Both the position numbers and the translations under genes were made by a program. The notes below the pieces were generated by a model, which was not told the DNA's origin, searched no databases, and saw nothing but the letters and a program-made list of their open reading frames with translations. Below are positions 1 through 64,000 of a stretch of DNA of 64,000 nt, piece after piece (within the stretch, counting starts at the first letter, position 1; each line of letters starts with the position of its first letter). Location: NCBI GenBank assembly GCA_006503475.1, contig RSEH01000159.1, positions 48,569 to 112,568 on the forward strand. Direction: 5' to 3'. Source of the stretch: Stentor roeselii (taxonomy: Eukaryota; Ciliophora; Heterotrichea; Heterotrichida; Stentoridae).

Positions 1-977
1 AAGATGAAGAAACTCTTCTTATTGACTTACTTGGAATACAGAGTCTAGGCCATGGAGCCTTCGGAAACGTATTTTTAGTGATGCATAAAGCAACTAAAGC
101 CCTATTCGCATTAAAAGTAATCGAAAAGAAAATAATCCTTTCCTTCGAAATAGAAGAAAATGTGATAACTGAAAGAAACATCCTCAGAAGTCTCGACCAC
201 GAATTCATTATGAAGCTAATAAAAAGTTTCAAAGACAGTGAAAAAGTTTATTTTTTATTAGAATACGTCGCCGGTATTACTTTATTCGAAGTCTCCAACA
301 AACTCTCTGCATTTTCCACAGAGGACTGTAAATTTTACGCAAGTTGTTTGATTTTAGCTCTTACTTACATGCATGAACGAGAAGTGGTTTACCGTGATTT
401 AAAACCGGAAAATATCTTGATTGACTCTGAAGGGTACCCGAAGCTTATCGACTTTGGTACAGCGAAAGTGATTCAAGACAGGACCTTTACAGTTCTAGGG
501 ACTCCTCATTACATGGCTCCTGAAATCATTTTGTTCAAAGGTTATTCTTTCGAAGTAGACTACTGGGCTTTAGGAGTGGTTTTATATGAATGTCTCTTTG
601 GAGTACTTCCTTTCGGTCATGATAAGGATGACCCTTATGAGATCTTTCAGTGTATTTTAGAAAAAACTCTTAAGTTCCCGGATGTTAGAAGTGATCTTAA
701 TGCTAGAGCTTTTATTGCTCAGCTACTTAGTCAGACACCTGGTGAAAGGGTTGTTGGAGGTATTGATAAACTTATTAAACATCCTTGGTTTGGGGATGTT
801 AATTGTTTGGAAATTTTAAGTCGGGCTGTTAAACCACCTTTTGTACCGGATCGAATGGATGTGCAAGAAGGATATGCTTGTGATTTGGCGGAGTTTATTT
901 CGAAACAATCACGTGATTGTCCCGTTCTAAGAACCAGAACAAAAGAGATCACAGAAGACTGGGACGAAAGTATTTAA
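1..977 (+). CDS. cGMP-dependent-type (AGC) protein kinase, C-terminal part (5' end outside window)
   Basis: The reading frame is open from the window edge (first full codon at 3), and the ATP-binding loop LGHGAFGNVFLV is encoded before the first internal ATG at 78. This is therefore the 3' part of a longer gene. The kinase core follows: ATP-binding lysine in FALKVIEKK, catalytic loop YRDLKPENI, DFG in KLIDFGTAK, and the activation segment GTPHYMAPEIILFKGYS. The APEII...KG...DYW pattern and the C-terminal tail (PPFVP ... TEDWDESI) resemble PKG more than PKA. In PKG, cyclic-nucleotide-binding domains would lie upstream; they are not visible here. It likely phosphorylates Ser/Thr substrates in cGMP signalling. 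The TAA stop lies 5 nt from the convergent Piezo stop. PKG subfamily is inference; AGC kinase is secure. Confidence 0.9.
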   Translation, partial: DEETLLIDLLGIQSLGHGAFGNVFLVMHKATKALFALKVIEKKIILSFEIEENVITERNILRSLDHEFIMKLIKSFKDSEKVYFLLEYVAGITLFEVSNKLSAFSTEDCKFYASCLILALTYMHEREVVYRDLKPENILIDSEGYPKLIDFGTAKVIQDRTFTVLGTPHYMAPEIILFKGYSFEVDYWALGVVLYECLFGVLPFGHDKDDPYEIFQCILEKTLKFPDVRSDLNARAFIAQLLSQTPGERVVGGIDKLIKHPWFGDVNCLEILSRAVKPPFVPDRMDVQEGYACDLAEFISKQSRDCPVLRTRTKEITEDWDESI

Positions 978-982
978 TTTAA

Positions 983-3900
983 CTATTCTGTTTTTTCCTT
1001 AATAGAGCTTCTTCCAGTGATAGTCTTAAGCATTTCAGGTGATCGTATAATATCAACTAATTCATAATAAAGTTCCTCTTCCCTAAGCAGATCTCCAGTC
1101 ATGCGACTAAGATAAACCCCATTGCACATATTAATAAGTGGTTCAGGGTTCGGCATTTCAGTCATAATAAAATTAACAGGTCCAGCCAAGACCCACCTCA
1201 GAAGTCTTCCAGCAAGTCCAACAACCGAAATATAAAAAGTAACAACACTAAAAGAAAAAGTCATAGGACTATACTTTTCCGAAATAGTAAAAAACTGCAA
1301 TCCTTGCAATTCCTCAGCACTTAAAATTCCAACTTCCCAATAATAATACCCGAAATCATCTTCCAGTTTCTTCAACACAATATTTTTCATAGAATCATGA
1401 TCATTAATCACATCAGGTGACATATTTTCACCAGAACTCGGTAACCAGACCACGAAAACTGGAAGACTTGGGTAGTTAAAAATAACTGAAATATTAGAAC
1501 AAACTGTATGATTAAGAGATGAAGTTTGACTATGGGTAAGTTTATAGCTGAACTCTTGTGAGACTTTTGGAACGTTTACCGGGTATCGGCGGGTGTAAGT
1601 GTGAGACATGTGAAGAATCGCTTCAGAAGAACTTTCTTTTAAAGTCTTTTCAAAGCTGCTGCAAAGTTGGTTATAGCTGTGAGGTGTTATGTCCCAAAGA
1701 CTGTCACTTGTCGTTGGCATGCTGATCACTTGCATCACTTCTTTGTCGTTCGAGTCTATTCCATCAAGTGAGTTAAACTTGTTGGTCTCCCATTCTGAGT
1801 CGGTTATTGAGTGAATGTCTGAAACTCGAGAGGCGGAGTAGAAGTTGAAATAGTTTTCGTCCATTATTATTCCTATTTGAACTGAGAGAGACTTCACTTT
1901 GTTGAACTCGACTACTGGATTCAAAGAACTGAATAGGATTAGAGGAGCTAGGATTATTGCAAAAATTATCACTAAACTGCAACAGCCCATACTTAACTTA
2001 GAACCAGTTCCTATTGGACTTCCTCTCACTCTTGATAAATATCCTTTCGAGTTACATTGATTGATGTAAAGTTGAGCATATAAGTTTTCAAACTTAAGCC
2101 ATTGAAATAAATCCAAAGTCGTTAAAGTAAAAACCCAATCAACTAGAGTCCTTATTTCAAACAAAAAAGGAATTCCTCTATAAAACTGAAACATTAACTT
2201 CGAAGGCCTTGAGGTACTTTTCATCAAAGGAAATGACCCAGACCTAAAACTTGGAAGTCCAAATTTAAGCTGTAAAGAAACAATCATCAAATAAACAACA
2301 TATAAAAAGTAAAACATCTTCAAATATGAATTAATTTGAAAATTGTTGCATTTAGTCTGGTCAAACAAATCAGGACAATAAGGTTTTCCAGTGCTGAAAA
2401 GGGTGGAGTTGATAGGAAAGTACCAAAAAACAATGTAAAGCATGCTGAGGAGTAAGATTAAATGAAGGGCAAGCTTCAGCTGCAGTGGTCGATCCCATTT
2501 TATATTCGGCTCAGAATTTTGAGTCCTGCTCAGTCGAGCCACTGCGAGTTTCAACGCTTGTGAAGTCCTGGCAAGGTAAAGATATCGCTCGATTATTATT
2601 ATGCTGATGTGGAATATTATCGCTATCACCATACGACCTTGGAATTGATTCGCTCTGAATAAAAATTACTTGAAAGACTCGGATATGTTTAGACCTCGAC
2701 CGTCCATTTGGGAAAAAAATAAGAATAGGTATACGAGAATCACTAGTTGTACTAAAAGAGTTGGAGTGTATAGGTCTTTTCCAGGCTTTTCTTCTTTGTT
2801 GTGAGGAAGAAGACGGTTGAAAAATTGCTTTATTTGGCGAGAGGCTCGGGTTAAACAGCTGGATGTTCGAGTTGATGAGTCTGGGGATAATGAGGAGACT
2901 GTCACCCCCTGCCCAGCCAAGCGAAGCTTGGCTTCTTCCAAACTTTCCATTTCATATTCAGTCTTCTTCCAAAGTCCAACCCTGAGCAAGAAGTACTCAT
3001 GCAATAAAACAAACAACATAACAAAAACATCCCAAATAACATAATTGACTAAAGTTTGACTATAAGTATTATCAGCTCGATTGAATCCGATTTTATACTG
3101 ATCCCTATAGTTCATCATGAATTCCTGTCCAAAAACGAATTCCCAGATTTGAAACTGCAAAGTGAACTTAATAAAGAAAACGAGTTCTGAATACAACATA
3201 ATAAACCTGAAGTACTTAAACGGGGGCCTGGGGTACTCAAGCATGGCATATCCGATGACGGTCAAAGGAAAAACAACTGATTCGAGACTTGCATAAGCCA
3301 AATGATTTACAATGCAAAACAAGTACACAAGTCCCTGAGTATTACTCATTAAAATCAGTACAGTCATCATTATATAATTCTTCCATGTCAAGTTGTACTC
3401 AGCTAGAGTTTTCTTTTCAACAAATTCGATATCTTCAAATTCTTTACTTTCAGAATCAAGATCTTCAGCTTCTTTCGACTCTACCACTTTTTTCTTGGTG
3501 TTCAAGGTATCTAGATACGACCTGAATATCACGGGGTTTATGAAATGAATGAGAAGATTTTGAAGTTTACTTCGAAAACTTGGCTCTTTTTCAACGTCTT
3601 CTGAAGGACTGATGGTTTTTCGATTTGCTGTTGTTACAGCTCGTCCCCTGGCAGGCTGCAGACTATCCCTTTTTTCTTCATAAAACTTCTGATTCCACTT
3701 CTGTACATTAACATCAAGTTTCCGCAGTTCAGTTTCAAACCTAGCTCTTTTTTCCACATACTCCGAATTTTCCTGTATCCTTTTATTATTAAACTCCCGT
3801 GCAAGAGACAATCCATAAATTTTTCCTTGAGTTTTCAAATGATTTCTTTCAAGGTCCATATGTTTATTAAAGTCCTGGCTTCGCATCATTCTATACATCA

Positions 3901-6900
3901 TGTACAAAAATGCAAAAGCCACAATTTTAAAAACAACTTTTTTATGAAGAGCCGACTGATGCGCCGGTGGGGATTCTTGCCCAGCGCGCCAGAGCCTTTC
4001 AACTCCAATGGCGACAAGCCACCCATCATTAGAAATAGTCACAATTCCAAAAGGAATCTGAATCCAAATATTCAAAGTCAAGTCAAGTAACATAAAGTTT
4101 AAAAAGTAAATCCTCAAAATCCTTAAGTAACTATTCCACCGTCGTTCACTTCGAATATTCTGATTAGCTCCATAAATAAAAATCAGGCAAAATGCACAAT
4201 AAACCCCTGAAATAATTCCATTATTTTGTATGATGAAAAGAAGAACAAACAAGAAAATAATAAGATGAGAAATGTTGTAAGTTGTTTTTTTTACTAGTAA
4301 AAAAATCGTTTTTGATTTTGATGGAATCTCGGGGCCTGTATTCGCGAGTTCCAAGAGAAATAATTCATGTTCTTTAGTGCAGAGGAACTTGTAATAAATC
4401 ATAATGAACAATGAACACAGCAGGTCCGAGTAAATATTTTCAAGTTGGTCGAAACTCGTCCCTAGGTTTAAAAAAACTGGGTCATCTTGAGTTTTCCAGT
4501 TAATTCTTGTATACCAGGGGGTGTTAGTCACTTGTTTATCCCTTGGAAGGCGCTCAGGAGAGTTTTTTTTCTGAATATTGCTGAGAATCAGAAGGTACTG
4601 AAGCCAGATCATGCAAATAACAACAGTATTCAAATAATGTGTCCGTCGATAAGGAGAGGCAAAAATGATACACATGAAAACTGACATCACATAAATAATA
4701 CTCACAAAAGTCAACTTGTTAAAAGCGATGATCAACACACACATCGGTACTAAAGCTTCAACGAAAATCCTAATAAAATCAAGAGTTTTCATTAATGTCA
4801 AGTTCTTATTTTTTAACCTGCGAAATTCATCTTCTTGGCTGATGTTGACTCTTGTGTTAAGCATGAACTCGATGCAATGTCTTTCAACGATAAGCAAAAC
4901 CCACAAAATAACATAACCATAACTGATATCTAAAAGACTTCTTCCTTCACTTTTACTATACCCGCAGCAGAAGTAGATCCAAAGCACCTTCTGATACAAT
5001 TTCTCCCCGAACACTTCAGGACAAACAAGAAACTCAGCATAAGCCAGGAGGAAATTCGCGAAAGTAAATAGAAATAAAACATTCCAAACTGAAACTCTTT
5101 TTTCCCATTCAATTTCAGGACTGTAAAGTTGCTTATGCTCGACGACTTCTCCGAAATAATTCCCAAGTCTTAACAAGTACCACCCAATAGCTACTAAATA
5201 ACAGATCATTGAAAGTGATAGTTTCCAGTAAATTGAAATTGTTGAAACTGAAAAAAGGATTATTAAGGGAAAAGGCTCTTCTAAGAATTGTAAAGCGGCT
5301 GTTATGTGCTTTTCCTGACCGATCAATGAGAGGTTAGAACGGATGATGCCTGAGATGAAACCTACTTCTTCGAAGTCGAAACTTTCACGTTCGAGGTTGT
5401 GGGAACGGTTCCTGGACTCTAAAATGCAGAATAAAAGAAGCATGCAGTCTGAGACCATGTTTTTGTAAAGCTCTGAACTGTCGTAGACTTCTAGACCTAT
5501 CAATTTGAACTGGGAGTTGAAGGGGAATGGAAGGAATGGGATGAATTGGTAGATGTATCGGATTATTAGAATTGCGCCTGAGTAGTATACTGTTATTCCC
5601 CATATTTTTTTTACTTTTATGTAGTTGAAGGATATTTCTACCATCACGTCTTTCAGGTGGATTAGCATGAATATGCAAAAACATATGAATCTTACGTAGT
5701 TTAGAAGGTTTAAGGGCGATAAAAGCATTATCAAGAAGATGAAAAAGTAACTTACCCATACCTGAAAAATCGTATACCATTCATAAACACTCACAATATA
5801 CTTAACCAGCAAGGGATGTTTTTTCCTAAATTCCTTTTTAGTAAGTTTATAATAATCCAAAGAAAACATAGTCGATCCAAAAGCTCGATTTTGTATACTA
5901 GAAGATAAAAGCAGTATCCAAATACTATAATCATAAGGAATAACTTGCCATAATTCATTCTTAGTAGACGTAGTCGAAGGTAACCCAATCAACTTTAACA
6001 CTTCACCAGACGACAACTCATAAAACTGCGAGACAAGTACCCAAACATAACGAACAAGTAAAACCGCCATCGTATAAAACATCAAAACTTTCCAATACTT
6101 CCTCGCTAACTGAATATTAAAAAGAAAAACCAGGCAAATTATAATAAACCCGACGTGAAACAAGTTGATATCACTCAGTCCTACTAAAAACAACACAATA
6201 AGAGAAATTTTGTCAGAGTTTTGCTGAAGAATTGTGTAAAAAATTCCCCAAAGGGTCTTAGTTTCGTTTTCTATGATACTGACTTTCGTGTTGTAGCCTA
6301 AAACTCGGTTAATGAAGATAAAAGTCATGATTGTGAAGAATTGAAATAAAAGTTCAAGGGCTGGGAAGTATTTGTAGTAAAAACCTGAAATTTGAGGAAG
6401 GTCTAATGATAGAGTTTTGAAAAAGTAAGTCAAAAATGAATCGAGGATCAGAACTGGAATTAAAGTGAATCTTGACATTATTATCATCCGGTCGTGGTTT
6501 AACTCGATTATTGAGTAAAATACCCAAAGCATTATATAAACTCCCATAGCACTCTTGAAGTAAAAAATCCAGAAAAATAAAAGAAACCGTGCCAAGAAAA
6601 ATAAAAGGGTAGGAGAAAGTAGTAATTTTAAAAGATATGAACATTTTAAAATACTCACGACTGATGTTAACCCTGCATTTTTTTCATCTTTAAGGATTTC
6701 ATTATAAAATGCTTCATCGTCATCATCATTCTGACTGAGCACTTCTCCTTCCTTTTCATTTTTCTCTGATTTTTTCTGAGATTCATTTTCTTCTGGAAGT
6801 TGCAAAAATTCATTTCTTTCTTCATTTTCTTTACTTTCTTCCAAAATTTTATCCTTCTCTTTGTCCTCAAAAGATCTTTTCTTTTCCATCTTGAATTCAC

Positions 6901-7891
6901 TAGACCTACTCGAACTTCCAGAACTTGAAAAACTTTCAGAAGGTTCACTATCAGTTTGAAGTGAATCACTACTTCCACTTTCCTCTCTTAAACCATCAAA
7001 ATTACTTTCCTGAACTTTCAACATAAGAATCTTGCGACTTTCCTCAATATCCTCAACCTGTTGATTCAAACTCGTTTTATCCCGAGGTAAAAAGTTATCC
7101 TTTTCAATAAGTTTTTCATTCAAAAGATTATTTTCTTCTTTAATCCCAGCTTTTCTGACATACATCGTCGAAAAACAATGAAGTACAAAGACCAAAATAT
7201 AATTAGGGAGAAATCTCGGCTTATTCAAAATAATTCCATAAAGTTCAGCCTCGTCTTCAGTGATCTGCGAGTTCAGCAAAATAAAGTAAAAGAAGGAAAA
7301 AATCATTTGCATGGTAGTCATCAGTGAAATTAGAAGTACTCCACATTTGAAAGTCGCTTTTGAAAGGCGAAGTGCCCAGGACACTGACCAGTAAATCCAT
7401 AGAAGGAAGTAAGAAATGTTCATGTAGGAAAAGTTCGATGCGCAGGTACCTGTCAAGGCTAGAAAACTGCAGAAAAGCCAGAGGTTTTTACGTCGTGAAT
7501 CACTTGGCTTGAACTTCACTTTTTTCGCGTATATCCAACCGATTATGCTGCATATGAAGGCGAGAGTGTCTGGAATAAATGTAAATGATGAGGATTCGTC
7601 CCATGTTAGATCTTTTGTGTAGAATATTCCGAGAAGGTGGAGTAAATCACGCTCTTTCTCGAAGACTTCTGAAATGTAACCTTCGTAGAGAAGGGTTAAC
7701 ATTATACTCTTCCAGGTAACTAGCAAGAGACTTATGAAAAATAGGCATTTGTAAACCAACTTTGGCACTTGGTATATCGTCAGCAGCATTACCAAGATAA
7801 AAAGAGCAGTCAACATATAAACCCCTGAAATCGCTGATGGTTTAATGCATCCTGATAGAAAAAGTAACACATTCAGCCACTCCTCAATCAT
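983..7891 (-). CDS. PIEZO: Piezo mechanosensitive cation channel (2 exons)
   Basis: Exons 7891-2670 and 2654-983 join through a 15-nt intron to give 2297 residues (animal Piezo is about 2500). The protein is a long series of hydrophobic membrane segments, with acidic, Ser-rich and basic linkers (for example around residues 280-400). The C-terminal part carries family hallmarks: the anchor-like stretch IPFLFEIRTLVDWVF ... LYAQLYINQC, then an extracellular cap-like domain, a last membrane helix, and the C-terminal block containing NGVYLSRMTGDLLREEELY and IIRSPEML. These match the end of animal Piezo proteins (ETGELELEEELY, YRSPE). Piezo trimers are plasma-membrane channels opened by membrane tension and pass Na+, K+ and Ca2+. 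Without splicing, a TAA follows Phe-Lys and the pore-proximal 557 residues are lost. Identification is strong; channel activity is inferred. Confidence 0.92.
2655..2669 (-). other. 15-nt intron in Piezo gene
   Basis: Reads GTAATTTTTATTCAG on the coding strand, with A at position 10. It is phase 2 (AA|A lysine codon). Removal joins ESFK to ANQFQGR in frame; retention gives AAG TAA. Confidence 0.93.
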
Positions 7892-8101
7892 ATACTGATT
7901 ATTATGGCTATTTAGTTAAATTAGGGGATTATTACTTGGATATATTTCTATAGTAGTTTAGATGATTAAATTCAGAGAGGATTAATATAATTTCATGATG
8001 TTCTCTGTTATTTAGTGAGTAGAGAATTTATTCAGATTGTTTAAGTGCATTCAGCGAGACTTTATATTAGAACACCTTTAAATTATAATCATCATATCAG
8101 A

Positions 8102-9739
8102 TTATTTGCTTTTCTCACAGTTTTGACATCCTTGAAACATTGAAAGTAAGTCCTGACATTTCAAGTTCCCATTCAAAAAAGTATTATAATCAGGTATTTT
8201 TCCTTGTTTCATCAATATTTTCAATTTCAGAACAGCCATCGGCATATTAACAGCAGCGACACCAATACACTTATCACCTTTAAAAAAAAAGCTGATTTTT
8301 TTATCTCCTAAGTCTTCGTTGATCGTATTCTGTGCTCCGAAGCAAAAGCCAGCCATTTCGATGAAATCAAATTGCTGACTCCAAAAATAAGGAATTTCTT
8401 CAAATTCTTTCTCTAATCCAATCATGTTAAGAGCAGCAATATTTCCTTGCTGTTGAGCGACGACCCAATGTTCAATACGTTGATTTTCTTGGCTGAGATT
8501 ATCAGGATACAAAGCAATATCACCAGCTGAATAAATCTGAGGCCATTTAGTTTGAAGGAATTTATTAACTTTAACAGCCCCATCACTTGTTTTGAGCTCT
8601 AAAGGTACATGATCAGTTTTAAGTGTTGATCCAGTTGATACAATTACTAGATCAGTATCAATGATCATATCATCAAAAATAATCCTATTCACAACATCTC
8701 CATTATTTTCAATTCCTTCAATTTTTTTATTCCTCACAACCCTAACATTATTTTCAGCCATAGATTGAAAAATATGATCATACAAAAACTTTCCAACAAC
8801 TTTAGCCAGCGCCTGACTTTCATACTCAACAAAAGTTAATTCAACATCATGAAGCGTTTTTCTAATGCAAGCAACAAGTTCCAGTCCAAGAAATCTATTC
8901 CCAATAACAGTGATTCTTTTAGCAGACGCTACCCGATGCTGTATTTTTTGATAATCATTCATATTTCTCATAGTCAAAAAGTTAGAAAAACATAAATTTT
9001 GCATAAATTCATTAGGAACTTTAGCACTAGCGCCAGTGCAAATCAAGATCTTATCATATTTCAACTCTTCTCCATTTTGCAAAGTAACTTTAACAGGAGA
9101 GATATTTTTTACTGAAGAATTAAGTCGAAGTTCATAGTTATTCTCAAGTAAATGGTTTTCAGTGAATAAAAGGTTGTTTTTCACGTCAAGGAAAAGGTTC
9201 TTTGAAAGCAAAACTCGGTCGTAAGGTGGAAAGTCTTCATCACTGATTATTACTATACGACCACTGAAGCCAAAACGTCTCAAAGTCTCTGCTGCTGACA
9301 TCCCTGCCGCACCTGCGCCTATTATTAGAAAAATTCGAGAATCTGTTGTTTTTGAAGAGTGAATTTTTTGTGTCTTTGGTAAAGATATGTAAATTTTACC
9401 TGAATCTTCAGTTGTTTGGTAGGATGAGAGAGGATGGAAACCTGGAGGGTTCACTAAGTTTCCACTTATTATGTCAAACTCAGCACCGTGCATTGGACAA
9501 ACCAAGTTGTAACCGTTCAAAAAACCTAAAGAAAGGTCTCCGGATTGATGAGTGCAGCGAGAGGACACAGCAAAAACTCTTCCATTAACTCTACAGAGTA
9601 AAATTCTTTTTCTCGATATATAGGTAGGGAAGATCTGACCTTCAGAAACATCTTCACTCCCACAAACAAATATATTCCTGTTGTCTTCACAATAGGTTGG
9701 TAATAAAAAAGAGCTGAGAATTCTAGTAAAAATATTCAT
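8102..9739 (-). CDS. Rieske [2Fe-2S] plus FAD/NAD(P) oxidoreductase (AIFM3/NFRL-like)
   Basis: 545 residues. The N-terminal Rieske domain has C62-T-H64 and C81-P-M-H84 as [2Fe-2S] ligands (CTH ... CPMH). It is followed by a pyridine nucleotide-disulphide oxidoreductase fold: FAD-binding GAGAAG at 141-146, a second dinucleotide-binding strand (ITVIGNRFLGLELV) in which the usual Gly pattern is relaxed, and the FAD motif IYSAGDIALYP. This Rieske plus oxidoreductase order is that of AIFM3/AIF-like proteins and related ferredoxin reductases. It probably moves electrons from NAD(P)H through FAD to the Fe-S centre. The first 16 residues (MNIFTRILSSFLLPTY) are hydrophobic with one Arg, so a short targeting peptide is possible but not certain. 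Physiological acceptor unknown. Confidence 0.9.
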   Translation of the reverse strand: MNIFTRILSSFLLPTYCEDNRNIFVCGSEDVSEGQIFPTYISRKRILLCRVNGRVFAVSSRCTHQSGDLSLGFLNGYNLVCPMHGAEFDIISGNLVNPPGFHPLSSYQTTEDSGKIYISLPKTQKIHSSKTTDSRIFLIIGAGAAGMSAAETLRRFGFSGRIVIISDEDFPPYDRVLLSKNLFLDVKNNLLFTENHLLENNYELRLNSSVKNISPVKVTLQNGEELKYDKILICTGASAKVPNEFMQNLCFSNFLTMRNMNDYQKIQHRVASAKRITVIGNRFLGLELVACIRKTLHDVELTFVEYESQALAKVVGKFLYDHIFQSMAENNVRVVRNKKIEGIENNGDVVNRIIFDDMIIDTDLVIVSTGSTLKTDHVPLELKTSDGAVKVNKFLQTKWPQIYSAGDIALYPDNLSQENQRIEHWVVAQQQGNIAALNMIGLEKEFEEIPYFWSQQFDFIEMAGFCFGAQNTINEDLGDKKISFFFKGDKCIGVAAVNMPMAVLKLKILMKQGKIPDYNTFLNGNLKCQDLLSMFQGCQNCEKSK

Positions 9740-10081
9740 TTCTTCAGTAAATTATATGATTTTCTCATGAATTAATTCCTTAATCTCAAAAGGTTTTTAA
9801 ATCAACAAAATCTGTGTTTGTTTTTCTCATAAAAATACAACTATTTAAAAACTTCTAAAAAATTCATTATCCAAGCTAAAATAACTAACCTCGAAATTAC
9901 CTTTTGAAAATAAAATTCAAATCTTGATAAATCCTTAAAACTACTCAATTCAAATTCCTGAAAAAAAAGTTTATCTCCTTATACTTCCTTTCAATCCAAT
10001 TAAAATATCAAAAATTTATCCTCCACATTCCACTTATCCAAAAAAACCTAAACTATTCAACCGTCCATATTATTCAATCAA
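9740..10081. other. divergent intergenic region, no gene seen
   Basis: 342 nt of AT-rich sequence between the divergent oxidoreductase and EF-hand genes. The right half becomes C/A-rich on the + strand. It presumably carries both promoters; no specific motif or RNA gene is recognisable. Confidence 0.6.
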
Positions 10082-11851
10082 ATGATAAGCATCGACACAG
10101 AACGAAAACTTGCTGAAGTCTTCTTAAAGATCTCACTCTCAGAAGGCCAAGTAGAAAATACTCGATTCACACTATGCAGTTGTGAAGACTTCGACCCATT
10201 CAGTTTATTCCGAGCAGTAGATCGTTTAGGTCTTGGTAGTTTTTCATCAACTGACATGCTAGGAATACTTGACAAGTCTCATTTTTTTACAACAAACGAC
10301 GAGGTGTATCTATCAATAAAACAATACGACACTCATCAGTCAGGCCGACTGTCAATCAACGAGTTCTTTCAAATGGTCCTTCCAAGTACCTGCCCTGGAC
10401 TCAGAACTCGTGCACAGGCCCGTCAAGGAAGTTTTAATGAAGAAGTTGAAAAACTTTTCATTAAACTTCTGCAGGCTGAGGTCATGTTTCATAGAATTTG
10501 TGAAAATGCGAAAAAATCTTTATTGCTTCGACATGACTTTTCCGTTCTGGAATGCTTTCGAGCTGTTGATATCAGGAACTTGTCTTTTATTGATAGAAAA
10601 GGATTGATGGACTTCTTGAGAAGACATAAAAATGTTAATGAAATTGATGTTGATGCTATTTTTAGAAGGGTTGATAATGATGCTGATGATATTTTAAATT
10701 ATCAGGAGTTTGTTGAGTGTCTTATGCCGAGTCAGGTTAGTACTTTCAGGTCTTTGAAGGTTAGCTCTACTCATGCTGGGTTTAAAGGGTTGGCGAGTCA
10801 GGGAGGGAACAACCAATCACTAAAAAACATACCCCAGAGTCCAAGCAAATGGTCATCATCAATAAGTACCCAAAAGCCAGTATCAAAAACCCTTCCTCCC
10901 GGTTACCAATCCTCAACTTTTTCATCCTCAATGCGAAAAGTATCATCTCCATCACCCCGCCGTGCAAGTCCGACTAAATCTCTTCGAAACAACACAAGTT
11001 TAAAGCCATCATCACCAATTCGAAGTTCAAACCTAAACATATCAAGCAGATCTTTACATAAAAAGCCTCTAAAAAGCCAAGACCAATCCTCAGGAAGATC
11101 CCCTCTTCGATCATCTCAATCCAGGGCCTACACCAGTCAAGACCTAAGCCAAAAACCTGAAAGTTCCATCATCAGCATTGAAGAAAAAGAACTTGTTGGG
11201 TGGTTTCAAGAAGAAATTAAGATAAACCGCGATGTTGAAAGAAAGAAAAACGAGTTATCACTTAAACATGACTTCAACCTTTTTGATGCTTTTAGAATGT
11301 TTGATAGACAAGGGACAGGATATGCGAATTTGAATGATTTTCAAGAAACTTTCGAGTATTTCAACTTTTCTGCACCGAAAGATGAGATTTTTCTGTTGAT
11401 TAAACATTTTTCTAATAGTGGACAATTGAACTTTAAACAGTTTTCTGAAGTGATTTCGCCGAAACAAGAAGAATATGCAAGGATTTTGAGGAATAGGTCT
11501 TCAAATGACTTGGATTTGGAATTTCCTGAGTTTTCTAGAGAGACTTTGAATACTTTTCTAGAAACTTTTAGACTTTTACTTGATGCTGAGTCACTCGCTG
11601 AACGTGTCAGGCAGAGACTTACTAGAATGCCTGACTTTAGCTTGTATCAGGCGTTTATGGCGGTTGATAAGGGACGAGATGGGTTTATCACTATTGATGA
11701 GTTTCAGTCTGTACTTCAGAGTCATTCTATCTTTGCTTCGACCAAAGACTTGCAGAGTCTTCTTGGAAAGTATGACAAAAATAAGGATGGTAGAGTGAGT
11801 TATACAGATTTTATTGAGGAAATAACTCCGAAATCTCCAAAACGTTTCTAG
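10082..11851 (+). CDS. multi-EF-hand calcium-binding protein
   Basis: 589 residues built from three repeated units, each with paired EF-hand-like loops. The last pair is canonical: DKGRDGFITIDEF near 529 and DKNKDGRVSYTDF near 565. Earlier loops vary: VDNDADDILNYQEF is fairly complete, while DRLGLGSFSSTDM, DTHQSGRLSINEF and DRQGTGYANLNDF lack some acidic ligands, so only some sites should bind Ca2+. Between units 2 and 3 (about residues 240-365) lies a Ser/Pro/Arg-rich linker with SPSPRR- and SPTK-like sites, likely phosphorylated. It resembles cytoskeletal Ca2+ sensors of ciliates (large centrin-like or EF-hand scaffold proteins); exact orthology is not recognised. The next gene starts only 11 nt after its TAG. 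Confidence 0.88.
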   Translation: MISIDTERKLAEVFLKISLSEGQVENTRFTLCSCEDFDPFSLFRAVDRLGLGSFSSTDMLGILDKSHFFTTNDEVYLSIKQYDTHQSGRLSINEFFQMVLPSTCPGLRTRAQARQGSFNEEVEKLFIKLLQAEVMFHRICENAKKSLLLRHDFSVLECFRAVDIRNLSFIDRKGLMDFLRRHKNVNEIDVDAIFRRVDNDADDILNYQEFVECLMPSQVSTFRSLKVSSTHAGFKGLASQGGNNQSLKNIPQSPSKWSSSISTQKPVSKTLPPGYQSSTFSSSMRKVSSPSPRRASPTKSLRNNTSLKPSSPIRSSNLNISSRSLHKKPLKSQDQSSGRSPLRSSQSRAYTSQDLSQKPESSIISIEEKELVGWFQEEIKINRDVERKKNELSLKHDFNLFDAFRMFDRQGTGYANLNDFQETFEYFNFSAPKDEIFLLIKHFSNSGQLNFKQFSEVISPKQEEYARILRNRSSNDLDLEFPEFSRETLNTFLETFRLLLDAESLAERVRQRLTRMPDFSLYQAFMAVDKGRDGFITIDEFQSVLQSHSIFASTKDLQSLLGKYDKNKDGRVSYTDFIEEITPKSPKRF

Positions 11852-11862
11852 ATAGTTAATAA

Positions 11863-14262
11863 ATGAACAACCCCAGTTTTTCTAAACTTTCCCGAGACGA
11901 AAGATGGGAAGCTCGAAAGCGTGCAAAGTTCAGTAACGAGAATTCTCTAGAATCCAACCAAGACGTAAACTTCAACCCAGCAATAGAATCATTTCAATAC
12001 GCTCCAGTCCCCGAGGTGAATTCCCAATCATTTCCAAAGCCGATTCCATCACAGAACTATTCGATTCCAGTTCCAGTGCAAGTATACAACCCAGTCTTAA
12101 ACAACGTTGTGAACTCCTCACCTGTGCAGCAATCAGACTCGAAAAGACTTCTTCAACAACAAGAAAATCCTCGAGGGCGGACTCCTCCAAGCAACAGCTT
12201 TTTCGTCAACCCCGTCAGTGAAGCGGACTTGAAGCGAAACAGGATGATTGAAGATTATAAAGCTTTCGCTATTCAAGACGCAAGTCGGAAAAAGGATGAA
12301 AGCTTTAAAGAAGATTATCAAAGAGATGAACAACCAAGAAGGAACTTTGCTGATCCGCATCAGGCTGAGGAAGAAAGGAGGAGGATGTATAATTTAGAGT
12401 TGAAAAGGCAAATTGAGGAAAAGGAAGCTAGTAAAAGAAATTATAGGGCACAGGAAAAGGTTGAAGAGTATTTTCCTTTTGGAAAACCTGGAGCTGGAGC
12501 TCCTTTTAGGGATCAGTCAGGGAAAATTATTGCGGCACGACCTCCTAGGTTTGATCCGAATGATCCTAATTTCAATAGGAGACCTGCCAGGGTTGAGTTT
12601 GGACAGGGCCAAAACCCCGGATATTCAGGACAACCTTATCCTGCTTATCAGCCCAGCCAACCATCTTATGGTTACGGAAATAATAATCCTTCTAACCCTC
12701 CATATAATGGGTATACTCAAGGAAATCAAGTACCAAACTACAACCCGAATTTACAGAATAATCCACCTCCAAATTACAATCAAGGAATGCAAATGCAACC
12801 CAATCCTCAAAATAATAGAGATTATCCGCCTCCTAACTACCCTCCCGCTAACCTTCCAAGATCCTACCAACTCGAGCCAGAGCCATTCCATTCATCATCA
12901 AATCCTCCAGTGCACTACGAAGAACGACCAGACCCAAGACTAGAATTCGAGAAACTCGGAGAAGTAAATAAAAAAGCCGAGCTTCAACGAGCCCTTCAAG
13001 AGCAAATCGATGAAAAAAAGCGTCGACAAGAAGAAGAAAAGCGAAAAATCCTTCTAGAAGAGCGTTACGAAGAAGAAAGACTAGCAAGAGAACGTCAACA
13101 AATGGAAGAAGAATTCCGAAAAGAAGCTGAAAAGAAAAAAAAGCAAATCGAGGACCTGAATTCTTTCAACACTCAAAACAAATCAAGCGTCGTCGTCCTT
13201 GAGCCGAAAAAAGGAAGAAGGCCAAGAACCCCAATCGACCTGCCGCCGCCTGAGCCGACTCAATTCAAAGCTCCAGTGACAGAAGACTTAAAAAGAAGAG
13301 GCCAAAGCGCATTGACAAGAAGTCCAGTTCCTGCTTACCCACTTCAAACAGGCGACATTCCTCAAGAATACATTTCTTTTTTAAACTCACAACTTGACAA
13401 GAAGTTAAATGAATTCAAAGCTGATTATAAAGTGCAAGAAATTCGACAACAAGAAGAAATGCTTAGACTACGACAACGTGATCAGATGTATAATGAACAA
13501 AATATTGAAGCTCAAAGAGAAATCGAACGGCTGAAGGATGAATTGAGAAGAAAACAACTGGAAGATGATATCAGGCATCGAGAACTCACTCTTGCTCTTC
13601 AAGCAAGACCTAACCCCTTACCTGCAACAAGACTCCCCCCTTACGAGCCGAAGCCTGTTATACTTGCGAAGGGCTTGGAAGACGCTTCTCTTTCGTTGGA
13701 CTTCGCCCAAAAGTCACTTGTCGGAGAAAGTAAGTTCATTCCTCTACCCAACCCCACTGAACCTTTTCCTATTAAACCTCAAAGTCCAAAGGAAAAACGA
13801 GCTTTGCATTTAGACTCGATTTTTCCGAGTTTACCTGATAGCTCTTCTAACTACGATACTTTTAGAAGTGCAAGTTCGAGTTTAGGAGTTGATAATTTGT
13901 TGAGGAAAAATGAGGAAAGGTTGAAAGCTTTGGATAAAATCAACCCGGAGGCGAAAGATGAATTGAATAAACTTGATGAGATTTTATTTAAGTTTGCGGA
14001 AAATAAGGAAAAGGATGGTAAGAATGAGGGGGGGAATAGGGTGGTTAGTGGATTTGCTAGCAATGGCAGAGATGCTCCTGTAAAGAGGATGGGTAGTGCT
14101 GAGAAGTCTTTTGAGAATGATAGAAGTTTTGAGTATAATCGAAAAATTGATACTCCTGTTTTGTATGGTAATGGGGAATACTTGCCTAGTATCAAGGAAC
14201 TGGATGGAGAAGGCACATATAGTCTTCCTGATGCGGGTAAAGGAATGTACGGTATTTATTAG
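11863..14262 (+). CDS. proline-rich coiled-coil protein, possibly CSPP1-like centrosome/cilium protein
   Basis: 799 residues, hydrophilic. The N-terminus is charged (SRDERWEARKRAKF). A short helical region, ERRRMYNLELKRQIEEKEA, is followed by YFPFGKPGAGAPFRDQSGK. Then come an Asn/Pro/Tyr/Gln-rich stretch (about 240-340), a strongly charged helix rich in EEKRK/EEERL (about 365-430) and a second coiled coil (about 505-565). The combination of a helix with L.RQI.EK, a PFG.PG.GAP.RD motif and later EEEKRK helices resembles CSPP1-type microtubule/ciliary proteins; this is inference from motif pattern only. The C-terminus is Ser/Gly-rich. The ATG lies 11 nt after the stop of the upstream gene, which leaves almost no room for a separate promoter. 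Confidence 0.75.
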   Translation: MNNPSFSKLSRDERWEARKRAKFSNENSLESNQDVNFNPAIESFQYAPVPEVNSQSFPKPIPSQNYSIPVPVQVYNPVLNNVVNSSPVQQSDSKRLLQQQENPRGRTPPSNSFFVNPVSEADLKRNRMIEDYKAFAIQDASRKKDESFKEDYQRDEQPRRNFADPHQAEEERRRMYNLELKRQIEEKEASKRNYRAQEKVEEYFPFGKPGAGAPFRDQSGKIIAARPPRFDPNDPNFNRRPARVEFGQGQNPGYSGQPYPAYQPSQPSYGYGNNNPSNPPYNGYTQGNQVPNYNPNLQNNPPPNYNQGMQMQPNPQNNRDYPPPNYPPANLPRSYQLEPEPFHSSSNPPVHYEERPDPRLEFEKLGEVNKKAELQRALQEQIDEKKRRQEEEKRKILLEERYEEERLARERQQMEEEFRKEAEKKKKQIEDLNSFNTQNKSSVVVLEPKKGRRPRTPIDLPPPEPTQFKAPVTEDLKRRGQSALTRSPVPAYPLQTGDIPQEYISFLNSQLDKKLNEFKADYKVQEIRQQEEMLRLRQRDQMYNEQNIEAQREIERLKDELRRKQLEDDIRHRELTLALQARPNPLPATRLPPYEPKPVILAKGLEDASLSLDFAQKSLVGESKFIPLPNPTEPFPIKPQSPKEKRALHLDSIFPSLPDSSSNYDTFRSASSSLGVDNLLRKNEERLKALDKINPEAKDELNKLDEILFKFAENKEKDGKNEGGNRVVSGFASNGRDAPVKRMGSAEKSFENDRSFEYNRKIDTPVLYGNGEYLPSIKELDGEGTYSLPDAGKGMYGIY

Positions 14263-14306
14263 ATAAGTGTGAGTTAAAGGATTAGACAGGTCTTTAGAAT
14301 TAAATA

Positions 14307-15215
14307 TTAATTACCAAAATTAAACCTTATTGGTGTGTTTGACTTGCAACTTGATGGAGTTTTTTTTGATCTTTCGTTTTTAATGTTAAATGAATTTTTC
14401 TTGAAGTGACTGTAAGCGTTTAAAGAAGATTTTCCGTTGAATAAGGATGAATGTTCTGTTAAGTTTAGGGTTTTGCAGGTTTGATCCATCCAGACTTTTT
14501 TTTCGATTTTTATTTTTATTCTTGTAGGTGTTAAGAGTTGATCTTTGCGGTTGGTGTCTTCTGATTTTTCACATATTTTTATAGACTGAGTGTCTCTACA
14601 TATGAAGAACCTGGTGGATTTTATGGTTCGAGATGGGGTTGTGTACTTTTTGATTGATAGTGAAGATGAAAGGTCTCGAGGGACCTTCACTTTAGAAGTA
14701 GTCCTCGATTTATGTATCAACTTCAAAAATGACGGCTGATGTTTTTCCATCATACTACTTTCTTCAGTCTGAACCATACAAGAGCTCTTCGTTTTATCCT
14801 CATCAAAAATAAATTTTACCTCTTCTTTAATAGAACTCCTCCTTGACCTAAAGAAAGTTTCCAAAGGCTGGTATTTCGAAGAATCCTGAATATTTTGAAG
14901 CGATTCTTCAACGACTCCAGGCCTTATCTTGTCCATAGTTTCCTTTTCAAGCGATTCTTCTAACAGATTGAAAGTATTTTTAAGAAAGTCATTCGTTGCT
15001 ATTTCTAATGACAGGTCTGGTTTTTGTTTGAAAATAATTGTACGCGAGTTGGGAGTACTTGACTTACAAGCACTAAAAGGACGTTTTTTTACAACATGTT
15101 TCGGAGTTTTAGGTTTTTTCGGAGTTTTAAAAACGTTGCAAGATTTTCTGGCTTCATCTTCAGCATTACGGACGAATTTTTTGAGAGGTGAGAAGTAGTT
15201 ATAAGAAAACTTCAT
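14307..15215 (-). CDS. basic Ser/Lys-rich protein of unknown function
   Basis: 302 residues, rich in Lys, Ser and Thr, with no membrane segment and no recognised domain. Repeated TPKKPKTPKH-like and (S/T)P sites near residues 30-55 and around 220-230, plus a C-terminal SNTPIRFNFG, suggest a proline-directed kinase substrate, perhaps cytoskeletal or nuclear. It is supported as a gene by its length, the absence of any other long frame here, and its place in a compact series: 44 nt from the convergent upstream gene's stop. No function is claimed. Confidence 0.7.
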   Translation of the reverse strand: MKFSYNYFSPLKKFVRNAEDEARKSCNVFKTPKKPKTPKHVVKKRPFSACKSSTPNSRTIIFKQKPDLSLEIATNDFLKNTFNLLEESLEKETMDKIRPGVVEESLQNIQDSSKYQPLETFFRSRRSSIKEEVKFIFDEDKTKSSCMVQTEESSMMEKHQPSFLKLIHKSRTTSKVKVPRDLSSSLSIKKYTTPSRTIKSTRFFICRDTQSIKICEKSEDTNRKDQLLTPTRIKIKIEKKVWMDQTCKTLNLTEHSSLFNGKSSLNAYSHFKKNSFNIKNERSKKTPSSCKSNTPIRFNFGN

Positions 15216-15367
15216 ATCTTTATAAATTTTAGTGGTTTAGTCGAATTCCCAATGAAGTTAAATTAAAATCATAAAATTATTCCAATGAAAGATTTTCAAT
15301 AGTTTAATTGAATTTTTTTATCAATTCTCTTTTCTTCCTCAACAAGATTCATTTAATAATCCAGATA

Positions 15368-16312
15368 ATGGTCGAACCAGTAGAATCTTCCAGAGACCTG
15401 ACAGAAAAACTTCATATCAGTCTTAATCAATTGACTCTTGTGTCTTTTCTCCAAGAAGATGAGCAAGGTTCTAATCTTTTAGAATTCTTTTCAGAGCTGG
15501 TTTCATCATATCCAATAAAAGTCTTTTCAGTGAAGCCAAGTCAATCAACTCAATCTTTGTTCTCATCCTATTCCATATCACGAGTTCCAACAACTCTCTT
15601 TTTGACAGGATTTGAAGAGCAAGGCCGTGTAGAAGGTTCTAACATTCCAGATCTCCTATCAAAGACCGAAAATCATTCAAGTTTATTCTCAAGTGTTTTC
15701 GAGTCACTTCGTAATTCATACTACTCCACCCTTCAAGTATTGATAAATTCAAGTAAACTCGTGGTATTCACGCAAGAAGAGTCTTCAAAAAGCCTCAGAA
15801 ATCGAAAAATAAGAAGAATCCTAAACGGGTATCTCTATGAAACTATTCAAGTCGATAAAAAAAAACACTTATCTGACTGGCTGAGGGTTTATTCAAGCTC
15901 TAAAACCTTTCCAATGGTCTTTCTCGGCGGAAGGTTCCAAGGAAGTATCGAAGAAATCATGAAAAATATCAGTACAGGAGACTTTTCTACTGCAATGGGT
16001 GAGGATCTCAATGAAAAACTTTCAAGAATCGTGAAATCAAGCAAGTATATCGTATTCATGATGGGCAGTAAAGAAGAACCAATTTGTGGATACAGCAAAA
16101 GACTCATCGCTTTACTCGACGGGTATGGAATCGACTTTGACACATTCGACATTTCTTTTGACGGCGAAGTTTGTGAAGGACTGAAGAAGTTTTCAGACTG
16201 GCCGACTTACCCTCAGGTTTACGTTGATGGAGAACTCATCGGCGGTTATGATATTTGCAACCAGATGCATAATGAAGGGAGTTTAAAGCAAGCACTTGGA
16301 ATACCTGAATAG
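15368..16312 (+). CDS. multidomain monothiol-type glutaredoxin (Grx3/PICOT-like)
   Basis: 314 residues. The order is a thioredoxin-like domain (about 10-105), a degenerate glutaredoxin-like domain (about 120-215) and a C-terminal glutaredoxin domain (about 225-314). The last holds the active-site Cys240 in CGYS, the cis-Pro segment WPTYPQVYVDGELIGGYDI and the GSH-binding GGYD. Grx3/PICOT proteins carry Fe-S clusters with glutathione and deliver iron in the cytosol. The usual motif is CGFS; here Phe is Tyr. The thioredoxin-like domain and middle domain lack an obvious CxxC/CGFS cysteine. An in-frame ATG at 15308 would add a 20-residue hydrophobic leader, but it lies in AT-rich upstream sequence; MVEPVESS is the more credible start. 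Confidence 0.87.
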   Translation: MVEPVESSRDLTEKLHISLNQLTLVSFLQEDEQGSNLLEFFSELVSSYPIKVFSVKPSQSTQSLFSSYSISRVPTTLFLTGFEEQGRVEGSNIPDLLSKTENHSSLFSSVFESLRNSYYSTLQVLINSSKLVVFTQEESSKSLRNRKIRRILNGYLYETIQVDKKKHLSDWLRVYSSSKTFPMVFLGGRFQGSIEEIMKNISTGDFSTAMGEDLNEKLSRIVKSSKYIVFMMGSKEEPICGYSKRLIALLDGYGIDFDTFDISFDGEVCEGLKKFSDWPTYPQVYVDGELIGGYDICNQMHNEGSLKQALGIPE

Positions 16313-16376
16313 ATAAGTTAATTATTTCACTGAATCCTATTATTAAACAATTTTACTTACGTATCTCAAACTTACT

Positions 16377-16692
16377 CTAATTACTCTCTGGAGCTGAGTT
16401 GAACGCGGATTTAAATTCACGGAATTTCAGAAGACCTTGATATTGTTTGTAGTTTTTTCTTAATGAGATCAGCTCTGCTGTCATTTTTTTACTTAGAAGG
16501 ATTATCAGCTGCATCATCCCACAGCAAAAGATTGAAATCAAGAAACTGATACCCAATGTCGCTAGGATGTGTTGGCTTGATCGAAGGGAATTTTCGTTTT
16601 CTGAGTCAATGCTTATCTGGAGGAAACCCTGATTAATCGTTACTTTCGTTGGAAGCGCTGACTGTGACTAGTAAAAGTATTTCAAAAAACAT
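16377..16692 (-). pseudogene. remnant or frame-broken small membrane-protein gene
   Basis: One frame starts at ATG 16692 and encodes a signal-peptide-like MFFEILLLVTVSASNES before TAA. A second frame, open from 16667 to the TAG at 16377, encodes TINQGFLQISIDSEN, then a strong transmembrane helix (ILATLGISFLISIFCC) and a basic cytosolic tail ending APESN. Together they look like a secretory leader plus membrane anchor of one protein, but the two frames differ by +1. A 15-nt intron-like sequence (GTAACGATTAATCAG, A at position 10) lies at the junction, yet removing it does not restore the frame. It may be a decaying gene, the C-terminus of a once larger receptor-like protein, or contain an unrecognised intron. 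The sequence from 16693 to 17178 is AT-rich with no gene seen. Confidence 0.45.
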
Positions 16693-17178
16693 TGTTTATA
16701 AGTTTACCAGAAAATGATGTTTGTTTGAAAGACTTTATTTTAAGTATTTAATGGATTATTAGTTGGGTAATATTTTTTGATTTTTTACTTACATGGTTGT
16801 GATTTTTTGTACTGGGATTTGGGAGGAAAATTTTAGAAATTTTTACACCATTATAAAAAAAATTAGTGTTAAACGGCTATTTTTGAATAGTCTTGGTTTT
16901 GGTATTCATGGAAAGTGCCTCTGGTTGAAGGATGCAGAGGTTTATGTACTATTTGTTAATCTAAGGTGTTAAAATGTTAGTCTTAAACTCTCTAAGTAAA
17001 TTTTTAATAAAACTTCAGTCTAAATGCATCACTGAAAAACTTAGGATATAGAGACTTCTAATTACTCAAGACCTTCAAATAGACCTTTGAATCAATCTCT
17101 TTTCAAAGCACTCAACATCTCTTCAACTTAACAATCTAAGCCTTACCTACTCAACCCATTAAAATCCAGCTTAATAAC

Positions 17179-18648
17179 TTAAATCGCTTCGATATTCTCA
17201 ATAAACCTTGTCCACAATTCATGTAATTTCGTAGTCATGCAAACTTCTTCATGAGCAAACCTAAGAAAATGCTGATTCATCAACATAGAATTTTCTTTAA
17301 TCACCCTTTCCACCTCACCAAGAGTGCGATGATTAACAAATCCATAATAATTCCTGAACTTATCAACATTCTTCTTTTTCAGTTCAGCATTGGTGTACTC
17401 ATTGAAAGCGGATTCTCTTTCTTTCAGCATTTCTTTCATTACTTCTTTTTCAAGATAAGTATATTTAAAGTAAATGTTGAAGTACTCTTCAAATGACTGT
17501 CTTCTAAGCTCTTCTTGTCCACCTACATCTTTTAAGCATTCACTTAGCGAGGAGTACAGTTTTTTTAAGTTTTCTCGATTTGGAAGTGAATTTTGAAGTT
17601 CAGCAAGTTGATTCACCAGTTCACTTATGACTAGAAATTCACTTTCTACTGTTTTAATGTCGTTCATGACGTTCGTCGCGTATCTTTTCAGTCGTTTTTC
17701 AATAGATTCGGTCGTTGAGGCGTAGTCCAGAAGTTTTTCAGGTCGGGGTCCAGGAAAGGTTATATCACAATGAGCGTTTCCATCGACAGTGATGAACTGG
17801 TCAATAGTTTCTGGCTTTTTTATGCTTTTCTTGACTCTTTTCTTGAAGTCTTCGAATTCTTTCGCGTCTTTGATGGAGAAAAACCTCTCTGTCAGATCAC
17901 TTGTTAATAAAAATCGGTTTCTTGAAAGACCTGCTGTGAATCTTGCAATTATTTTTTTTTTCTTGTAAAGCTGGTTCTCGATGGTGCCTTGTCGGCTTTT
18001 TCTTGTTGGGATTGGGGGAATGTAGCAGCTGGTGATGGAAGTTGATAACATTTCTCGTAACCAGATAAAATCACTGAATCTTCTACCGACTTCCCAGTTG
18101 ATTGGTAAGGTTTTAACAGGAAATAAATAGTAATCTGAAGAAAAAAAACCGCCTTTCACTAAATAGGCATCCATTATTTCAAACGTGACCGTCATCGAAT
18201 GCAAAGCATTAGGTTCAAATTTCCTACAGCTCAAAGTAAACTTATCCTCTTTAGGAATTTCTCTAACAACTTCAACTTCCTGTTTCTTTTCCTCAACTTC
18301 CTGTTTTTTTTCTTCAACACCAGGTAAGACTTCATAAGTCTTCAATAAATCCTCATTCTCTTTAGGATCAGGAGTCTTGGTAGGTGTTAACGAAGATTCA
18401 TTTCCAGAAGTGGTATTCCCAGCAGGTGTAGGAGCTGCAACAATAACAGGTTTGCTTATAACAACAGGAGGTCTTTCCCGATCCTGAAATTCTTTGACAC
18501 ACTTTTTCAGTTCAGGAAAGGTCCACAAGTCGATATCAGCGCCTTTGAGTCCTTCACAAAAAGCCATGAAAGCATCAGGATCAAAGTTCTTCTCAATGAT
18601 TTCAGCCATCAAAAAAGCCTGCTTTTCAGCTCGTTCGTCTTCAGCCAT
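17179..18648 (-). CDS. PX-domain sorting nexin with BAR-like C-terminus
   Basis: 489 residues. After an acidic N-terminus and a Pro/Thr-rich linker containing two tandem copies of EEKKQEV (a 24-nt repeat near 18275-18320), a PX domain spans about residues 135-265. It holds the phosphoinositide-binding pattern RRFSDFIWLREML, a basic and Pro-rich loop (YIPPIPTRKSR) and RFLLTSDLTERFF. The C-terminal 220 residues are helical and charged, as expected for a BAR-type dimerisation domain of SNX1/2/4-like proteins. It likely binds PI3P on endosomes and shapes tubules for retrieval. The subfamily cannot be fixed by eye. Start codons of this gene and the divergent Zn-binding protein gene are separated by 23 nt. 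Confidence 0.87.
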   Translation of the reverse strand: MAEDERAEKQAFLMAEIIEKNFDPDAFMAFCEGLKGADIDLWTFPELKKCVKEFQDRERPPVVISKPVIVAAPTPAGNTTSGNESSLTPTKTPDPKENEDLLKTYEVLPGVEEKKQEVEEKKQEVEVVREIPKEDKFTLSCRKFEPNALHSMTVTFEIMDAYLVKGGFFSSDYYLFPVKTLPINWEVGRRFSDFIWLREMLSTSITSCYIPPIPTRKSRQGTIENQLYKKKKIIARFTAGLSRNRFLLTSDLTERFFSIKDAKEFEDFKKRVKKSIKKPETIDQFITVDGNAHCDITFPGPRPEKLLDYASTTESIEKRLKRYATNVMNDIKTVESEFLVISELVNQLAELQNSLPNRENLKKLYSSLSECLKDVGGQEELRRQSFEEYFNIYFKYTYLEKEVMKEMLKERESAFNEYTNAELKKKNVDKFRNYYGFVNHRTLGEVERVIKENSMLMNQHFLRFAHEEVCMTTKLHELWTRFIENIEAI

Positions 18649-18671
18649 TTTATTCGCTTTCTGTTCTATAA
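18649..18671. promoter_or_regulatory. 23-nt divergent start-codon interval
   Basis: Only 23 T-rich nucleotides lie between the opposing ATGs of the sorting nexin and Zn-binding protein genes. Promoter elements must lie inside coding sequence, or be shared and extremely short. Confidence 0.5.
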
Positions 18672-21086
18672 ATGGAGCTTTTTACCTGTTTCTACCCCAA
18701 CTGTTCACTTCGAGGATTTTACGTGTGCAGGTGCCGAGAAAACCCGCTTTACATGTGTGAAAATCACAAAAGCGACCATACAAACCACCGCTTGTCAGAG
18801 ATTCCAGGGACTTACCTGAGCGATGGGCGGATGAACATCACTAAAATCGATGACGTGTTGTTTAACACCCAGAACTACATAAGTTGTTCAAGTTTTCAAC
18901 AGTTTGGATTGTTTAAATACGAAGTCGCTGATGTTCCTTTGCCTGATGATTATAAAGAAGGAATTAGAAAAATGATACATTTTTTGATTCATCATCTTAT
19001 TGATACTACTCGAGGGAATGATGAAAGAGTTAGAAGTCTTGTTGCTGACTTTTTTAATAGTATTCCGAAAATCATCATGAATTTCGAGTTCAATGTGGAA
19101 AAAGAGCAGGAAATCGTTTTGGACTTTTTTAATAAAATGCATTCTCGGATTTCTGATGATGTTCGTGAGTACTTCACTGATGTCATTCAATGTATGGTCT
19201 CGAATAGCATCTTGCAAGAAGTTAAAACTACTCTTGGAATAGTCACTGGAAGACTCAACACTCAAGATGAGAAATTCTGGAATAATATTTTGATAGGCAA
19301 GTTTAATATCGACTCAATTATCAAAGTCTTTAGGAATCGTTTTGAACAATTTGCAGTAAAAAAAGAAGAATTTCAAAATATTATCTCGAAATTCGAGTTT
19401 GACTTGATTGACCGAGAAAAGAAAATTACTGAGTCAATAAAAGAAGAACTTTTCACTTATTTCAGCGAAAAATTCATGAATACCTTTTACGTCCAGTTCA
19501 TTTTCTACCAGTCTATATCAAATCCCAACCTGAAAACCCAGCAGGTCTTCAAGCCTGAGTTTTTCGCAATAGAAAATCGAATCTTTAAAAAAGAGTCCAT
19601 TAAAATCACGAGTGTAATCCAATCAAGCATCGGTATCTACATTTTTCTAATAGTATTCGAAAACTCAAACAAAAGCTGTTTAGTTGAATTAAAAGACTCA
19701 AAGTTAAACAGCATCCTTATTTTCCACTCATCAAGTTTAATCATTTTACCCGGCAGTTCTCCAGAGAAGTTGTTAATTTTACAGAACTATCCTCGAAAGC
19801 TTTATTGTTTTCAAATATATGACGGTTCAGTCCTTGGTGATGACAATCAAGCTTTCACTGGACAGACTGAATCGAATATTATTTCAGCGGCTTATATGAC
19901 TTGGGAAGATTCAATTATTTTCTGCACTTCTTCGAATAACTTGTTGGTGAAGTCCTTTGATCAGGCAAGTGAACAGCTGACAAAGGTCGACTTAAACTTA
20001 GAAAAAAATGAAAATATTTTAGAAGTCAACGTGAAACCTTCAAAGCGCATGATAGTCGTTCATACCTCTCGAGCCTTGATAATCCTGAACTATCAATACA
20101 AAGAAGTCTACAGAATCAAAGCAAGAGAAAAAAAAATCGAAGCTTTCGATGAGTTGAACTCAAATTCCGTCTTTTTTTTCTTAATTGTAGGAAAACTTTT
20201 CCTATCCTGCGAAATTATCATCAGTTTAAATGATCAGAAAGAAATATTCAAATTTGAACATGAAAAAGAAAATCGATTCAGGTTTACATTAAAAGGCTTG
20301 AAAACTATGTTCAAGTCTCCCATAATTGATAAAGAAGATGATTCTTACATCAAACAGTTCAACCTTCACTTCGCCCCAATGGCCATCAGCCATGCCGGTG
20401 CGAAAGTAATCGAGCCTCGCAATGAAGAAATCGATGAACTCCTGTCACTAAACCAGGCATTTGACGTATCACATCCAGTCATTCCTCAACCAGAACCTTC
20501 ACCGGTTCAAGAGAGAATCATTGCGCATCACAGTATTCCTGTTCAAGAAAACATCAGGTTGAACCCTTTTTTATATGATGAAAAATTACCCAGATTTGAT
20601 ATGATTCAAGGAAAGTGCAAACTTTGTGGAAAATCTTGCAATTCTGATGAGTTCCTTTGTCATGATGAGCACTCGTGTCAGGCTATTTGTTTGGAACCTG
20701 GAGCTTGCTCGAAGTATGGGAAAATGCTTTGTTGTAAGAAGATTCCCGCCGGAAAAGATGCACATGAAGGAAAACATGAATGTGAATCGAAATTTCACTC
20801 TTGTGGAGAAGCTTGTCCTGTTGATGAATGCTCGATTTATTGTGTACGCAAGTACAACCATTCGAATTTGCATAAATGTGATATTCATGTTAGCAAAAAT
20901 GGAAAGAGCTGTAATAATGTCTGCTTTGATCGAAATCATTTTCATTATATTAAATGTATTTGCAGTCAGGTTAATGAACAGGCATGCAAGATGAGAAGTA
21001 TTAAACATTGTCATGAGCAAAACAAGGACATAGTCGGATGTGAAGACTATTGGGAGTTCCATAAGTGGGAAAAGTTTATAACTTAA
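18672..21086 (+). CDS. large Zn-binding protein: N-terminal B-box-like finger, middle propeller-like region, C-terminal Cys/His-rich array
   Basis: 804 residues. The N-terminus has C.......C....C.C......C..H...H...H (CFYPNC ... YVCRCRENPLYMCENH...DHTNH), a B-box-like zinc site. Residues about 60-280 are helical. Residues about 300-560 show alternating short beta-strand patterns that could form a WD/propeller-like fold. The last 150 residues contain many Cys/His pairs (CKLCGKSCN, CHDEHSCQAIC, HKCDIH, CNNVC, HYIKCIC, HCHEQN), a multi-zinc array. B-box plus propeller proteins are often TRIM-like scaffolds or E3 ligases, but no RING is seen. I do not recognise an ortholog; metal binding is well supported, the middle fold is a guess. 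Confidence 0.82.
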   Translation: MELFTCFYPNCSLRGFYVCRCRENPLYMCENHKSDHTNHRLSEIPGTYLSDGRMNITKIDDVLFNTQNYISCSSFQQFGLFKYEVADVPLPDDYKEGIRKMIHFLIHHLIDTTRGNDERVRSLVADFFNSIPKIIMNFEFNVEKEQEIVLDFFNKMHSRISDDVREYFTDVIQCMVSNSILQEVKTTLGIVTGRLNTQDEKFWNNILIGKFNIDSIIKVFRNRFEQFAVKKEEFQNIISKFEFDLIDREKKITESIKEELFTYFSEKFMNTFYVQFIFYQSISNPNLKTQQVFKPEFFAIENRIFKKESIKITSVIQSSIGIYIFLIVFENSNKSCLVELKDSKLNSILIFHSSSLIILPGSSPEKLLILQNYPRKLYCFQIYDGSVLGDDNQAFTGQTESNIISAAYMTWEDSIIFCTSSNNLLVKSFDQASEQLTKVDLNLEKNENILEVNVKPSKRMIVVHTSRALIILNYQYKEVYRIKAREKKIEAFDELNSNSVFFFLIVGKLFLSCEIIISLNDQKEIFKFEHEKENRFRFTLKGLKTMFKSPIIDKEDDSYIKQFNLHFAPMAISHAGAKVIEPRNEEIDELLSLNQAFDVSHPVIPQPEPSPVQERIIAHHSIPVQENIRLNPFLYDEKLPRFDMIQGKCKLCGKSCNSDEFLCHDEHSCQAICLEPGACSKYGKMLCCKKIPAGKDAHEGKHECESKFHSCGEACPVDECSIYCVRKYNHSNLHKCDIHVSKNGKSCNNVCFDRNHFHYIKCICSQVNEQACKMRSIKHCHEQNKDIVGCEDYWEFHKWEKFIT

Positions 21087-21175
21087 TATCTTACCATCTC
21101 AAAAGCCTTATCTATAAAATTTCTCAATAACCCAAAAAAATCAACCAAGTCCTCACAAATAAAAGATTTTATACA

Positions 21176-21592
21176 CTAACTTCTCTCTCCTCTAATTCTC
21201 CTCGCAAGCTGCATGTCTCTGGGCATAATCGTCACCCTCTTAGCATGGATCGCACAAAGGTTAGTATCTTCGAACAGTCCAACCAAATAAGCCTCGGCAG
21301 CTTCTTGCAAGGCCAAAACAGCTGAACTTTGAAACCTTAAATCTGTCTTGTATTCTTGAGCAATTTCTCTTACAAGCCTTTGAAATGGCAGCTTTCGCAC
21401 CAGAAGTTCAGTTGACTTCTGGTATTTACGGATTTCTCGCAGGGCTACTGTTCCTGGCCGGAAACGATGAGGCTTTTTCACTCCACTGCTTGTGGTTGAA
21501 GGAGCTACCTTTTTAGCAGCTTTCGTTGCTAGGTGCTTTTTTGGAGTTTTTCCAGCTGGAGTCTTTCTTGCTGTTTGCTTGGTTCTTGCCAT
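21176..21592 (-). CDS. histone H3 variant with altered N-terminal tail
   Basis: 138 codons. The histone fold (from [20 protein letters not shown] to the C-terminal RRIRGERS) is nearly identical to canonical H3. The tail keeps ARTKQTARK, so K4 and K9 are present, as are K14 and K27. It differs at Ser10 (Thr), Thr11 (Pro), Arg17 (Lys), Arg26 (Lys) and Ser28 (Val). The APATGGVKK segment is lengthened by two residues to [11 protein letters not shown], which shifts the K36 equivalent to 38. It packages DNA in nucleosomes. Ser10 and Ser28 mitotic phosphorylation sites are thus Thr and absent, respectively. It could be the replication or a replacement variant; other H3 copies would have to be compared. 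Confidence 0.97.
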
Positions 21593-21598
21593 TATAAG

Positions 21599-21614
21599 CC
21601 CCCCTTTTATGGGG
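21599..21614. promoter_or_regulatory. C-run / G-run inverted repeat just upstream of histone H3
   Basis: Plus strand reads CCCCCC TTTTAT GGGG, seven bases upstream of the H3 ATG. On the gene strand it presents CCCC-ATAAAA-GGGG, a TATA-like core flanked by complementary runs. This is unusual in AT-rich sequence and may be a promoter or hairpin element. Confidence 0.35.
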
Positions 21615-21686
21615 ATTTTTAGTGATAATAGAGTTTGATGGAGTTGGATCCAAACACATAAATCAACCTCCAGCCTATCTAACTTA

Positions 21687-23819
21687 TTAAAGTAAGTATG
21701 GAACTTTAGTAATTACCTGTGAGAATAAAGCCCTAGGAATAGCTCCAAGTCCCATAGAGAACATGACAGCAACCAAGGACCCAAGCAGCATAGCAGGATA
21801 CAAAATAAACGGACTGGAAAGTACCCACAAAAACTCATTCCATCCAAGTAAAACAAGTAATAAAATGGCCCACTTGGGAACTCCTCCCCTTCCATATCCG
21901 AATTCTTTAATATGAAGAGCATCCTTATAAGCCCTTTCAGCATCCTTCAAAAAGCTATCCTTAATCCTCGAATATTCATCTTCATTCAGAAATTCCGGAT
22001 AATGCCCTTCAGCCAAGGTTTCTTCCCAATCATCACTGAGCCTAAAATACCTGAAACTTTCCAAAGCCGGAGTAAGTTTCTCCATACATCTCGAGTAGAT
22101 CTCTTCATAATTCGCAGTCCTAGGGTCTCTAGGAGTTCCTTTTTCGTCCTTTCCGAACAAATTATTAAACTTCCTCATTAAGAACTCATCAAGTTTCTTC
22201 GTAAAAGTGTCAAGTCGACTTCTAAAGCTGTGAATGCATTTAAGGCGAATCTGTTGAATATAAGCTGTGATTTCGCCTTCATCTTTCTCTAAATTCTCTA
22301 AAGCTGTCTTTGTCCTGCTTTCAAGAGGCTGCAAGGTGTCCACCTGAAGCGTCTTAAGCCGAGGCCAGACGTCATGTTCGACTGTCTGGTCAAGAATTTT
22401 AGTAATTTCATTGTTAAACTTCCCAGTAAATACTTTTTCTACTTCTTTTTCCAGAAGATTTTCTTGTTTTTCTTTCTCATCATTTCTTTTTTCATTGTAA
22501 AAAACCTCTACTTCTTTTTCGTACTCCTCGATAGTCCAGGAGCTGCCAGGAAGAATGCTGGACCTGCTGAGTGATGAGAACTCGTTTATGATTTCAGAAT
22601 GAATCGCAAAAGAGAGGTCTTTGAAGTTATCAACTGATGTGCTTTTAGGGAAGTAGTGAATGAAACCTTCTCGAGTCTTCTGCGCCATTAGACTGACTAC
22701 GAATCGCATTTGATGAGCGAAGATTTCTTTCGCTTGGTCTGAAAGGGCTGAAATAAGTTCATCTCTTACTTTCTGATAAGTCGATTCGAAGTAGGCAGAA
22801 GCGTGTTCATCATAAGTCTTTAGAGCCACTTGGAAATATGAGTCAAAACTTGACCCGAGGTTAGGAAAGAATGATTTCCCGACAATAGAAGAAATCGAAA
22901 CGATTTCTTCCTGGAACTTCTTCACGGCTTCTGATTTTAGTTCAGAGCATCTTAAGTTTGCAAGCATTTCTTTCTGTGAGGGGATGTTCAAGTCTTTATC
23001 ACTGTGAATAATATTCCAGATCTCATTGAAATAAACTGAAATGCCATCAAGTGGTATATCAGTCTTCTTATATCGAAACAAGTAGTCATTTCTCTCATCA
23101 TTAGCGAATTTATCCTTCAGCACATTGATATCACTCAAGAACTCCTCAGGTTTAAAGTCCTTAACAGAAATCGTATGAAAGTCAAATTCAAAGCAATCAA
23201 AAACCGTGCTTAAAGCATGAGAACTGGGTTTTTTAATCTGTCCCCAAATCTGCTCCATAGTTTCGCTGATCTGTTTTTTAAGTGCAAGGAGATTATTTTT
23301 TTCCTCATTAAAATCTCTTAAAATGAACAAAATCCTCTTCTTTCCCTCGACTCCAAACAATTTCAAGTTAACCTCAAAAATGGTCTTTAAGAGTCCAACA
23401 CTAGCAGCCTTGTATCTTCCGATTTCACTGGTCCACATATTGACCATGAGAACATCAGAGATGGCGAGGGCGAAAAGAGCCGACATGTGCTCAAAGGCTT
23501 GGCCGTCTTCGCCTCGCACTTGACTGTCAGTTCCTTCGATGTCGATGACTAAAGATTTGCAAGTTTCGTTGAAAGAAAGATGAATTCCTCGAGTGGTCTG
23601 GTTTCGTCCTTTTGTCGCGTCTAGGGTGTCGAAACTGGTCTCGAATAAAAGATTCAACAAGGTACTCTTCCCCGTGCTTTGGCAACCGATTATAGAGACT
23701 GTGTGGTAGTCTGTACCGTGAAGAAGAGACTGGTCTAGGAGTGACTTGGACTCATTGCTAAATAAAAATTACGTGATCTCACCATCAAAGGTCACTATTT
23801 GAACTGAACTCCTGGCCAT
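21687..23819 (-). CDS. SEY1: Sey1/RHD3-type dynamin-like ER-fusion GTPase (2 exons)
   Basis: Exon 1 (23819-23773) and exon 2 (23757-21687) give 705 residues. The P-loop GCQSTGKST is at 40-48. The G3/switch region, [20 protein letters not shown], is followed by [15 protein letters not shown] and [15 protein letters not shown], which match the RHD3/Sey1 signature. The G4 position reads RDFNEE. A long helical stalk follows, then a hairpin of two hydrophobic segments near the C-terminus ([15 protein letters not shown] and [16 protein letters not shown]) for insertion in the ER membrane. Sey1/RHD3/atlastins fuse ER tubules by GTP-driven dimerisation. The ATG in exon 1 is supported because the P-loop lies upstream of any internal start. 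H3 lies 94 nt downstream on the same strand. Confidence 0.95.
23758..23772 (-). other. 15-nt intron in SEY1 gene
   Basis: Reads GTAATTTTTATTTAG, A at position 10, phase 2 (AC|C threonine). Removal links GEIT to NESKSL; retention gives ACG TAA. It nearly equals the Piezo intron. Confidence 0.93.
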
Positions 23820-23952
23820 ATTTATAGAGATTGAATTTGGAGGTGTTTGGACTTTGGATAGAGGTTCTTTTGGTTAGGGTTTTTTTGAGTTTGATTTAGG
23901 TGTTGGATAGGTTTTAGGTTAGTTTGGCATTTTTTTTTTGATAATTTTAGTT

Positions 23953-25515
23953 ATGTTCGATGAATTTTCTGGAACTGATCTTGCTAATATTCCGAGATCT
24001 AGAAGGAAGGATTCTAGTGAAAATACGGATGATGAGGCTGATGAGGTTGGAAAACCAGTCTACCCAGACCCCTCAACCCCAGAAGTATTTAAAATAATCC
24101 ATACCTGCGGTGAAGGTAATGAAAAACCCGGAAATCTCGACAAAGTTTCAATCGAACTTCAAACTCCAGATCCAATCCAAAAGCTTTTATCTCTTCCAGA
24201 AGAGTCCAAATCCTTTTCCACCCTGATACAATCAATGAGAAAAAACGAGGTAAGCGAATTTCACATACAAGAAGAGCCAGTATGTACCTTAAAGCTTCTG
24301 GACTGGACCAGCATAAAAGACCTTCTAGAAGACGGTTCCCTTATAAAAACAATTCAAAAGCGAGGTCTAGGGTACGACCTAATCGAATACAAAGACGACG
24401 TGCGAATCTCTCTAAAACTTTTCACACCTCTTCAAGAGATCTCTTCAAAAGAACTAGAACTTTCCTGTGAAATTCCATTAATCCCATCAGGTCTCTTCGA
24501 AATCTTGAAATCCATGAAACTTTTAGAAGAAAGTCTAATAAAATCAAGTAAATCTCGTTACGAGGAGTCTTTCTGCCCAGACCCTAACTTTCCTCCAATT
24601 GACTCAGAAGAAATTTTTCTCGAGTTAAAAATTCTCGACCTGAAAAAAGTAGAAGACATGTACCTCGACGGTAGTTTCTACAAAAAACACGCAGTAGAAG
24701 GTGAAGGAAAAAACCTTCCAAACCCAAACGCATTAGTCCGTATTTTCTATAAACTTGAAATTGCAGGTAATGTAGTTTTAAGCAACTTTGATGAAGAAAC
24801 CCTTGAGATTCGAATGGACGAAGACGAGGTTCCTTCATTATGGACTCACTGTTTACGTCAGATGAAAGAAGGTGACGTTGTGAAAGTAGAATGTAACATG
24901 TTAGGTCTTCACAGTCACTACTTAAACGACGGTCTCAACGCGAGGTTCAACTACGAGACTTACGCAGTTCCCGAGGTCCACTCCTGCACTTTTTTCATAT
25001 CTCTGCACTCGTTCGACATGGGCAAGGTGAACTACAACATGACCTACGAGGACCGGGTGGTCGAGGCGAACCGGATCAAAGAAGCTGGGAACAAGTTGTT
25101 TAAAATCCAGAGATTTGAAAAAGCTCTTGAAAAATACGAGTCTGCCAACAGTTCCTTGGAACCTATCACTGACTGTCCTCATCTTCTTCGACCTGTTTCT
25201 TTGCTATTGTTCGGAAACATGACTCTTTGCAACCTGAGAATGGAAAAATGGCATGAAGCTGAAACTTATGCAAGGAAAATACTTGAATTTAACCCCAGTG
25301 ATGTCAGAGCTTTAGTCAGAAGAGCACAGGCCAGGATTCAACTGGAAAACTATGAAGCCGCTGGGCAGGACTTGAAGAATGCGAAGGCGACTTGTGAGGA
25401 AAAAAATGATTTGGAACAACTCGCTGTGGTTAACAAGGAACTTTCAAGACTTTCTCATCTGGCGAAGAACACACGGGGCAAGGAAAAGAAGATGTATAGC
25501 AAATTATTTAGCTAA
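23953..25515 (+). CDS. FKBP-like plus TPR co-chaperone-type protein
   Basis: 520 residues from the first true ATG. An acidic N-terminus is followed by two or three FKBP-like units (about 60-175, 215-370). Their beta-strand pattern can be followed (MRKNEVSEFHI, MKEGDVVKVEC), but the aromatic active-site residues of peptidyl-prolyl isomerases are mostly not evident. The C-terminal TPR array (about 375-505: RIKEAGNKLFKIQRFEKAL, FGNMTLCNLRMEKWHEAE, RALVRRAQARIQLENYEAA) is the Hsp90-clamp type with the K..GN..(F/Y) and N/K/R positions kept. Related to FKBP4/5/plant ROF proteins; likely an Hsp90 co-chaperone with weak or no isomerase activity. Its TAA is shared in a palindrome with the convergent next gene. 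Confidence 0.85.
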   Translation: MFDEFSGTDLANIPRSRRKDSSENTDDEADEVGKPVYPDPSTPEVFKIIHTCGEGNEKPGNLDKVSIELQTPDPIQKLLSLPEESKSFSTLIQSMRKNEVSEFHIQEEPVCTLKLLDWTSIKDLLEDGSLIKTIQKRGLGYDLIEYKDDVRISLKLFTPLQEISSKELELSCEIPLIPSGLFEILKSMKLLEESLIKSSKSRYEESFCPDPNFPPIDSEEIFLELKILDLKKVEDMYLDGSFYKKHAVEGEGKNLPNPNALVRIFYKLEIAGNVVLSNFDEETLEIRMDEDEVPSLWTHCLRQMKEGDVVKVECNMLGLHSHYLNDGLNARFNYETYAVPEVHSCTFFISLHSFDMGKVNYNMTYEDRVVEANRIKEAGNKLFKIQRFEKALEKYESANSSLEPITDCPHLLRPVSLLLFGNMTLCNLRMEKWHEAETYARKILEFNPSDVRALVRRAQARIQLENYEAAGQDLKNAKATCEEKNDLEQLAVVNKELSRLSHLAKNTRGKEKKMYSKLFS

Positions 25516-25978
25516 TTTTCTCAAGTCGCTTTAAACGAAGCTCTCTTCGAAAGTTGCTCTCGTCTGAAATAGGGATTAGTCTGTAGTCCTTCGTAGGTAA
25601 AAGAGAAATCTGACAGGCAAGGGCAAGGTCTGCCTTTGACAACCCGTTTAACTTAGGAGTAGTGAGTTCAACTCTAAGTATCTCCTTTCTTAAAATCATC
25701 ACATTCGGCATCTGCTTCAACACATTCATCGAGTCAATCTTCGCAACTTCTAAAAGAAAAGCAGCAGCCTGTAAATAATCACTAAAAAACCACGAGTGTC
25801 TTAAAACTTGAAAATTTTCATCAGGTTTCCAGAACTGCACATCAGAATTCGCATTTTTCAAGAAGTCCAAAATGAATTCTTTTGATAAAGGAAGACCGTT
25901 TTGCCCATATTCACAGCATTTTTCGCCTGCGACTCTTGAAAGATGTTTTCCAAAAAAAGAAAAGTGTCGGGTAGCCAT
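25508..25978 (-). CDS. pterin-4a-carbinolamine dehydratase-like domain protein (degenerate)
   Basis: 156 residues. The C-terminal half follows the DCoH/PCD fold: HSWFFSDYLQAAAFLLEVAKI, a beta strand, then VELTTPKLNGLSKADLALACQI. This matches the conserved (T/H)...(G)GL(T/S)..D..LA block of the family. The catalytic His-His-Pro segment expected after the first helix is replaced by IDSMN, so dehydratase activity is unlikely. The N-terminal 50 residues are not recognised. Such proteins otherwise recycle tetrahydrobiopterin or act as transcription-factor dimerisation partners. The 3' end overlaps the convergent FKBP-TPR gene by 8 bp. Family assignment is by pattern and is moderately sure. Confidence 0.65.
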   Translation of the reverse strand: MATRHFSFFGKHLSRVAGEKCCEYGQNGLPLSKEFILDFLKNANSDVQFWKPDENFQVLRHSWFFSDYLQAAAFLLEVAKIDSMNVLKQMPNVMILRKEILRVELTTPKLNGLSKADLALACQISLLPTKDYRLIPISDESNFRRELRLKRLEKIS

Positions 25979-25997
25979 GTATTATATTATCTATCTA

Positions 25998-28754
25998 TTA
26001 AGCTTTTCCGTCTGCATGGGCCGCTGCCATCGACCTTCGCGTCACGATGCTTCTCCTTGCGCCTCCTCTTTCGCCTGTGCTGAAGACGAGGAAAGTGTCA
26101 GTCAAGACAGCGCCTGAGAAGCCAGTTTCTTTGCCGTTCATTGAATAATAATAGTCGAAAGTGCGGAGTTCGATAACTTTAACGATGTCTTGAAGAACCA
26201 TGAAGACTAAGTTGAAGAACCAAACCCAACCTGCGAGACCCCAGGAGACGGATTTCATGTTTGGAAGTTTTCCGCTGTCTCCACCTCCTTCGTTCACGTC
26301 GAGGAACCAGTAGACTGACATTAAAGTTGCGGCGAATGTAGCGATTGCTGCGGCTGCTAAAAGGACTTTACCTGGAGTTCTTGTCCAGAACCAACTGTTT
26401 GTTCGTGCTGTGAAGACTGTCATGAAATCGGATAGTGAAACTTTTAGGTATACTGCTGTTAACAGCTCTCCATATTCAAAAGCTTCAATTCCAAAAGCAT
26501 TCAAAAACCCATTCGGATCATTTCCAACCATATTATCAAGTCCCACAAGTAAAAGAATCAACGAAGAAACAAAAGCGATTCCTCCTAAAGTGCAAGCATT
26601 GACATAAATCAAGAACAAGTTCCACCTATCAGGACTTTTGCTGACAGTGACCCTATCATAAGCGATAGAAATAATAGTCCCATCATTAAGCACAGTGATA
26701 ATGACCAGTGCGACGACAGGCAAAGAGAAGGTGTTAGGAACATCTTCACATCCACCGACTTGGTTGCAAGCATAGCTGCTGGGGTCAAGTGAGCACATTG
26801 AAATAAAGAAGAAAACAAGTAACTGAATAGTGCAAGCAATTCTATAAGTGCAGAAATTCTTCATTCTCTGGAAAATCTTACGCGCTCTGTAAATGGCTTC
26901 AATAATCACAGAGAGCCCAGCAGAGGTAAGGACGATATCAGCAGCTGCTCTTGCAGCATCAGTAGCTCCTTCCACAGCAATTCCAACATCAGCTTTTTTC
27001 AAAGCAGGGGCGTCATTAACTCCATCTCCAGTCATTCCAACTCTTTTTCCAAGGTCCTGAAGCATTTTAACAATAGCGAACTTGTGTTCAGGGAAGACTT
27101 CAGCGAATCCATCAGCTTCTTCAATGATAGTTGAGAGGTATTCACGTTGAACTGCAGTGGCTTCTTCACTGAGAAGTTCTGAGTTGAAGATTTTGTCTCC
27201 CATGTTTAAAAGATGAGCAGTTTCTTTGGCAATTGCGATTTGGTCGCCAGTGATCATCTTGACTTTGACTTCCATTTGAATGGCTTTGGCGATGGTTTCC
27301 TTAGTGTCGTCTCGGGGAGGGTCGTAAAGTGGGATAAGTCCAGTGAAGTGCCATTTTCCTTCAACGTCAGACCTGGCGACGCCGATGGTCCTGTAGCCTC
27401 TGCCAGCCAAGTCATTAACTTGATTCGTGACCATTTCTTCAATACTTGGCTCTTCAGCCATGGCTAAAATAACCTGAGGTGCTCCTTTAGTACATTTAAA
27501 AGTCGCTCCAGTTCGAGTATTTCTTACAGTCGCTTCAGTTCTTTTAATCTTCGGGTCGAAAGGAATAAAGTCTTCTTCTTCGTAGTCGTTGAAAGAAAGT
27601 CCACATTTGTGTATTGCGTATTCAGTGATGCACTTGTCAATCGCGTCTTGTGAGCCGATTTCTCGTTTACTTGCAAGTCCTGCATTCATGAAGATGTCTT
27701 GAACGGTGTGCTTCCCGATTAGGGTCGGGTTCTGAACGGTCAGTTCGTTTTTGGTCAGGGTTCCGGTCTTGTCGCTGCAGAGAACTTCCATCCCTGCGAG
27801 TTCTTCGATTGAGTTTAGACGACTCACAATTGCTTTTCTTCTTGCCAATGCGCGGGCTCCTACTGCCATTGTTGTTGAACAAACCACTTGCATTGCCACT
27901 GGAATTGAAGCCACTAAGATCACGACGCAAATTGAAAGGGTTTCTAGGAAATTGTTTCCTTTGCCGAGGACTACTCCGAAAATGATTGCGACGAGAACGA
28001 GTGAGATCACCATCAACACTGCTGTCACTTTTAAGATCACCTTTTGGAAGTTTCCTCTTTGGTTTACTTGGCCGACTAGTGATGAGGTCTTGCCGAAGAA
28101 TGTGTTGGCTCCTACTGCGATCACGATGCATTCTAAGTCACCTCGCTTGCAGACACTGCCTTGGTATACTGTGTCTCCTTCGTATCTTGTCACAGCTAAT
28201 GACTCTCCTGTTAGGGCTGCTTGATCGATTTCAGCATACCCAGGCCCAAGTCTCAAGTCAGCTGGAATAATATCTCCCAATTTAATTCCAACCCTATCTC
28301 CAATCACAACATTTTCCGAGTCAATAGAAGCCCAATTTCCATCACGTTTAACTTTCGCCTTAGGAGCGAGTGACTTTTTAAGTGCTTCAATGGCATTTCC
28401 TGCGTTTTTTTCTTCATTCCAGCCTACAAAACCGTTGATGAATTGAAGGAAAAGTAGAATAGCCAGATCAATAAAGGCTAACCGAATGAGCTCAATGATA
28501 ATCGCAATCCAGATCATGCCAGGCATCGGTCCCCAGTAGTAGCTCAAAAATTTAAGACAAGGGTTCACTTTTTTTTCAGGTAGTTTGTTCGGCCTATGTA
28601 AAAATTACCCGTCTCTTGCCAATCTCCGCTGAGCCTCTGAACTTGTAAGCCCTTCTGGACCTGTTTGAACTTCTGCCTCTACCTCAGGACTCAGTTTCTG
28701 TGCAGGTTTCCCGTGTTCCTCGTGCGAGTCTTCGAGCTTTTTGTAGTCACCCAT
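25998..28754 (-). CDS. P3A-type plasma-membrane proton-translocating ATPase (2 exons)
   Basis: Exon 1 (28754-28609) and exon 2 (28593-25998) give 913 residues. The N-terminus GLTSSEAQRRLARDGPNKLPEK is typical of P3A pumps. Catalytic motifs are complete: TGES in the A domain, phosphorylated Asp323 in SDKTGTLTKNE (codon 27771-27773), KGAPQ, DPPRDD, TGDQ and TGDGVNDAP. Membrane segment 6 keeps the Asn-Asp pair (VLNDGTI) used for proton binding in plant and fungal H+-ATPases. The C-terminal tail is Arg/Ser-rich (RRSIVTRRSMAAAHADG), fitting autoinhibition by phosphorylation. It should pump H+ out of the cell or into a vacuole and set membrane potential. A paralog at 44445-47156 lacks the catalytic residues. 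Confidence 0.96.
28594..28608 (-). other. 15-nt intron in active P3A ATPase gene
   Basis: Reads GTAATTTTTACATAG, A at position 10, phase 2 (GG|G glycine). Removal joins RRLARDG to PNKLPEK; retention gives GGG TAA. Confidence 0.94.
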
Positions 28755-29856
28755 TTATTTCAACAGGTTAAGTCAGAGAAATGGGAAGTTGTTTTTAGGA
28801 ATTTGGCCATATCGATCATGGGAATCGATCTGAATTGATTGTAGGAGGATTGTTGTGGATGGAGATTTTGGAGAATGTTTGGAGAAGTCAAGAGGTTTTA
28901 GGTGGAGTTGGAAGGTTTTGGAATGGGTGTTACGGTGGAAGAATATTAGTGGGAGGATTTTTTTATGTGGAGAGATTTGGAAGGTTGTGAGAATGGGTTT
29001 TTAATGAAATTTATAAAGGTTTTACCTTGTGATGATTTGTTTTTTGTTGGATTTTGAAAGGATGAATGGAATTTTAGCTTGGGATGGAGGTGAAATAGTG
29101 TGAGGTGACTTTTGGGATGGGATGGAAGGTGATTTGGATGGGTTGATTGTTATGAATGTTTGTGTATGATTAAGTTTCATGGAGAATCATCAGTATTATT
29201 AAAGAACTTCTAGAAGAGATTAATTTCTTTGAAGATGATTCATTAAAAATTATATGATGATGAATTACTTTGTCTAAGTATCATGTAGAAGTTTTCATAA
29301 GGACGACTTATCATTGATAAAGATTTTTTTGGCTTAGATTATAAGATAAATAGTTATAAATTGTTAAACCAAACCATTTTCTCAACAATCCCAAAAATCT
29401 GACATGAAAATGAATCATCAGAGAGACTTTCCTTGATAATTCTTTTTATTCTAAAAATTTAAATCGTTCTGGATTATTTACATGACACTTGAAGAGTTTT
29501 TGCTTATTCTTTGTATAAAATGATTTACTGAGTCACTCCAGAACTCAAATTTAACTCTAAAATATCATTTCATGATTTAAAGAAAATTTGTATTCTTAGT
29601 TCTTGTATTATTAATGATTGAAATTTGTGAATACTTCTATATTTTTCTGCAGGTCTGCAAAAGAAAGTTCCAAATGAAACTGTTGAGCCATATTGAAATT
29701 GCAACAATAGGTTATTTAAATAAAAGTTAGTAATGAAATCCAGTCCCATTCTTACATTTTCCTCAAATCAGCTTCTAGAACATTTTCCAGTTAACAAATT
29801 CATTAAACTTTCCATAAAATCCTTCAATTTAGAGCAAATCAATATCCCAAAAAATG
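28755..29856. other. intergenic region, no protein gene seen
   Basis: About 1.1 kb upstream of the proton ATPase. The first 400 nt are G/T-rich on the + strand; the rest is AT-rich with frequent stops in all frames. No RNA gene is recognised until the tRNA at 29866. Confidence 0.6.
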
Positions 29857-29862
29857 AAAAAA
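29857..29862 (-). terminator. RNA polymerase III T-run terminator of tRNA-Thr
   Basis: Six T residues on the minus strand begin 4 nt after the tRNA 3' end; a further T run follows. This is the standard Pol III stop signal. Confidence 0.75.
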
Positions 29863-29865
29863 TAA

Positions 29866-29937
29866 GCCTTTATACGGGCTCGAACCGTAGACCTTTCGCT
29901 TACTAAGCGAATGCTCTGCCAACTGAGCTATAAAGGC
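29866..29937 (-). tRNA. tRNA-Thr (anticodon AGU)
   Basis: 72 nt fold into a complete cloverleaf. The 7-bp acceptor stem is GCCTTTA/TAAAGGC. The D arm is GCTC-AGTTGGCA-GAGC. The 5-bp anticodon stem TTCGC/GCGAA has loop TTAGTAA (anticodon AGT). The T arm is TACGG-TTCGAGC-CCGTA. The internal B box GGTTCGAGCCC is intact and there is no intron. A34 would be read as inosine to decode Thr ACU/ACC/ACA. Confidence 0.96.
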
Positions 29938-29983
29938 AGTCGTAAACAACAAGAGACTTAGGTTTATATAACAGTCACTAATC

Positions 29984-31033
29984 CTACTTCCTCTTCTTTC
30001 CAGTTGTTTTGGCCTTCCTCAAAGTTTCCTCAACATCCATGATCAAAGAATCATTGCAAGTCTTAAACTTAAACTCAGAATAAACACTAGTTGCATTCAG
30101 CATGTCGTTCAAAACCATAATCTTCGAATAAATATCAACTGAAGCTGAAGTGTTTGTTTTTTTCAGTCCGAGCATCTCAGCCTTAAGTTCTTTTTTTTCC
30201 TTTTTCAATTCTCTGATCTTTTCTTCACTTAAAACAATCTGCTCCCTGAAATTCGCGTTTTTTTCAGTGATTTTCAGTTTATTTTGAAGACTTCTAATGT
30301 AATTCGCCATCTGTTGAATTTCACTTTCATTTAAATCCTGCTCTTTGACCTGTTCAGCTATAATTTCAAGTTCATTTTCAAGTTCTTTGATTTCCTTAGC
30401 AATTTCGATTTCACTAAGAGAGACAAGAGTATCAAGTTCTTGTTTTTCCTCAATCAAGACGATTTCATCTTTTGGTTCAGTTTCGCATCCAGGGTTATCA
30501 TTTTTAAGATTTTCAATAATTCTCGTTTTCTGCCTTTCGAACTCTCTTTGCTTGTTGTCGTCGAAGCCTCCTTTTTCCTTGAGAGTCCATTCATGTTTGG
30601 AGCAGGCTGACTTGAGTTCAGTGATTTGGACTTCAGCCTGAATGATTTTCATTTCAAGGTTTTTATGTTCTTTTTGCAGGTCTTTACGTTTACAGACCAT
30701 GTCTCTGAACCTTTCAGTCTGCTCTTCAAGTTCAGCTTGAATAGAAGTGACTCTTTCAACGATTGACTTGATAGTGAGAAAAGTATGGTCTTTGGCTTCG
30801 GGAATCAGTAAAAATTCAGTCATCAGGTCTTTCAGTTCCTTTAGTTCTGATTCGAGGTCGTAATGCATGACTTGCAAGTCGTTCACCAGTTCTTTTTCTT
30901 CATCAGGACGGTCTTCATGCTGACTTTTTAATAAGTCTCGTTCTTTCTCCAGTTGGTCGTTTTCTTTTTTCATCTGATTCTTGAGGTACTCTAATTCTAA
31001 AAGGGTAGCTTGTCGAGAGTTGCAACAACCCAT
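29984..31033 (-). CDS. N-terminally lipid-anchored coiled-coil protein
   Basis: 349 residues starting MGCCNSRQ: Gly2 fits N-myristoylation, and Cys3/Cys4 fit palmitoylation, a strong dual membrane anchor signal. The remainder is almost all charged heptad-pattern coiled coil (about 10-310) with no globular domain, ending in a basic KTTGKKRK tail. Likely a dimeric tether or scaffold on the inner face of a membrane. No ortholog recognised. It starts 23 nt from the divergent QTGEFT-motif gene. Confidence 0.83.
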   Translation of the reverse strand: MGCCNSRQATLLELEYLKNQMKKENDQLEKERDLLKSQHEDRPDEEKELVNDLQVMHYDLESELKELKDLMTEFLLIPEAKDHTFLTIKSIVERVTSIQAELEEQTERFRDMVCKRKDLQKEHKNLEMKIIQAEVQITELKSACSKHEWTLKEKGGFDDNKQREFERQKTRIIENLKNDNPGCETEPKDEIVLIEEKQELDTLVSLSEIEIAKEIKELENELEIIAEQVKEQDLNESEIQQMANYIRSLQNKLKITEKNANFREQIVLSEEKIRELKKEKKELKAEMLGLKKTNTSASVDIYSKIMVLNDMLNATSVYSEFKFKTCNDSLIMDVEETLRKAKTTGKKRK

Positions 31034-31056
31034 TCAGTATTATTGAAATTTAAATA
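31034..31056. promoter_or_regulatory. 23-nt divergent start-codon interval
   Basis: AT-rich spacer between opposing ATGs of the coiled-coil and QTGEFT-motif genes. It has the same length as the spacer at 18649-18671 and likewise ends in an ATA(A) run before the plus-strand ATG. Confidence 0.5.
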
Positions 31057-31629
31057 ATGAAGCCTCAAAAAACTGCTGTTCAATCGGGAAGTGGTAGACA
31101 GAAGATAGGAACTCAAGAACTTTTAAAACATTCGAGTCATCCTTCTTGGAAAGTAGGGAAATACTGGGATAATTCAGGTACTTCTAACCCTTTGCTGCAG
31201 AAGGTTCAGTCTGAAAGAGTTTTGCCTTTAAATCGCTTTAGTAACAAAAATAACCTGGCTTGGCCTTTGAATAGTTTTGACTCGAATTTGAATGGTTTGA
31301 GGAAGAATTTCAATAGTAACTCAGAGTCGAAGGTGGGATGGGAAAACAAAAACTATAGGTGCAGCACGATTAACTATCAGAATAGAGATTATAACTTTAT
31401 CACTCACACTGTCGCTACCAGGCCCACATCAACCACGACCAGTCGTCAGAAGGGCTTCGGTGAGTATGTCGATGCTACTCGTCCTTTCAAAAAGGAAGTT
31501 TTCGCCGAGTACCAGCACGTTTACAAAAATAACCCGAATGTCTTCAGGAGACAAACTGGAGAATTCACTAAACATCAGGACAATTGTGTCAGGCTTAGCG
31601 GATTCGGACCTTTTAATAGGCCTTTTTAG
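31057..31629 (+). CDS. QTGEFT-motif protein A (unknown function, candidate ciliary protein)
   Basis: 190 residues, basic, Asn/Ser-rich, no membrane segment. The C-terminal 40 residues align without gaps to the end of the protein at 61820-62206. The shared pattern is Y..(V/I)Y..NP..F..QTGEFT....D..VR....GP(F/Y)N. Short basic proteins with isolated conserved Tyr/Phe/Pro blocks are common among ciliary microtubule inner proteins, which is the inferred role; I do not recognise a named family. It is divergent from the lipid-anchored coiled-coil gene. Confidence 0.8.
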   Translation: MKPQKTAVQSGSGRQKIGTQELLKHSSHPSWKVGKYWDNSGTSNPLLQKVQSERVLPLNRFSNKNNLAWPLNSFDSNLNGLRKNFNSNSESKVGWENKNYRCSTINYQNRDYNFITHTVATRPTSTTTSRQKGFGEYVDATRPFKKEVFAEYQHVYKNNPNVFRRQTGEFTKHQDNCVRLSGFGPFNRPF

Positions 31630-31654
31630 GATAGGGATAAAGAATTGAGTATTA

Positions 31655-31921
31655 CTAGTCTATGTGCTGCTTAAGATGCTTTATTCTGTAGTGAAGTTTC
31701 GTGTTTTCTTCTTGAAGATTCTTGATTTCTTTTTGAAGGGAGTCGGTCTCGCTTGAGGACACCACTGTTTGTCCTTTTAGGTCTTCTTTTAGTGATTCTC
31801 GGATTTTGTATAGGTCTTGAAGGAACTCTTGTTGAACTTTTCTTACTATGTCTTCTGCACCTTGGCCGAAGATAAACTCGAGCTTGTTGACTTTCTCTTC
31901 TATTGATCCTAGGGCTTCCAT
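31655..31921 (-). CDS. short coiled-coil protein, unknown function
   Basis: 88 residues: an N-terminal helix (VNKLEFIFGQGAEDIVRKVQ) then a clear leucine-heptad coiled coil (DSLQKEIKNLQEENTKLHYR). No other frame is open here. It is convergent with the QTGEFT-motif gene, 25 nt away. Coding nature is supported by the coherent amphipathic pattern; function unknown. Confidence 0.68.
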   Translation of the reverse strand: MEALGSIEEKVNKLEFIFGQGAEDIVRKVQQEFLQDLYKIRESLKEDLKGQTVVSSSETDSLQKEIKNLQEENTKLHYRIKHLKQHID

Positions 31922-33224
31922 TTATGAGATTTCTGGATTGAAGATGATTTGATACGAATAAGATTTTGTTTTATTTTTGAGATAGACTAGGTGGTATGAT
32001 AATTTCTTTATTTAGATAGTTAGTTAGAATTGAATGATAATAATTATAATGTTAATTAACATTTTTTCATGATTTTATTTGGAAAAAAGTAGAGAGGAAT
32101 GGTTTTATCAACATTTAAATAATCTAAACTTTTCATGTTTTTTTTCAGAAAATTTAGCTGTGCTTTGAAATTATATATTATTCATCAATCACTATCTTAG
32201 GATCTTTTGAAAATTATTATTTTTAAAAGTTTTAATGGTAAAACTTTAAAATTTACTAATTAAATCATTAATGATTTGTAGCAGACAAAGAATGAGGGTT
32301 TTGAATATTAATTTATAAGATATTGAATGGAATATTCATAATTACTCTAATTTAATGTCGGAGTTTATTGAAAATAATAGTAAGGCTCTCAACTCCACAT
32401 CAAGTTAGATTTATGTATTTAGAACCTTAGCAAGTTGTATTAAATCAAATATTTTTACTCAATCTTCAAATTTTTTATTTGTTTAGTTATATTTAAGAAA
32501 TACCCATTCATATTCTGTATGAATAATTTTTCTAAATTTGATGTTTTGGTTGTTCCGATTAAGATTATAAATTAATTATAAGAAAAATCATATAAGCCCT
32601 GATGATTGATAAAATAAAAAACAGGATCATACTGATTGATCTTTATATATATGAGATTTTTTTTTGAATTGAGTTTTAAGCAGAGAATAATTTCGCTCTT
32701 TATCATTCTATTATGTCACATTAAAAATAAGGATGCAACAGAGAGTTAAGCTGAATATATAATAATTATTTTTACATTATATTTTAAACCTAGGCATGAG
32801 TAAAGAATGTAGGACTCTGGAAATATACTCAATTAATCTTTTTATTTTCATTAATGAGTTTGATATAAGTTACAATGATTATTCAAAATACCAATTATAC
32901 TTAATTATTCTGATTGCAATCATCTCCTTTAATCGATCATTCAGTTTCACTTTTATTTCCTAACGTAAGATAATAAAGGAAGGCATGGATAGACATATAT
33001 ATTATTTTGATTATCAAAATATTCTTCATTATTATTAGAATTATATCCTAAAAGTCTCCCTAAGTATCCAAATTTTCAGAAGTTTAAACACCTAAAATTT
33101 AAACTCACTAACTTGACCTCTTTCTAACCCTAAAGCAATAAATCCTTTCCAATCTAAATCCACCTAAAATCCTTACTCCCTACCCTTCCAACCCTCCAAC
33201 TCCATTCAACCCGCTCAAATAAAA
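31922..33224. other. AT-rich intergenic region, no gene seen
   Basis: 1.3 kb, among the most AT-rich of the window, with stops in every frame. The last 160 nt before RSPH9 turn A/C-rich, as seen upstream of several genes. No RNA fold or repeat could be supported. Confidence 0.6.
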
Positions 33225-34085
33225 ATGCTATTATCAACCCTCTCCACATCTCTCAGCCAAATCTGGCCGTCAGGCCAATCCTTAAACATCGAAGAGAAGA
33301 TGAACCTAGAGCTAAGCCTATTCAAACTACACGAATACGAAGAATTCGAAGAAGTTCTATTCTGGGGAAAAGTTCGAGGAATAATGAAAGACTACTACTT
33401 GGCAATGGCTTTGAAATACCGTAACAACGACGAGTTCCCATCAAAGCGTTTCTTTTGGTGCACTAACCAGAACTGGACATTCGCAGAGTTACAGCCGTTA
33501 TCCTCTGAAGACTCTTCATTCGTGGAGCGGTTCAACATGAACTTCTCAGGCGAGCACGACCGAATCCTGATAGAAGCCTCAGGAGACTCAGAAGGCTCAG
33601 AAGAAGACTCAGTAGTTCCAGCCGATGACGAAAAACTCGCGAAAAAGAACTTCACAGAACTTGACCGTCTAAGTTACGTGGTCCGGACAATCGAGCACGA
33701 CTGTCAAGTTGTCCCCGTCGGTTCCTTCAGAATGACTCCTGGGAATGAACTGGTCAGGAACAAGTCATTCGAAGGCCTCACGCTTGGGGCTTTGAAAGAT
33801 CTGAAAAATTTCGGACATTTCAGAAAAGTCGAACAACAGGATAAGAAAGATTTGATTAATCGAGGAGATTCGCTTTTTAACGCTGAGTTTCTTGATCCTC
33901 TTGATAAAGATCTACCTAAAGGAAGCTGGTCTCATTTTGTTGATGCTAGTGGAAGTTTGACTTGCTTGAGAAGTCTTTTGTGGCCTGGGTATGTTGGATA
34001 TCATCGGGCTTCTAGTGATGTTTATGGAGGAGTTTATATTGGAGATGGAATAAAGAACTCTGACTTGCCGTTTATGCTTAGTTAG
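33225..34085 (+). CDS. RSPH9: radial spoke head protein 9
   Basis: 286 residues matching animal RSPH9 along its length. The blocks are LFKLHEYEEFEEVLFWGKVRGIMKDYYLAMAL, a mid region with SYVVRTIEHDCQVVPVGSFRMTP, then SFEGLTLGALKDLKNFGHFRK, DPLDKDLPKGSW, LRSLLWPGYVGYHRA and the C-terminal YIGDGIKNSDLPFMLS. RSPH9 is part of the radial spoke head of 9+2 cilia and transmits central-pair signals to dynein. An acidic Ser-rich insertion (GDSEGSEEDS, near 122-131) is specific to this copy. Its presence shows that the organism builds motile cilia. Confidence 0.96.
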   Translation: MLLSTLSTSLSQIWPSGQSLNIEEKMNLELSLFKLHEYEEFEEVLFWGKVRGIMKDYYLAMALKYRNNDEFPSKRFFWCTNQNWTFAELQPLSSEDSSFVERFNMNFSGEHDRILIEASGDSEGSEEDSVVPADDEKLAKKNFTELDRLSYVVRTIEHDCQVVPVGSFRMTPGNELVRNKSFEGLTLGALKDLKNFGHFRKVEQQDKKDLINRGDSLFNAEFLDPLDKDLPKGSWSHFVDASGSLTCLRSLLWPGYVGYHRASSDVYGGVYIGDGIKNSDLPFMLS

Positions 34086-34109
34086 ATAGGATTTTAAGAT
34101 AAAGTGAAG

Positions 34110-34910
34110 ATGGAAAAAAGGCAACCATTGACTCCGGTTTTTGATGTCAGGTTCATGCCTGAAGAGATGAAGGAAAGGACGTGTTTGCCTGCTTTGCCTC
34201 AGGTTAAGAATGCTTTGGAACTGGGGGAATATATATGTAGGAATAGAGACTCGATTCCTCAGGATCTAATAAAATTGACAGAAGAAAAAAACACTTTAGA
34301 AGAACTAAACCTAAAACACCTGAGATTAAACCCTCAATGCATTCAGCACTTATCAGTAATTTTATGCTTTTTAAAGCAAATTCTAATCGCAGACTTCTCC
34401 GACATGCTTCTCGATCCATCTAAAATCCAAATAATCGCCGCTCCACTGAAACAATTTTCCCAGCTTCTCGAACTTCACTTGACAGGGAACGAGATTCGAA
34501 GCGGTTGTAAATTTCTATCTGAAAGTTTGAAAGGAATGCAAAGCCTGGAGCTTTTAAACCTAAACGATTGTTCCATCGGGCCTTCAGACATGAAATTTCT
34601 CAGTCCAGGTCTAAAATCCTTGAAATCAATAAAAATTCTGCAACTTTCACTTAACCCGATAAGCGACGCGGGTTGTGAAGCTTTATGCGAAGTGCTTCCA
34701 GAGATTCCAAGTCTTTTATGTTTAGAGTTGTTTACTTGCCTCATAACAAATGTCGGGGGAAAGATGCTTTTTAAAGTGTTTCAGAAGGTTCAGTTCGAGA
34801 GCGTTCTTCTTGGAAACAACAAATTCAGCCCCTCATTCGAGAATCAGCTGAAGAAAAAGTTTAGGTTTGTGCATGTCGGGGTTCGACATAATAAGTGTGA
34901 AATATTCTAG
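34110..34910 (+). CDS. leucine-rich repeat (RNI-like) protein
   Basis: 266 residues from the ATG at 34110; an in-frame GTG 6 nt earlier is disregarded. LRRs of the ribonuclease-inhibitor type start near residue 50: LEELNLKHLRL, LLELHLTGNEI, LELLNLNDCSI, IKILQLSLNPI, LLCLELFTCLI, ESVLLGNNKF, about 28 residues apart. No membrane segment or catalytic domain. Ciliate LRR proteins of this kind are often axonemal or adaptor proteins, but no ortholog is recognised. It begins 24 nt after the RSPH9 stop on the same strand. Confidence 0.85.
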   Translation: MEKRQPLTPVFDVRFMPEEMKERTCLPALPQVKNALELGEYICRNRDSIPQDLIKLTEEKNTLEELNLKHLRLNPQCIQHLSVILCFLKQILIADFSDMLLDPSKIQIIAAPLKQFSQLLELHLTGNEIRSGCKFLSESLKGMQSLELLNLNDCSIGPSDMKFLSPGLKSLKSIKILQLSLNPISDAGCEALCEVLPEIPSLLCLELFTCLITNVGGKMLFKVFQKVQFESVLLGNNKFSPSFENQLKKKFRFVHVGVRHNKCEIF

Positions 34911-34938
34911 TTATTAAGGATTAACTCTAACAATAATG

Positions 34939-35127
34939 CTATAATAATTGACACTTCAAGCAGCTGAATCCTTTATTCTCTGGAGTGATGTTTTGGTTGT
35001 ACTTTTCGACAAGGATCACGTCTGCGATCGGTTTTTCTTCTTTTTCATCTCGGAATGTTATTTTTCGAGTCATTTTCACTGGGCCTACTTCAAGGGATGA
35101 TGAAGGTTGTAGTTCTATACTAGCCAT
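34939..35127 (-). CDS. small protein with C-terminal CaaX-like box (candidate)
   Basis: 62 residues. It contains RKITFRDEKEEKP, which fits a PP1-docking RVxF-type motif (KITF), and ends CLKCQLL. The last four residues (CQLL) match a CaaX box ending in Leu, typical of geranylgeranylated proteins, with a second Cys three residues before. The opposite strand here is only the 5' extension of the neighbouring TPR-CNBD gene and looks less protein-like. Its ATG lies 7 nt from that gene's ATG. Plausible but short; expression data would settle it. Confidence 0.55.
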   Translation of the reverse strand: MASIELQPSSSLEVGPVKMTRKITFRDEKEEKPIADVILVEKYNQNITPENKGFSCLKCQLL

Positions 35128-35134
35128 TTATAAG
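35128..35134. promoter_or_regulatory. 7-nt interval between divergent start codons
   Basis: The sequence between the two ATGs is only TTATAAG. If both flanking genes are real, the two transcripts must overlap in their 5' ends or be almost leaderless. Confidence 0.4.
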
Positions 35135-37243
35135 ATGAAAACTTCTCTGGTTAAAACTTTGGATTTTGTATTTCAAAAATCTGAATCGCTTAGAAGATTT
35201 AAGCCTAGGGTTTCCCTGACATTATCAAGGTCAAAGCCTCAGCCCTTTGAAATCGAAATCTTTAAAGTCCATGCAAGACTCCTGCCATTATCCCAGTGCT
35301 CGTTGAAAGATGAAAGAATCCTTGAGTTACTAAAACAAGGAGAAATACTTCTATCATCAGGTAAATGTGAAGAATCATGTAAATCCTTCCAAGAAGCTCT
35401 ATCATCAAACCGTACAAGTTCATATATAAATATAAACTACTCCGCATCTCTAATCGAAATCGGTTCATTTAAAAAAGCTTTGGATTCTCTAGAAAAAGTC
35501 TGTTTTAAAAAAGAAGAGTATTTAATAGGAATGTTCAACAAAGCCCTAGCATTGGCCTACCTGAAGCAATTCGATTCATCATTTTCAATAATCCTCAGCA
35601 TCGAAAAATACGCAGACGAGAATTTATCCCAAGAATTAAAACAAATAAGAAACCACTGTGAAAAAATGAAAGGAATTCTAACTTCTTCTCATCGACCTCC
35701 AAATAAATCGAAATCCGTTCTAGGCTCTTTCAAATTTCCTTACATCACTTCTCAGTCAACTGAAAAACACAGAAACTCAGGCATCAGCCAATCCAGAAAA
35801 AGCACTTTTTTACCTGAAACCATGCCAAACCTGCACCAGTCCAACAGTCTTCCCCAGCCCTTAATGAAAATCACGAACGCCTACCAAAATTTCATCACAA
35901 TCACTAAAAAAAAAACCACAAACATCCTTGAAAAAATCAACGGAACCAACGAAATCACAGGAAAAGATCTCGAAATTTCATTAAAGTCTAAACCAACAAA
36001 ACCATTAAAAATCGAAGAAAAATTCTCAGAAATCCCAAAAATCGAAGAAAATCCTGACTTAAACCTAAAAAAACAGCTAAATTCAAATGAAATCCGAGAA
36101 ATTATTTACGAGTACTGCAAACCTTCAGCTGTTAGAAACCTTTCAAAAATTTCAGGACTTTTAAAAAAACTTTCTTTTTTTTCGAAGTTTACTGAAGGGA
36201 TCATCTCAGAGATAGTGAAAAAGTCAGAAGTTGAGAATTACTCAGAAGGACAAGCGATAATTTCTCAAGGGGAGCTGGGTGATAAGATGTTTATTATTTT
36301 GACTGGGCTAGTTAATGTGAAAAAAAGATCAGAAGAGTTTGGAGGAATGGAGATCCAGGTGAATACTCTGTACCAAGGCGAGACTTTTGGAGAAATGGCA
36401 CTTTTGGCTGAGAGTGATGATGAGACTTTAAAGAGATCTGCCAGTTGTGTGGCGAATGACGAGACGACAGTGATAACAATGTCAAAAACTGATTACAAAC
36501 ATATTTTACTGTATATGATGAAAAATGATATTCATGGAAAAGCTCATTTTTTCTGTACTTTGAGCTTGTTTCCTGGAACTGATCATTATAGCATGGTTCC
36601 TCTCGCTGCAAATATCGAACCTATCAGTTACTCTATCAATGAAATCATCTTAGAAGCTGGAGATATCCCTCAAGGTCTTTACATAATCTACAAAGGTCAC
36701 TGCTCTATCGTCTGGGAAGGTTACATCCTCAGAAAAAAGATAGGAAACCGAAAAGCTCTAACAAAAGCGCCAAAACCTTTCTTGTCCGACAGAGTTTTTT
36801 CTTCTAAAAGGCGAAGAGCGAAAATTTTAACTGAAGCTTTTGACCCTTCTGACTCACAACAAGTGGAAAAAGCGTCTCAATACTTAAAAACTGATAAACT
36901 CAACCAGATCATGGGAAAATACCAGGTTTATAAGAAAAGTATTGAATTGTTCAAGTTAAAAACAGGAGACTTTTTTGGTGGACGGTCACTGGTGCTTGAT
37001 CAGTTCGAACCTGCGAAGTTTACTGTTATTGCGGACTCTTTGGATGTCAAGGTCTTTGTGTTTAAGTTTAAACATTTTTCTATGCTACCTGAGTGCTCAA
37101 TTGTATTCAATAGTTAGGATACCTTTAGGAAGATTCTTGAAAAAAGTGAAGAACCTGATTGTCCGAAAAATTTAAGTGAAAGTGATTTAAAGAAGTTTAT
37201 GGAAAATTGGGAAAATTTTAAATTAGGACTTTCTCGAAGGTAA
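35135..37243 (+). CDS. TPR plus cyclic-nucleotide-binding domain protein (2 exons)
   Basis: Exons 35135-37102 and 37118-37243 give 697 residues. TPR-like helical repeats occupy about 55-175; a Lys/Ser-rich linker follows. The first CNBD starts near 345 and has a complete phosphate-binding cassette, FGEMALL ... RSASC, with Glu and Arg present. The second CNBD (about 485-650) has lost the cassette: the equivalent reads FFGGRSLVL, without Glu, so it probably does not bind nucleotide. The architecture is that of a PKA-regulatory-like sensor with TPR instead of a docking domain. No kinase domain is fused. Without splicing, the protein would end 41 residues early. Ligand (cAMP or cGMP) unknown. Confidence 0.87.
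37103..37117 (+). other. 15-nt intron in TPR-CNBD gene
   Basis: GTATTCAATAGTTAG, A at position 10, phase 0. Removal links PECSI to DTFRKILEKSEE; retention ends translation at its own terminal TAG. Confidence 0.85.
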
Positions 37244-37424
37244 GTCAAAGAATTAGAATCAATGGAAGGGATTGTGTTAAATAATTATTATTATTAAGGA
37301 TCTTTTGATTTAGATTTATTTAATTTTAGATTTGAATCTGATAATCGATTGAATTATCAAAACTTGAATTTTTGAATGAAATATTCAAATTTATTAAGCT
37401 TCAAATAAAACTAATAATCTTTAA

Positions 37425-38318
37425 ATGAACATGAATCAATATTGGGAAAAATACAAAAACCGCAACAAAAGCCAAGAACATCTGAATCAACCTTATGATA
37501 AATATGAGTCAAACCCTGTTCTTGAGCATATTTCTCATCTTCAATCTCAAATAAACTCACTTGAAGATAAGTTTCTTGACCTGCAATGCAAGGTTTCGTC
37601 AAGAACGGCTTATGAAGGACATTTTTCATCACCTTCAATAGAAAAACCTGAAAAATTTCAAGAAACTTTCAGGTTTTTTGATGAAAGAATCAGCAAACTA
37701 GAGCAAAACAGTCAGTTTTTTAAATATGAAAATCTCAGAATGGACCTAATAAAAGAACTTAACCTGACTGAAAGTAGAATTAACGATTTTATTAACACAG
37801 AACTTGCAACTTTTCATAGAAAACTCAAAGAATTCAATGATAAGAATAGGAAAAATACTGTTAGGTTTGAAGATGAAAGCAATGAAGGAAAGATTGACCC
37901 TGAATGGCAGAAAAAAATTGAAAAAATTGTAGTCATTTGTGCTGAAAAAATTAAAAGTTTTGAAGAAAAACCTAATAACGACCAGTCTATCGAATTCCAA
38001 AAACAAAAAAAAATCCAGTTAAAAATAAACAAAAGACTCGAAGAACTTGAAGACTTCTCCAAAAGAATCTGCCGTAAACTAATAAGCCTAGAATCATCCT
38101 CAAATCTTTCCTCCCCTCTATCAAAGCACCAGAAAAACGATTCAAACCTAAGCTTCACCCAAAAAAAGCTCCAACAAGCAGATTCAAAGCCAAAAAAATC
38201 CACCGAAGAAAAGCCACGTCCTAAAAGTCGAAGCACGTCACCAACAGGTAAAGATCTGAAGTCAAAAAAGGACCAAAACAAGCTTGAAAAGTTATTCAAA
38301 GAATTAAAAGATTTCTAA
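37425..38318 (+). CDS. coiled-coil protein of unknown function
   Basis: 297 residues. Coiled-coil segments lie at about 35-60 (LEHISHLQSQINSLEDKFLDL), 85-150 and 165-220. In between is KNTVRFEDESNEG, and a Ser/Lys-rich tail (KPRPKSRSTSPTGKDLKSKK) ends in a short amphipathic helix. VRFED is a possible PP1-docking motif, also present in the protein at 57713. Charged and filament-like; likely cytoskeletal. The next gene (DHHC) starts 12 nt after its TAA. Confidence 0.8.
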   Translation: MNMNQYWEKYKNRNKSQEHLNQPYDKYESNPVLEHISHLQSQINSLEDKFLDLQCKVSSRTAYEGHFSSPSIEKPEKFQETFRFFDERISKLEQNSQFFKYENLRMDLIKELNLTESRINDFINTELATFHRKLKEFNDKNRKNTVRFEDESNEGKIDPEWQKKIEKIVVICAEKIKSFEEKPNNDQSIEFQKQKKIQLKINKRLEELEDFSKRICRKLISLESSSNLSSPLSKHQKNDSNLSFTQKKLQQADSKPKKSTEEKPRPKSRSTSPTGKDLKSKKDQNKLEKLFKELKDF

Positions 38319-38330
38319 TAACTTATTAAA

Positions 38331-39071
38331 ATGATGATAACCGTGAGGAAAAATGGATTTCAAAGACCTTTCGGACTAAGTCAGGTGTTATCCTGGATTT
38401 TTTTCCTTTCAATCCTCGTGAATTTCGTTTTATTCACTTTGCCTTTTTTACACATTCAAGAGACAGTGAAATTCATGTAGATCCTGGCTTCAGTCTCTCT
38501 TTTTAGTCTGTTAATTCCTTTAATTTCGTATTGGATCTTAGCAACTTACACGAACCCTGGACAAGAAGAATTTCAGACCTCAGGAAGTTTTTGCAGGACT
38601 TGTTTCAAGTTCGTTCAAGAAAACTCAAGACATTGCAAAATATGCAACAAGTGTGTTTTCGGATTTGATCATCATTGTACAACTTTAAATAATTGTATAG
38701 GAAAGAACAACTACAAGTATTTTATTATACTTTTACTGACTGCTTTTTTTAGTGCGGTTATTATTTTTTCGTTTTGCCTGGTCTTGGTACTGAGACTGGC
38801 CTACTCAAAATCATTGAAAAGTCTTTTTTTTCCATTAAAAGTTGTTTTAGGAATGAATGTTTTGAATCAAATCTGCTCTTTTGTTACTTTTGTCGTGATT
38901 TTCTCATTGTTACTGCTTCATTGGTACTTGCATTATATTGGGATGACAACTTATGAATATATCTTGTCGAAAAGACAGAAAGAGCAGGATATTTCGAATG
39001 AAGATCCACAAAACAAGGTCTCGACTAGTCGAGAAATTGAGATCACTCGAATTACTCCAGAAATAGGTTAA
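38331..39071 (+). CDS. DHHC palmitoyltransferase (2 exons)
   Basis: Exons 38331-38465 and 38481-39071 give 241 residues. Two membrane helices (about 19-65) precede a Cys-rich domain: [21 protein letters not shown], then D108-H-H-C111, [12 protein letters not shown], and two more helices (about 125-205). Cys111 is the acyl-carrying residue. The Trp usual after DHHC is Thr here. The TTxE-like motif after helix 4 reads MTTYEYI. The product should transfer palmitate to cysteines of membrane proteins, possibly including the MGCC-type protein at 29984. A first reading shows an in-frame TAG; a 15-nt intron removes it, so this is not a pseudogene. Confidence 0.92.
38466..38480 (+). other. 15-nt intron in DHHC gene
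   Basis: GTGAAATTCATGTAG, A at position 10, phase 0. It starts GTG rather than GTA. Removal links HIQET to ILASVSLF; retention ends at its terminal TAG. Confidence 0.85.
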
Positions 39072-39082
39072 TTTATAATAAA

Positions 39083-41416
39083 ATGAGTAAAAAGCAGAAA
39101 AATGCGGATGATTTCGACATCCTTGGCAAGCTCAACATTGGGAATAATTTAGATTTTAACCTCAATGATCCTGAACTTATGAAAGAGTTGAAAGGAATGG
39201 GATGGGATGATGATGACATGGATATCGATCCTGATATGGCTGAACTTGAGAAAGAAATTGAAAATGAAGGCGACTTTGAAATCCCGCAAGGCCGAGAGAT
39301 GACAGCAGAAGAAATCGAAAAAGCTCAATTCAACGATGACGACCTTCTCGACCCAGACCTTGAAAAAGAACTAGAAGAAGCAGAAGACCGAGAAAACGAC
39401 CCAGCTCTTCAAGCAAGTCTGCGAATCGAAACATTATCAAAGCAAATAGAAGTTGCAAAGTCAAATGCTCTGAAAGAAAAGCAGAACAACAACAGAGAAA
39501 AAGCCTTAGAATACCTGAAACTAATGAAAAGTCTTCAAACCGAGTTAGAGAGCGCTCAACAGTTGCTGAACATTCACAACATATCAAAAAAAGCTAAATC
39601 CGATGAGCCAGTCCCTGAAGACTTCGACTTCAGCTCAATCGTCAGCATGAGTGTCTTGGAATACGAGAAAGAACAAGCCACTAAAAGGAAAAAAAGAGAC
39701 GTGATTGATACTCTCGACATGCAAATCGACATCTTGACCAACAACATCAATCTCGGCATTCTTTCTCAAGACGAGTACATCAAAGGGCTTCAGTCAAAAA
39801 TCCAAGAATTCGAACCTTTATCAAAATCAGGCCAATTCTCATCTTTTTACAAGAAACACGTCCAGCTCATGACTCAGGAACTCGAAGAAGCAGCTCAAGC
39901 AGAAGAAGAAGAAGAAGAAGAAGAAGTGGATCAAGTTGTGGAAGAACCAGTCCCACAACCAAAGCCAGTAAAGGCAGAAGTCGCGATTCCAACTCCTAAA
40001 ATCGAAGACAACCATGAAGAACTCATGAAAAACATCAAGTATCGTACAGTCTTCGAGTCTTTCGACGAAGGAAAACTCGCTTTTCAGTACCTGAAAAACA
40101 TCGGTCGTAGTGACTTGGCGGAAAAGATTCTAAACCGTTTAGAACAATGGCAAAGAATCCTGCAGGTCTTTAAACAAGGACAAGAAATCAAGTCAGAAAT
40201 CAAGCCACTCAGTCCATTCGACCTGACAGGCATGACTGAAGAAGACAGAAGAAAACAGTTCCAGAAGTTGCTTCAGTTCACCATCGACCAAGCAGCCAAA
40301 AGCAAAGAAAAAGCCTTGGCTTCTTTAAAGTTAAAGGATAAGGAACAAGCTGCAGTTTATAAAAGGGAAATGCTTCTTCATGAACAAAAGGCACAGGTAA
40401 TGGAACAAGCTATGAAGAACCCTTGGCAAGCACCTCCTAATGTTTCAATGAAAAGTATTGTGAAAAGTGTCCCGGTTGTTCAGGAAGACTTGGAAGTTGG
40501 ACAACTTGAGATCACTTATGGAAAAGCATCTGGGTTTAGTGATAGTGAAGATTATTTTGTTACTTATTCAATGGTTGCTGGAGATACTTTGACTGGAAGT
40601 ACTGAAAGGTTCAGTAAAGTCAATTCTAAGGGGTTTAATCATACTTTTGTTGTTAGGGTTGAAGCGAGGAACTTTGCAAGTTTATTCAAAAAACATATCA
40701 TTTTTGAAGTTTTTGAATATCATCGTATTAGGAGTAACAGGTCACAAGGTACTTTTAATCTCAAACTTGAACCTCTTGCAAAAACTTCTAAATGGACTAC
40801 TAATGTTGTACTTGCAAGGAAAGGTCCTGCTTTTGATGTCACTTTTAGAATTCAGAAGTCACTGCAAAGTCCTGAAATGAAACAGATTACTGAGAATTTA
40901 GAAATTGTGGAAGACTTGATACCACCTTTTAAAACTATTGATGGAGCGATCACACAGAAAAGAACTGAACCTTCGAATGTTGCTTCGCCTCCGGCTAGAC
41001 CTACTCCTGTTGTTGAAGAGTCGAAACAAGAAGCGGTATCATTCGATGACATAGGCCAAGACGAATACGACGATCCTAACGTGATCAGAAACCTCGTCAG
41101 TTTCGAAGTCCTCGAGCTTGAAATCGAAAAACTGAAAAACGTGATAATCGAACTAAGATCAAACGGTAAAAGCGCAGACAAGTTCATGAACCTTCAAAGA
41201 GAAATGATGAGAAACAAGTCAATAATAGAAGCTCAAGTAGGAAATGGAGTGATAACCCCAGAGCAATACAAAGACGTCTTAGAAAAACAAGTCGAGCACG
41301 ACATGAAACTCGCAGCGTTTTACAAGCAAAGAAACAAAAAACAACACCTTGAAACTGTCATAGGCAGAGTAAAAATCATGAAAAAAGAAATAGAAGAACT
41401 CAATAATTCTGAATAG
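39083..41416 (+). CDS. CC2D1: coiled-coil and C2 domain protein, CC2D1A/B (Lgd) family
   Basis: 777 residues. An acidic N-terminus (ELMKELKGMGWDDDD) like the CHMP-binding start of the family is followed by DM14 domains: about 112-165 (LSKQIEVAKSNALKEKQNNN ... YLKLMKSLQTEL) and about 395-450 (LLQFTIDQAAKSKEKALASL ... VYKREMLLHEQ). A third DM14-like helix pair lies near 320-360. A C2 domain spans about 470-600, and a C-terminal helical region contains LEIEKLKNVI. A (GAA)n tract encodes poly-Glu near 275. CC2D1/Lgd binds ESCRT-III CHMP4/Snf7 and acts in endosomal sorting. It starts 11 nt after the DHHC stop. Confidence 0.92.
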   Translation: MSKKQKNADDFDILGKLNIGNNLDFNLNDPELMKELKGMGWDDDDMDIDPDMAELEKEIENEGDFEIPQGREMTAEEIEKAQFNDDDLLDPDLEKELEEAEDRENDPALQASLRIETLSKQIEVAKSNALKEKQNNNREKALEYLKLMKSLQTELESAQQLLNIHNISKKAKSDEPVPEDFDFSSIVSMSVLEYEKEQATKRKKRDVIDTLDMQIDILTNNINLGILSQDEYIKGLQSKIQEFEPLSKSGQFSSFYKKHVQLMTQELEEAAQAEEEEEEEEVDQVVEEPVPQPKPVKAEVAIPTPKIEDNHEELMKNIKYRTVFESFDEGKLAFQYLKNIGRSDLAEKILNRLEQWQRILQVFKQGQEIKSEIKPLSPFDLTGMTEEDRRKQFQKLLQFTIDQAAKSKEKALASLKLKDKEQAAVYKREMLLHEQKAQVMEQAMKNPWQAPPNVSMKSIVKSVPVVQEDLEVGQLEITYGKASGFSDSEDYFVTYSMVAGDTLTGSTERFSKVNSKGFNHTFVVRVEARNFASLFKKHIIFEVFEYHRIRSNRSQGTFNLKLEPLAKTSKWTTNVVLARKGPAFDVTFRIQKSLQSPEMKQITENLEIVEDLIPPFKTIDGAITQKRTEPSNVASPPARPTPVVEESKQEAVSFDDIGQDEYDDPNVIRNLVSFEVLELEIEKLKNVIIELRSNGKSADKFMNLQREMMRNKSIIEAQVGNGVITPEQYKDVLEKQVEHDMKLAAFYKQRNKKQHLETVIGRVKIMKKEIEELNNSE

Positions 41417-41430
41417 TTAGAATATAAAAC

Positions 41431-41742
41431 ATGAGTCTAGATTCCCAGGATTCTTATATTTTCGCAAATTTTATCGAACCTTCCCATCATTTCTGTATCA
41501 GAAAAGGACTGAGCTCCAGGACAAGTACAAGAAGGACAATTTTTCAGTCTAGAATTCAAGAACTGATCTATTCTTTTGACTCTAAAGTTGCGATTTCTCA
41601 TGTCAGAAAGCAGAGTTGTTCTAAATTGAACTCAAGGACTGCCCTTTTACCGATCTACAAGCTGAGAGAAAACGCAAGACCTGCTTTCAGATCAAAGTTG
41701 AGGATAAATGAAAGACTAGTGATGAAAGTAGATAAAGTTTAA
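41431..41742 (+). CDS. small basic protein, unknown function
   Basis: 103 residues, Arg/Ser-rich, no membrane segment or known motif. It begins 14 nt after the CC2D1 stop, the same tight spacing as the preceding pairs, and no alternative frame is open. Function not recognised. Confidence 0.6.
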   Translation: MSLDSQDSYIFANFIEPSHHFCIRKGLSSRTSTRRTIFQSRIQELIYSFDSKVAISHVRKQSCSKLNSRTALLPIYKLRENARPAFRSKLRINERLVMKVDKV

Positions 41743-41862
41743 AGGTTGAATGATGAAATATTAAGTGTAGGAGATTAGAACTACTGAAAATAAAGAAATG
41801 AAAAATTTAGATATTTTCCGAAATAACTACTCAAAAAGATTAACTAAAATACCACTGAGGCT

Positions 41863-42996
41863 TTAAAGAGGATGATACTTCAAAGAATCATCATATATCA
41901 TCGACTGCAGTAGTGGTTTAGTTGGTGTAAAATCATCGAAACTCCAGTCAAACTTAACAGAACTCACTGGCTCCTCATCTGGATTATGAAGACCTTCGAA
42001 ATATGGATGGGCCAAGCACTCTTCAACGGTAAATCTTTTTTCTGGGTTAAACATCAACATCTTGTTGAGAAGGTCTAAAGCGATTGGATTAGCTTTTGGG
42101 TATAAAGTCGACCAAGGAACTCTTTGACGTTTTGGAAGACTTTTTATATATCTCTTTGCTGACTCGTTACCGATGAATGTCATGTCTTCTTGACTAGGCA
42201 TACCTAGAACTGCGATTATTCTTTGAACCTGGTCGAGGTAATCTTCTCCGGGGAATAACGGGGATCTTCCAAGAAGTTCAGCGAAAACACAGCCAGAGCC
42301 CCAAACATCAAGTGCCTTGGTGTAGTGACTAGCATTTAAAATAACTTCAGGAGCACGATACCATCTAGTCACAACATACTCAGTCAAATTATCATCTTTA
42401 CTTTCACTAAACCCTCTCGCAAGTCCCAAGTCACAAATTTTTAAATCACAGTTTTTATTCAAAAGCAAATTACTAGGTTTCAAGTCTCGATGTATGACAT
42501 CAGCAGAGTGCATAAAAAGGAGTCCTCTCATGAGTTGATACATAAAATACTGAATATGCTCATCACTCAGGTCCTGCCTGGAATAAATAACTCGATGCAT
42601 ATCAGTTTCCATCAAGTCAGTCACAATATAAATATCTTCATAGTTAGTCCTGCTCGGGGGCCGCTGAAGGTCGACCAAAGCGATGATGTTTTCATGGTCG
42701 AAAAAAGATAAAAGACGAATTTCCCGCAGAATTCGCTTCGCGTCGATCAGGTCTTCAAAGGCTTTTGGAACCTTTTTGATTGCGACTTTTTGGTTTGTCT
42801 TCTTGTTCAATGCACTGACTACCACACCGTATGCCCCGTGGCCGATCTGACGGGAGTATTGGTAGCAGTCGTCTACTGTGAATGATGTTCCTGACACCTC
42901 GAATGTCACTTTGTTTTGGTTTGGGTTTTGAGTTGAACTGCTTTTTGCCTTGCTTTGCTCTGAGGCTCGAGAACCTGATTTTGATTGAGCTCGCAT
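41863..42996 (-). CDS. ERK-type MAP kinase (TEY)
   Basis: 377 residues. Glycine loop IGHGAYGVV (51-59), Lys74 in VAIKKV, catalytic loop HRDLKPSN (169-176), DLG at 189-191 (family-typical variant of DFG), activation-loop TEY at 205-207, VVTRWYRAPE, and a C-terminal lobe with MLMFNPEKR. The 40-residue N-terminal extension is Ser/Gln-rich. Phosphorylation of both Thr205 and Tyr207 by a MAP2K would activate it. It is divergent from the NEK kinase gene (211 nt apart). Subgroup (ERK1/2, ERK5 or ERK7-like) is not assigned. Confidence 0.95.
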   Translation of the reverse strand: MRAQSKSGSRASEQSKAKSSSTQNPNQNKVTFEVSGTSFTVDDCYQYSRQIGHGAYGVVVSALNKKTNQKVAIKKVPKAFEDLIDAKRILREIRLLSFFDHENIIALVDLQRPPSRTNYEDIYIVTDLMETDMHRVIYSRQDLSDEHIQYFMYQLMRGLLFMHSADVIHRDLKPSNLLLNKNCDLKICDLGLARGFSESKDDNLTEYVVTRWYRAPEVILNASHYTKALDVWGSGCVFAELLGRSPLFPGEDYLDQVQRIIAVLGMPSQEDMTFIGNESAKRYIKSLPKRQRVPWSTLYPKANPIALDLLNKMLMFNPEKRFTVEECLAHPYFEGLHNPDEEPVSSVKFDWSFDDFTPTKPLLQSMIYDDSLKYHPL

Positions 42997-43207
42997 TTAT
43001 ATTTTATTCATATGATTTAAAGGAATTTGAAGACTGGTGACACCTGAGTAACATTAATCAGCATATCATTGGAATAAAGTTGATTAACTTGAATATTTAA
43101 GATTATACTAAAAATAATCTAACTCCCCACCTATTCATTATAATCCTTTTCCATTACAATAATGCATCAATAACTCCAATTTCCCAAATCCCTTAAATAT
43201 CCTCCAA

Positions 43208-44434
43208 ATGCCTATAATCAAAATGTCCCTAAAAAACTTCGAAATCCTGTCAAAACTAGGTGAAGGTTCCTACAGTACAGTCTTCCAAGTAAAGCGTTCA
43301 TCAGACAGCCAGCTCTACGCATTAAAAAAAGTCCGTCTTCACTCATTAAAAGAAAAAGAAAAAAGAAATGCCTTGAACGAGATCAGGATTCTCGCAAGTG
43401 TCGCCCACCCAAACATAATATCCTACAAAGAAGCCTTTTTCGACGAGGAATCTCGCAGTCTCTGTCTTGTGATGGAATTCGCTGACGGTGGCGACTTATA
43501 CCAAAAAATTCTTTCCTACCAAAAAAAAGGAGTTTACATGAGCGAGTCCTTTATTTGGAAGCTGTTAATCGAGTTGACAAAAGGACTGAAAGCTTTACAC
43601 GACATGGACATTTTGCATCGAGACCTGAAGTGTGCCAACGTCTTTTTAACCAACTCAGGAGGAGTCAAACTTGGAGACATGAACGTCTCGAAAGTAAGCA
43701 AGGATTGCGTCATGCACACTCAGACAGGGACTCCTTATTACGCCAGTCCTGAGGTCTGGAAAGATATTCCTTATGATTCCAAAAGCGACATGTGGAGTCT
43801 TGGGTGCGTTATTTATGAAGCCGCTACTCTTAAACCTCCCTTTCGTGCAGAAGACATGGAAGGACTTTATAGAAAAGTTATTAAAGGAGAGTTCAGCCCG
43901 ATTCCTAAAACTTTTTCTCATGAACTTCAAATGGTTATCAATGGACTTCTTCAGGTTAACCCTAATTATCGACTGAGCTGTTCTCAGGTCTTGTGTATTC
44001 CTTCTGTTGTCAGGCATATGTCTAGTCCTGCTGAAGACAGCGAGTTTTCTTTACTGCAGACTATCAAGTTTCCCAAAAATATTCAGAATATCTCGAAACA
44101 ACTCCCATTGCCGAAGTATATGGAAAATAAACCTGTTAGGAATAAAAGCACCATGATTCCTACTATTCGGAAAGATACTTTGATACCTAGGGATCAGAGT
44201 GAAACTAAAAGAAGAAATGTTTTGAATAAGGAAATTCTTGAGGTTCAGAAATCTAAGAAGAAGATTTTGAGTAGAGATGCTTCGAGTGCTGTTAAATTAC
44301 CACAGGTTGTTCCGAGGCATAAAAAACACTCGGCGAAAAGTTTAGCGTATAAGAATGACTTGATAAAACTAGAAAGCTATTTAAAGAAGCCAGCATCTAA
44401 CAGGAGTTTTTTATTAATGGCGAATTTAAACTAA
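43208..44434 (+). CDS. NIMA-related (NEK) protein kinase
   Basis: 408 residues. Kinase domain 11-265: GEGSYSTV (18-25), Lys40, HRDLKCAN (137-144), activation segment GTPYYASPEVW (174-184), followed by YDSKSDMWSLGCV. The DFG position reads DMN (157-159, GDMNVSKV), a form I know from protist NEKs, with the metal-binding Asp kept. The C-terminal 140 residues are basic and unstructured. NEKs regulate cilia length, basal bodies and mitosis; ciliates have expanded this family. Two start codons are possible (43208, 43223). The stop lies 10 nt from that of the convergent pseudo-ATPase. Confidence 0.94.
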   Translation: MPIIKMSLKNFEILSKLGEGSYSTVFQVKRSSDSQLYALKKVRLHSLKEKEKRNALNEIRILASVAHPNIISYKEAFFDEESRSLCLVMEFADGGDLYQKILSYQKKGVYMSESFIWKLLIELTKGLKALHDMDILHRDLKCANVFLTNSGGVKLGDMNVSKVSKDCVMHTQTGTPYYASPEVWKDIPYDSKSDMWSLGCVIYEAATLKPPFRAEDMEGLYRKVIKGEFSPIPKTFSHELQMVINGLLQVNPNYRLSCSQVLCIPSVVRHMSSPAEDSEFSLLQTIKFPKNIQNISKQLPLPKYMENKPVRNKSTMIPTIRKDTLIPRDQSETKRRNVLNKEILEVQKSKKKILSRDASSAVKLPQVVPRHKKHSAKSLAYKNDLIKLESYLKKPASNRSFLLMANLN

Positions 44435-44444
44435 TAATAAATAA

Positions 44445-47156
44445 TTACCCTGCAGCTAGATTCGACCTCTGGGTTAAGATGCCTTTCGAATAATTCAAAT
44501 GATATTGTTTCATAGATTCAACAAGGCACATCCGATTGATAGTCCAGTCTGAAAGATTGAAAGTAATTCTACTATAACTGATATGTATGCACATTTTCAA
44601 CAAGTCCTGAACAATAAAAATGATAAAACAAAAAGTCCAGACAATCAAAATTGTGTTCCAGTCAATACTGTGCATGCTAGCAACAACGACACTATTTTTC
44701 GGCTGAATATTTAACACCCAGTATTTACAAATAATAGTCGTTGTGCTTAAAGCAGTTAAACTCGTGATTCCCAGTTCGATTCCAGGCCTAGAGCAAAAGA
44801 ACCAAGTACTCGATCGAACCGAAAAAATCGTCAAATAATTCGAAATAGAAAGTTTAAGAAAAACAGCAGTAAGAACTTGACCATAAGAATAAGCAGGAAT
44901 CCGAAAATAGTCAAAAATGATATTCGGTTTGTGAGAATCCATATGAGAAAGCGCAACAAGTAAAAAAGCAAAAGAGGAAAAAAACGAAACCGCTCCTAAA
45001 GTACAAGAAATTATATAAATTTTTATCATGTTCCACTTGCAAGGCGCTTGGGAAGGACTAGCACGATCAGAAGAAATTGAAATAATAGTGATATCATTAA
45101 GTAAAGCAATAATAACCATTGCAATCACGGGAAAAGCTGAGGTATTCGGGACATCATCACAGTTCGACCCTCTGCACCTGAAGTCCTTTTTCGGGTTGAT
45201 AGCAGCGAGACTGATAAAAAAGAAAATAAGCAACTGACAACTGCAACTTATCCGATAAATGCAGTAAGTCTTCGCCCGGCGAAAGATTCTTCTAGCTTTC
45301 ACTGTAGCCTGATACAAAATATGCAGTCCAGGCTCTTCAAAAATAATATCAGCAGAAGACTTCGCTGCATCAGTAGCTTCAAACCCAGCAAGTCCAACAT
45401 CAGCTCTTTTAAGTGCAGGGGCATCATTGATAGAAACTCCAGTAATTCCTACTTTTTTCTCTTTTTTCTGCAGAAGTTTAACAATAGTGAACTTATGTTC
45501 CGGGTAAACTTCAGCGAATCCATCAGCTTGCATTAAAATTGAATCAAGAAGTTCTCTTTGAACAGTTGTCATATCATTATTAAACACTTCAGCATTAAAA
45601 ATCAAGTCACCCAGTCCAATATCATTTGAAATTTGTTTAGAAATCGCCATCTGATCTCCAGTTAAAAACAAAATTTTCACATTAAAGTCGCGAAGAGCTT
45701 TGATATCTTCTGAAACTCCTTCAAAAAAAGGGTCGAAAATTGAAATAAGTCCTAAAAAATCCCATTTTCCACTGTGACCTGATGCAGCAACTGCAATGAC
45801 GCTGTACCCTTGAGAAGCGAATTTAACTACTTGTGAAGTGACCTCGTCTTCCAAGTCCCAACTTTCAGTAAGTGCGAGGATGACCTGAGGAGCGCCTTTG
45901 CAGAACTTGAACATTTCTCCTGTCATTATATTTCGAACTGCGACTTCTGAACGTTTGATTTTCGGGTCGTATTGACAGTAGTCTTCTTCTTCGAAGTCTT
46001 CGAATGAAAGTTTCAAGTCGTTAACGGCGTATTCACAAAGACATTTGTCGATCGGGTTTTTTATGTCTCTTCGGCTTGAAAGGTAAGCAGCTTGAAACAA
46101 GTGAGAAATCGATTCACTTGAAATCAAAAAGTGACCGTTCACGACAGGCTCACCTTTTGTTAACATGAAAGTTTTATGAATGCAAAGAATTTCCATCGAG
46201 GCTAACTCTTCGATAGAAGCCAATCGACTTACAACAGTTTTTTTCTTGTTTAAACGATTAGCCCCAACAGCTAAAGTACTTGCACAAACAACTTGCATAG
46301 CAATAGGTAAAGAAAGCACAAGCATCACAACACTAGAGCTCAAACTTTCTAGAAATTCATTTCCCTTATACAGAAAAATGATAAGAATAATAGTAACCAA
46401 AATTCCTGAAATAATCATCAAAAGAAAAGCAACTCTTCCAAGAACCTTTTCAATATTTCCCTTCTGGTTAACTTCAGAGCTAAACAAATTTGACTTCCCA
46501 AAAAACGTGTTAGTTCCAGTTGCATAAACATTAGCTTCTACTTCTCCTTTCTTGCAAAGAGACCCCATGTAAAGTTTGTTTCCTTCTATTTTAAGGACTT
46601 GCTTAGTTTCGCCAGTCAGCATGCTCTGGTCCACTGAGCACTCGCCAGGTCCTAAGATGCAGTCAGCGGGAAGCAAATCTCCAGGGCCTATTTGAATTCT
46701 ATCTCCAGGAACCAATTCATTGACCCTGACCCTTTTCCACAGCAGGTCTCGTTTTACTAAAGCATGCGGAGCAAGACTTTTTTTTATCGTTTCCACTGCT
46801 GACCTTGATTTTTTATCTTGCAGATAAAGAACAAGCCCGTTCACTACTTGCAAAGCGATTAAAAAGCTCAGGTTTATCGGACTGACCCGGATTAATTCAA
46901 TTAAAGAAGCGATCCAGATCAAAACAGGCATCGGACCCCAAAAACATTTGAAGATTAGAGAAAGCTCGGATTTTGATGGCTCGGAAATCTCGTTTGGACT
47001 GATTGGATATTACCCGTGCTTTTGAAGACCTTGTTTTGCTTCTTCTGAAGTTAGACCTTCTTCGAGAAAGGTCCCGTCGCTTAGACCTGCTTGGCTTTGT
47101 GTGCGAGATGTACGGTGCTCTGGTTGGACTGGCTCCAGCAACTTTGTGGGGTCCAT
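44445..47156 (-). CDS. catalytically dead P3A proton-ATPase paralog (pseudo-pump, 2 exons)
   Basis: Exon 1 (47156-47014) and exon 2 (46998-44445) give 898 residues, colinear with the active P3A pump at 25998-28754. The phosphorylated Asp is His322: the motif reads IHKTFMLTKGE instead of SDKTGTLTKNE (codon CAT, 46176-46178). TGDGVNDAP is TGVSINDAP, losing the first Asp of the Mg site, and DPPRDD is DPFFEG. TGE(S/T), KGAPQ, TGDQ, the membrane-6 Asn-Asp (LLNDITI) and all membrane segments remain. It cannot form the phosphoenzyme, yet there is no stop or frameshift, so it is probably a constrained pseudoenzyme, for example a partner or regulator of the active pump. The C-terminal tail is short and lacks the Arg/Ser-rich region. 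Confidence 0.93.
46999..47013 (-). other. 15-nt intron in pseudo-ATPase gene
   Basis: GTAATATCCAATCAG, A at position 10, phase 2 within the Gly codon of KHG|PNE. This is exactly the position of the intron in the active paralog (RDG|PNK). Confidence 0.94.
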
Positions 47157-47165
47157 TATTATACT
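47157..47165. promoter_or_regulatory. 9-nt interval between divergent start codons
   Basis: Only ATTATACTA or its like (9 nt, TATA-containing) separates the ATGs of the pseudo-ATPase and the coiled-coil gene. Any core promoter must reach into coding sequence. Confidence 0.45.
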
Positions 47166-47900
47166 ATGGAAAAAGTTGACTGGAAGTTTGTGAAAGAGTT
47201 CCCTAGTCTTAGTACTGGGATTCAGTCTTCTTTGTCACCGAAAAGTGAAAAACTTAGCGCGTTCTTTAACCGTAAATCCGCTAATGAAAAACTCGTCACT
47301 ATTACCAATCGAGTCGCGAAACTTGAAAAACTTCGAGAAAAGGCCTTAAAAGAAGTTGAAGCTATCAAACACGATATATATCGAGAAAAAGAATTGATTT
47401 CTCAAAAAAACCAAGAAATCCAGAAAAAAAGAAGATTTTCTCAAGAAACTTTAGAAATTTTACAGCTAAAACGAGAAGCGAACTGGAAAGACCGAACCGA
47501 AAACAAGCAGAACATCCGAGACTTGACAGAAAAACAGTTAAAACTAAAGCAAAAGCTTGTACAAGACAAAAGAGAAAAAACCGCTATTTGGAAAGAAGAA
47601 GTCGAAAAAAAGAAAAATTTCGACTTACAGGAAAAAAACAAAAACTTCAAGAAAATCAAAACAGGTTACGTTAAGTCCTTAAGAGAAAGATGCCTGACTC
47701 AGCGACGTTACCGTTCGATGATAACCTCAGAATACGAAAACTCCATCGAACTAGAAAAACAACTGGAACAAGAAGCCTATCAAAAAATCTCATCACTCGA
47801 AAAAACCGAATCCACTCTAATCAGCCAACTTTCAAACACGATGCAAACCCAGCAAGTCCTCAAAGAAAAGCTCTTATCTCTTAAAACTCTTTCTCCATAA
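47166..47900 (+). CDS. coiled-coil protein of unknown function
   Basis: 244 residues from the ATG at 47166. An earlier in-frame start at 47091 would run through the neighbour's first exon and is not credible. Almost the entire length from residue 45 is Lys/Glu/Gln-rich coiled coil (LEKLREKALKEVEAIKHDIY, LKLKQKLVQDKREKTAIWK, then a C-terminal LEKTESTLISQL). No other domain. It resembles ciliary or centrosomal coiled-coil proteins, but no ortholog is recognised. Confidence 0.8.
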   Translation: MEKVDWKFVKEFPSLSTGIQSSLSPKSEKLSAFFNRKSANEKLVTITNRVAKLEKLREKALKEVEAIKHDIYREKELISQKNQEIQKKRRFSQETLEILQLKREANWKDRTENKQNIRDLTEKQLKLKQKLVQDKREKTAIWKEEVEKKKNFDLQEKNKNFKKIKTGYVKSLRERCLTQRRYRSMITSEYENSIELEKQLEQEAYQKISSLEKTESTLISQLSNTMQTQQVLKEKLLSLKTLSP

Positions 47901-47933
47901 ACTATAAATAAACCCACATCAAACTGCATTATA

Positions 47934-49133
47934 ATGGCTTATCAAAGAGTCAAAGGCATCTATAAAACAATTCTTGATGATATTCGTAAAGCTGGAACTT
48001 TTAAAGTAGAAAGACTCATCACTTCTCGCCAGGGCACTTCAATTACAAGCAACTCTCAGGAAGTACTGAACTTCTGTGCAAATAACTACCTTGGGTACAG
48101 TGGAAGTCCTGAAGCTTCACAGCCTGCCATTGAGGCTGCTCAAAAATACGGATTTGGAATGAGCTCGGTCAGGTTTATATGTGGGACTCAAGATATCCAC
48201 AAGAAACTTGAGGCGAAGATTTCAGAATTTCATGGAACTGATGACGCGATTTTATATTCTAGCTGCTTTGATGCTAATGCAGGGATCTTTGAAGCACTTC
48301 TTACAAAGGATGATGCGATTTTAACTGATGCTTTGAACCATGCTTCGATTATTGATGGGATTAGATTGTGTGGTGCCGAAAGACACATCTACAGACATCT
48401 AGACATGGCTCATCTCGAAGAATGCCTCCAAAAATCTCAATCAAAGCGCATCCGAATGATAGTAACCGACGGAGTCTTCAGCATGGACGGTGACTTTGCA
48501 CCCCTTCCTAAAATCGTAGAACTAGCCGAAAAATACAACTCCTTAATCTTCGTCGACGAGAGCCACGCGACAGGTTTCATCGGTCCAACAGGTCGAGGAA
48601 CTCCAGAGTACTTCGGAGTAAAAGACAAGATCGACATAATAAACTCCACTCTAGGAAAAGCGATGGGTGGAGCAAGTGGAGGTTATTCAACAGGTCACAA
48701 AGAGTTAATCGACTTACTAAGACAAAAATCCCGTCCTTACTTATTCAGCAACTCATTAGCGCCGATGATAGTAGGAGCGACTTTAGGCATTTTTGAAGAA
48801 ATCGACAAAAGTGGCCAGCAGCTTCTGGCTCCGCTGAGAAGAAACATCTCGCTTTTCCGAGGAAGGATGAAAGAAGCAGGGTTTAACATAATAGGACATC
48901 AGGACTCTCCGATAGTGCCGGTGATGATAGGCGACGCAGCTCTTGCCAGCCAGTTCGCTGACAAGATGATGACTAAAAATATTTACGTGATCGGGTTTTC
49001 CTTCCCTGTCGTTCCGAAAGGCCAGGCAAGAATCCGAGTTCAGATAAGCGCTCGACATACTGAGGAGCAGATTAACAGAGCTGTTAACGCTTTTATTGAA
49101 ATTGGAAAAGAAACTGGACTTTTAAGTAGTTAA
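47934..49133 (+). CDS. GCAT: glycine C-acetyltransferase (2-amino-3-ketobutyrate CoA ligase)
   Basis: 399 residues matching the alpha-oxoamine synthase family end to end. Blocks: NFCANNYLGYS, GFGMSSVRFICGTQDIHKKLE, SCFDANAGIFE, DALNHASIIDGIRL, VTDGVFSMDGDFAPL, DESHATGF and the PLP-binding Lys242 in STLGKAMGG. RFICGTQ..H distinguishes GCAT/KBL from serine palmitoyltransferase and ALA synthase. It interconverts 2-amino-3-ketobutyrate plus CoA and glycine plus acetyl-CoA in threonine breakdown. No mitochondrial presequence is obvious (MAYQRVKGIYKTI). The stop codon TAA overlaps the convergent RING gene's stop within TTAA. Confidence 0.96.
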   Translation: MAYQRVKGIYKTILDDIRKAGTFKVERLITSRQGTSITSNSQEVLNFCANNYLGYSGSPEASQPAIEAAQKYGFGMSSVRFICGTQDIHKKLEAKISEFHGTDDAILYSSCFDANAGIFEALLTKDDAILTDALNHASIIDGIRLCGAERHIYRHLDMAHLEECLQKSQSKRIRMIVTDGVFSMDGDFAPLPKIVELAEKYNSLIFVDESHATGFIGPTGRGTPEYFGVKDKIDIINSTLGKAMGGASGGYSTGHKELIDLLRQKSRPYLFSNSLAPMIVGATLGIFEEIDKSGQQLLAPLRRNISLFRGRMKEAGFNIIGHQDSPIVPVMIGDAALASQFADKMMTKNIYVIGFSFPVVPKGQARIRVQISARHTEEQINRAVNAFIEIGKETGLLSS

Positions 49134-50054
49134 AAGATTGGCTTTAGGCATAGAGGACAGGTGCTTTCTGTTAGTTTCTCGTGAATCCACTCGTCGATAC
49201 ACTCGGAGTGAAAAATGTGATTGCATTTTAAAACTCGGAGATAGGAGCTTGGATGGATCCTGAGTGGAAATTACTTGTCGAAGCAGATGCAGCAGGGGTC
49301 TTCTACAGGGTCTGTTAGGAATCTTAGAGGAATTAATGAGTCTAGGAAATTTGTGAAGGATGAGTCTTGAGGGATGTAGTTGTATCGACTTTCTAGGGAT
49401 ACTCGAGAAGACTTTCGCTTTTTCTTTAGGTAGATGAAGAAAAATACTAACATCAAAATCATCACGGTGAAAGAGGAAGTTATTGCAAGAATCATCATCA
49501 AGGTGCTCTTGGATAATTTGGATGTGGATGATGATTCCCATGAAAGGGATAAACTTGAGATTGTTTTAGACTCGGAATAAGCGACTAGATTTAAAGTTTT
49601 CACTTGAAAGTTCATTTCCAGATGAGAATTTTCATTGATTTCATATGTTTTAGTCGTGTTTATAGAGGAATCTGTAATGATTATAATAGCAGGGTCTGAA
49701 GATTCTAAAGTAAATTGGGACGATCCATTTTTCCCCTTTAATTCAAACCTCCAGAAACAAAGACTTTTCTCCGGAAGACCTGAAACCACTATTTTTCCTG
49801 AATTTTTTACTTGTTCCAAAGACCCGCACAAGACCTTTCTAAGTTTTACAGGATCTCTCGGACATTCTTTAGACGACTGTGAAATATTTCCACATTCTTT
49901 AATCCAAGAAGCTAGATGATAGATTTCATTCTTTTTCTTGTTTCTTAAATACTTTTTACAAGATAAACTTTGTGTTGAATGCAAGACAATACTCACACAT
50001 TGACTGAGAGAGAGTAAACTGGCAAAAGTAAGCCAAAATTAAAAAAACAGTCAT
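49130..50054 (-). CDS. type I membrane RING-H2 protein, probable E3 ubiquitin ligase (2-3 exons)
   Basis: Likely exons 50054-50020, 50003-49275 and 49259-49130, 297 residues. The first exon encodes a signal-peptide-like MTVFLILAYFC. Next come a Cys-containing luminal or extracellular domain (about 15-170), a membrane helix (ILAITSSFTVMILMLVFFF), a basic stop-transfer KKKRK, and a C-terminal RING-H2: C249-x2-C252, CNHIFHSEC, CPLC. The second intron (15 nt) joins CCICFDK to IHPSSYL and is secure. The first (16 nt, no A at position 10) is only inferred to keep the signal peptide in frame. The layout resembles Goliath/RNF13-type ligases without a clear PA domain. Confidence 0.82.
49260..49274 (-). 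other. 15-nt intron in RING gene
   Basis: GTAATTTCCACTCAG, A at position 10, phase 2 (AA|G). It splits the RING finger between the first zinc-ligand pair and the rest; retention gives AAG TAA and removes the remaining ligands. Confidence 0.92.
50004..50019 (-). other. possible 16-nt intron in RING gene 5' region
   Basis: GTTTACTCTCTCTCAG lies between the signal-peptide frame and the body frame, and its length (16) restores the frame. It lacks the usual A at position 10, so it is tentative. Confidence 0.4.
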
Positions 50055-50185
50055 TTTGTATAAATCTTTTAATTATTCAGGTTTATTCTAATAAAATCTT
50101 AACGAATTAAAGAAAAACTGACGGATTGATGAAATATCAAGGATTCCATTTCAGTGGAAATTAGTTGAAGAGATTTGAAATAATT

Positions 50186-50614
50186 ATGGCTAAAAGAGAG
50201 AGAGATGAAAATCGCCAGGTCCTTTTACAGGGATTCGGGGTTATGGTTAAAACAGATGATGTTATTCATATTTTCCATAAGTTTGGTCGAATTGAATTCG
50301 TTCGGTTTCTGGGTCGTCGTCAGTGCCTTGTGCAGTTTGAGATGACTGAGAGTGTCACCAAAGCTCTTCAGATAAATAATACCAAACAGCCTTCCTTGTT
50401 TGCAACTAATTTACTTGTTTCGGTACCAGATTATTCTGAGAAACCGGTTAAAAAGTGTCAGATTCCTCCTGGGGCTTTTGTAATGTTGGATCCTCCGAGA
50501 TTCAATAATTATTTGATACCTGTTCTTCCCAGTTTTGTTGCTAATCTGAGTATGTCCGAGCTGATCGACCCTAAGGATCAATCTAATCACTACAGATCCC
50601 AAAAAATCATGTAA
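50186..50614 (+). CDS. small RRM-like RNA-binding protein
   Basis: 142 residues from the ATG at 50186. The region 8-85 follows an RRM pattern: VLLQGFGVMVKTDDVIHIFHKFGRIEFVRFLGRRQCLVQFEMTESVTKAL. It has an RNP2-like VLLQGF and an RNP1-like strand QCLVQFE, in which the aromatic of canonical RNP1 (GFGFV.F) is partly lost. The C-terminal 60 residues are Pro/Ser-rich. It lies 44 nt upstream of USP47 on the same strand. It resembles PTB/hnRNPL-like RRMs in its Q-G-F start; the RNA target is unknown. Confidence 0.72.
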   Translation: MAKRERDENRQVLLQGFGVMVKTDDVIHIFHKFGRIEFVRFLGRRQCLVQFEMTESVTKALQINNTKQPSLFATNLLVSVPDYSEKPVKKCQIPPGAFVMLDPPRFNNYLIPVLPSFVANLSMSELIDPKDQSNHYRSQKIM

Positions 50615-50658
50615 TAATTAATCAAAATCTCTTAAAAAGCAAATGTAAATAATCCCAA

Positions 50659-53403
50659 ATGGAACCCTCAGAAAGATTTTCAGGTCTTTCTAACCAAGGA
50701 GCAACATGTTACATGAATTCCTTGCTTCAAACTCTTTTCATGACTCCAGAATTCCTGAGCCGTCTTTATCAATGGAAATGGGACGAAAATCATCATTCGT
50801 CTAAAGAACACAGCATACCTTACCAGCTTCAGCTGCTTTTTGCAAAACTTCACCTGCTTCAATCACCAGTCATTGAAACAACAGGTCTAACACGGAGTTT
50901 TCAGTGGAGTCTACGTGACTGTCTACAACAACACGACGTTCAAGAGTTTTGCCGAGAGTTATTCGCAGCAATAGAAGAGTCAGTGCGAGGAACCACCGAA
51001 GAAAAGATGATAACTGAACTTTACGAAGGAACCTACGTCGACTACGTGAAATGCCTATCTTGCCATAACCAATCTGACCGAGAAGACAAATTTTTAGACA
51101 TTTCCTTAGCAGTGCGAGGTCAAAGCTCATCAAACGACTCCTTAGAAAAGGCTTTAGAAGAATACGTAAGACCTGACATGCTCAGTGGCGAAAACAAGTA
51201 CTTCTGTGAAAGTTGCTCTCAAAAAAGCGACGCAAAAAAAGGCATGAAAGTCAGTCAAGTGCCTTTTATTCTTGCCTTACAATTGAAAAGGTTCGACTTG
51301 GACTATTCAACGATGCAGAGAAAAAAAATCAATGATCGAGTCACTTTTCCATTGTTTTTAGATGTTTCTGTTCTGATGAAAGACGGAAAACCTAGAGAAG
51401 AAGAAAAAATGACTGATATCAGCTTTGGCGGTCTTGGAAGGGAAGAGGGAAGTGCTGAGCAGGACCTTTTTAATACCTTAAAGGGTGGAAAAAGCTTGAA
51501 GGATGACCAAAATGATGAAAATAGAAATGAAAGAAGTACTGAGGGTGAAAATAATGAAAATTTCAATCATTTTAACCCAGTTTTCAATGGTTTTAAAGAT
51601 ATTTCTGATGATGGACAAGGAATGATCTTTGAACTTTTTTCTGTCATGGTTCATTCAGGGTCGGCCCTTGGAGGACATTACCTCGCTTATATCAAAAGTT
51701 TTTCCAGTGGAAAATGGTACTCGTTCAATGACTCAGTGGTAAAAGAAATCGATGAAAAAGAACTTGAAAAAGCTTTCGGGGGTCCCGTTGGAAATGGCGT
51801 TTTCGGGTCAAATGCTTATATGTTGATGTACCGCAAGATCTCTGAAAAAAACTTAAAATCAGTCTCCACATCTGAAATTCCTGAGTATTTATTAGCAGAC
51901 ATCAGAGAAGAAGAAGAAGAAAAACAGCGAAATCAGAAATTAATGGAAGAAAGACTCATGCAGATCGAAACAAACGTGTTTATGAACAACAAAATGAAAA
52001 AAGTCATAATTAACAAAACACTTCCTTTGAAAATCCTGAAAAAACTCGCATTAAATGAATTCAGGGCTCAAATCGAAGAAGAAGACGTAAGAATAAGAAA
52101 ATACGACCCGATCACAGACCAGCTTCTAGAAAGTTTCGAAGGAAAAGAGCATCTTTCAATGGAAACTCTTGATTTTCAAAGCGATTCTAACATCTGGCTA
52201 GAAACCAAATCAGCAGAAGAAGACTTCCCGATTTACCGAACCAAAGGAATTCACCTGAAAATCGCTCTTTGGACAGAGCAATCTTTGAATTCCTCTTTGG
52301 ATGATCAAGAGTTTTACAGATTTACAGTCCCTTTGCACTACAAACTAAGAGACCTGATTTCTCTTCTAGGAACTCACTTCAAGCTTTCCTTCAACAGCAT
52401 CCGTCTATGGAGATACCTGAAAGTGCTGAACAGTGAAGGAAAGTTAAAAGATTTTCATTTTATCGAGATGACAGAACCGAAAAACCTCAACTTGCGACTT
52501 CTGACCCTGAAAATAACTGACGGCTTTTCGATATACCTTGACCAGAAGCATTCTGAAAGCAACTGGAAACAAAAATTCTTTCAACAGTCTTCATCCTTCC
52601 TCTTCTCATTCAACGACCCCAAGTCAAACGACTCAAGTTTTTCCATCAGCGAGTTAAAATCCTCTAAAGTTTCACAACTCAAGGAAAGACTGTCAGTGAC
52701 CCTGAACTATGAACCAAATTCTTTATCTCTTCGAAGAGGTAGTCCAAACGCGCCTCTTCTAAACGACAGTCATTCTTTAGAACAGTCAGGTCTTTACAAC
52801 CACTGTCGACTTTTCCTTGATCTCGAAAGTCCTCTTCCAGAAGGTTTCTTAAAACTACGAGTCTTTCAAGCAGTTCCAAGCGAGTCCTCAGAAGAATGGT
52901 TTTCATTCAACGAAGGGCAAACCTTTGCACTTTCAGCAAGTCTTTCAAATCTCGAGCTGAAAAATTCAATCTTCGAAGTCTTTAAAACTGAAAATTCCGA
53001 GATTGAAAATTTTCGCATAAGAGAAAAAGTTGACAAAAGACTGATGAATGTAATTTCTTGTTTAAAAGACCTTTCACTTTGGAAAAGTCCTGAAATCTGT
53101 GTGGAACAAGAACCTGAACCTCAAGACTTCGAAATTATCTGCGTTTTTCGATTTTTTGACGCGAATACCTGGAAATTTTCACCTCTTAAGTCTTTAAACA
53201 TCGCGAAAGACTCTTCCCTTGAAGACCTGGAAATGATTCTGCAGGTCGAGTTCGAAACTGACGACGAGTTGGAATTGACTCGAGTGACTTATCCTTACAA
53301 CTTCAAAAAAGACTCTCTTGTCAAGGCTGACTGGGTGAAAATGAAAGGAACCCTTTGTGAAGCTCCGTTGTTTGTCAAGACTCACGGCACTTGTTTCATG
53401 TAA
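50659..53403 (+). CDS. USP47: ubiquitin-specific protease 47-like deubiquitinase
   Basis: 914 residues. USP catalytic domain 6-390: Cys box FSGLSNQGATCYMNSLLQTLF with Cys17, QQHDVQEFCRELF, zinc-coordinating C..C/C..C in the fingers (CLSC ... YFCESC), LKRFDLDYSTMQRKKINDRV and His box LGGHYLAYI with His340, then WYSFNDS. The SIPYQLQLLFAKLHL ... IETTGLTRSF.W block closely follows animal USP47 (SIPYQLQ.LF...IETTDVTRSFGW). C-terminal 500 residues contain ubiquitin-like folds. USP47 removes ubiquitin from, among others, DNA polymerase beta in animals; the substrate here is unknown. An acidic insert (about 255-305) interrupts the catalytic domain. Confidence 0.95.
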   Translation: MEPSERFSGLSNQGATCYMNSLLQTLFMTPEFLSRLYQWKWDENHHSSKEHSIPYQLQLLFAKLHLLQSPVIETTGLTRSFQWSLRDCLQQHDVQEFCRELFAAIEESVRGTTEEKMITELYEGTYVDYVKCLSCHNQSDREDKFLDISLAVRGQSSSNDSLEKALEEYVRPDMLSGENKYFCESCSQKSDAKKGMKVSQVPFILALQLKRFDLDYSTMQRKKINDRVTFPLFLDVSVLMKDGKPREEEKMTDISFGGLGREEGSAEQDLFNTLKGGKSLKDDQNDENRNERSTEGENNENFNHFNPVFNGFKDISDDGQGMIFELFSVMVHSGSALGGHYLAYIKSFSSGKWYSFNDSVVKEIDEKELEKAFGGPVGNGVFGSNAYMLMYRKISEKNLKSVSTSEIPEYLLADIREEEEEKQRNQKLMEERLMQIETNVFMNNKMKKVIINKTLPLKILKKLALNEFRAQIEEEDVRIRKYDPITDQLLESFEGKEHLSMETLDFQSDSNIWLETKSAEEDFPIYRTKGIHLKIALWTEQSLNSSLDDQEFYRFTVPLHYKLRDLISLLGTHFKLSFNSIRLWRYLKVLNSEGKLKDFHFIEMTEPKNLNLRLLTLKITDGFSIYLDQKHSESNWKQKFFQQSSSFLFSFNDPKSNDSSFSISELKSSKVSQLKERLSVTLNYEPNSLSLRRGSPNAPLLNDSHSLEQSGLYNHCRLFLDLESPLPEGFLKLRVFQAVPSESSEEWFSFNEGQTFALSASLSNLELKNSIFEVFKTENSEIENFRIREKVDKRLMNVISCLKDLSLWKSPEICVEQEPEPQDFEIICVFRFFDANTWKFSPLKSLNIAKDSSLEDLEMILQVEFETDDELELTRVTYPYNFKKDSLVKADWVKMKGTLCEAPLFVKTHGTCFM

Positions 53404-53540
53404 GGTTTAAACAGAGTAAAAGTCGCCGAGTTGGAAGTGAAGAACTTTTCAAGTCAAGGAAAACAAGCAAAAGTTTCTCGTGTTGAAGGCCGCAGAGAAC
53501 GATCGATGAAGATTCATGTAAAAAGTCAAGGATTTAAGTA

Positions 53541-53996
53541 CTAAGGAATTATTTCTTCCAGTTCTTTCAGCATTTCTAAACTTTGGACTCGCTTTCGCGC
53601 TTCTTCCATCAGAGAGCGACTTGAAAAAAGCCAGCTTCGGATTTGTTTCACGATGAATTTTTGACAACTCCGGATTGTTCCTCCTGTGTAGGATACTTTT
53701 GGCCTGCATTTACGGCCTCGGATGTGAGAGATGAAGGTTAGAGAGCCCCAGAGAAGACGGAACTCGTCTCTGAGAGTTCGGATGATACCGATGTTTGTTG
53801 CTGGGTTCCAGTATTTCACTAAGTAGATATTACCTGAGAGCGAATTCATGAGCAAACCTGTTCCCCAGTCTCCAAAGTTTATTGCGATTGACTCTCGTAT
53901 TGAATCGTAAACGTCTTTATTTTTAACTGCAGGATCGTATTTTCCATCTTCCCACTTGACATGAATGACAAGATACCTGTTCTTAAATCTAACCAT
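53541..53996 (-). CDS. POP5: RNase P/MRP protein subunit POP5
   Basis: 151 residues starting at MVRFKNRYLVIHVKW, the family's usual N-terminus. An in-frame ATG at 54059 lies inside the upstream aquaporin gene and is not credible. The central FGDWGTGLLMNSLSGNIYLVKYWNPATNIGIIRTLRDEFRLLWGSL and the YTGGTIRSCQKFIVKQIR block match POP5. POP5 is a core protein of RNase P (tRNA 5' maturation) and RNase MRP. It begins 10 nt after the aquaporin stop on the same strand. Confidence 0.93.
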   Translation of the reverse strand: MVRFKNRYLVIHVKWEDGKYDPAVKNKDVYDSIRESIAINFGDWGTGLLMNSLSGNIYLVKYWNPATNIGIIRTLRDEFRLLWGSLTFISHIRGRKCRPKVSYTGGTIRSCQKFIVKQIRSWLFSSRSLMEEARKRVQSLEMLKELEEIIP

Positions 53997-54006
53997 TCTT
54001 ATTCTA

Positions 54007-54711
54007 TTATGAAGAAGGTTCAACTCTCGACCTTTTCTGCGCTTTAAGTTCAGAAACAAAGACAGTATTCAAAACCCCTCCAATAGCTCCTCCTAAAGTT
54101 GGAGCAATCAAATAAACCCAAAGCCTATCCATATGTGTCCTATGAGCAGCATAATGTGCCAAGTTGACAGCAAGTCCAAGAGCAGGGTTAAAGCATCCTC
54201 CAGAAATCAGTCCAACAGCTAAAATCCCTCCAAAATAAGCGACTCCAAGTCCAACAGTTCCAATAATAATAGAATCATTCATTTTTCCCAGCATTAAAGC
54301 GACTCCAACAATTAAAGTGCTGTAAACAAGTTCAGCGAAGAAGGCATCTGCAGTAGAAGACTCTCCAGGTGTATCAAAATACATCGAGCCTCTATTAAGA
54401 GCCCAGCCGAGGAAGGCAGCAGGGATTGCAGCGATCATTTGAACGAGGACGTAAAGGACATGCTCGATGATGTCTTCCTTTTGGACTTTTACTGAAAGTG
54501 TTTGACTTACGAGGTGGCCGATGGTGATCGCTGGGTTGAACTTTGCACCTGATATAAAACCTGTCATCATCATTATCGTCACCACTGACCCTGCCGTCGC
54601 GTATGCACTGTAGTAAGTCCCTGGAACGTTTATTAACCCGAAGTGACTCACTGATATTGATAGGGTCAGCAGGAATGAACCTAGGGCCTCTGCTATTAAA
54701 CGTCTCCACAT
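54007..54711 (-). CDS. aquaporin (MIP family) with atypical selectivity filter
   Basis: 234 residues, six membrane segments and two half-helices. NPA motifs are at 59-61 (AKFNPAITIGH) and 175-177 (GGCFNPALGL). In nearly all aquaporins the residue after the second NPA is Arg (NPAR); here it is Leu178, which removes the positive charge of the ar/R filter. This suggests a wider or non-water-selective channel (for example small neutral solutes), but water transport is not excluded. The C-terminus is basic (KAQKRSRVEPSS). It may act in osmotic control with the contractile vacuole; this is inference. Confidence 0.95.
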   Translation of the reverse strand: MWRRLIAEALGSFLLTLSISVSHFGLINVPGTYYSAYATAGSVVTIMMMTGFISGAKFNPAITIGHLVSQTLSVKVQKEDIIEHVLYVLVQMIAAIPAAFLGWALNRGSMYFDTPGESSTADAFFAELVYSTLIVGVALMLGKMNDSIIIGTVGLGVAYFGGILAVGLISGGCFNPALGLAVNLAHYAAHRTHMDRLWVYLIAPTLGGAIGGVLNTVFVSELKAQKRSRVEPSS

Positions 54712-54729
54712 ATCTTATTATTATTCATT

Positions 54730-54778
54730 AGAACCTCAGGCTTGACGCTGCTTTTGGACAGACCTTCACATGGCTCTT
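54730..54778 (-). ncRNA. candidate SECIS-like element in 3' flank of selenoprotein gene
   Basis: On the gene strand, AGAGCC and GGTTCT can pair as a basal stem. Inside are GTGA (54766-54769) and TGA (54736-54738), as in the SECIS non-Watson-Crick core. An AAAA run lies 10 nt after GTGA in the apical region. The upper helix is imperfect, and the distance to the TGA codon (about 33 nt) is shorter than usual. Candidate only. Confidence 0.4.
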
Positions 54779-54795
54779 TGTTTGGAAAATAAGAA

Positions 54796-55284
54796 TTAAC
54801 GTCATCCTCCTCGCTTGTAGACACCTGGGTACCGGTCTTTCACGTTTGGACGGTAACCCCCGGGACCTGAAGAACCTGAAAAATACTCAGATTTTTTTTT
54901 GGCTCTTTCAAGTTTTTCGTCTTTTTCTTCTTTGTTTTCTTCTTTCAGCTCTTTTTTCTCTACTTTTTTATCATTTTTTAATGGTTTTTCCTCTGGTTTT
55001 GAAGGTTCTTTGTTTTCTTCTTTTGAAATTCGGACTTCAGATGGGGTTGGTTTAGATAACTCGAACTTTTCTTGCTGGAGTTTTCGGGCATTTTGCATTT
55101 GAAGCTTTAAATCGTTTACTCGTGCTGGGTTCATCGCGGATTTTAAGCTCAGGTGCTGAGAAAGCGACTCGTAGAGGACTATCAGAAGGACTATTGAAAT
55201 GAGGTAGATCCATAGGAAGTTGTAGTCACCTTCCCAGAAGGGAGGTCGAATGGCTTCTAGAAAAGACATGATCAGTCCTTTCAT
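54796..55284 (-). CDS. probable selenoprotein of SelS/VIMP or SelK type (C-terminal Sec at TGA)
   Basis: 160 residues up to TGA (54802-54804), then Arg and TAA (54796-54798). Read through, the end is YKRGG-U-R, matching the GGU(G/R) C-terminus of SELENOS/SELENOK. The N-terminus has one membrane helix (NFLWIYLISIVLLIVLY) after a short luminal part. Next are an amphipathic helix (VNDLKLQMQNARKLQQEKFEL) like SELENOS/VIMP, a Lys/Glu-rich tract, and a Gly/Pro/Arg tail (SGSSGPGGYRPNVKDRYPG). Family members sit in the ER membrane and recruit p97 for ERAD. No other gene in the window ends at TGA. If UGA is a normal stop here, the protein simply ends GG. It is 20 nt from the ceramide synthase gene. 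Confidence 0.8.
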
Positions 55285-55304
55285 ATTAAAATTATAAGTT
55301 ATTA

Positions 55305-56327
55305 CTACCTAGATAGATCGTTTTGAGTATCGTTTTGAACTTTGTGAAAGATGAACTTGTAGCCCATTTGACATAGAAGTATGAACCAGTAGATGTGCAG
55401 GAATATTAAGGCGTGCGCCATCGATCCTAAGATACCTATTCCGTAGATTTCTTCGATTTTTGGGTTTTGGTAGCAACTAATTCGGATCAGGTCAAATGGG
55501 AAAATTATGAGTCTTGTGTACACCCAAGAGACCATGAGCATAATATAACAAACCAAAACGACTTTGCTATAGCTAGTATCCGCGAAGACCCTAGTAAAAC
55601 AAACAAAAGCATCCGAAACATCATGAGTAAAAAGTATCATCAAAGAAATCGGCCAGTAGTTCATCAAATACGCCAAACTAAGCAAAAAGACAGTAATCGA
55701 GTGATGCAGGAGCATTTCCATAAAATCATTTCTCATCTTTCCAACAAAAAGTAGCAAAAACGAGCTGAAATGATACCCAAGCTGAACCATAAAATACTCT
55801 TTCATATACCTCAAGCCCGACTTATCAAAATAAGGATACCCTTCAAAAGTCTTTTCAACATCGCCTGACCCTCCAAGACTAGCAGGCATAAAAAACGAGT
55901 CCTTCGAAATGAGATAAGCGAAAACAGATGCAAAAGTGAAATAAGTCCCTTTAAACAAAGACTTAATCATTTTTTCAGCTCTGTCTCTTCTTTCAATCCC
56001 TTTGTACTTCGGTGATATGAACGACTCGCAAACACCAGTGAAGAACTTCTGGATCACTTGAAATATTACTATTATTATCACTGTGCTTATCAAGGCTAGT
56101 GTCAAGTCAGAGTATTTCGGCCAGTCATAGCTCGGGTTCGCTGAGACTCTCATTTGAAAAATTGAATCGAATTCGTGGAGGAAGAAGGCCAGAAAAGGAA
56201 GTCCTACTAAAAATATAAAGAAAAACAAACTTTGCATCTTACTCTCACCTAATGACTTCCAAATTGCCTCTGTCATTGGAAATCGTTTGGGAATCGCACT
56301 TGATGCGTCTGTTTCTTTCCTAGCCAT
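55305..56327 (-). CDS. ceramide synthase (LAG1/CerS, TLC domain)
   Basis: 340 residues, about six to eight membrane segments. The Lag1 motif RNDFMEMLLHHSITVFLLSL lies at 199-218, with catalytic His208-His209, followed by THDVSDAF with His235-Asp236. An N-terminal hydrophobic stretch (MQSLFFFIFLVGLPFLAFFL) precedes the TLC domain. There is no homeobox-like domain. It should N-acylate a sphingoid base with acyl-CoA in the ER. It lies immediately upstream of the ER selenoprotein gene on the same strand, 20 nt apart. Confidence 0.94.
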   Translation of the reverse strand: MARKETDASSAIPKRFPMTEAIWKSLGESKMQSLFFFIFLVGLPFLAFFLHEFDSIFQMRVSANPSYDWPKYSDLTLALISTVIIIVIFQVIQKFFTGVCESFISPKYKGIERRDRAEKMIKSLFKGTYFTFASVFAYLISKDSFFMPASLGGSGDVEKTFEGYPYFDKSGLRYMKEYFMVQLGYHFSSFLLLFVGKMRNDFMEMLLHHSITVFLLSLAYLMNYWPISLMILFTHDVSDAFVCFTRVFADTSYSKVVLVCYIMLMVSWVYTRLIIFPFDLIRISCYQNPKIEEIYGIGILGSMAHALIFLHIYWFILLCQMGYKFIFHKVQNDTQNDLSR

Positions 56328-57117
56328 TTAGATTTATGGTTGAAATTTAATGAAACATGAGTAATGGGAAAGAGGCTCATGAGACTTAGATTGAGTTTTA
56401 ATTGTTTTTTTTTTAGAGGGAGAAGACTTGATTGGATCTTTATTGTTTGAATAAGAATTTATCTTTGAAAATGGGTCATTTTTGGTCATTGAATTTGAGT
56501 TTTTGGAGCATGAGGTCTTGGAGAAGCACGTTCTTATCTGAGGAATTTTTGTTGAGATCAGAGCAACTAAGTTTATGCAATATCAAATTATTACTATTAG
56601 CATGTCTGGTTTAAATTAGATTAAATAATGTATATTTAGATGATTACTGATATTGGCTTAAATTAGATTAAATTATGTATATTTAGATGATTACTGATAT
56701 TTATGTAATTTTTTTTGGTTAATCGTATTTCGGATTAAATTAGGTTGAGTTTGGTGAATGGGATTTAGGATTAAGTAAGGTATTTATGATGCTTGATAAT
56801 TTCTAGAGAGTTTAATTATCATACTAATTTACTTGCATGGTATCAATGGCGATGATAAGTCACTTATTCATCATCATGATGCAATGATTATCCCAAGCAG
56901 AGGTTATTTAAACGATTTCCTAAAGATAAACTTCCAATAAATAAATCGATATCTCCAAAGATTCAATCCCAATAAACTTCAAATCACCAAAAGAAAACCC
57001 CTAAAAAATCAATCCTTAAAACCACAAAAAAAAACCCTTAAAACCCTTCTTAAACTTTCTCTAAACCCTCATCTCCAGTAACAATCTAACCTGACTTAAA
57101 TAATCTCCAAATTAAAT
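56328..57117. other. intergenic region with one tandem duplication
   Basis: 790 nt, AT-rich, no convincing gene. The part 56995-57110 is strongly A/C-biased on the + strand. A weak open stretch on the minus strand near 56467-56590 lacks a start. A 47-bp tandem repeat is listed separately. Confidence 0.6.
56611..56704. repeat. tandem duplication, 47-bp unit, two copies
   Basis: Copies at 56611-56657 and 56658-56704 begin TTAAATTAGATTAAA and share the first 44 positions with a single A/T mismatch; the last three bases differ. A recent local duplication in non-coding DNA. Confidence 0.9.
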
Positions 57118-57669
57118 CTACTTCCTCATCAAATCAATTTGTCCAATCATAATCGACAAGCTGGCACACATCATGACATAAAACCCTTGAAGATCAGCCA
57201 AATAAACAGCAGTGACACAAGTGATCCCACAGGCGCACTGAGCCAGTGCCAATCCCACAATGAAAAGTCTTCCACACATTAAATTATGCACCGAGTTGAA
57301 GACCCAAACAGTAGCAGCCCCGACCCAAAACATTACAGGAGTGAAAATCAAACAATAAAAGCTAAGAACATTAAACATCTCCAAGTAATGAGGAATCTCT
57401 ATTTTGTTAATCTCATTCGCAGTCAGCAAAACAATGTGCAGATTGATAAGAACTAAGACAAAGCTCCAATAGTTCATGAAATACTGATGAACACTAGTGG
57501 TAAGAGCAAACAATGCTAAAAAGACATAACATCTTCTATACATACCTCTCGTCGGGTCCTTTGCTAGAAACCCTCCTGCAACTCTTAAGATCAAAGGAAG
57601 CAAAAAAAGACCTGAACTTGGAGAAAGTCCTGGAGAGTCGCTGATTCCTTCATATGAGATGAGTGACAT
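57118..57669 (-). CDS. small polytopic membrane protein, unknown function
   Basis: 183 residues with about five hydrophobic helices: GLFLLPLILRVAGGFL, CYVFLALFALTTSV, WSFVLVLINLHIVLLT, VLSFYCLIFTPVMFWVGAATVWVF and LFIVGLALAQCACGITCV to LSIMIGQI. No catalytic motif is seen. The short ends suggest a channel-like, scaffold or ciliate-specific protein. It is divergent (43 nt) from the gene at 57713. No family recognised. Confidence 0.8.
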   Translation of the reverse strand: MSLISYEGISDSPGLSPSSGLFLLPLILRVAGGFLAKDPTRGMYRRCYVFLALFALTTSVHQYFMNYWSFVLVLINLHIVLLTANEINKIEIPHYLEMFNVLSFYCLIFTPVMFWVGAATVWVFNSVHNLMCGRLFIVGLALAQCACGITCVTAVYLADLQGFYVMMCASLSIMIGQIDLMRK

Positions 57670-57712
57670 TTTTATTAACCGAGCGATGTTAATTCTTTGT
57701 TAGTAGTATTTA

Positions 57713-58678
57713 ATGCGAGCTGCCAAGTCGCAAGAAAGAAATCGACGTCAACCTAGTGACAGTAACAACAGCTGTATCATTTCAAGTATCTTAAAAAAAC
57801 CTAATCGCTCCAAACTGAAGCACCAGAGATCTGTTCGCTTTGAAGATCCTGATGACTCTCCAGTTATTGAGTATAACCCGGAACATAACACCTTGAGTGT
57901 CCAGCAGTACCACGTCTCACCGAATACATCTTTTACACTCAATCAGTCTCCTTCTCGTTCCCGGTTTCCTGGAAACTCACCAGTTTCATCATCTAGACCT
58001 TCACGATCAAAGGCAGAAACGCGAAGTTATAATGAAAACTTTGTGGAACTTTCTAAAGTACCGACTGAATCTCAATTTCCACAAGAAATCATGAAAAACT
58101 CTAAAAAACTGTCTGTTGACTGTAGATCAAAAAATGACTTAAAAGTAGTAATAAACGCGAAGTACTCTAAAGAGCAAAAAATATCGGAAATTAAAGAAGT
58201 TAAAGAATTGAAAATTCCTTTAGAACCTGTTGAAACGCAGGAATCTCCGGAAAAGGCATTGAAAAAAGAGTTGAAGGATAGATTTACCTGCACTGAACAG
58301 AAGGACCGGCTAAATGAATCACCTATTAAAATTATCACAGTCGCAAAACTTAGCAAAGGCTCTGAATCGAGGGTGTCTCCTAGAGCTGTACCTAAAACTA
58401 TGAAACTTGGCTGCCGTGATGAGACTTTTTACAATAAACTGAATTACTACCTCAATGCCAAGTCAAGTTTAAGTCCTTCTCGAGTCCCTAGTGCAGGTCC
58501 GGAAGTGCGAAACCCTATCAAAAAAACAATTAACCTATCGGTGAACAGAGCTTTAGACTCTCCATCTAATATCAGCCAAGCCAATCCTATGGTTTCAAAT
58601 AAATCAGGCAAGTCAGTAATGGCCTCTGCGAAAAAGTCCCAAGTAGTTAAAAGTTCAGGAATGAACGTATTAAATTAA
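57713..58678 (+). CDS. Ser/Lys-rich disordered protein, unknown function
   Basis: 321 residues with low hydrophobicity. Near residue 42, RSVRFEDPDDSPVIEYNPEH contains a PP1-docking RVxF-type motif (SVRFED) followed by an acidic stretch. It then has Ser/Pro-rich regions (SPSRSRFPGNSPVSSSRPSRS), Lys-rich helices (EIKEVKELK) and a Ser/Lys tail. Possibly a phosphatase regulator or cytoskeletal protein; not more than inference. The VRFED pentapeptide also occurs in the coiled-coil protein at 37425. Confidence 0.75.
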   Translation: MRAAKSQERNRRQPSDSNNSCIISSILKKPNRSKLKHQRSVRFEDPDDSPVIEYNPEHNTLSVQQYHVSPNTSFTLNQSPSRSRFPGNSPVSSSRPSRSKAETRSYNENFVELSKVPTESQFPQEIMKNSKKLSVDCRSKNDLKVVINAKYSKEQKISEIKEVKELKIPLEPVETQESPEKALKKELKDRFTCTEQKDRLNESPIKIITVAKLSKGSESRVSPRAVPKTMKLGCRDETFYNKLNYYLNAKSSLSPSRVPSAGPEVRNPIKKTINLSVNRALDSPSNISQANPMVSNKSGKSVMASAKKSQVVKSSGMNVLN

Positions 58679-58687
58679 TAACTAATT

Positions 58688-59299
58688 CTAACAACACCCA
58701 CTTTTCTTCTTAGTGTCCGCCACAGGGGGTTTAAGTACCAAAGGCTTAACAGGTAAAGAAGGCCTTACATACTCTTCCCTCGACATGCAAAGTCTAGCAG
58801 CCTTAATAAAAGCATCTTCAACCCGAATATCTTCCTTCGCCGAGATTTCATCAAATATAATTTTATTTTCATCCGCCCATTCTTTCGCTTTTTCCTTAGA
58901 AACCTTTCGTTCCGCGAGTAAATCACACTTATTCCCCAAAAGAATAATCGGAAAATTCGTGTTTTCATTTCCCGATCTCTCCAAAAACTCTTGTTTCCAA
59001 GACACGATATTCTCGAAACTATCACCGTTCGTAATATCGAAGACTAGCAAGCAACAGTCAGTCCCTCTATAAAAAGCGTTGCCCAAGGCTTGGAAGCGCT
59101 CTTGGCCTGCTGTGTCCCAAAGCTGGAGAGACAACTCTTTGCCGTCCACGGTGAACTCTTTGAATAAAAAATCAGCGCCCACTGTTGCTCGGTAGGACTG
59201 AGAAAACTCTTGCTTCACGAATCTGTTTAAGATTGATGTTTTTCCTACGCCTGAATCTCCTAAGACTATCACTTTGAGCTGCAGACGTGAACTTGACAT
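58688..59299 (-). CDS. RAB7: Rab7-type small GTPase
   Basis: 203 residues. GDSGVGKT (14-21), effector region YRATVGADFL, WDTAGQERFQALGNAFYRG (61-79), DCCLLVFDIT, NFPIILLGNKCDL and the SAK motif (EISAKE). It ends GCC with two C-terminal Cys for geranylgeranylation. The YRAT.GADFL and F.ALG.AFYRG.DCC..VFD blocks are Rab7 hallmarks. It controls late endosome and lysosome fusion. Its stop lies 9 nt from that of the convergent gene. Confidence 0.95.
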   Translation of the reverse strand: MSSSRLQLKVIVLGDSGVGKTSILNRFVKQEFSQSYRATVGADFLFKEFTVDGKELSLQLWDTAGQERFQALGNAFYRGTDCCLLVFDITNGDSFENIVSWKQEFLERSGNENTNFPIILLGNKCDLLAERKVSKEKAKEWADENKIIFDEISAKEDIRVEDAFIKAARLCMSREEYVRPSLPVKPLVLKPPVADTKKKSGCC

Positions 59300-59967
59300 T
59301 TTTAAGAATGGTAGAAGAAGGAGAATGGAGATATTTGGATGGGGTTTTTTATTTGAGAGGTTTTTGATGGATTTTGAGATGGATTTTTTTTGGGGTTGGA
59401 GAATTTTTTGAAGGGGTTTGTTTTTTGGGGATTGGGTTGAGAATGGGATTATTGATGGAGGGTGTGGTTTGAATTGGTTTTAAAAATTAGGGTGGTTTAA
59501 TTTCTTGAAATTATTTAGAGGGTGATAGATAAACTTTGAAACTCTTTTGATGTTTCTTGTGTGTTATTTAAAAATAGCGTCAATTTAAATATAGTGGATT
59601 AAACATTTTTCATATTTCATTTTCTTGAAGCATTATTCTGGGTACAGAAATTTAATGACCATTTATTGGAATTATTCGATGCAATAATGTGATATAGATA
59701 GCAGCTATTATCTTAAAAGGGAAATGAAAGGAACGATAAACTTATAATTTTTAATATTTTTCATGATATAAATATTAAGGTAAAAACTAATTTTGAAACA
59801 AATCTTGGAGTAAAAAGTTTTAATTTTAAGTAAAATTTTGTATTTTTCTCAACTTTCTTAGAATTTCAATGTCCGTAATTCTAATTAAAGATTATTCATG
59901 CATAAAGAAATATAAAAAAATGGTTTATTAAGTTTGGATAAGCATTCAAAGTAAAATACTTAAATTC
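59300..59967. other. intergenic region, no gene seen
   Basis: 668 nt. The first 180 nt upstream of Rab7 are G/T-rich on the + strand; the rest is AT-rich with stops in all frames. Confidence 0.6.
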
Positions 59968-60402
59968 CTAACCATCCTGATCATTAACTTTATTGCAAAC
60001 ATTCAAGTGTCTAGTTAAAGAGTATTTATTAAAAACACTCTTTCCACAAAATTCACAACTCAGTCTAGAAGCTTGATAATGAACCTGATCTTTGTGAATT
60101 CTGGCCGCATAAATATTCCTAAACTTCTTAAAACAAATTCCACATTTGTAAGGTCTTACTTTCGCGTGTTTTTTCCCAAAATGCTGTCTCATTCCTTTGA
60201 CAGTCAGAAATTTCGACGGGCACTGTGAACACGAAATAATTTCTTTCGATGGGAATAGATGGATCTGCAGCTCGACTTGTGATGAAAAAATGATCTTACA
60301 GTGGTCACACTGGGATCCTCCAAGTAAGGACTCAAGAGTTCTCAATTCTATGGCTGATGGCAGGACTTTGGTTTGAACTTCAACTATTTCATTTTCGACC
60401 AT
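59968..60402 (-). CDS. C2H2 zinc-finger protein
   Basis: 144 residues with four finger-like units. CDHCKIIFSSQVELQIH is incomplete at its second His. CSQCPSKFLTVKGMRQH...KKH and CGICFKKFRNIYAARIH...VH are complete C2H2. CEFCGKSVFNKYSLTRH...C is C2HC. Linker RPYKCGIC is of the TGEKPY-like type. It may bind DNA or RNA. No further domain. Isolated in a gene-poor stretch. Confidence 0.87.
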   Translation of the reverse strand: MVENEIVEVQTKVLPSAIELRTLESLLGGSQCDHCKIIFSSQVELQIHLFPSKEIISCSQCPSKFLTVKGMRQHFGKKHAKVRPYKCGICFKKFRNIYAARIHKDQVHYQASRLSCEFCGKSVFNKYSLTRHLNVCNKVNDQDG

Positions 60403-61298
60403 TGCAAGTATTAGATTTTTTAGCTTAAAAAGTTTTAATTATTAAACCTTGTTGTTTTGAATGGGAATATTTTGGAGGGTTGAATTCATTTTACTTCAAG
60501 AATGTTTGAATAGTTTTTGATTTGGAGATCGAAGTGGAAATAAAGGAAATCAGTATAGTATCGGGTTTTTGATGAGATTTTTGATGTTATTTAGATTAAA
60601 ATCATTAGTTTAGAGGAAATTGAGTTCTCCTAGGGCTAAAGAATTTTAAGAATGCATATTTGTTCACTATTTGGTTATTTTTTAGATCAATTTTTTGACA
60701 AATATGCTGCATGTAAATATGAATTATTGTAAGTGTGGATACTTAGGAACTCTTTTTGAATATTTTGAAGTTTTATTAAGGATTTAGTCTTAATATTTTA
60801 TAGTAAACTTAGATTAATATATACCTACTCAAAGAAAAACGAAACTTTCAGCTAGTGATTCTAGTTCTAAAGAAATATAGAACTTTAAAAATCGATCCAA
60901 TGCTTCGAATCTTGCACAAATTCAAGTTGTTTTAAACTTGACTTAATAGAAATATTTTATATAGATTTTAGGTTTATGAGGAAAGCCTTTATATATTTTT
61001 TGATTTACGTAGAAATCATATATGTATCTTGTAAAATTTTAAAACTACAATCGATTAGTTTGCAAAGCTGAATTAACCCATGTTCATATAAAAATATGAA
61101 AGTTTTAGCTAAAAGATAATAACTTTAGTCTTATGTTAGGTAAGAAAAATGCATTAATTTTAAAGACAGTTGAACTTTTACTTAAAGAGAGAAAAAATTT
61201 ATTAAAAAATCTTAAAATTTCAAATTTTTTCCCTGAAAACCTTAAAAGTGTGAATTAAACTAAGTAGCTCTAAAAATTTTTAAAATAATCTGTTAGAA
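60403..61298. other. AT-rich intergenic region with a hairpin-capable inverted repeat
   Basis: 896 nt without a gene. A 10-bp inverted repeat, GCATATTTGT (60654-60663) and ACAAATATGC (60698-60707), is separated by 34 nt. No other feature supported. Confidence 0.55.
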
Positions 61299-61559
61299 CT
61301 ATAATGAAGGAACCATAAATAGATCAGAGGCCTCTTCCACATCTTCTTCACTCTCACAACTATCTATTTCTTCTTCATCTTCTGAGTTTTTTCTGTCCAT
61401 ACCTGGCGCCATGAAGTTGGTTTCAGGATAAAACAGCTTTTTAATGTCAGCATTTAATCTAGTCTCTTCTTTAGTTACCAAGGCTTCATCAAGAGAATTA
61501 TCTGTAGTTACCCATTTAAGCCCTTCTCCTAAGAGTGAAGTATCTCTAAAGATTCTCAT
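61299..61559 (-). CDS. small acidic protein, unknown function
   Basis: 86 residues. Residues 1-50 are mixed; residues 55-77 are very acidic with phosphorylatable Ser (NSEDEEEIDSCESEEDVEEA), and the end is hydrophobic (DLFMVPSL). No domain recognised. Flanks are AT-rich; composition stands out from them, which supports coding. Confidence 0.6.
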   Translation of the reverse strand: MRIFRDTSLLGEGLKWVTTDNSLDEALVTKEETRLNADIKKLFYPETNFMAPGMDRKNSEDEEEIDSCESEEDVEEASDLFMVPSL

Positions 61560-61819
61560 ATTTTTGATTATAAAGGATGCGATTTTTAACTCTTATTAAT
61601 TTAAGAATTACTAAGTTCATTAGTTTACTGTTTTGATTTTATGAATTTTTTATCAAATCAGTAATTTTTTTTATTATTTGTTTATAAAAATTTGAAAACT
61701 AACATTAACAAAACCCCGATACAGTTTAATTAATATAAAAACCTTGAACACCTCATAATTCCAAAAGTCTCAAATAAATGCTAATTTTTATTAACCTTCT
61801 TTACACTAAATTCATATAA

Positions 61820-62206
61820 ATGCGATTGTCAACTGCTCCAGAATTGCCAGCACTGCAGAGAAGAGACATTATATCGAATCAAGTTGTAACAAACTCCTAC
61901 CCTTTTGAGCATGTCCTTAAAAACCTTGATTTAAATTCTGCAAAAGAAAGAGCAGAAAAGCGAAAAATTCGCAAATCTTCTCAAGAAGTATTCATTCCTC
62001 CTGGAATCAAATCATATGACGACGCTGGCCTTCAAGAAATGACAGTAAGAAGCCGATTTAAAAGTAACGACTATAAGCAAAGGTATATGTCAATATACCA
62101 AAAAAACCCATACGCTTTCCATAAACAGACAGGAGAATTTACCCTTTACAGTGACTTTTCTGTAAGAATTTACAGACAAGGGCCTTACAACAAGCGAAAT
62201 AAATAA
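61820..62206 (+). CDS. QTGEFT-motif protein B (unknown function, candidate ciliary protein)
   Basis: 128 residues, basic. The N-terminal half has an alpha-helical basic region (KERAEKRKIRKSS) and PPGIKSYDDAG. The C-terminal 40 residues share with the protein at 31057 the pattern Y..(V/I)Y..NP..F..QTGEFT....D..VR....GP(F/Y)N, without gaps. The two proteins are unrelated outside this block, so the motif is a module. A microtubule inner protein role is inferred only from size and style. Confidence 0.8.
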   Translation: MRLSTAPELPALQRRDIISNQVVTNSYPFEHVLKNLDLNSAKERAEKRKIRKSSQEVFIPPGIKSYDDAGLQEMTVRSRFKSNDYKQRYMSIYQKNPYAFHKQTGEFTLYSDFSVRIYRQGPYNKRNK

Positions 62207-62329
62207 AAACCCAAATTATTTCTAATGATCACTAATTCCACTCCAAAATTTCAATAATCCAATAAAAACACCTAAAAATAGAATCTTCAAAGTAAAAAAC
62301 CTAATCACTTCAAAATAAACCTAATCAAG

Positions 62330-63043
62330 ATGTTTATTTTTCGGAAAATCTCGATATCTCCAGAGATAATCCTAGAAAAATTAAACAATATTTCAGGACC
62401 TTTTGATAAAAGAACCCCTTCAGAACTCAAGTCATTATTCAACATCTCATATTCCAGTCCAGAGTCCTTGAAAGTTTTAACTCTTGGACAAGTCAGTCCT
62501 CTTCGCATTTCAAAAGAAAATTTTGATTTTTTTATGACTATTTTGTTGGGATATATGAAAACTTTTCCAAAAAAACAACGAGCTTTTGAATCGCCTTTTT
62601 TTGAAGTGTCTCAGTGGAATAGAAAGTCCTTGGTTAATTTCTTTTTCAGATCTTTGATAATAGCTGGGTATAAATCAGGTGTGAGTCTTTCGAACTCAGT
62701 CCCAGTTATCACTTCGACTGGTAATAGACATGGATTTCATGAGTTGGTTATCAGCAGAGGTGACATTCCCATTTGTTTCGTCAGGTCTGCGAAACTCATG
62801 CTTCAAAAAAGTGATGATCCTTTAGAGCAGTCTTTTATCAGCATGATTTTTGAACTCTTTTCTGCTTTTCATAAAAGCCCAGTTTGGCCTTTGTATGGTT
62901 GTGTCTCTGATGCGAAAAACTGGATTTTCCTCAAATATGATGGAAAAGAATTTTGTAGGACTGAAAAGATTATTTTGCAACTGGAAGAGGAGTCTATTAA
63001 AAAGTTGTGTAGAGGGATACTTTATATTATCGATTCTTATTAG
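62330..63043 (+). CDS. unknown protein with PD-(D/E)XK-nuclease-like C-terminal pattern
   Basis: 237 residues. The second half shows GFHELVISRGDIPICFVRSAKL, a helix (DPLEQSFISMIFELFSAFHK), then VWPLYGCVSDAKNWIFLKYDG. A strand with E...K, a helix, then P.YG.V(T/S)D...W.F.K.DG is the layout of PD-(D/E)XK-like domains found in Crinkler-type and retroelement-associated proteins. The catalytic E-x-K appears replaced (V-R-S-A-K), so activity is doubtful. Family assignment is tentative; the gene itself is well supported by its length. Confidence 0.7.
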   Translation: MFIFRKISISPEIILEKLNNISGPFDKRTPSELKSLFNISYSSPESLKVLTLGQVSPLRISKENFDFFMTILLGYMKTFPKKQRAFESPFFEVSQWNRKSLVNFFFRSLIIAGYKSGVSLSNSVPVITSTGNRHGFHELVISRGDIPICFVRSAKLMLQKSDDPLEQSFISMIFELFSAFHKSPVWPLYGCVSDAKNWIFLKYDGKEFCRTEKIILQLEEESIKKLCRGILYIIDSY

Positions 63044-63907
63044 TTAGTGAAGTTTGGACTTTAGATTTAAGTAGTGAAGTTGAATGAAATGGAGTAAAGT
63101 ACATGAAAAGGGTTCAATTTATTTAAATTTTTTCTTGGTTAAGTCCTTGGTAAGAGTTTGATGTGAGTTATTTCAATGGTAATGTTAAGGACTTGCTATT
63201 GTTTAAATTCAAGTCTTATTGGTTTATCCTTTTGTGTCTTTATCCAGTTTTAAAAATTATACCTTGGTTCTAGATCTATAGGATTCAAGTTTAATTAATT
63301 GATTTTCTTAAAGGTTAAGTCTAGTTTTGCTTCAATAATCCTCAAAGAATCAAAAGGCTGGACCAAATAGCTTGGTTTTTTGATATTCTTTTATAAATTT
63401 CTAGAATTTACTTGAAGTGGATGAATATAATGAATATTTTATGAACTTCAAGTTTATTTACCTTGCATAATTTCAAGATTATGTCTAAAATTGTATGTCT
63501 AAGCATCTACTCTAACTTTAAGATTATATCGAAGTTCGTCTTACACAAACCTTACGAATAATTTTCACGAATTTCTTACTAATTAATACTCTTTGATGAC
63601 GAAATTACCATTAATCTTTAGTTTATGCTTTACAAAGTGTTTTCAAATCTCCGAACAAGCAATAAAATACTATTCAGTCTGCTACAAATGGGTACTTAAA
63701 GAAAGATTACTATCCAATATCTAACTAATCTTCCAAAATTCCCAAAAGACTCTTTATTCCTTTAAAAGTCCCAATCCAAGTTCAAATCCATCCCCAAGCC
63801 ACCCACCCCTTAAAGCACATACCCTTCAATCTGTAGAGAAATAGTAAATCCTCAATATCCCCTCCCAAGAGTTCACCCCTTAAAATCCCAAACCCCTCCC
63901 TACTCAA
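63044..63907. other. intergenic region, no gene seen
   Basis: 864 nt, AT-rich; the final 190 nt before the next ATG are strongly A/C-rich on the + strand, as before several plus-strand genes. Confidence 0.6.
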
Positions 63908-64000
63908 ATGCCATCCAAACCAGTCCCATCAAAACCCATAAAAGTCCTTGACCCAAATCAGGCCATATTCGAAGTCCAGGTAAAAATTCAAAAAAATAAG
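63908..64000 (+). CDS. start of a gene running off the window
   Basis: ATG followed by 31 open codons to the window edge (MPSKPVPSKPIKVLDPNQ...). The A/C-rich leader upstream resembles that of other plus-strand genes here. A GT near 63980 could begin a 15-nt intron but has no AG at the right distance. Product unknown. Confidence 0.5.
   Translation, partial: MPSKPVPSKPIKVLDPNQAIFEVQVKIQKNK

Follow-up and report, generated by a model that had tools for sequence, protein, structure and literature searches.

Many pseudoenzymes have been described in the kinase and phosphatase families, and we know of no pseudo-pump that occurs naturally as a free-standing protein among the P3A P-type ATPases, whose described members include AHA2 and the Pma1 proteins of yeast and Neurospora. 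Pma1 is described as a hexamer in which the C-terminal tail of one subunit binds the P-domains of its neighbours; activation is proposed there to spread round the ring, and D143 serves as the exoplasmic proton acceptor (PMC8575881). Degenerate P-type ATPase domains have been described in alveolates, namely in PfGC-beta (PMC6592433), and the C. elegans protein CATP-1 is presented as one that may have pump-independent functions, although another phenotype needs its pump activity (PMC11631496).

In this work we describe a gene located in a window of 64,000 nucleotides of Stentor roeselii DNA, where it is found together with an intact paralogue. It encodes an 898-residue relative of the P3A plasma-membrane H+-ATPase (hereafter, the pseudo-pump). 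The presence of a full-length sister with a destroyed ATP centre beside a normal proton pump suggests a job other than pumping.

Gene structure

The pseudo-pump is encoded on the minus strand, and its raw frame contains a single in-frame TAA (codon 49), which lies inside a 15-nt GT..AG stretch. Removal of this putative intron leaves 898 codons plus the stop codon and no other stops, so that the open frame reported in a preliminary description of this DNA was borne out once the intron was excluded. An intron of 15 nt, likewise with an A at position 10, interrupts the intact paralogue at the corresponding site (Table 1). We take tiny introns of this type and the use of the standard code in both P3A genes to be consistent with a heterotrich. 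The intron pattern was seen 11 times across the window against 9.5 expected, with no excess over chance; therefore, both introns are supported by the frame and by their common position, and not by the pattern. In the annotated introns of Stentor coeruleus the branch-point A is located at position 10 in 90.9% of cases (PMC9505925, section 2.1).

A frameshift or mis-splicing was rejected, since the frame is open after one intron whose position is common with the sister gene. A base-calling error was also considered and rejected: seven of the nine residue-changing codons in the three broken motifs differ from the intact gene at two or three bases, and every one of these motifs has at least one such codon, which makes this type of error unlikely.

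A divergent ORF on the plus strand (47166-47900), without Pfam match, has its start codon 9 nt from that of the pseudo-pump (47156, minus), which leaves room only for tiny promoters or for promoters that extend into coding regions. In three further pairs of divergent ORFs the distances are 23, 23 and 43 nt (18648/18672, 31033/31057 and 57669/57713), and some pairs are wider. A protein kinase ORF (43208-44434, plus strand) ends 10 nt from the pseudo-pump stop codon (44445, minus), so that both genes are convergent and nearly touching. The GC3 content is 42% in the intact gene and 35% in the pseudo-pump.

Table 1. Position of the two P3A genes, their introns and the motifs and residues of the pseudo-pump in the window
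Feature	Position	Strand	Remarks
Pseudo-P3A gene	44445..47156	minus	ATG at 47156, stop 44447-44445; 898 aa after splicing; TIGR01647 match
15-nt intron GTAATATCCAATCAG	46999..47013	minus	A at position 10; location homologous to the intron of the intact paralogue
Asn90	46872..46874	minus	Asp91 in the intact paralogue (Pma1 D143, exoplasmic proton acceptor)
TGET	46605..46616	minus	A-domain TGE motif, retained
HKTFMLT	46158..46178	minus	Replaces DKTGTLT; phospho-acceptor Asp is His322, codon 46176-46178
KGAPQ	45885..45899	minus	Nucleotide-binding motif, retained
DPFFEG	45717..45734	minus	Replaces DPPRDD; Arg gone
TGDQ	45651..45662	minus	Retained
TGVSIND	45423..45443	minus	Replaces TGDGVND; first Asp gone, final Asn-Asp retained
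M5-M6 loop insertion	45141..45176	minus	Two Cys and DDVPNT; also in the intact paralogue, absent from 20/20 outgroups
M6 Asn682-Asp683	45093..45098	minus	AHA2 N683-D684, Pma1 D730; retained
C-terminal end ILTQRSNLAAG	44448..44480	minus	Resembles IVTRRSMAAA of the intact paralogue
Intact paralogue	25998..28754	minus	913 aa; DKTGTLT, DPPRDD and TGDGVND; TIGR01647 942.1 bits
15-nt intron of the intact paralogue GTAATTTTTACATAG	28594-28608	minus	A at position 10

Loss of catalytic motifs

The three motif replacements and the histidine codon noticed in the preliminary description were all confirmed in the sequence, as was the retention of TGET, KGAPQ, TGDQ and the Asn-Asp pair of M6. Among the features of a functional pump, the acceptor Asp (His322 in the pseudo-pump), the first Asp of TGDGVND (Val569) and the Arg of DPPR (Phe473) are absent, and the proton-binding Asp of M6 is present (Asp683, AHA2 D684). 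In the numbering of the intact protein the losses include D323H, G326F, T327M, P475F, R476F, D478G, D572V and G573S. The Lys and the Thr that follow His322, the Lys of PEHK and N101 in M2 (AHA2 N106) are also retained. NDGT is changed to NDIT, Asn362 occupies the position of AHA2 D372, and V146, a gate residue of Pma1, corresponds to Phe93 in the pseudo-pump, against Ile94 in its sister. The acceptor Asp was found in the intact paralogue and in 20/20 P3A outgroups, and DKTGT in 25/25 bacterial locus ORFs (selected by script, duplicates counted). Judging from the family, a protein that has lost the acceptor Asp together with the Arg of DPPR and the initial Asp of TGDGVND should be unable to form the aspartyl-phosphate. 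Since these three motifs are broken, we infer from the family that a normal phosphorylation cycle should be impossible in the pseudo-pump.

The extent of the losses was assessed at 109 columns invariant in the 20 outgroups; the invariant residue was present at 99 of them in the intact pump and at 76 in the pseudo-pump. At the 99 sites invariant in the outgroups plus the intact paralogue, the pseudo-pump keeps 74 residues and loses 25. By count these losses were not concentrated in the seven classical catalytic motifs (8/25 sites, against 17/74 elsewhere; p = 0.43), whereas radical changes were enriched there (7/25 vs 5/74, p = 0.0099). For the three lost motifs alone the figures were 7/15 vs 5/84 (p = 0.0002), this set having been picked post hoc, after the data had been seen. 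The A domain is among the better-retained parts (33/42 conserved sites). A clean split between lost catalysis and retention of all else was rejected, because 17 of the 74 invariant sites outside the motifs are gone too; the initial statement that three motifs had been lost and the rest retained holds for the motifs, but the losses are not confined to them.

Relationship to the intact proton pump

The pseudo-pump scored 667.7 bits against the NCBIfam model TIGR01647 (proton-efflux P-type ATPase), above the curated cut-off of 615.5; the scores of both copies were computed without the 48-49 residues preceding the intron. Together with the length of 898 amino acids, this agrees with the first assignment as a full-length proton-ATPase paralogue, and it carries a warning for annotation, since a curated model labels the pseudo-pump a proton-efflux ATPase. 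The Pfam HAD hydrolase profile gave 27.1 bits in the pseudo-pump vs 58.3 in its sister, and its best stretch started at profile position 52 (beyond the phosphorylation motif) in the former and at position 2 in the latter. No fused extra domain was found with Pfam at E 0.001, only P-type ATPase pieces being detected.

The two copies are 47% identical over 806 aligned positions and were recovered as sisters (support 100/100) in a tree of 22 P3A proteins. The outgroups were a small sample of 20 proteins, 17 of them bacterial and three eukaryotic, the latter as aligned fragments. The bacterial outgroups represent 17/25 locus ORFs, including the divergent L017 and L019; L004 and L008 (one truncated protein, present twice), L005-L007, L015 and L016 (identical to L001-L003) and L013 (833/845 residues as in L012) were left out. 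Since the duplication the branch of the pseudo-pump has become 5-17 times longer than that of the intact copy: the lengths were 1.82 vs 0.11 under LG+C20 PMSF, where the pseudo-pump was flagged as a long branch of odd amino acid composition, and 1.06-1.13 vs 0.20-0.21 under LG+G4 (twice) and LG+R4 (once). Both copies have the same residue in 225 of the 366 columns with an outgroup majority and differ in 141; in the latter, the majority residue is found in the intact copy in 89, in the pseudo-pump in 20 and in neither in 32. This indicates that most of the amino acid change occurred on the branch of the pseudo-pump.

Relatives were also sought in other collections. Two scans of a viral contig collection revealed no relative of the pseudo-pump, and a search of genome contigs provided four cyanobacterial P3A proteins (32-36%). 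At least 5000 plasmid records matched, 28 among the matches listed covering more than 80% of the query, whereas none of the 96 matching phage records did so. TIGR01647 had a match at E 1e-150 in nine of the 146 cyanobacterial genomes searched.

Tests for selection on the pseudo-pump

Neutral evolution was simulated from the intact gene, which stood in for the ancestor, on the assumption that the sites changed after the loss of pumping. Under these conditions 25 invariant losses were reached at 0.138 substitutions per site with a mean of 13.5 stop codons, and the number of stop-free runs was 0/400 at 25 losses, 2/400 at 15 and 8/400 at 8; the actual gene has none of these stops. Frameshifts were absent from the simulation, which makes it conservative. 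With no stop-free run at 25 losses, free decay is unlikely, and unselected decay was rejected on these grounds.

The two copies are saturated for synonymous change (NG86 dS 2.3; 110/175 fourfold sites differ) and any value of omega is therefore rough. The pairwise maximum likelihood estimate, obtained from 781/898 aligned codon pairs with the ends excluded, was about 0.08 (0.05, the lowest value tried, to 0.15 within two log units), and omega = 1 was rejected (2dlnL 230.6). If the branch of the pseudo-pump accounted for one half of the dS from NG86 and for almost the whole dN (0.49), its own omega would be about 0.4 or less. Most of the change lies on this branch, yet omega for the pair is far below 1, and this was counted in favour of selection on the pseudo-pump. 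Neither a disabled frame nor, with the saturated dS, a ratio near 1 was found as in a pseudogene; catalytic residues have been lost and frame and predicted fold retained, as in a pseudoenzyme. The absence of stops, the omega values and the branch analyses all bear on the selective retention claimed earlier: selection seems to have preserved the frame once the motifs had been lost, and a freely decaying pseudogene is unlikely.

Predicted structure and features common to both copies

An AlphaFold2 model of the pseudo-pump, obtained from a 13-row alignment, had a mean pLDDT of 73.9 and a pTM of 0.69. Within the P-domain, whose limits we assumed from AHA2, 14 of about 17 ten-residue blocks reached a pLDDT of 79 or more and three were at 67-73; confidence was low at the first residues, in short stretches of the A domain, in the M5-M6 loop insertion, in a late loop and in the C-tail. 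The first six Foldseek matches of the model were P3A pumps. AHA2 (5ksd) was second by E-value and had the highest TM (0.82/0.84, rmsd 3.7) among the 50 matches listed. As modelled, the pseudo-pump retains the full-length P3A P-type fold, which comprises the A, N and P domains and the membrane part; such a model cannot reveal activity or inactivity.

Both copies contain in the M5-M6 insertion two cysteines followed by [DE]DVPNT. The spacing is C-x4-C in one copy and C-x5-C in the other, so that the second Cys alone is aligned. The C-terminal stretches ILTQRSNLAA and IVTRRSMAAA, picked post hoc, were matched as well in 8/2000 shuffles. The Cys loop and the end of the C-tail are candidate places to seek a partner. 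Both copies also have Gln at the position of AHA2 R655 and, in M1, a Trp where 20/20 outgroups have Glu, which indicates that the intact ciliate pump is itself unusual.

Possible roles of the pseudo-pump

On balance we lean, with limited confidence, towards a real coding gene whose product is a P3A ATPase without catalytic activity, kept by purifying selection for a non-catalytic role. The sequences show that an ancestral proton pump was duplicated and that one copy remained little changed, whereas the other lost the Asp that accepts the phosphate, the Arg of DPPR and the initial Asp of TGDGVND. The sequence statistics indicate that purifying selection nonetheless continued to act on the latter copy as a membrane protein of full length; it would function without catalysis. 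The subunits of plasma-membrane H+-ATPase hexamers are reported to constrain their neighbours via P-domains and C-tails, and in the pseudo-pump the fold, the C-tail end and the P-domain are retained while catalysis is gone; for these reasons the role put forward as most likely, tentatively and at less than even chances, is that of a regulatory or assembly subunit in mixed oligomers with the intact pump, which may lower, gate or localise its activity. A dead subunit could keep the subunits next to it at rest, or it could determine how large the assembly becomes or where it is located. The dominant partner and the trafficking chaperone named in the preliminary description are candidate roles as well. 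The spread of invariant losses beyond the motifs, as expected of relaxed constraint, was counted against this explanation. At the seven helix-i contact positions of yeast Pma1, the pseudo-pump equals the intact copy at three and the intact copy equals yeast at one; most contacts of the yeast hexamer thus differ in the intact ciliate protein too, and the sequences speak neither for nor against mixed hexamers. Of eight segments compared between the copies, M7-M10, which contributes to the interface in yeast, has the lowest similarity (38%). That the ciliate proton pump is made of mixed subunits, with a dead P3A pseudo-subunit setting the activity or place of the oligomer, is a doubtful possibility.

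The main rival of the partner role, in itself unlikely, is that the pseudo-pump works independently of its sister, serving as a receptor, as a scaffold in the membrane or as a platform for targeting. The retained Cys loop with DVPNT (called extracellular), cytoplasmic domains that could serve as docking sites, the well-kept A domain and the example of PfGC-beta, whose P4-ATPase domain is degenerate in another alveolate (PMC6592433), would fit it, but Pfam at E 0.001 revealed no domain fused to the P-type ATPase pieces. Neutral decay of a recently dead pump that has acquired no stop so far is improbable: it would account for the fast branch and for losses across all domains, and the eight stop-free runs apply if just the eight motif sites changed after death, but the 13.5 stops predicted at 25 losses are missing from the 898 codons and omega is far below 1 in a pair with most change on this branch.

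A passive or regulated proton conductance through the retained membrane path, the passive form of which was already suggested in the preliminary description, would make use of Asp683 and Asn101. This reading is weakened by Asn90 at the exit-side position of Pma1 D143, and the Phe93 gate residue and NDIT also count against it, which leaves it quite improbable. Retention of KGAP, TGD and TGE would suit an active enzyme with another phospho-acceptor (e.g. phospho-His322) or an ATP-binding sensor, but neither the first Asp of TGDGVND nor the Arg of DPPR is left, the small Gly near the acceptor is replaced by Phe and AHA2 D372 by Asn362, so that we give this very little credence. The gene is documented by a single sequence, which would fit an assembly or sequencing artefact; two- and three-base codon changes in each motif, an open frame with its intron and 47% identity to the intact copy make this extremely improbable.

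Comparison with known systems

In the open-licence literature, no natural pseudo-P3A pump was named in the titles or abstract openings among the matches listed. The initial view that no pseudo-P3A ATPase had been described in ciliates holds to that extent, but degenerate P-type domains are known in alveolates, as in PfGC-beta. The pseudo-pump would belong to a known kind, the pseudoenzymes of P-type ATPases. To our knowledge, if the mixed-subunit reading is true, it would be the first natural P3A pseudo-subunit and the first hetero-oligomeric P3A pump with a dead paralogue. If it does act together with the intact pump, it would provide a natural test of why P3A pumps are hexamers, in a cell amenable to microsurgery and RNAi.

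AHA2 and the yeast and Neurospora Pma1 (TIGR01647) are like the pseudo-pump in fold, length, domain order, TGE, KGAP, TGD, the Asp of M6 and the Asn of M2. In contrast to them, the pseudo-pump lacks the Asp to be phosphorylated, the Arg of DPPR and the initial Asp of TGDGVND, has Asn in place of the exit Asp, and contains an extra Cys loop that, among the compared proteins, is common only to its ciliate sister. CATP-1 is described as a relative of the Na+/K+ pump in which the Asp is present, its pump-impaired form being the engineered D409E (PMC11631496). In alveolate guanylyl cyclases, PfGC-beta in particular, a P4-ATPase-like domain is fused to the cyclase, whereas the pseudo-pump is of the P3A class and free-standing.
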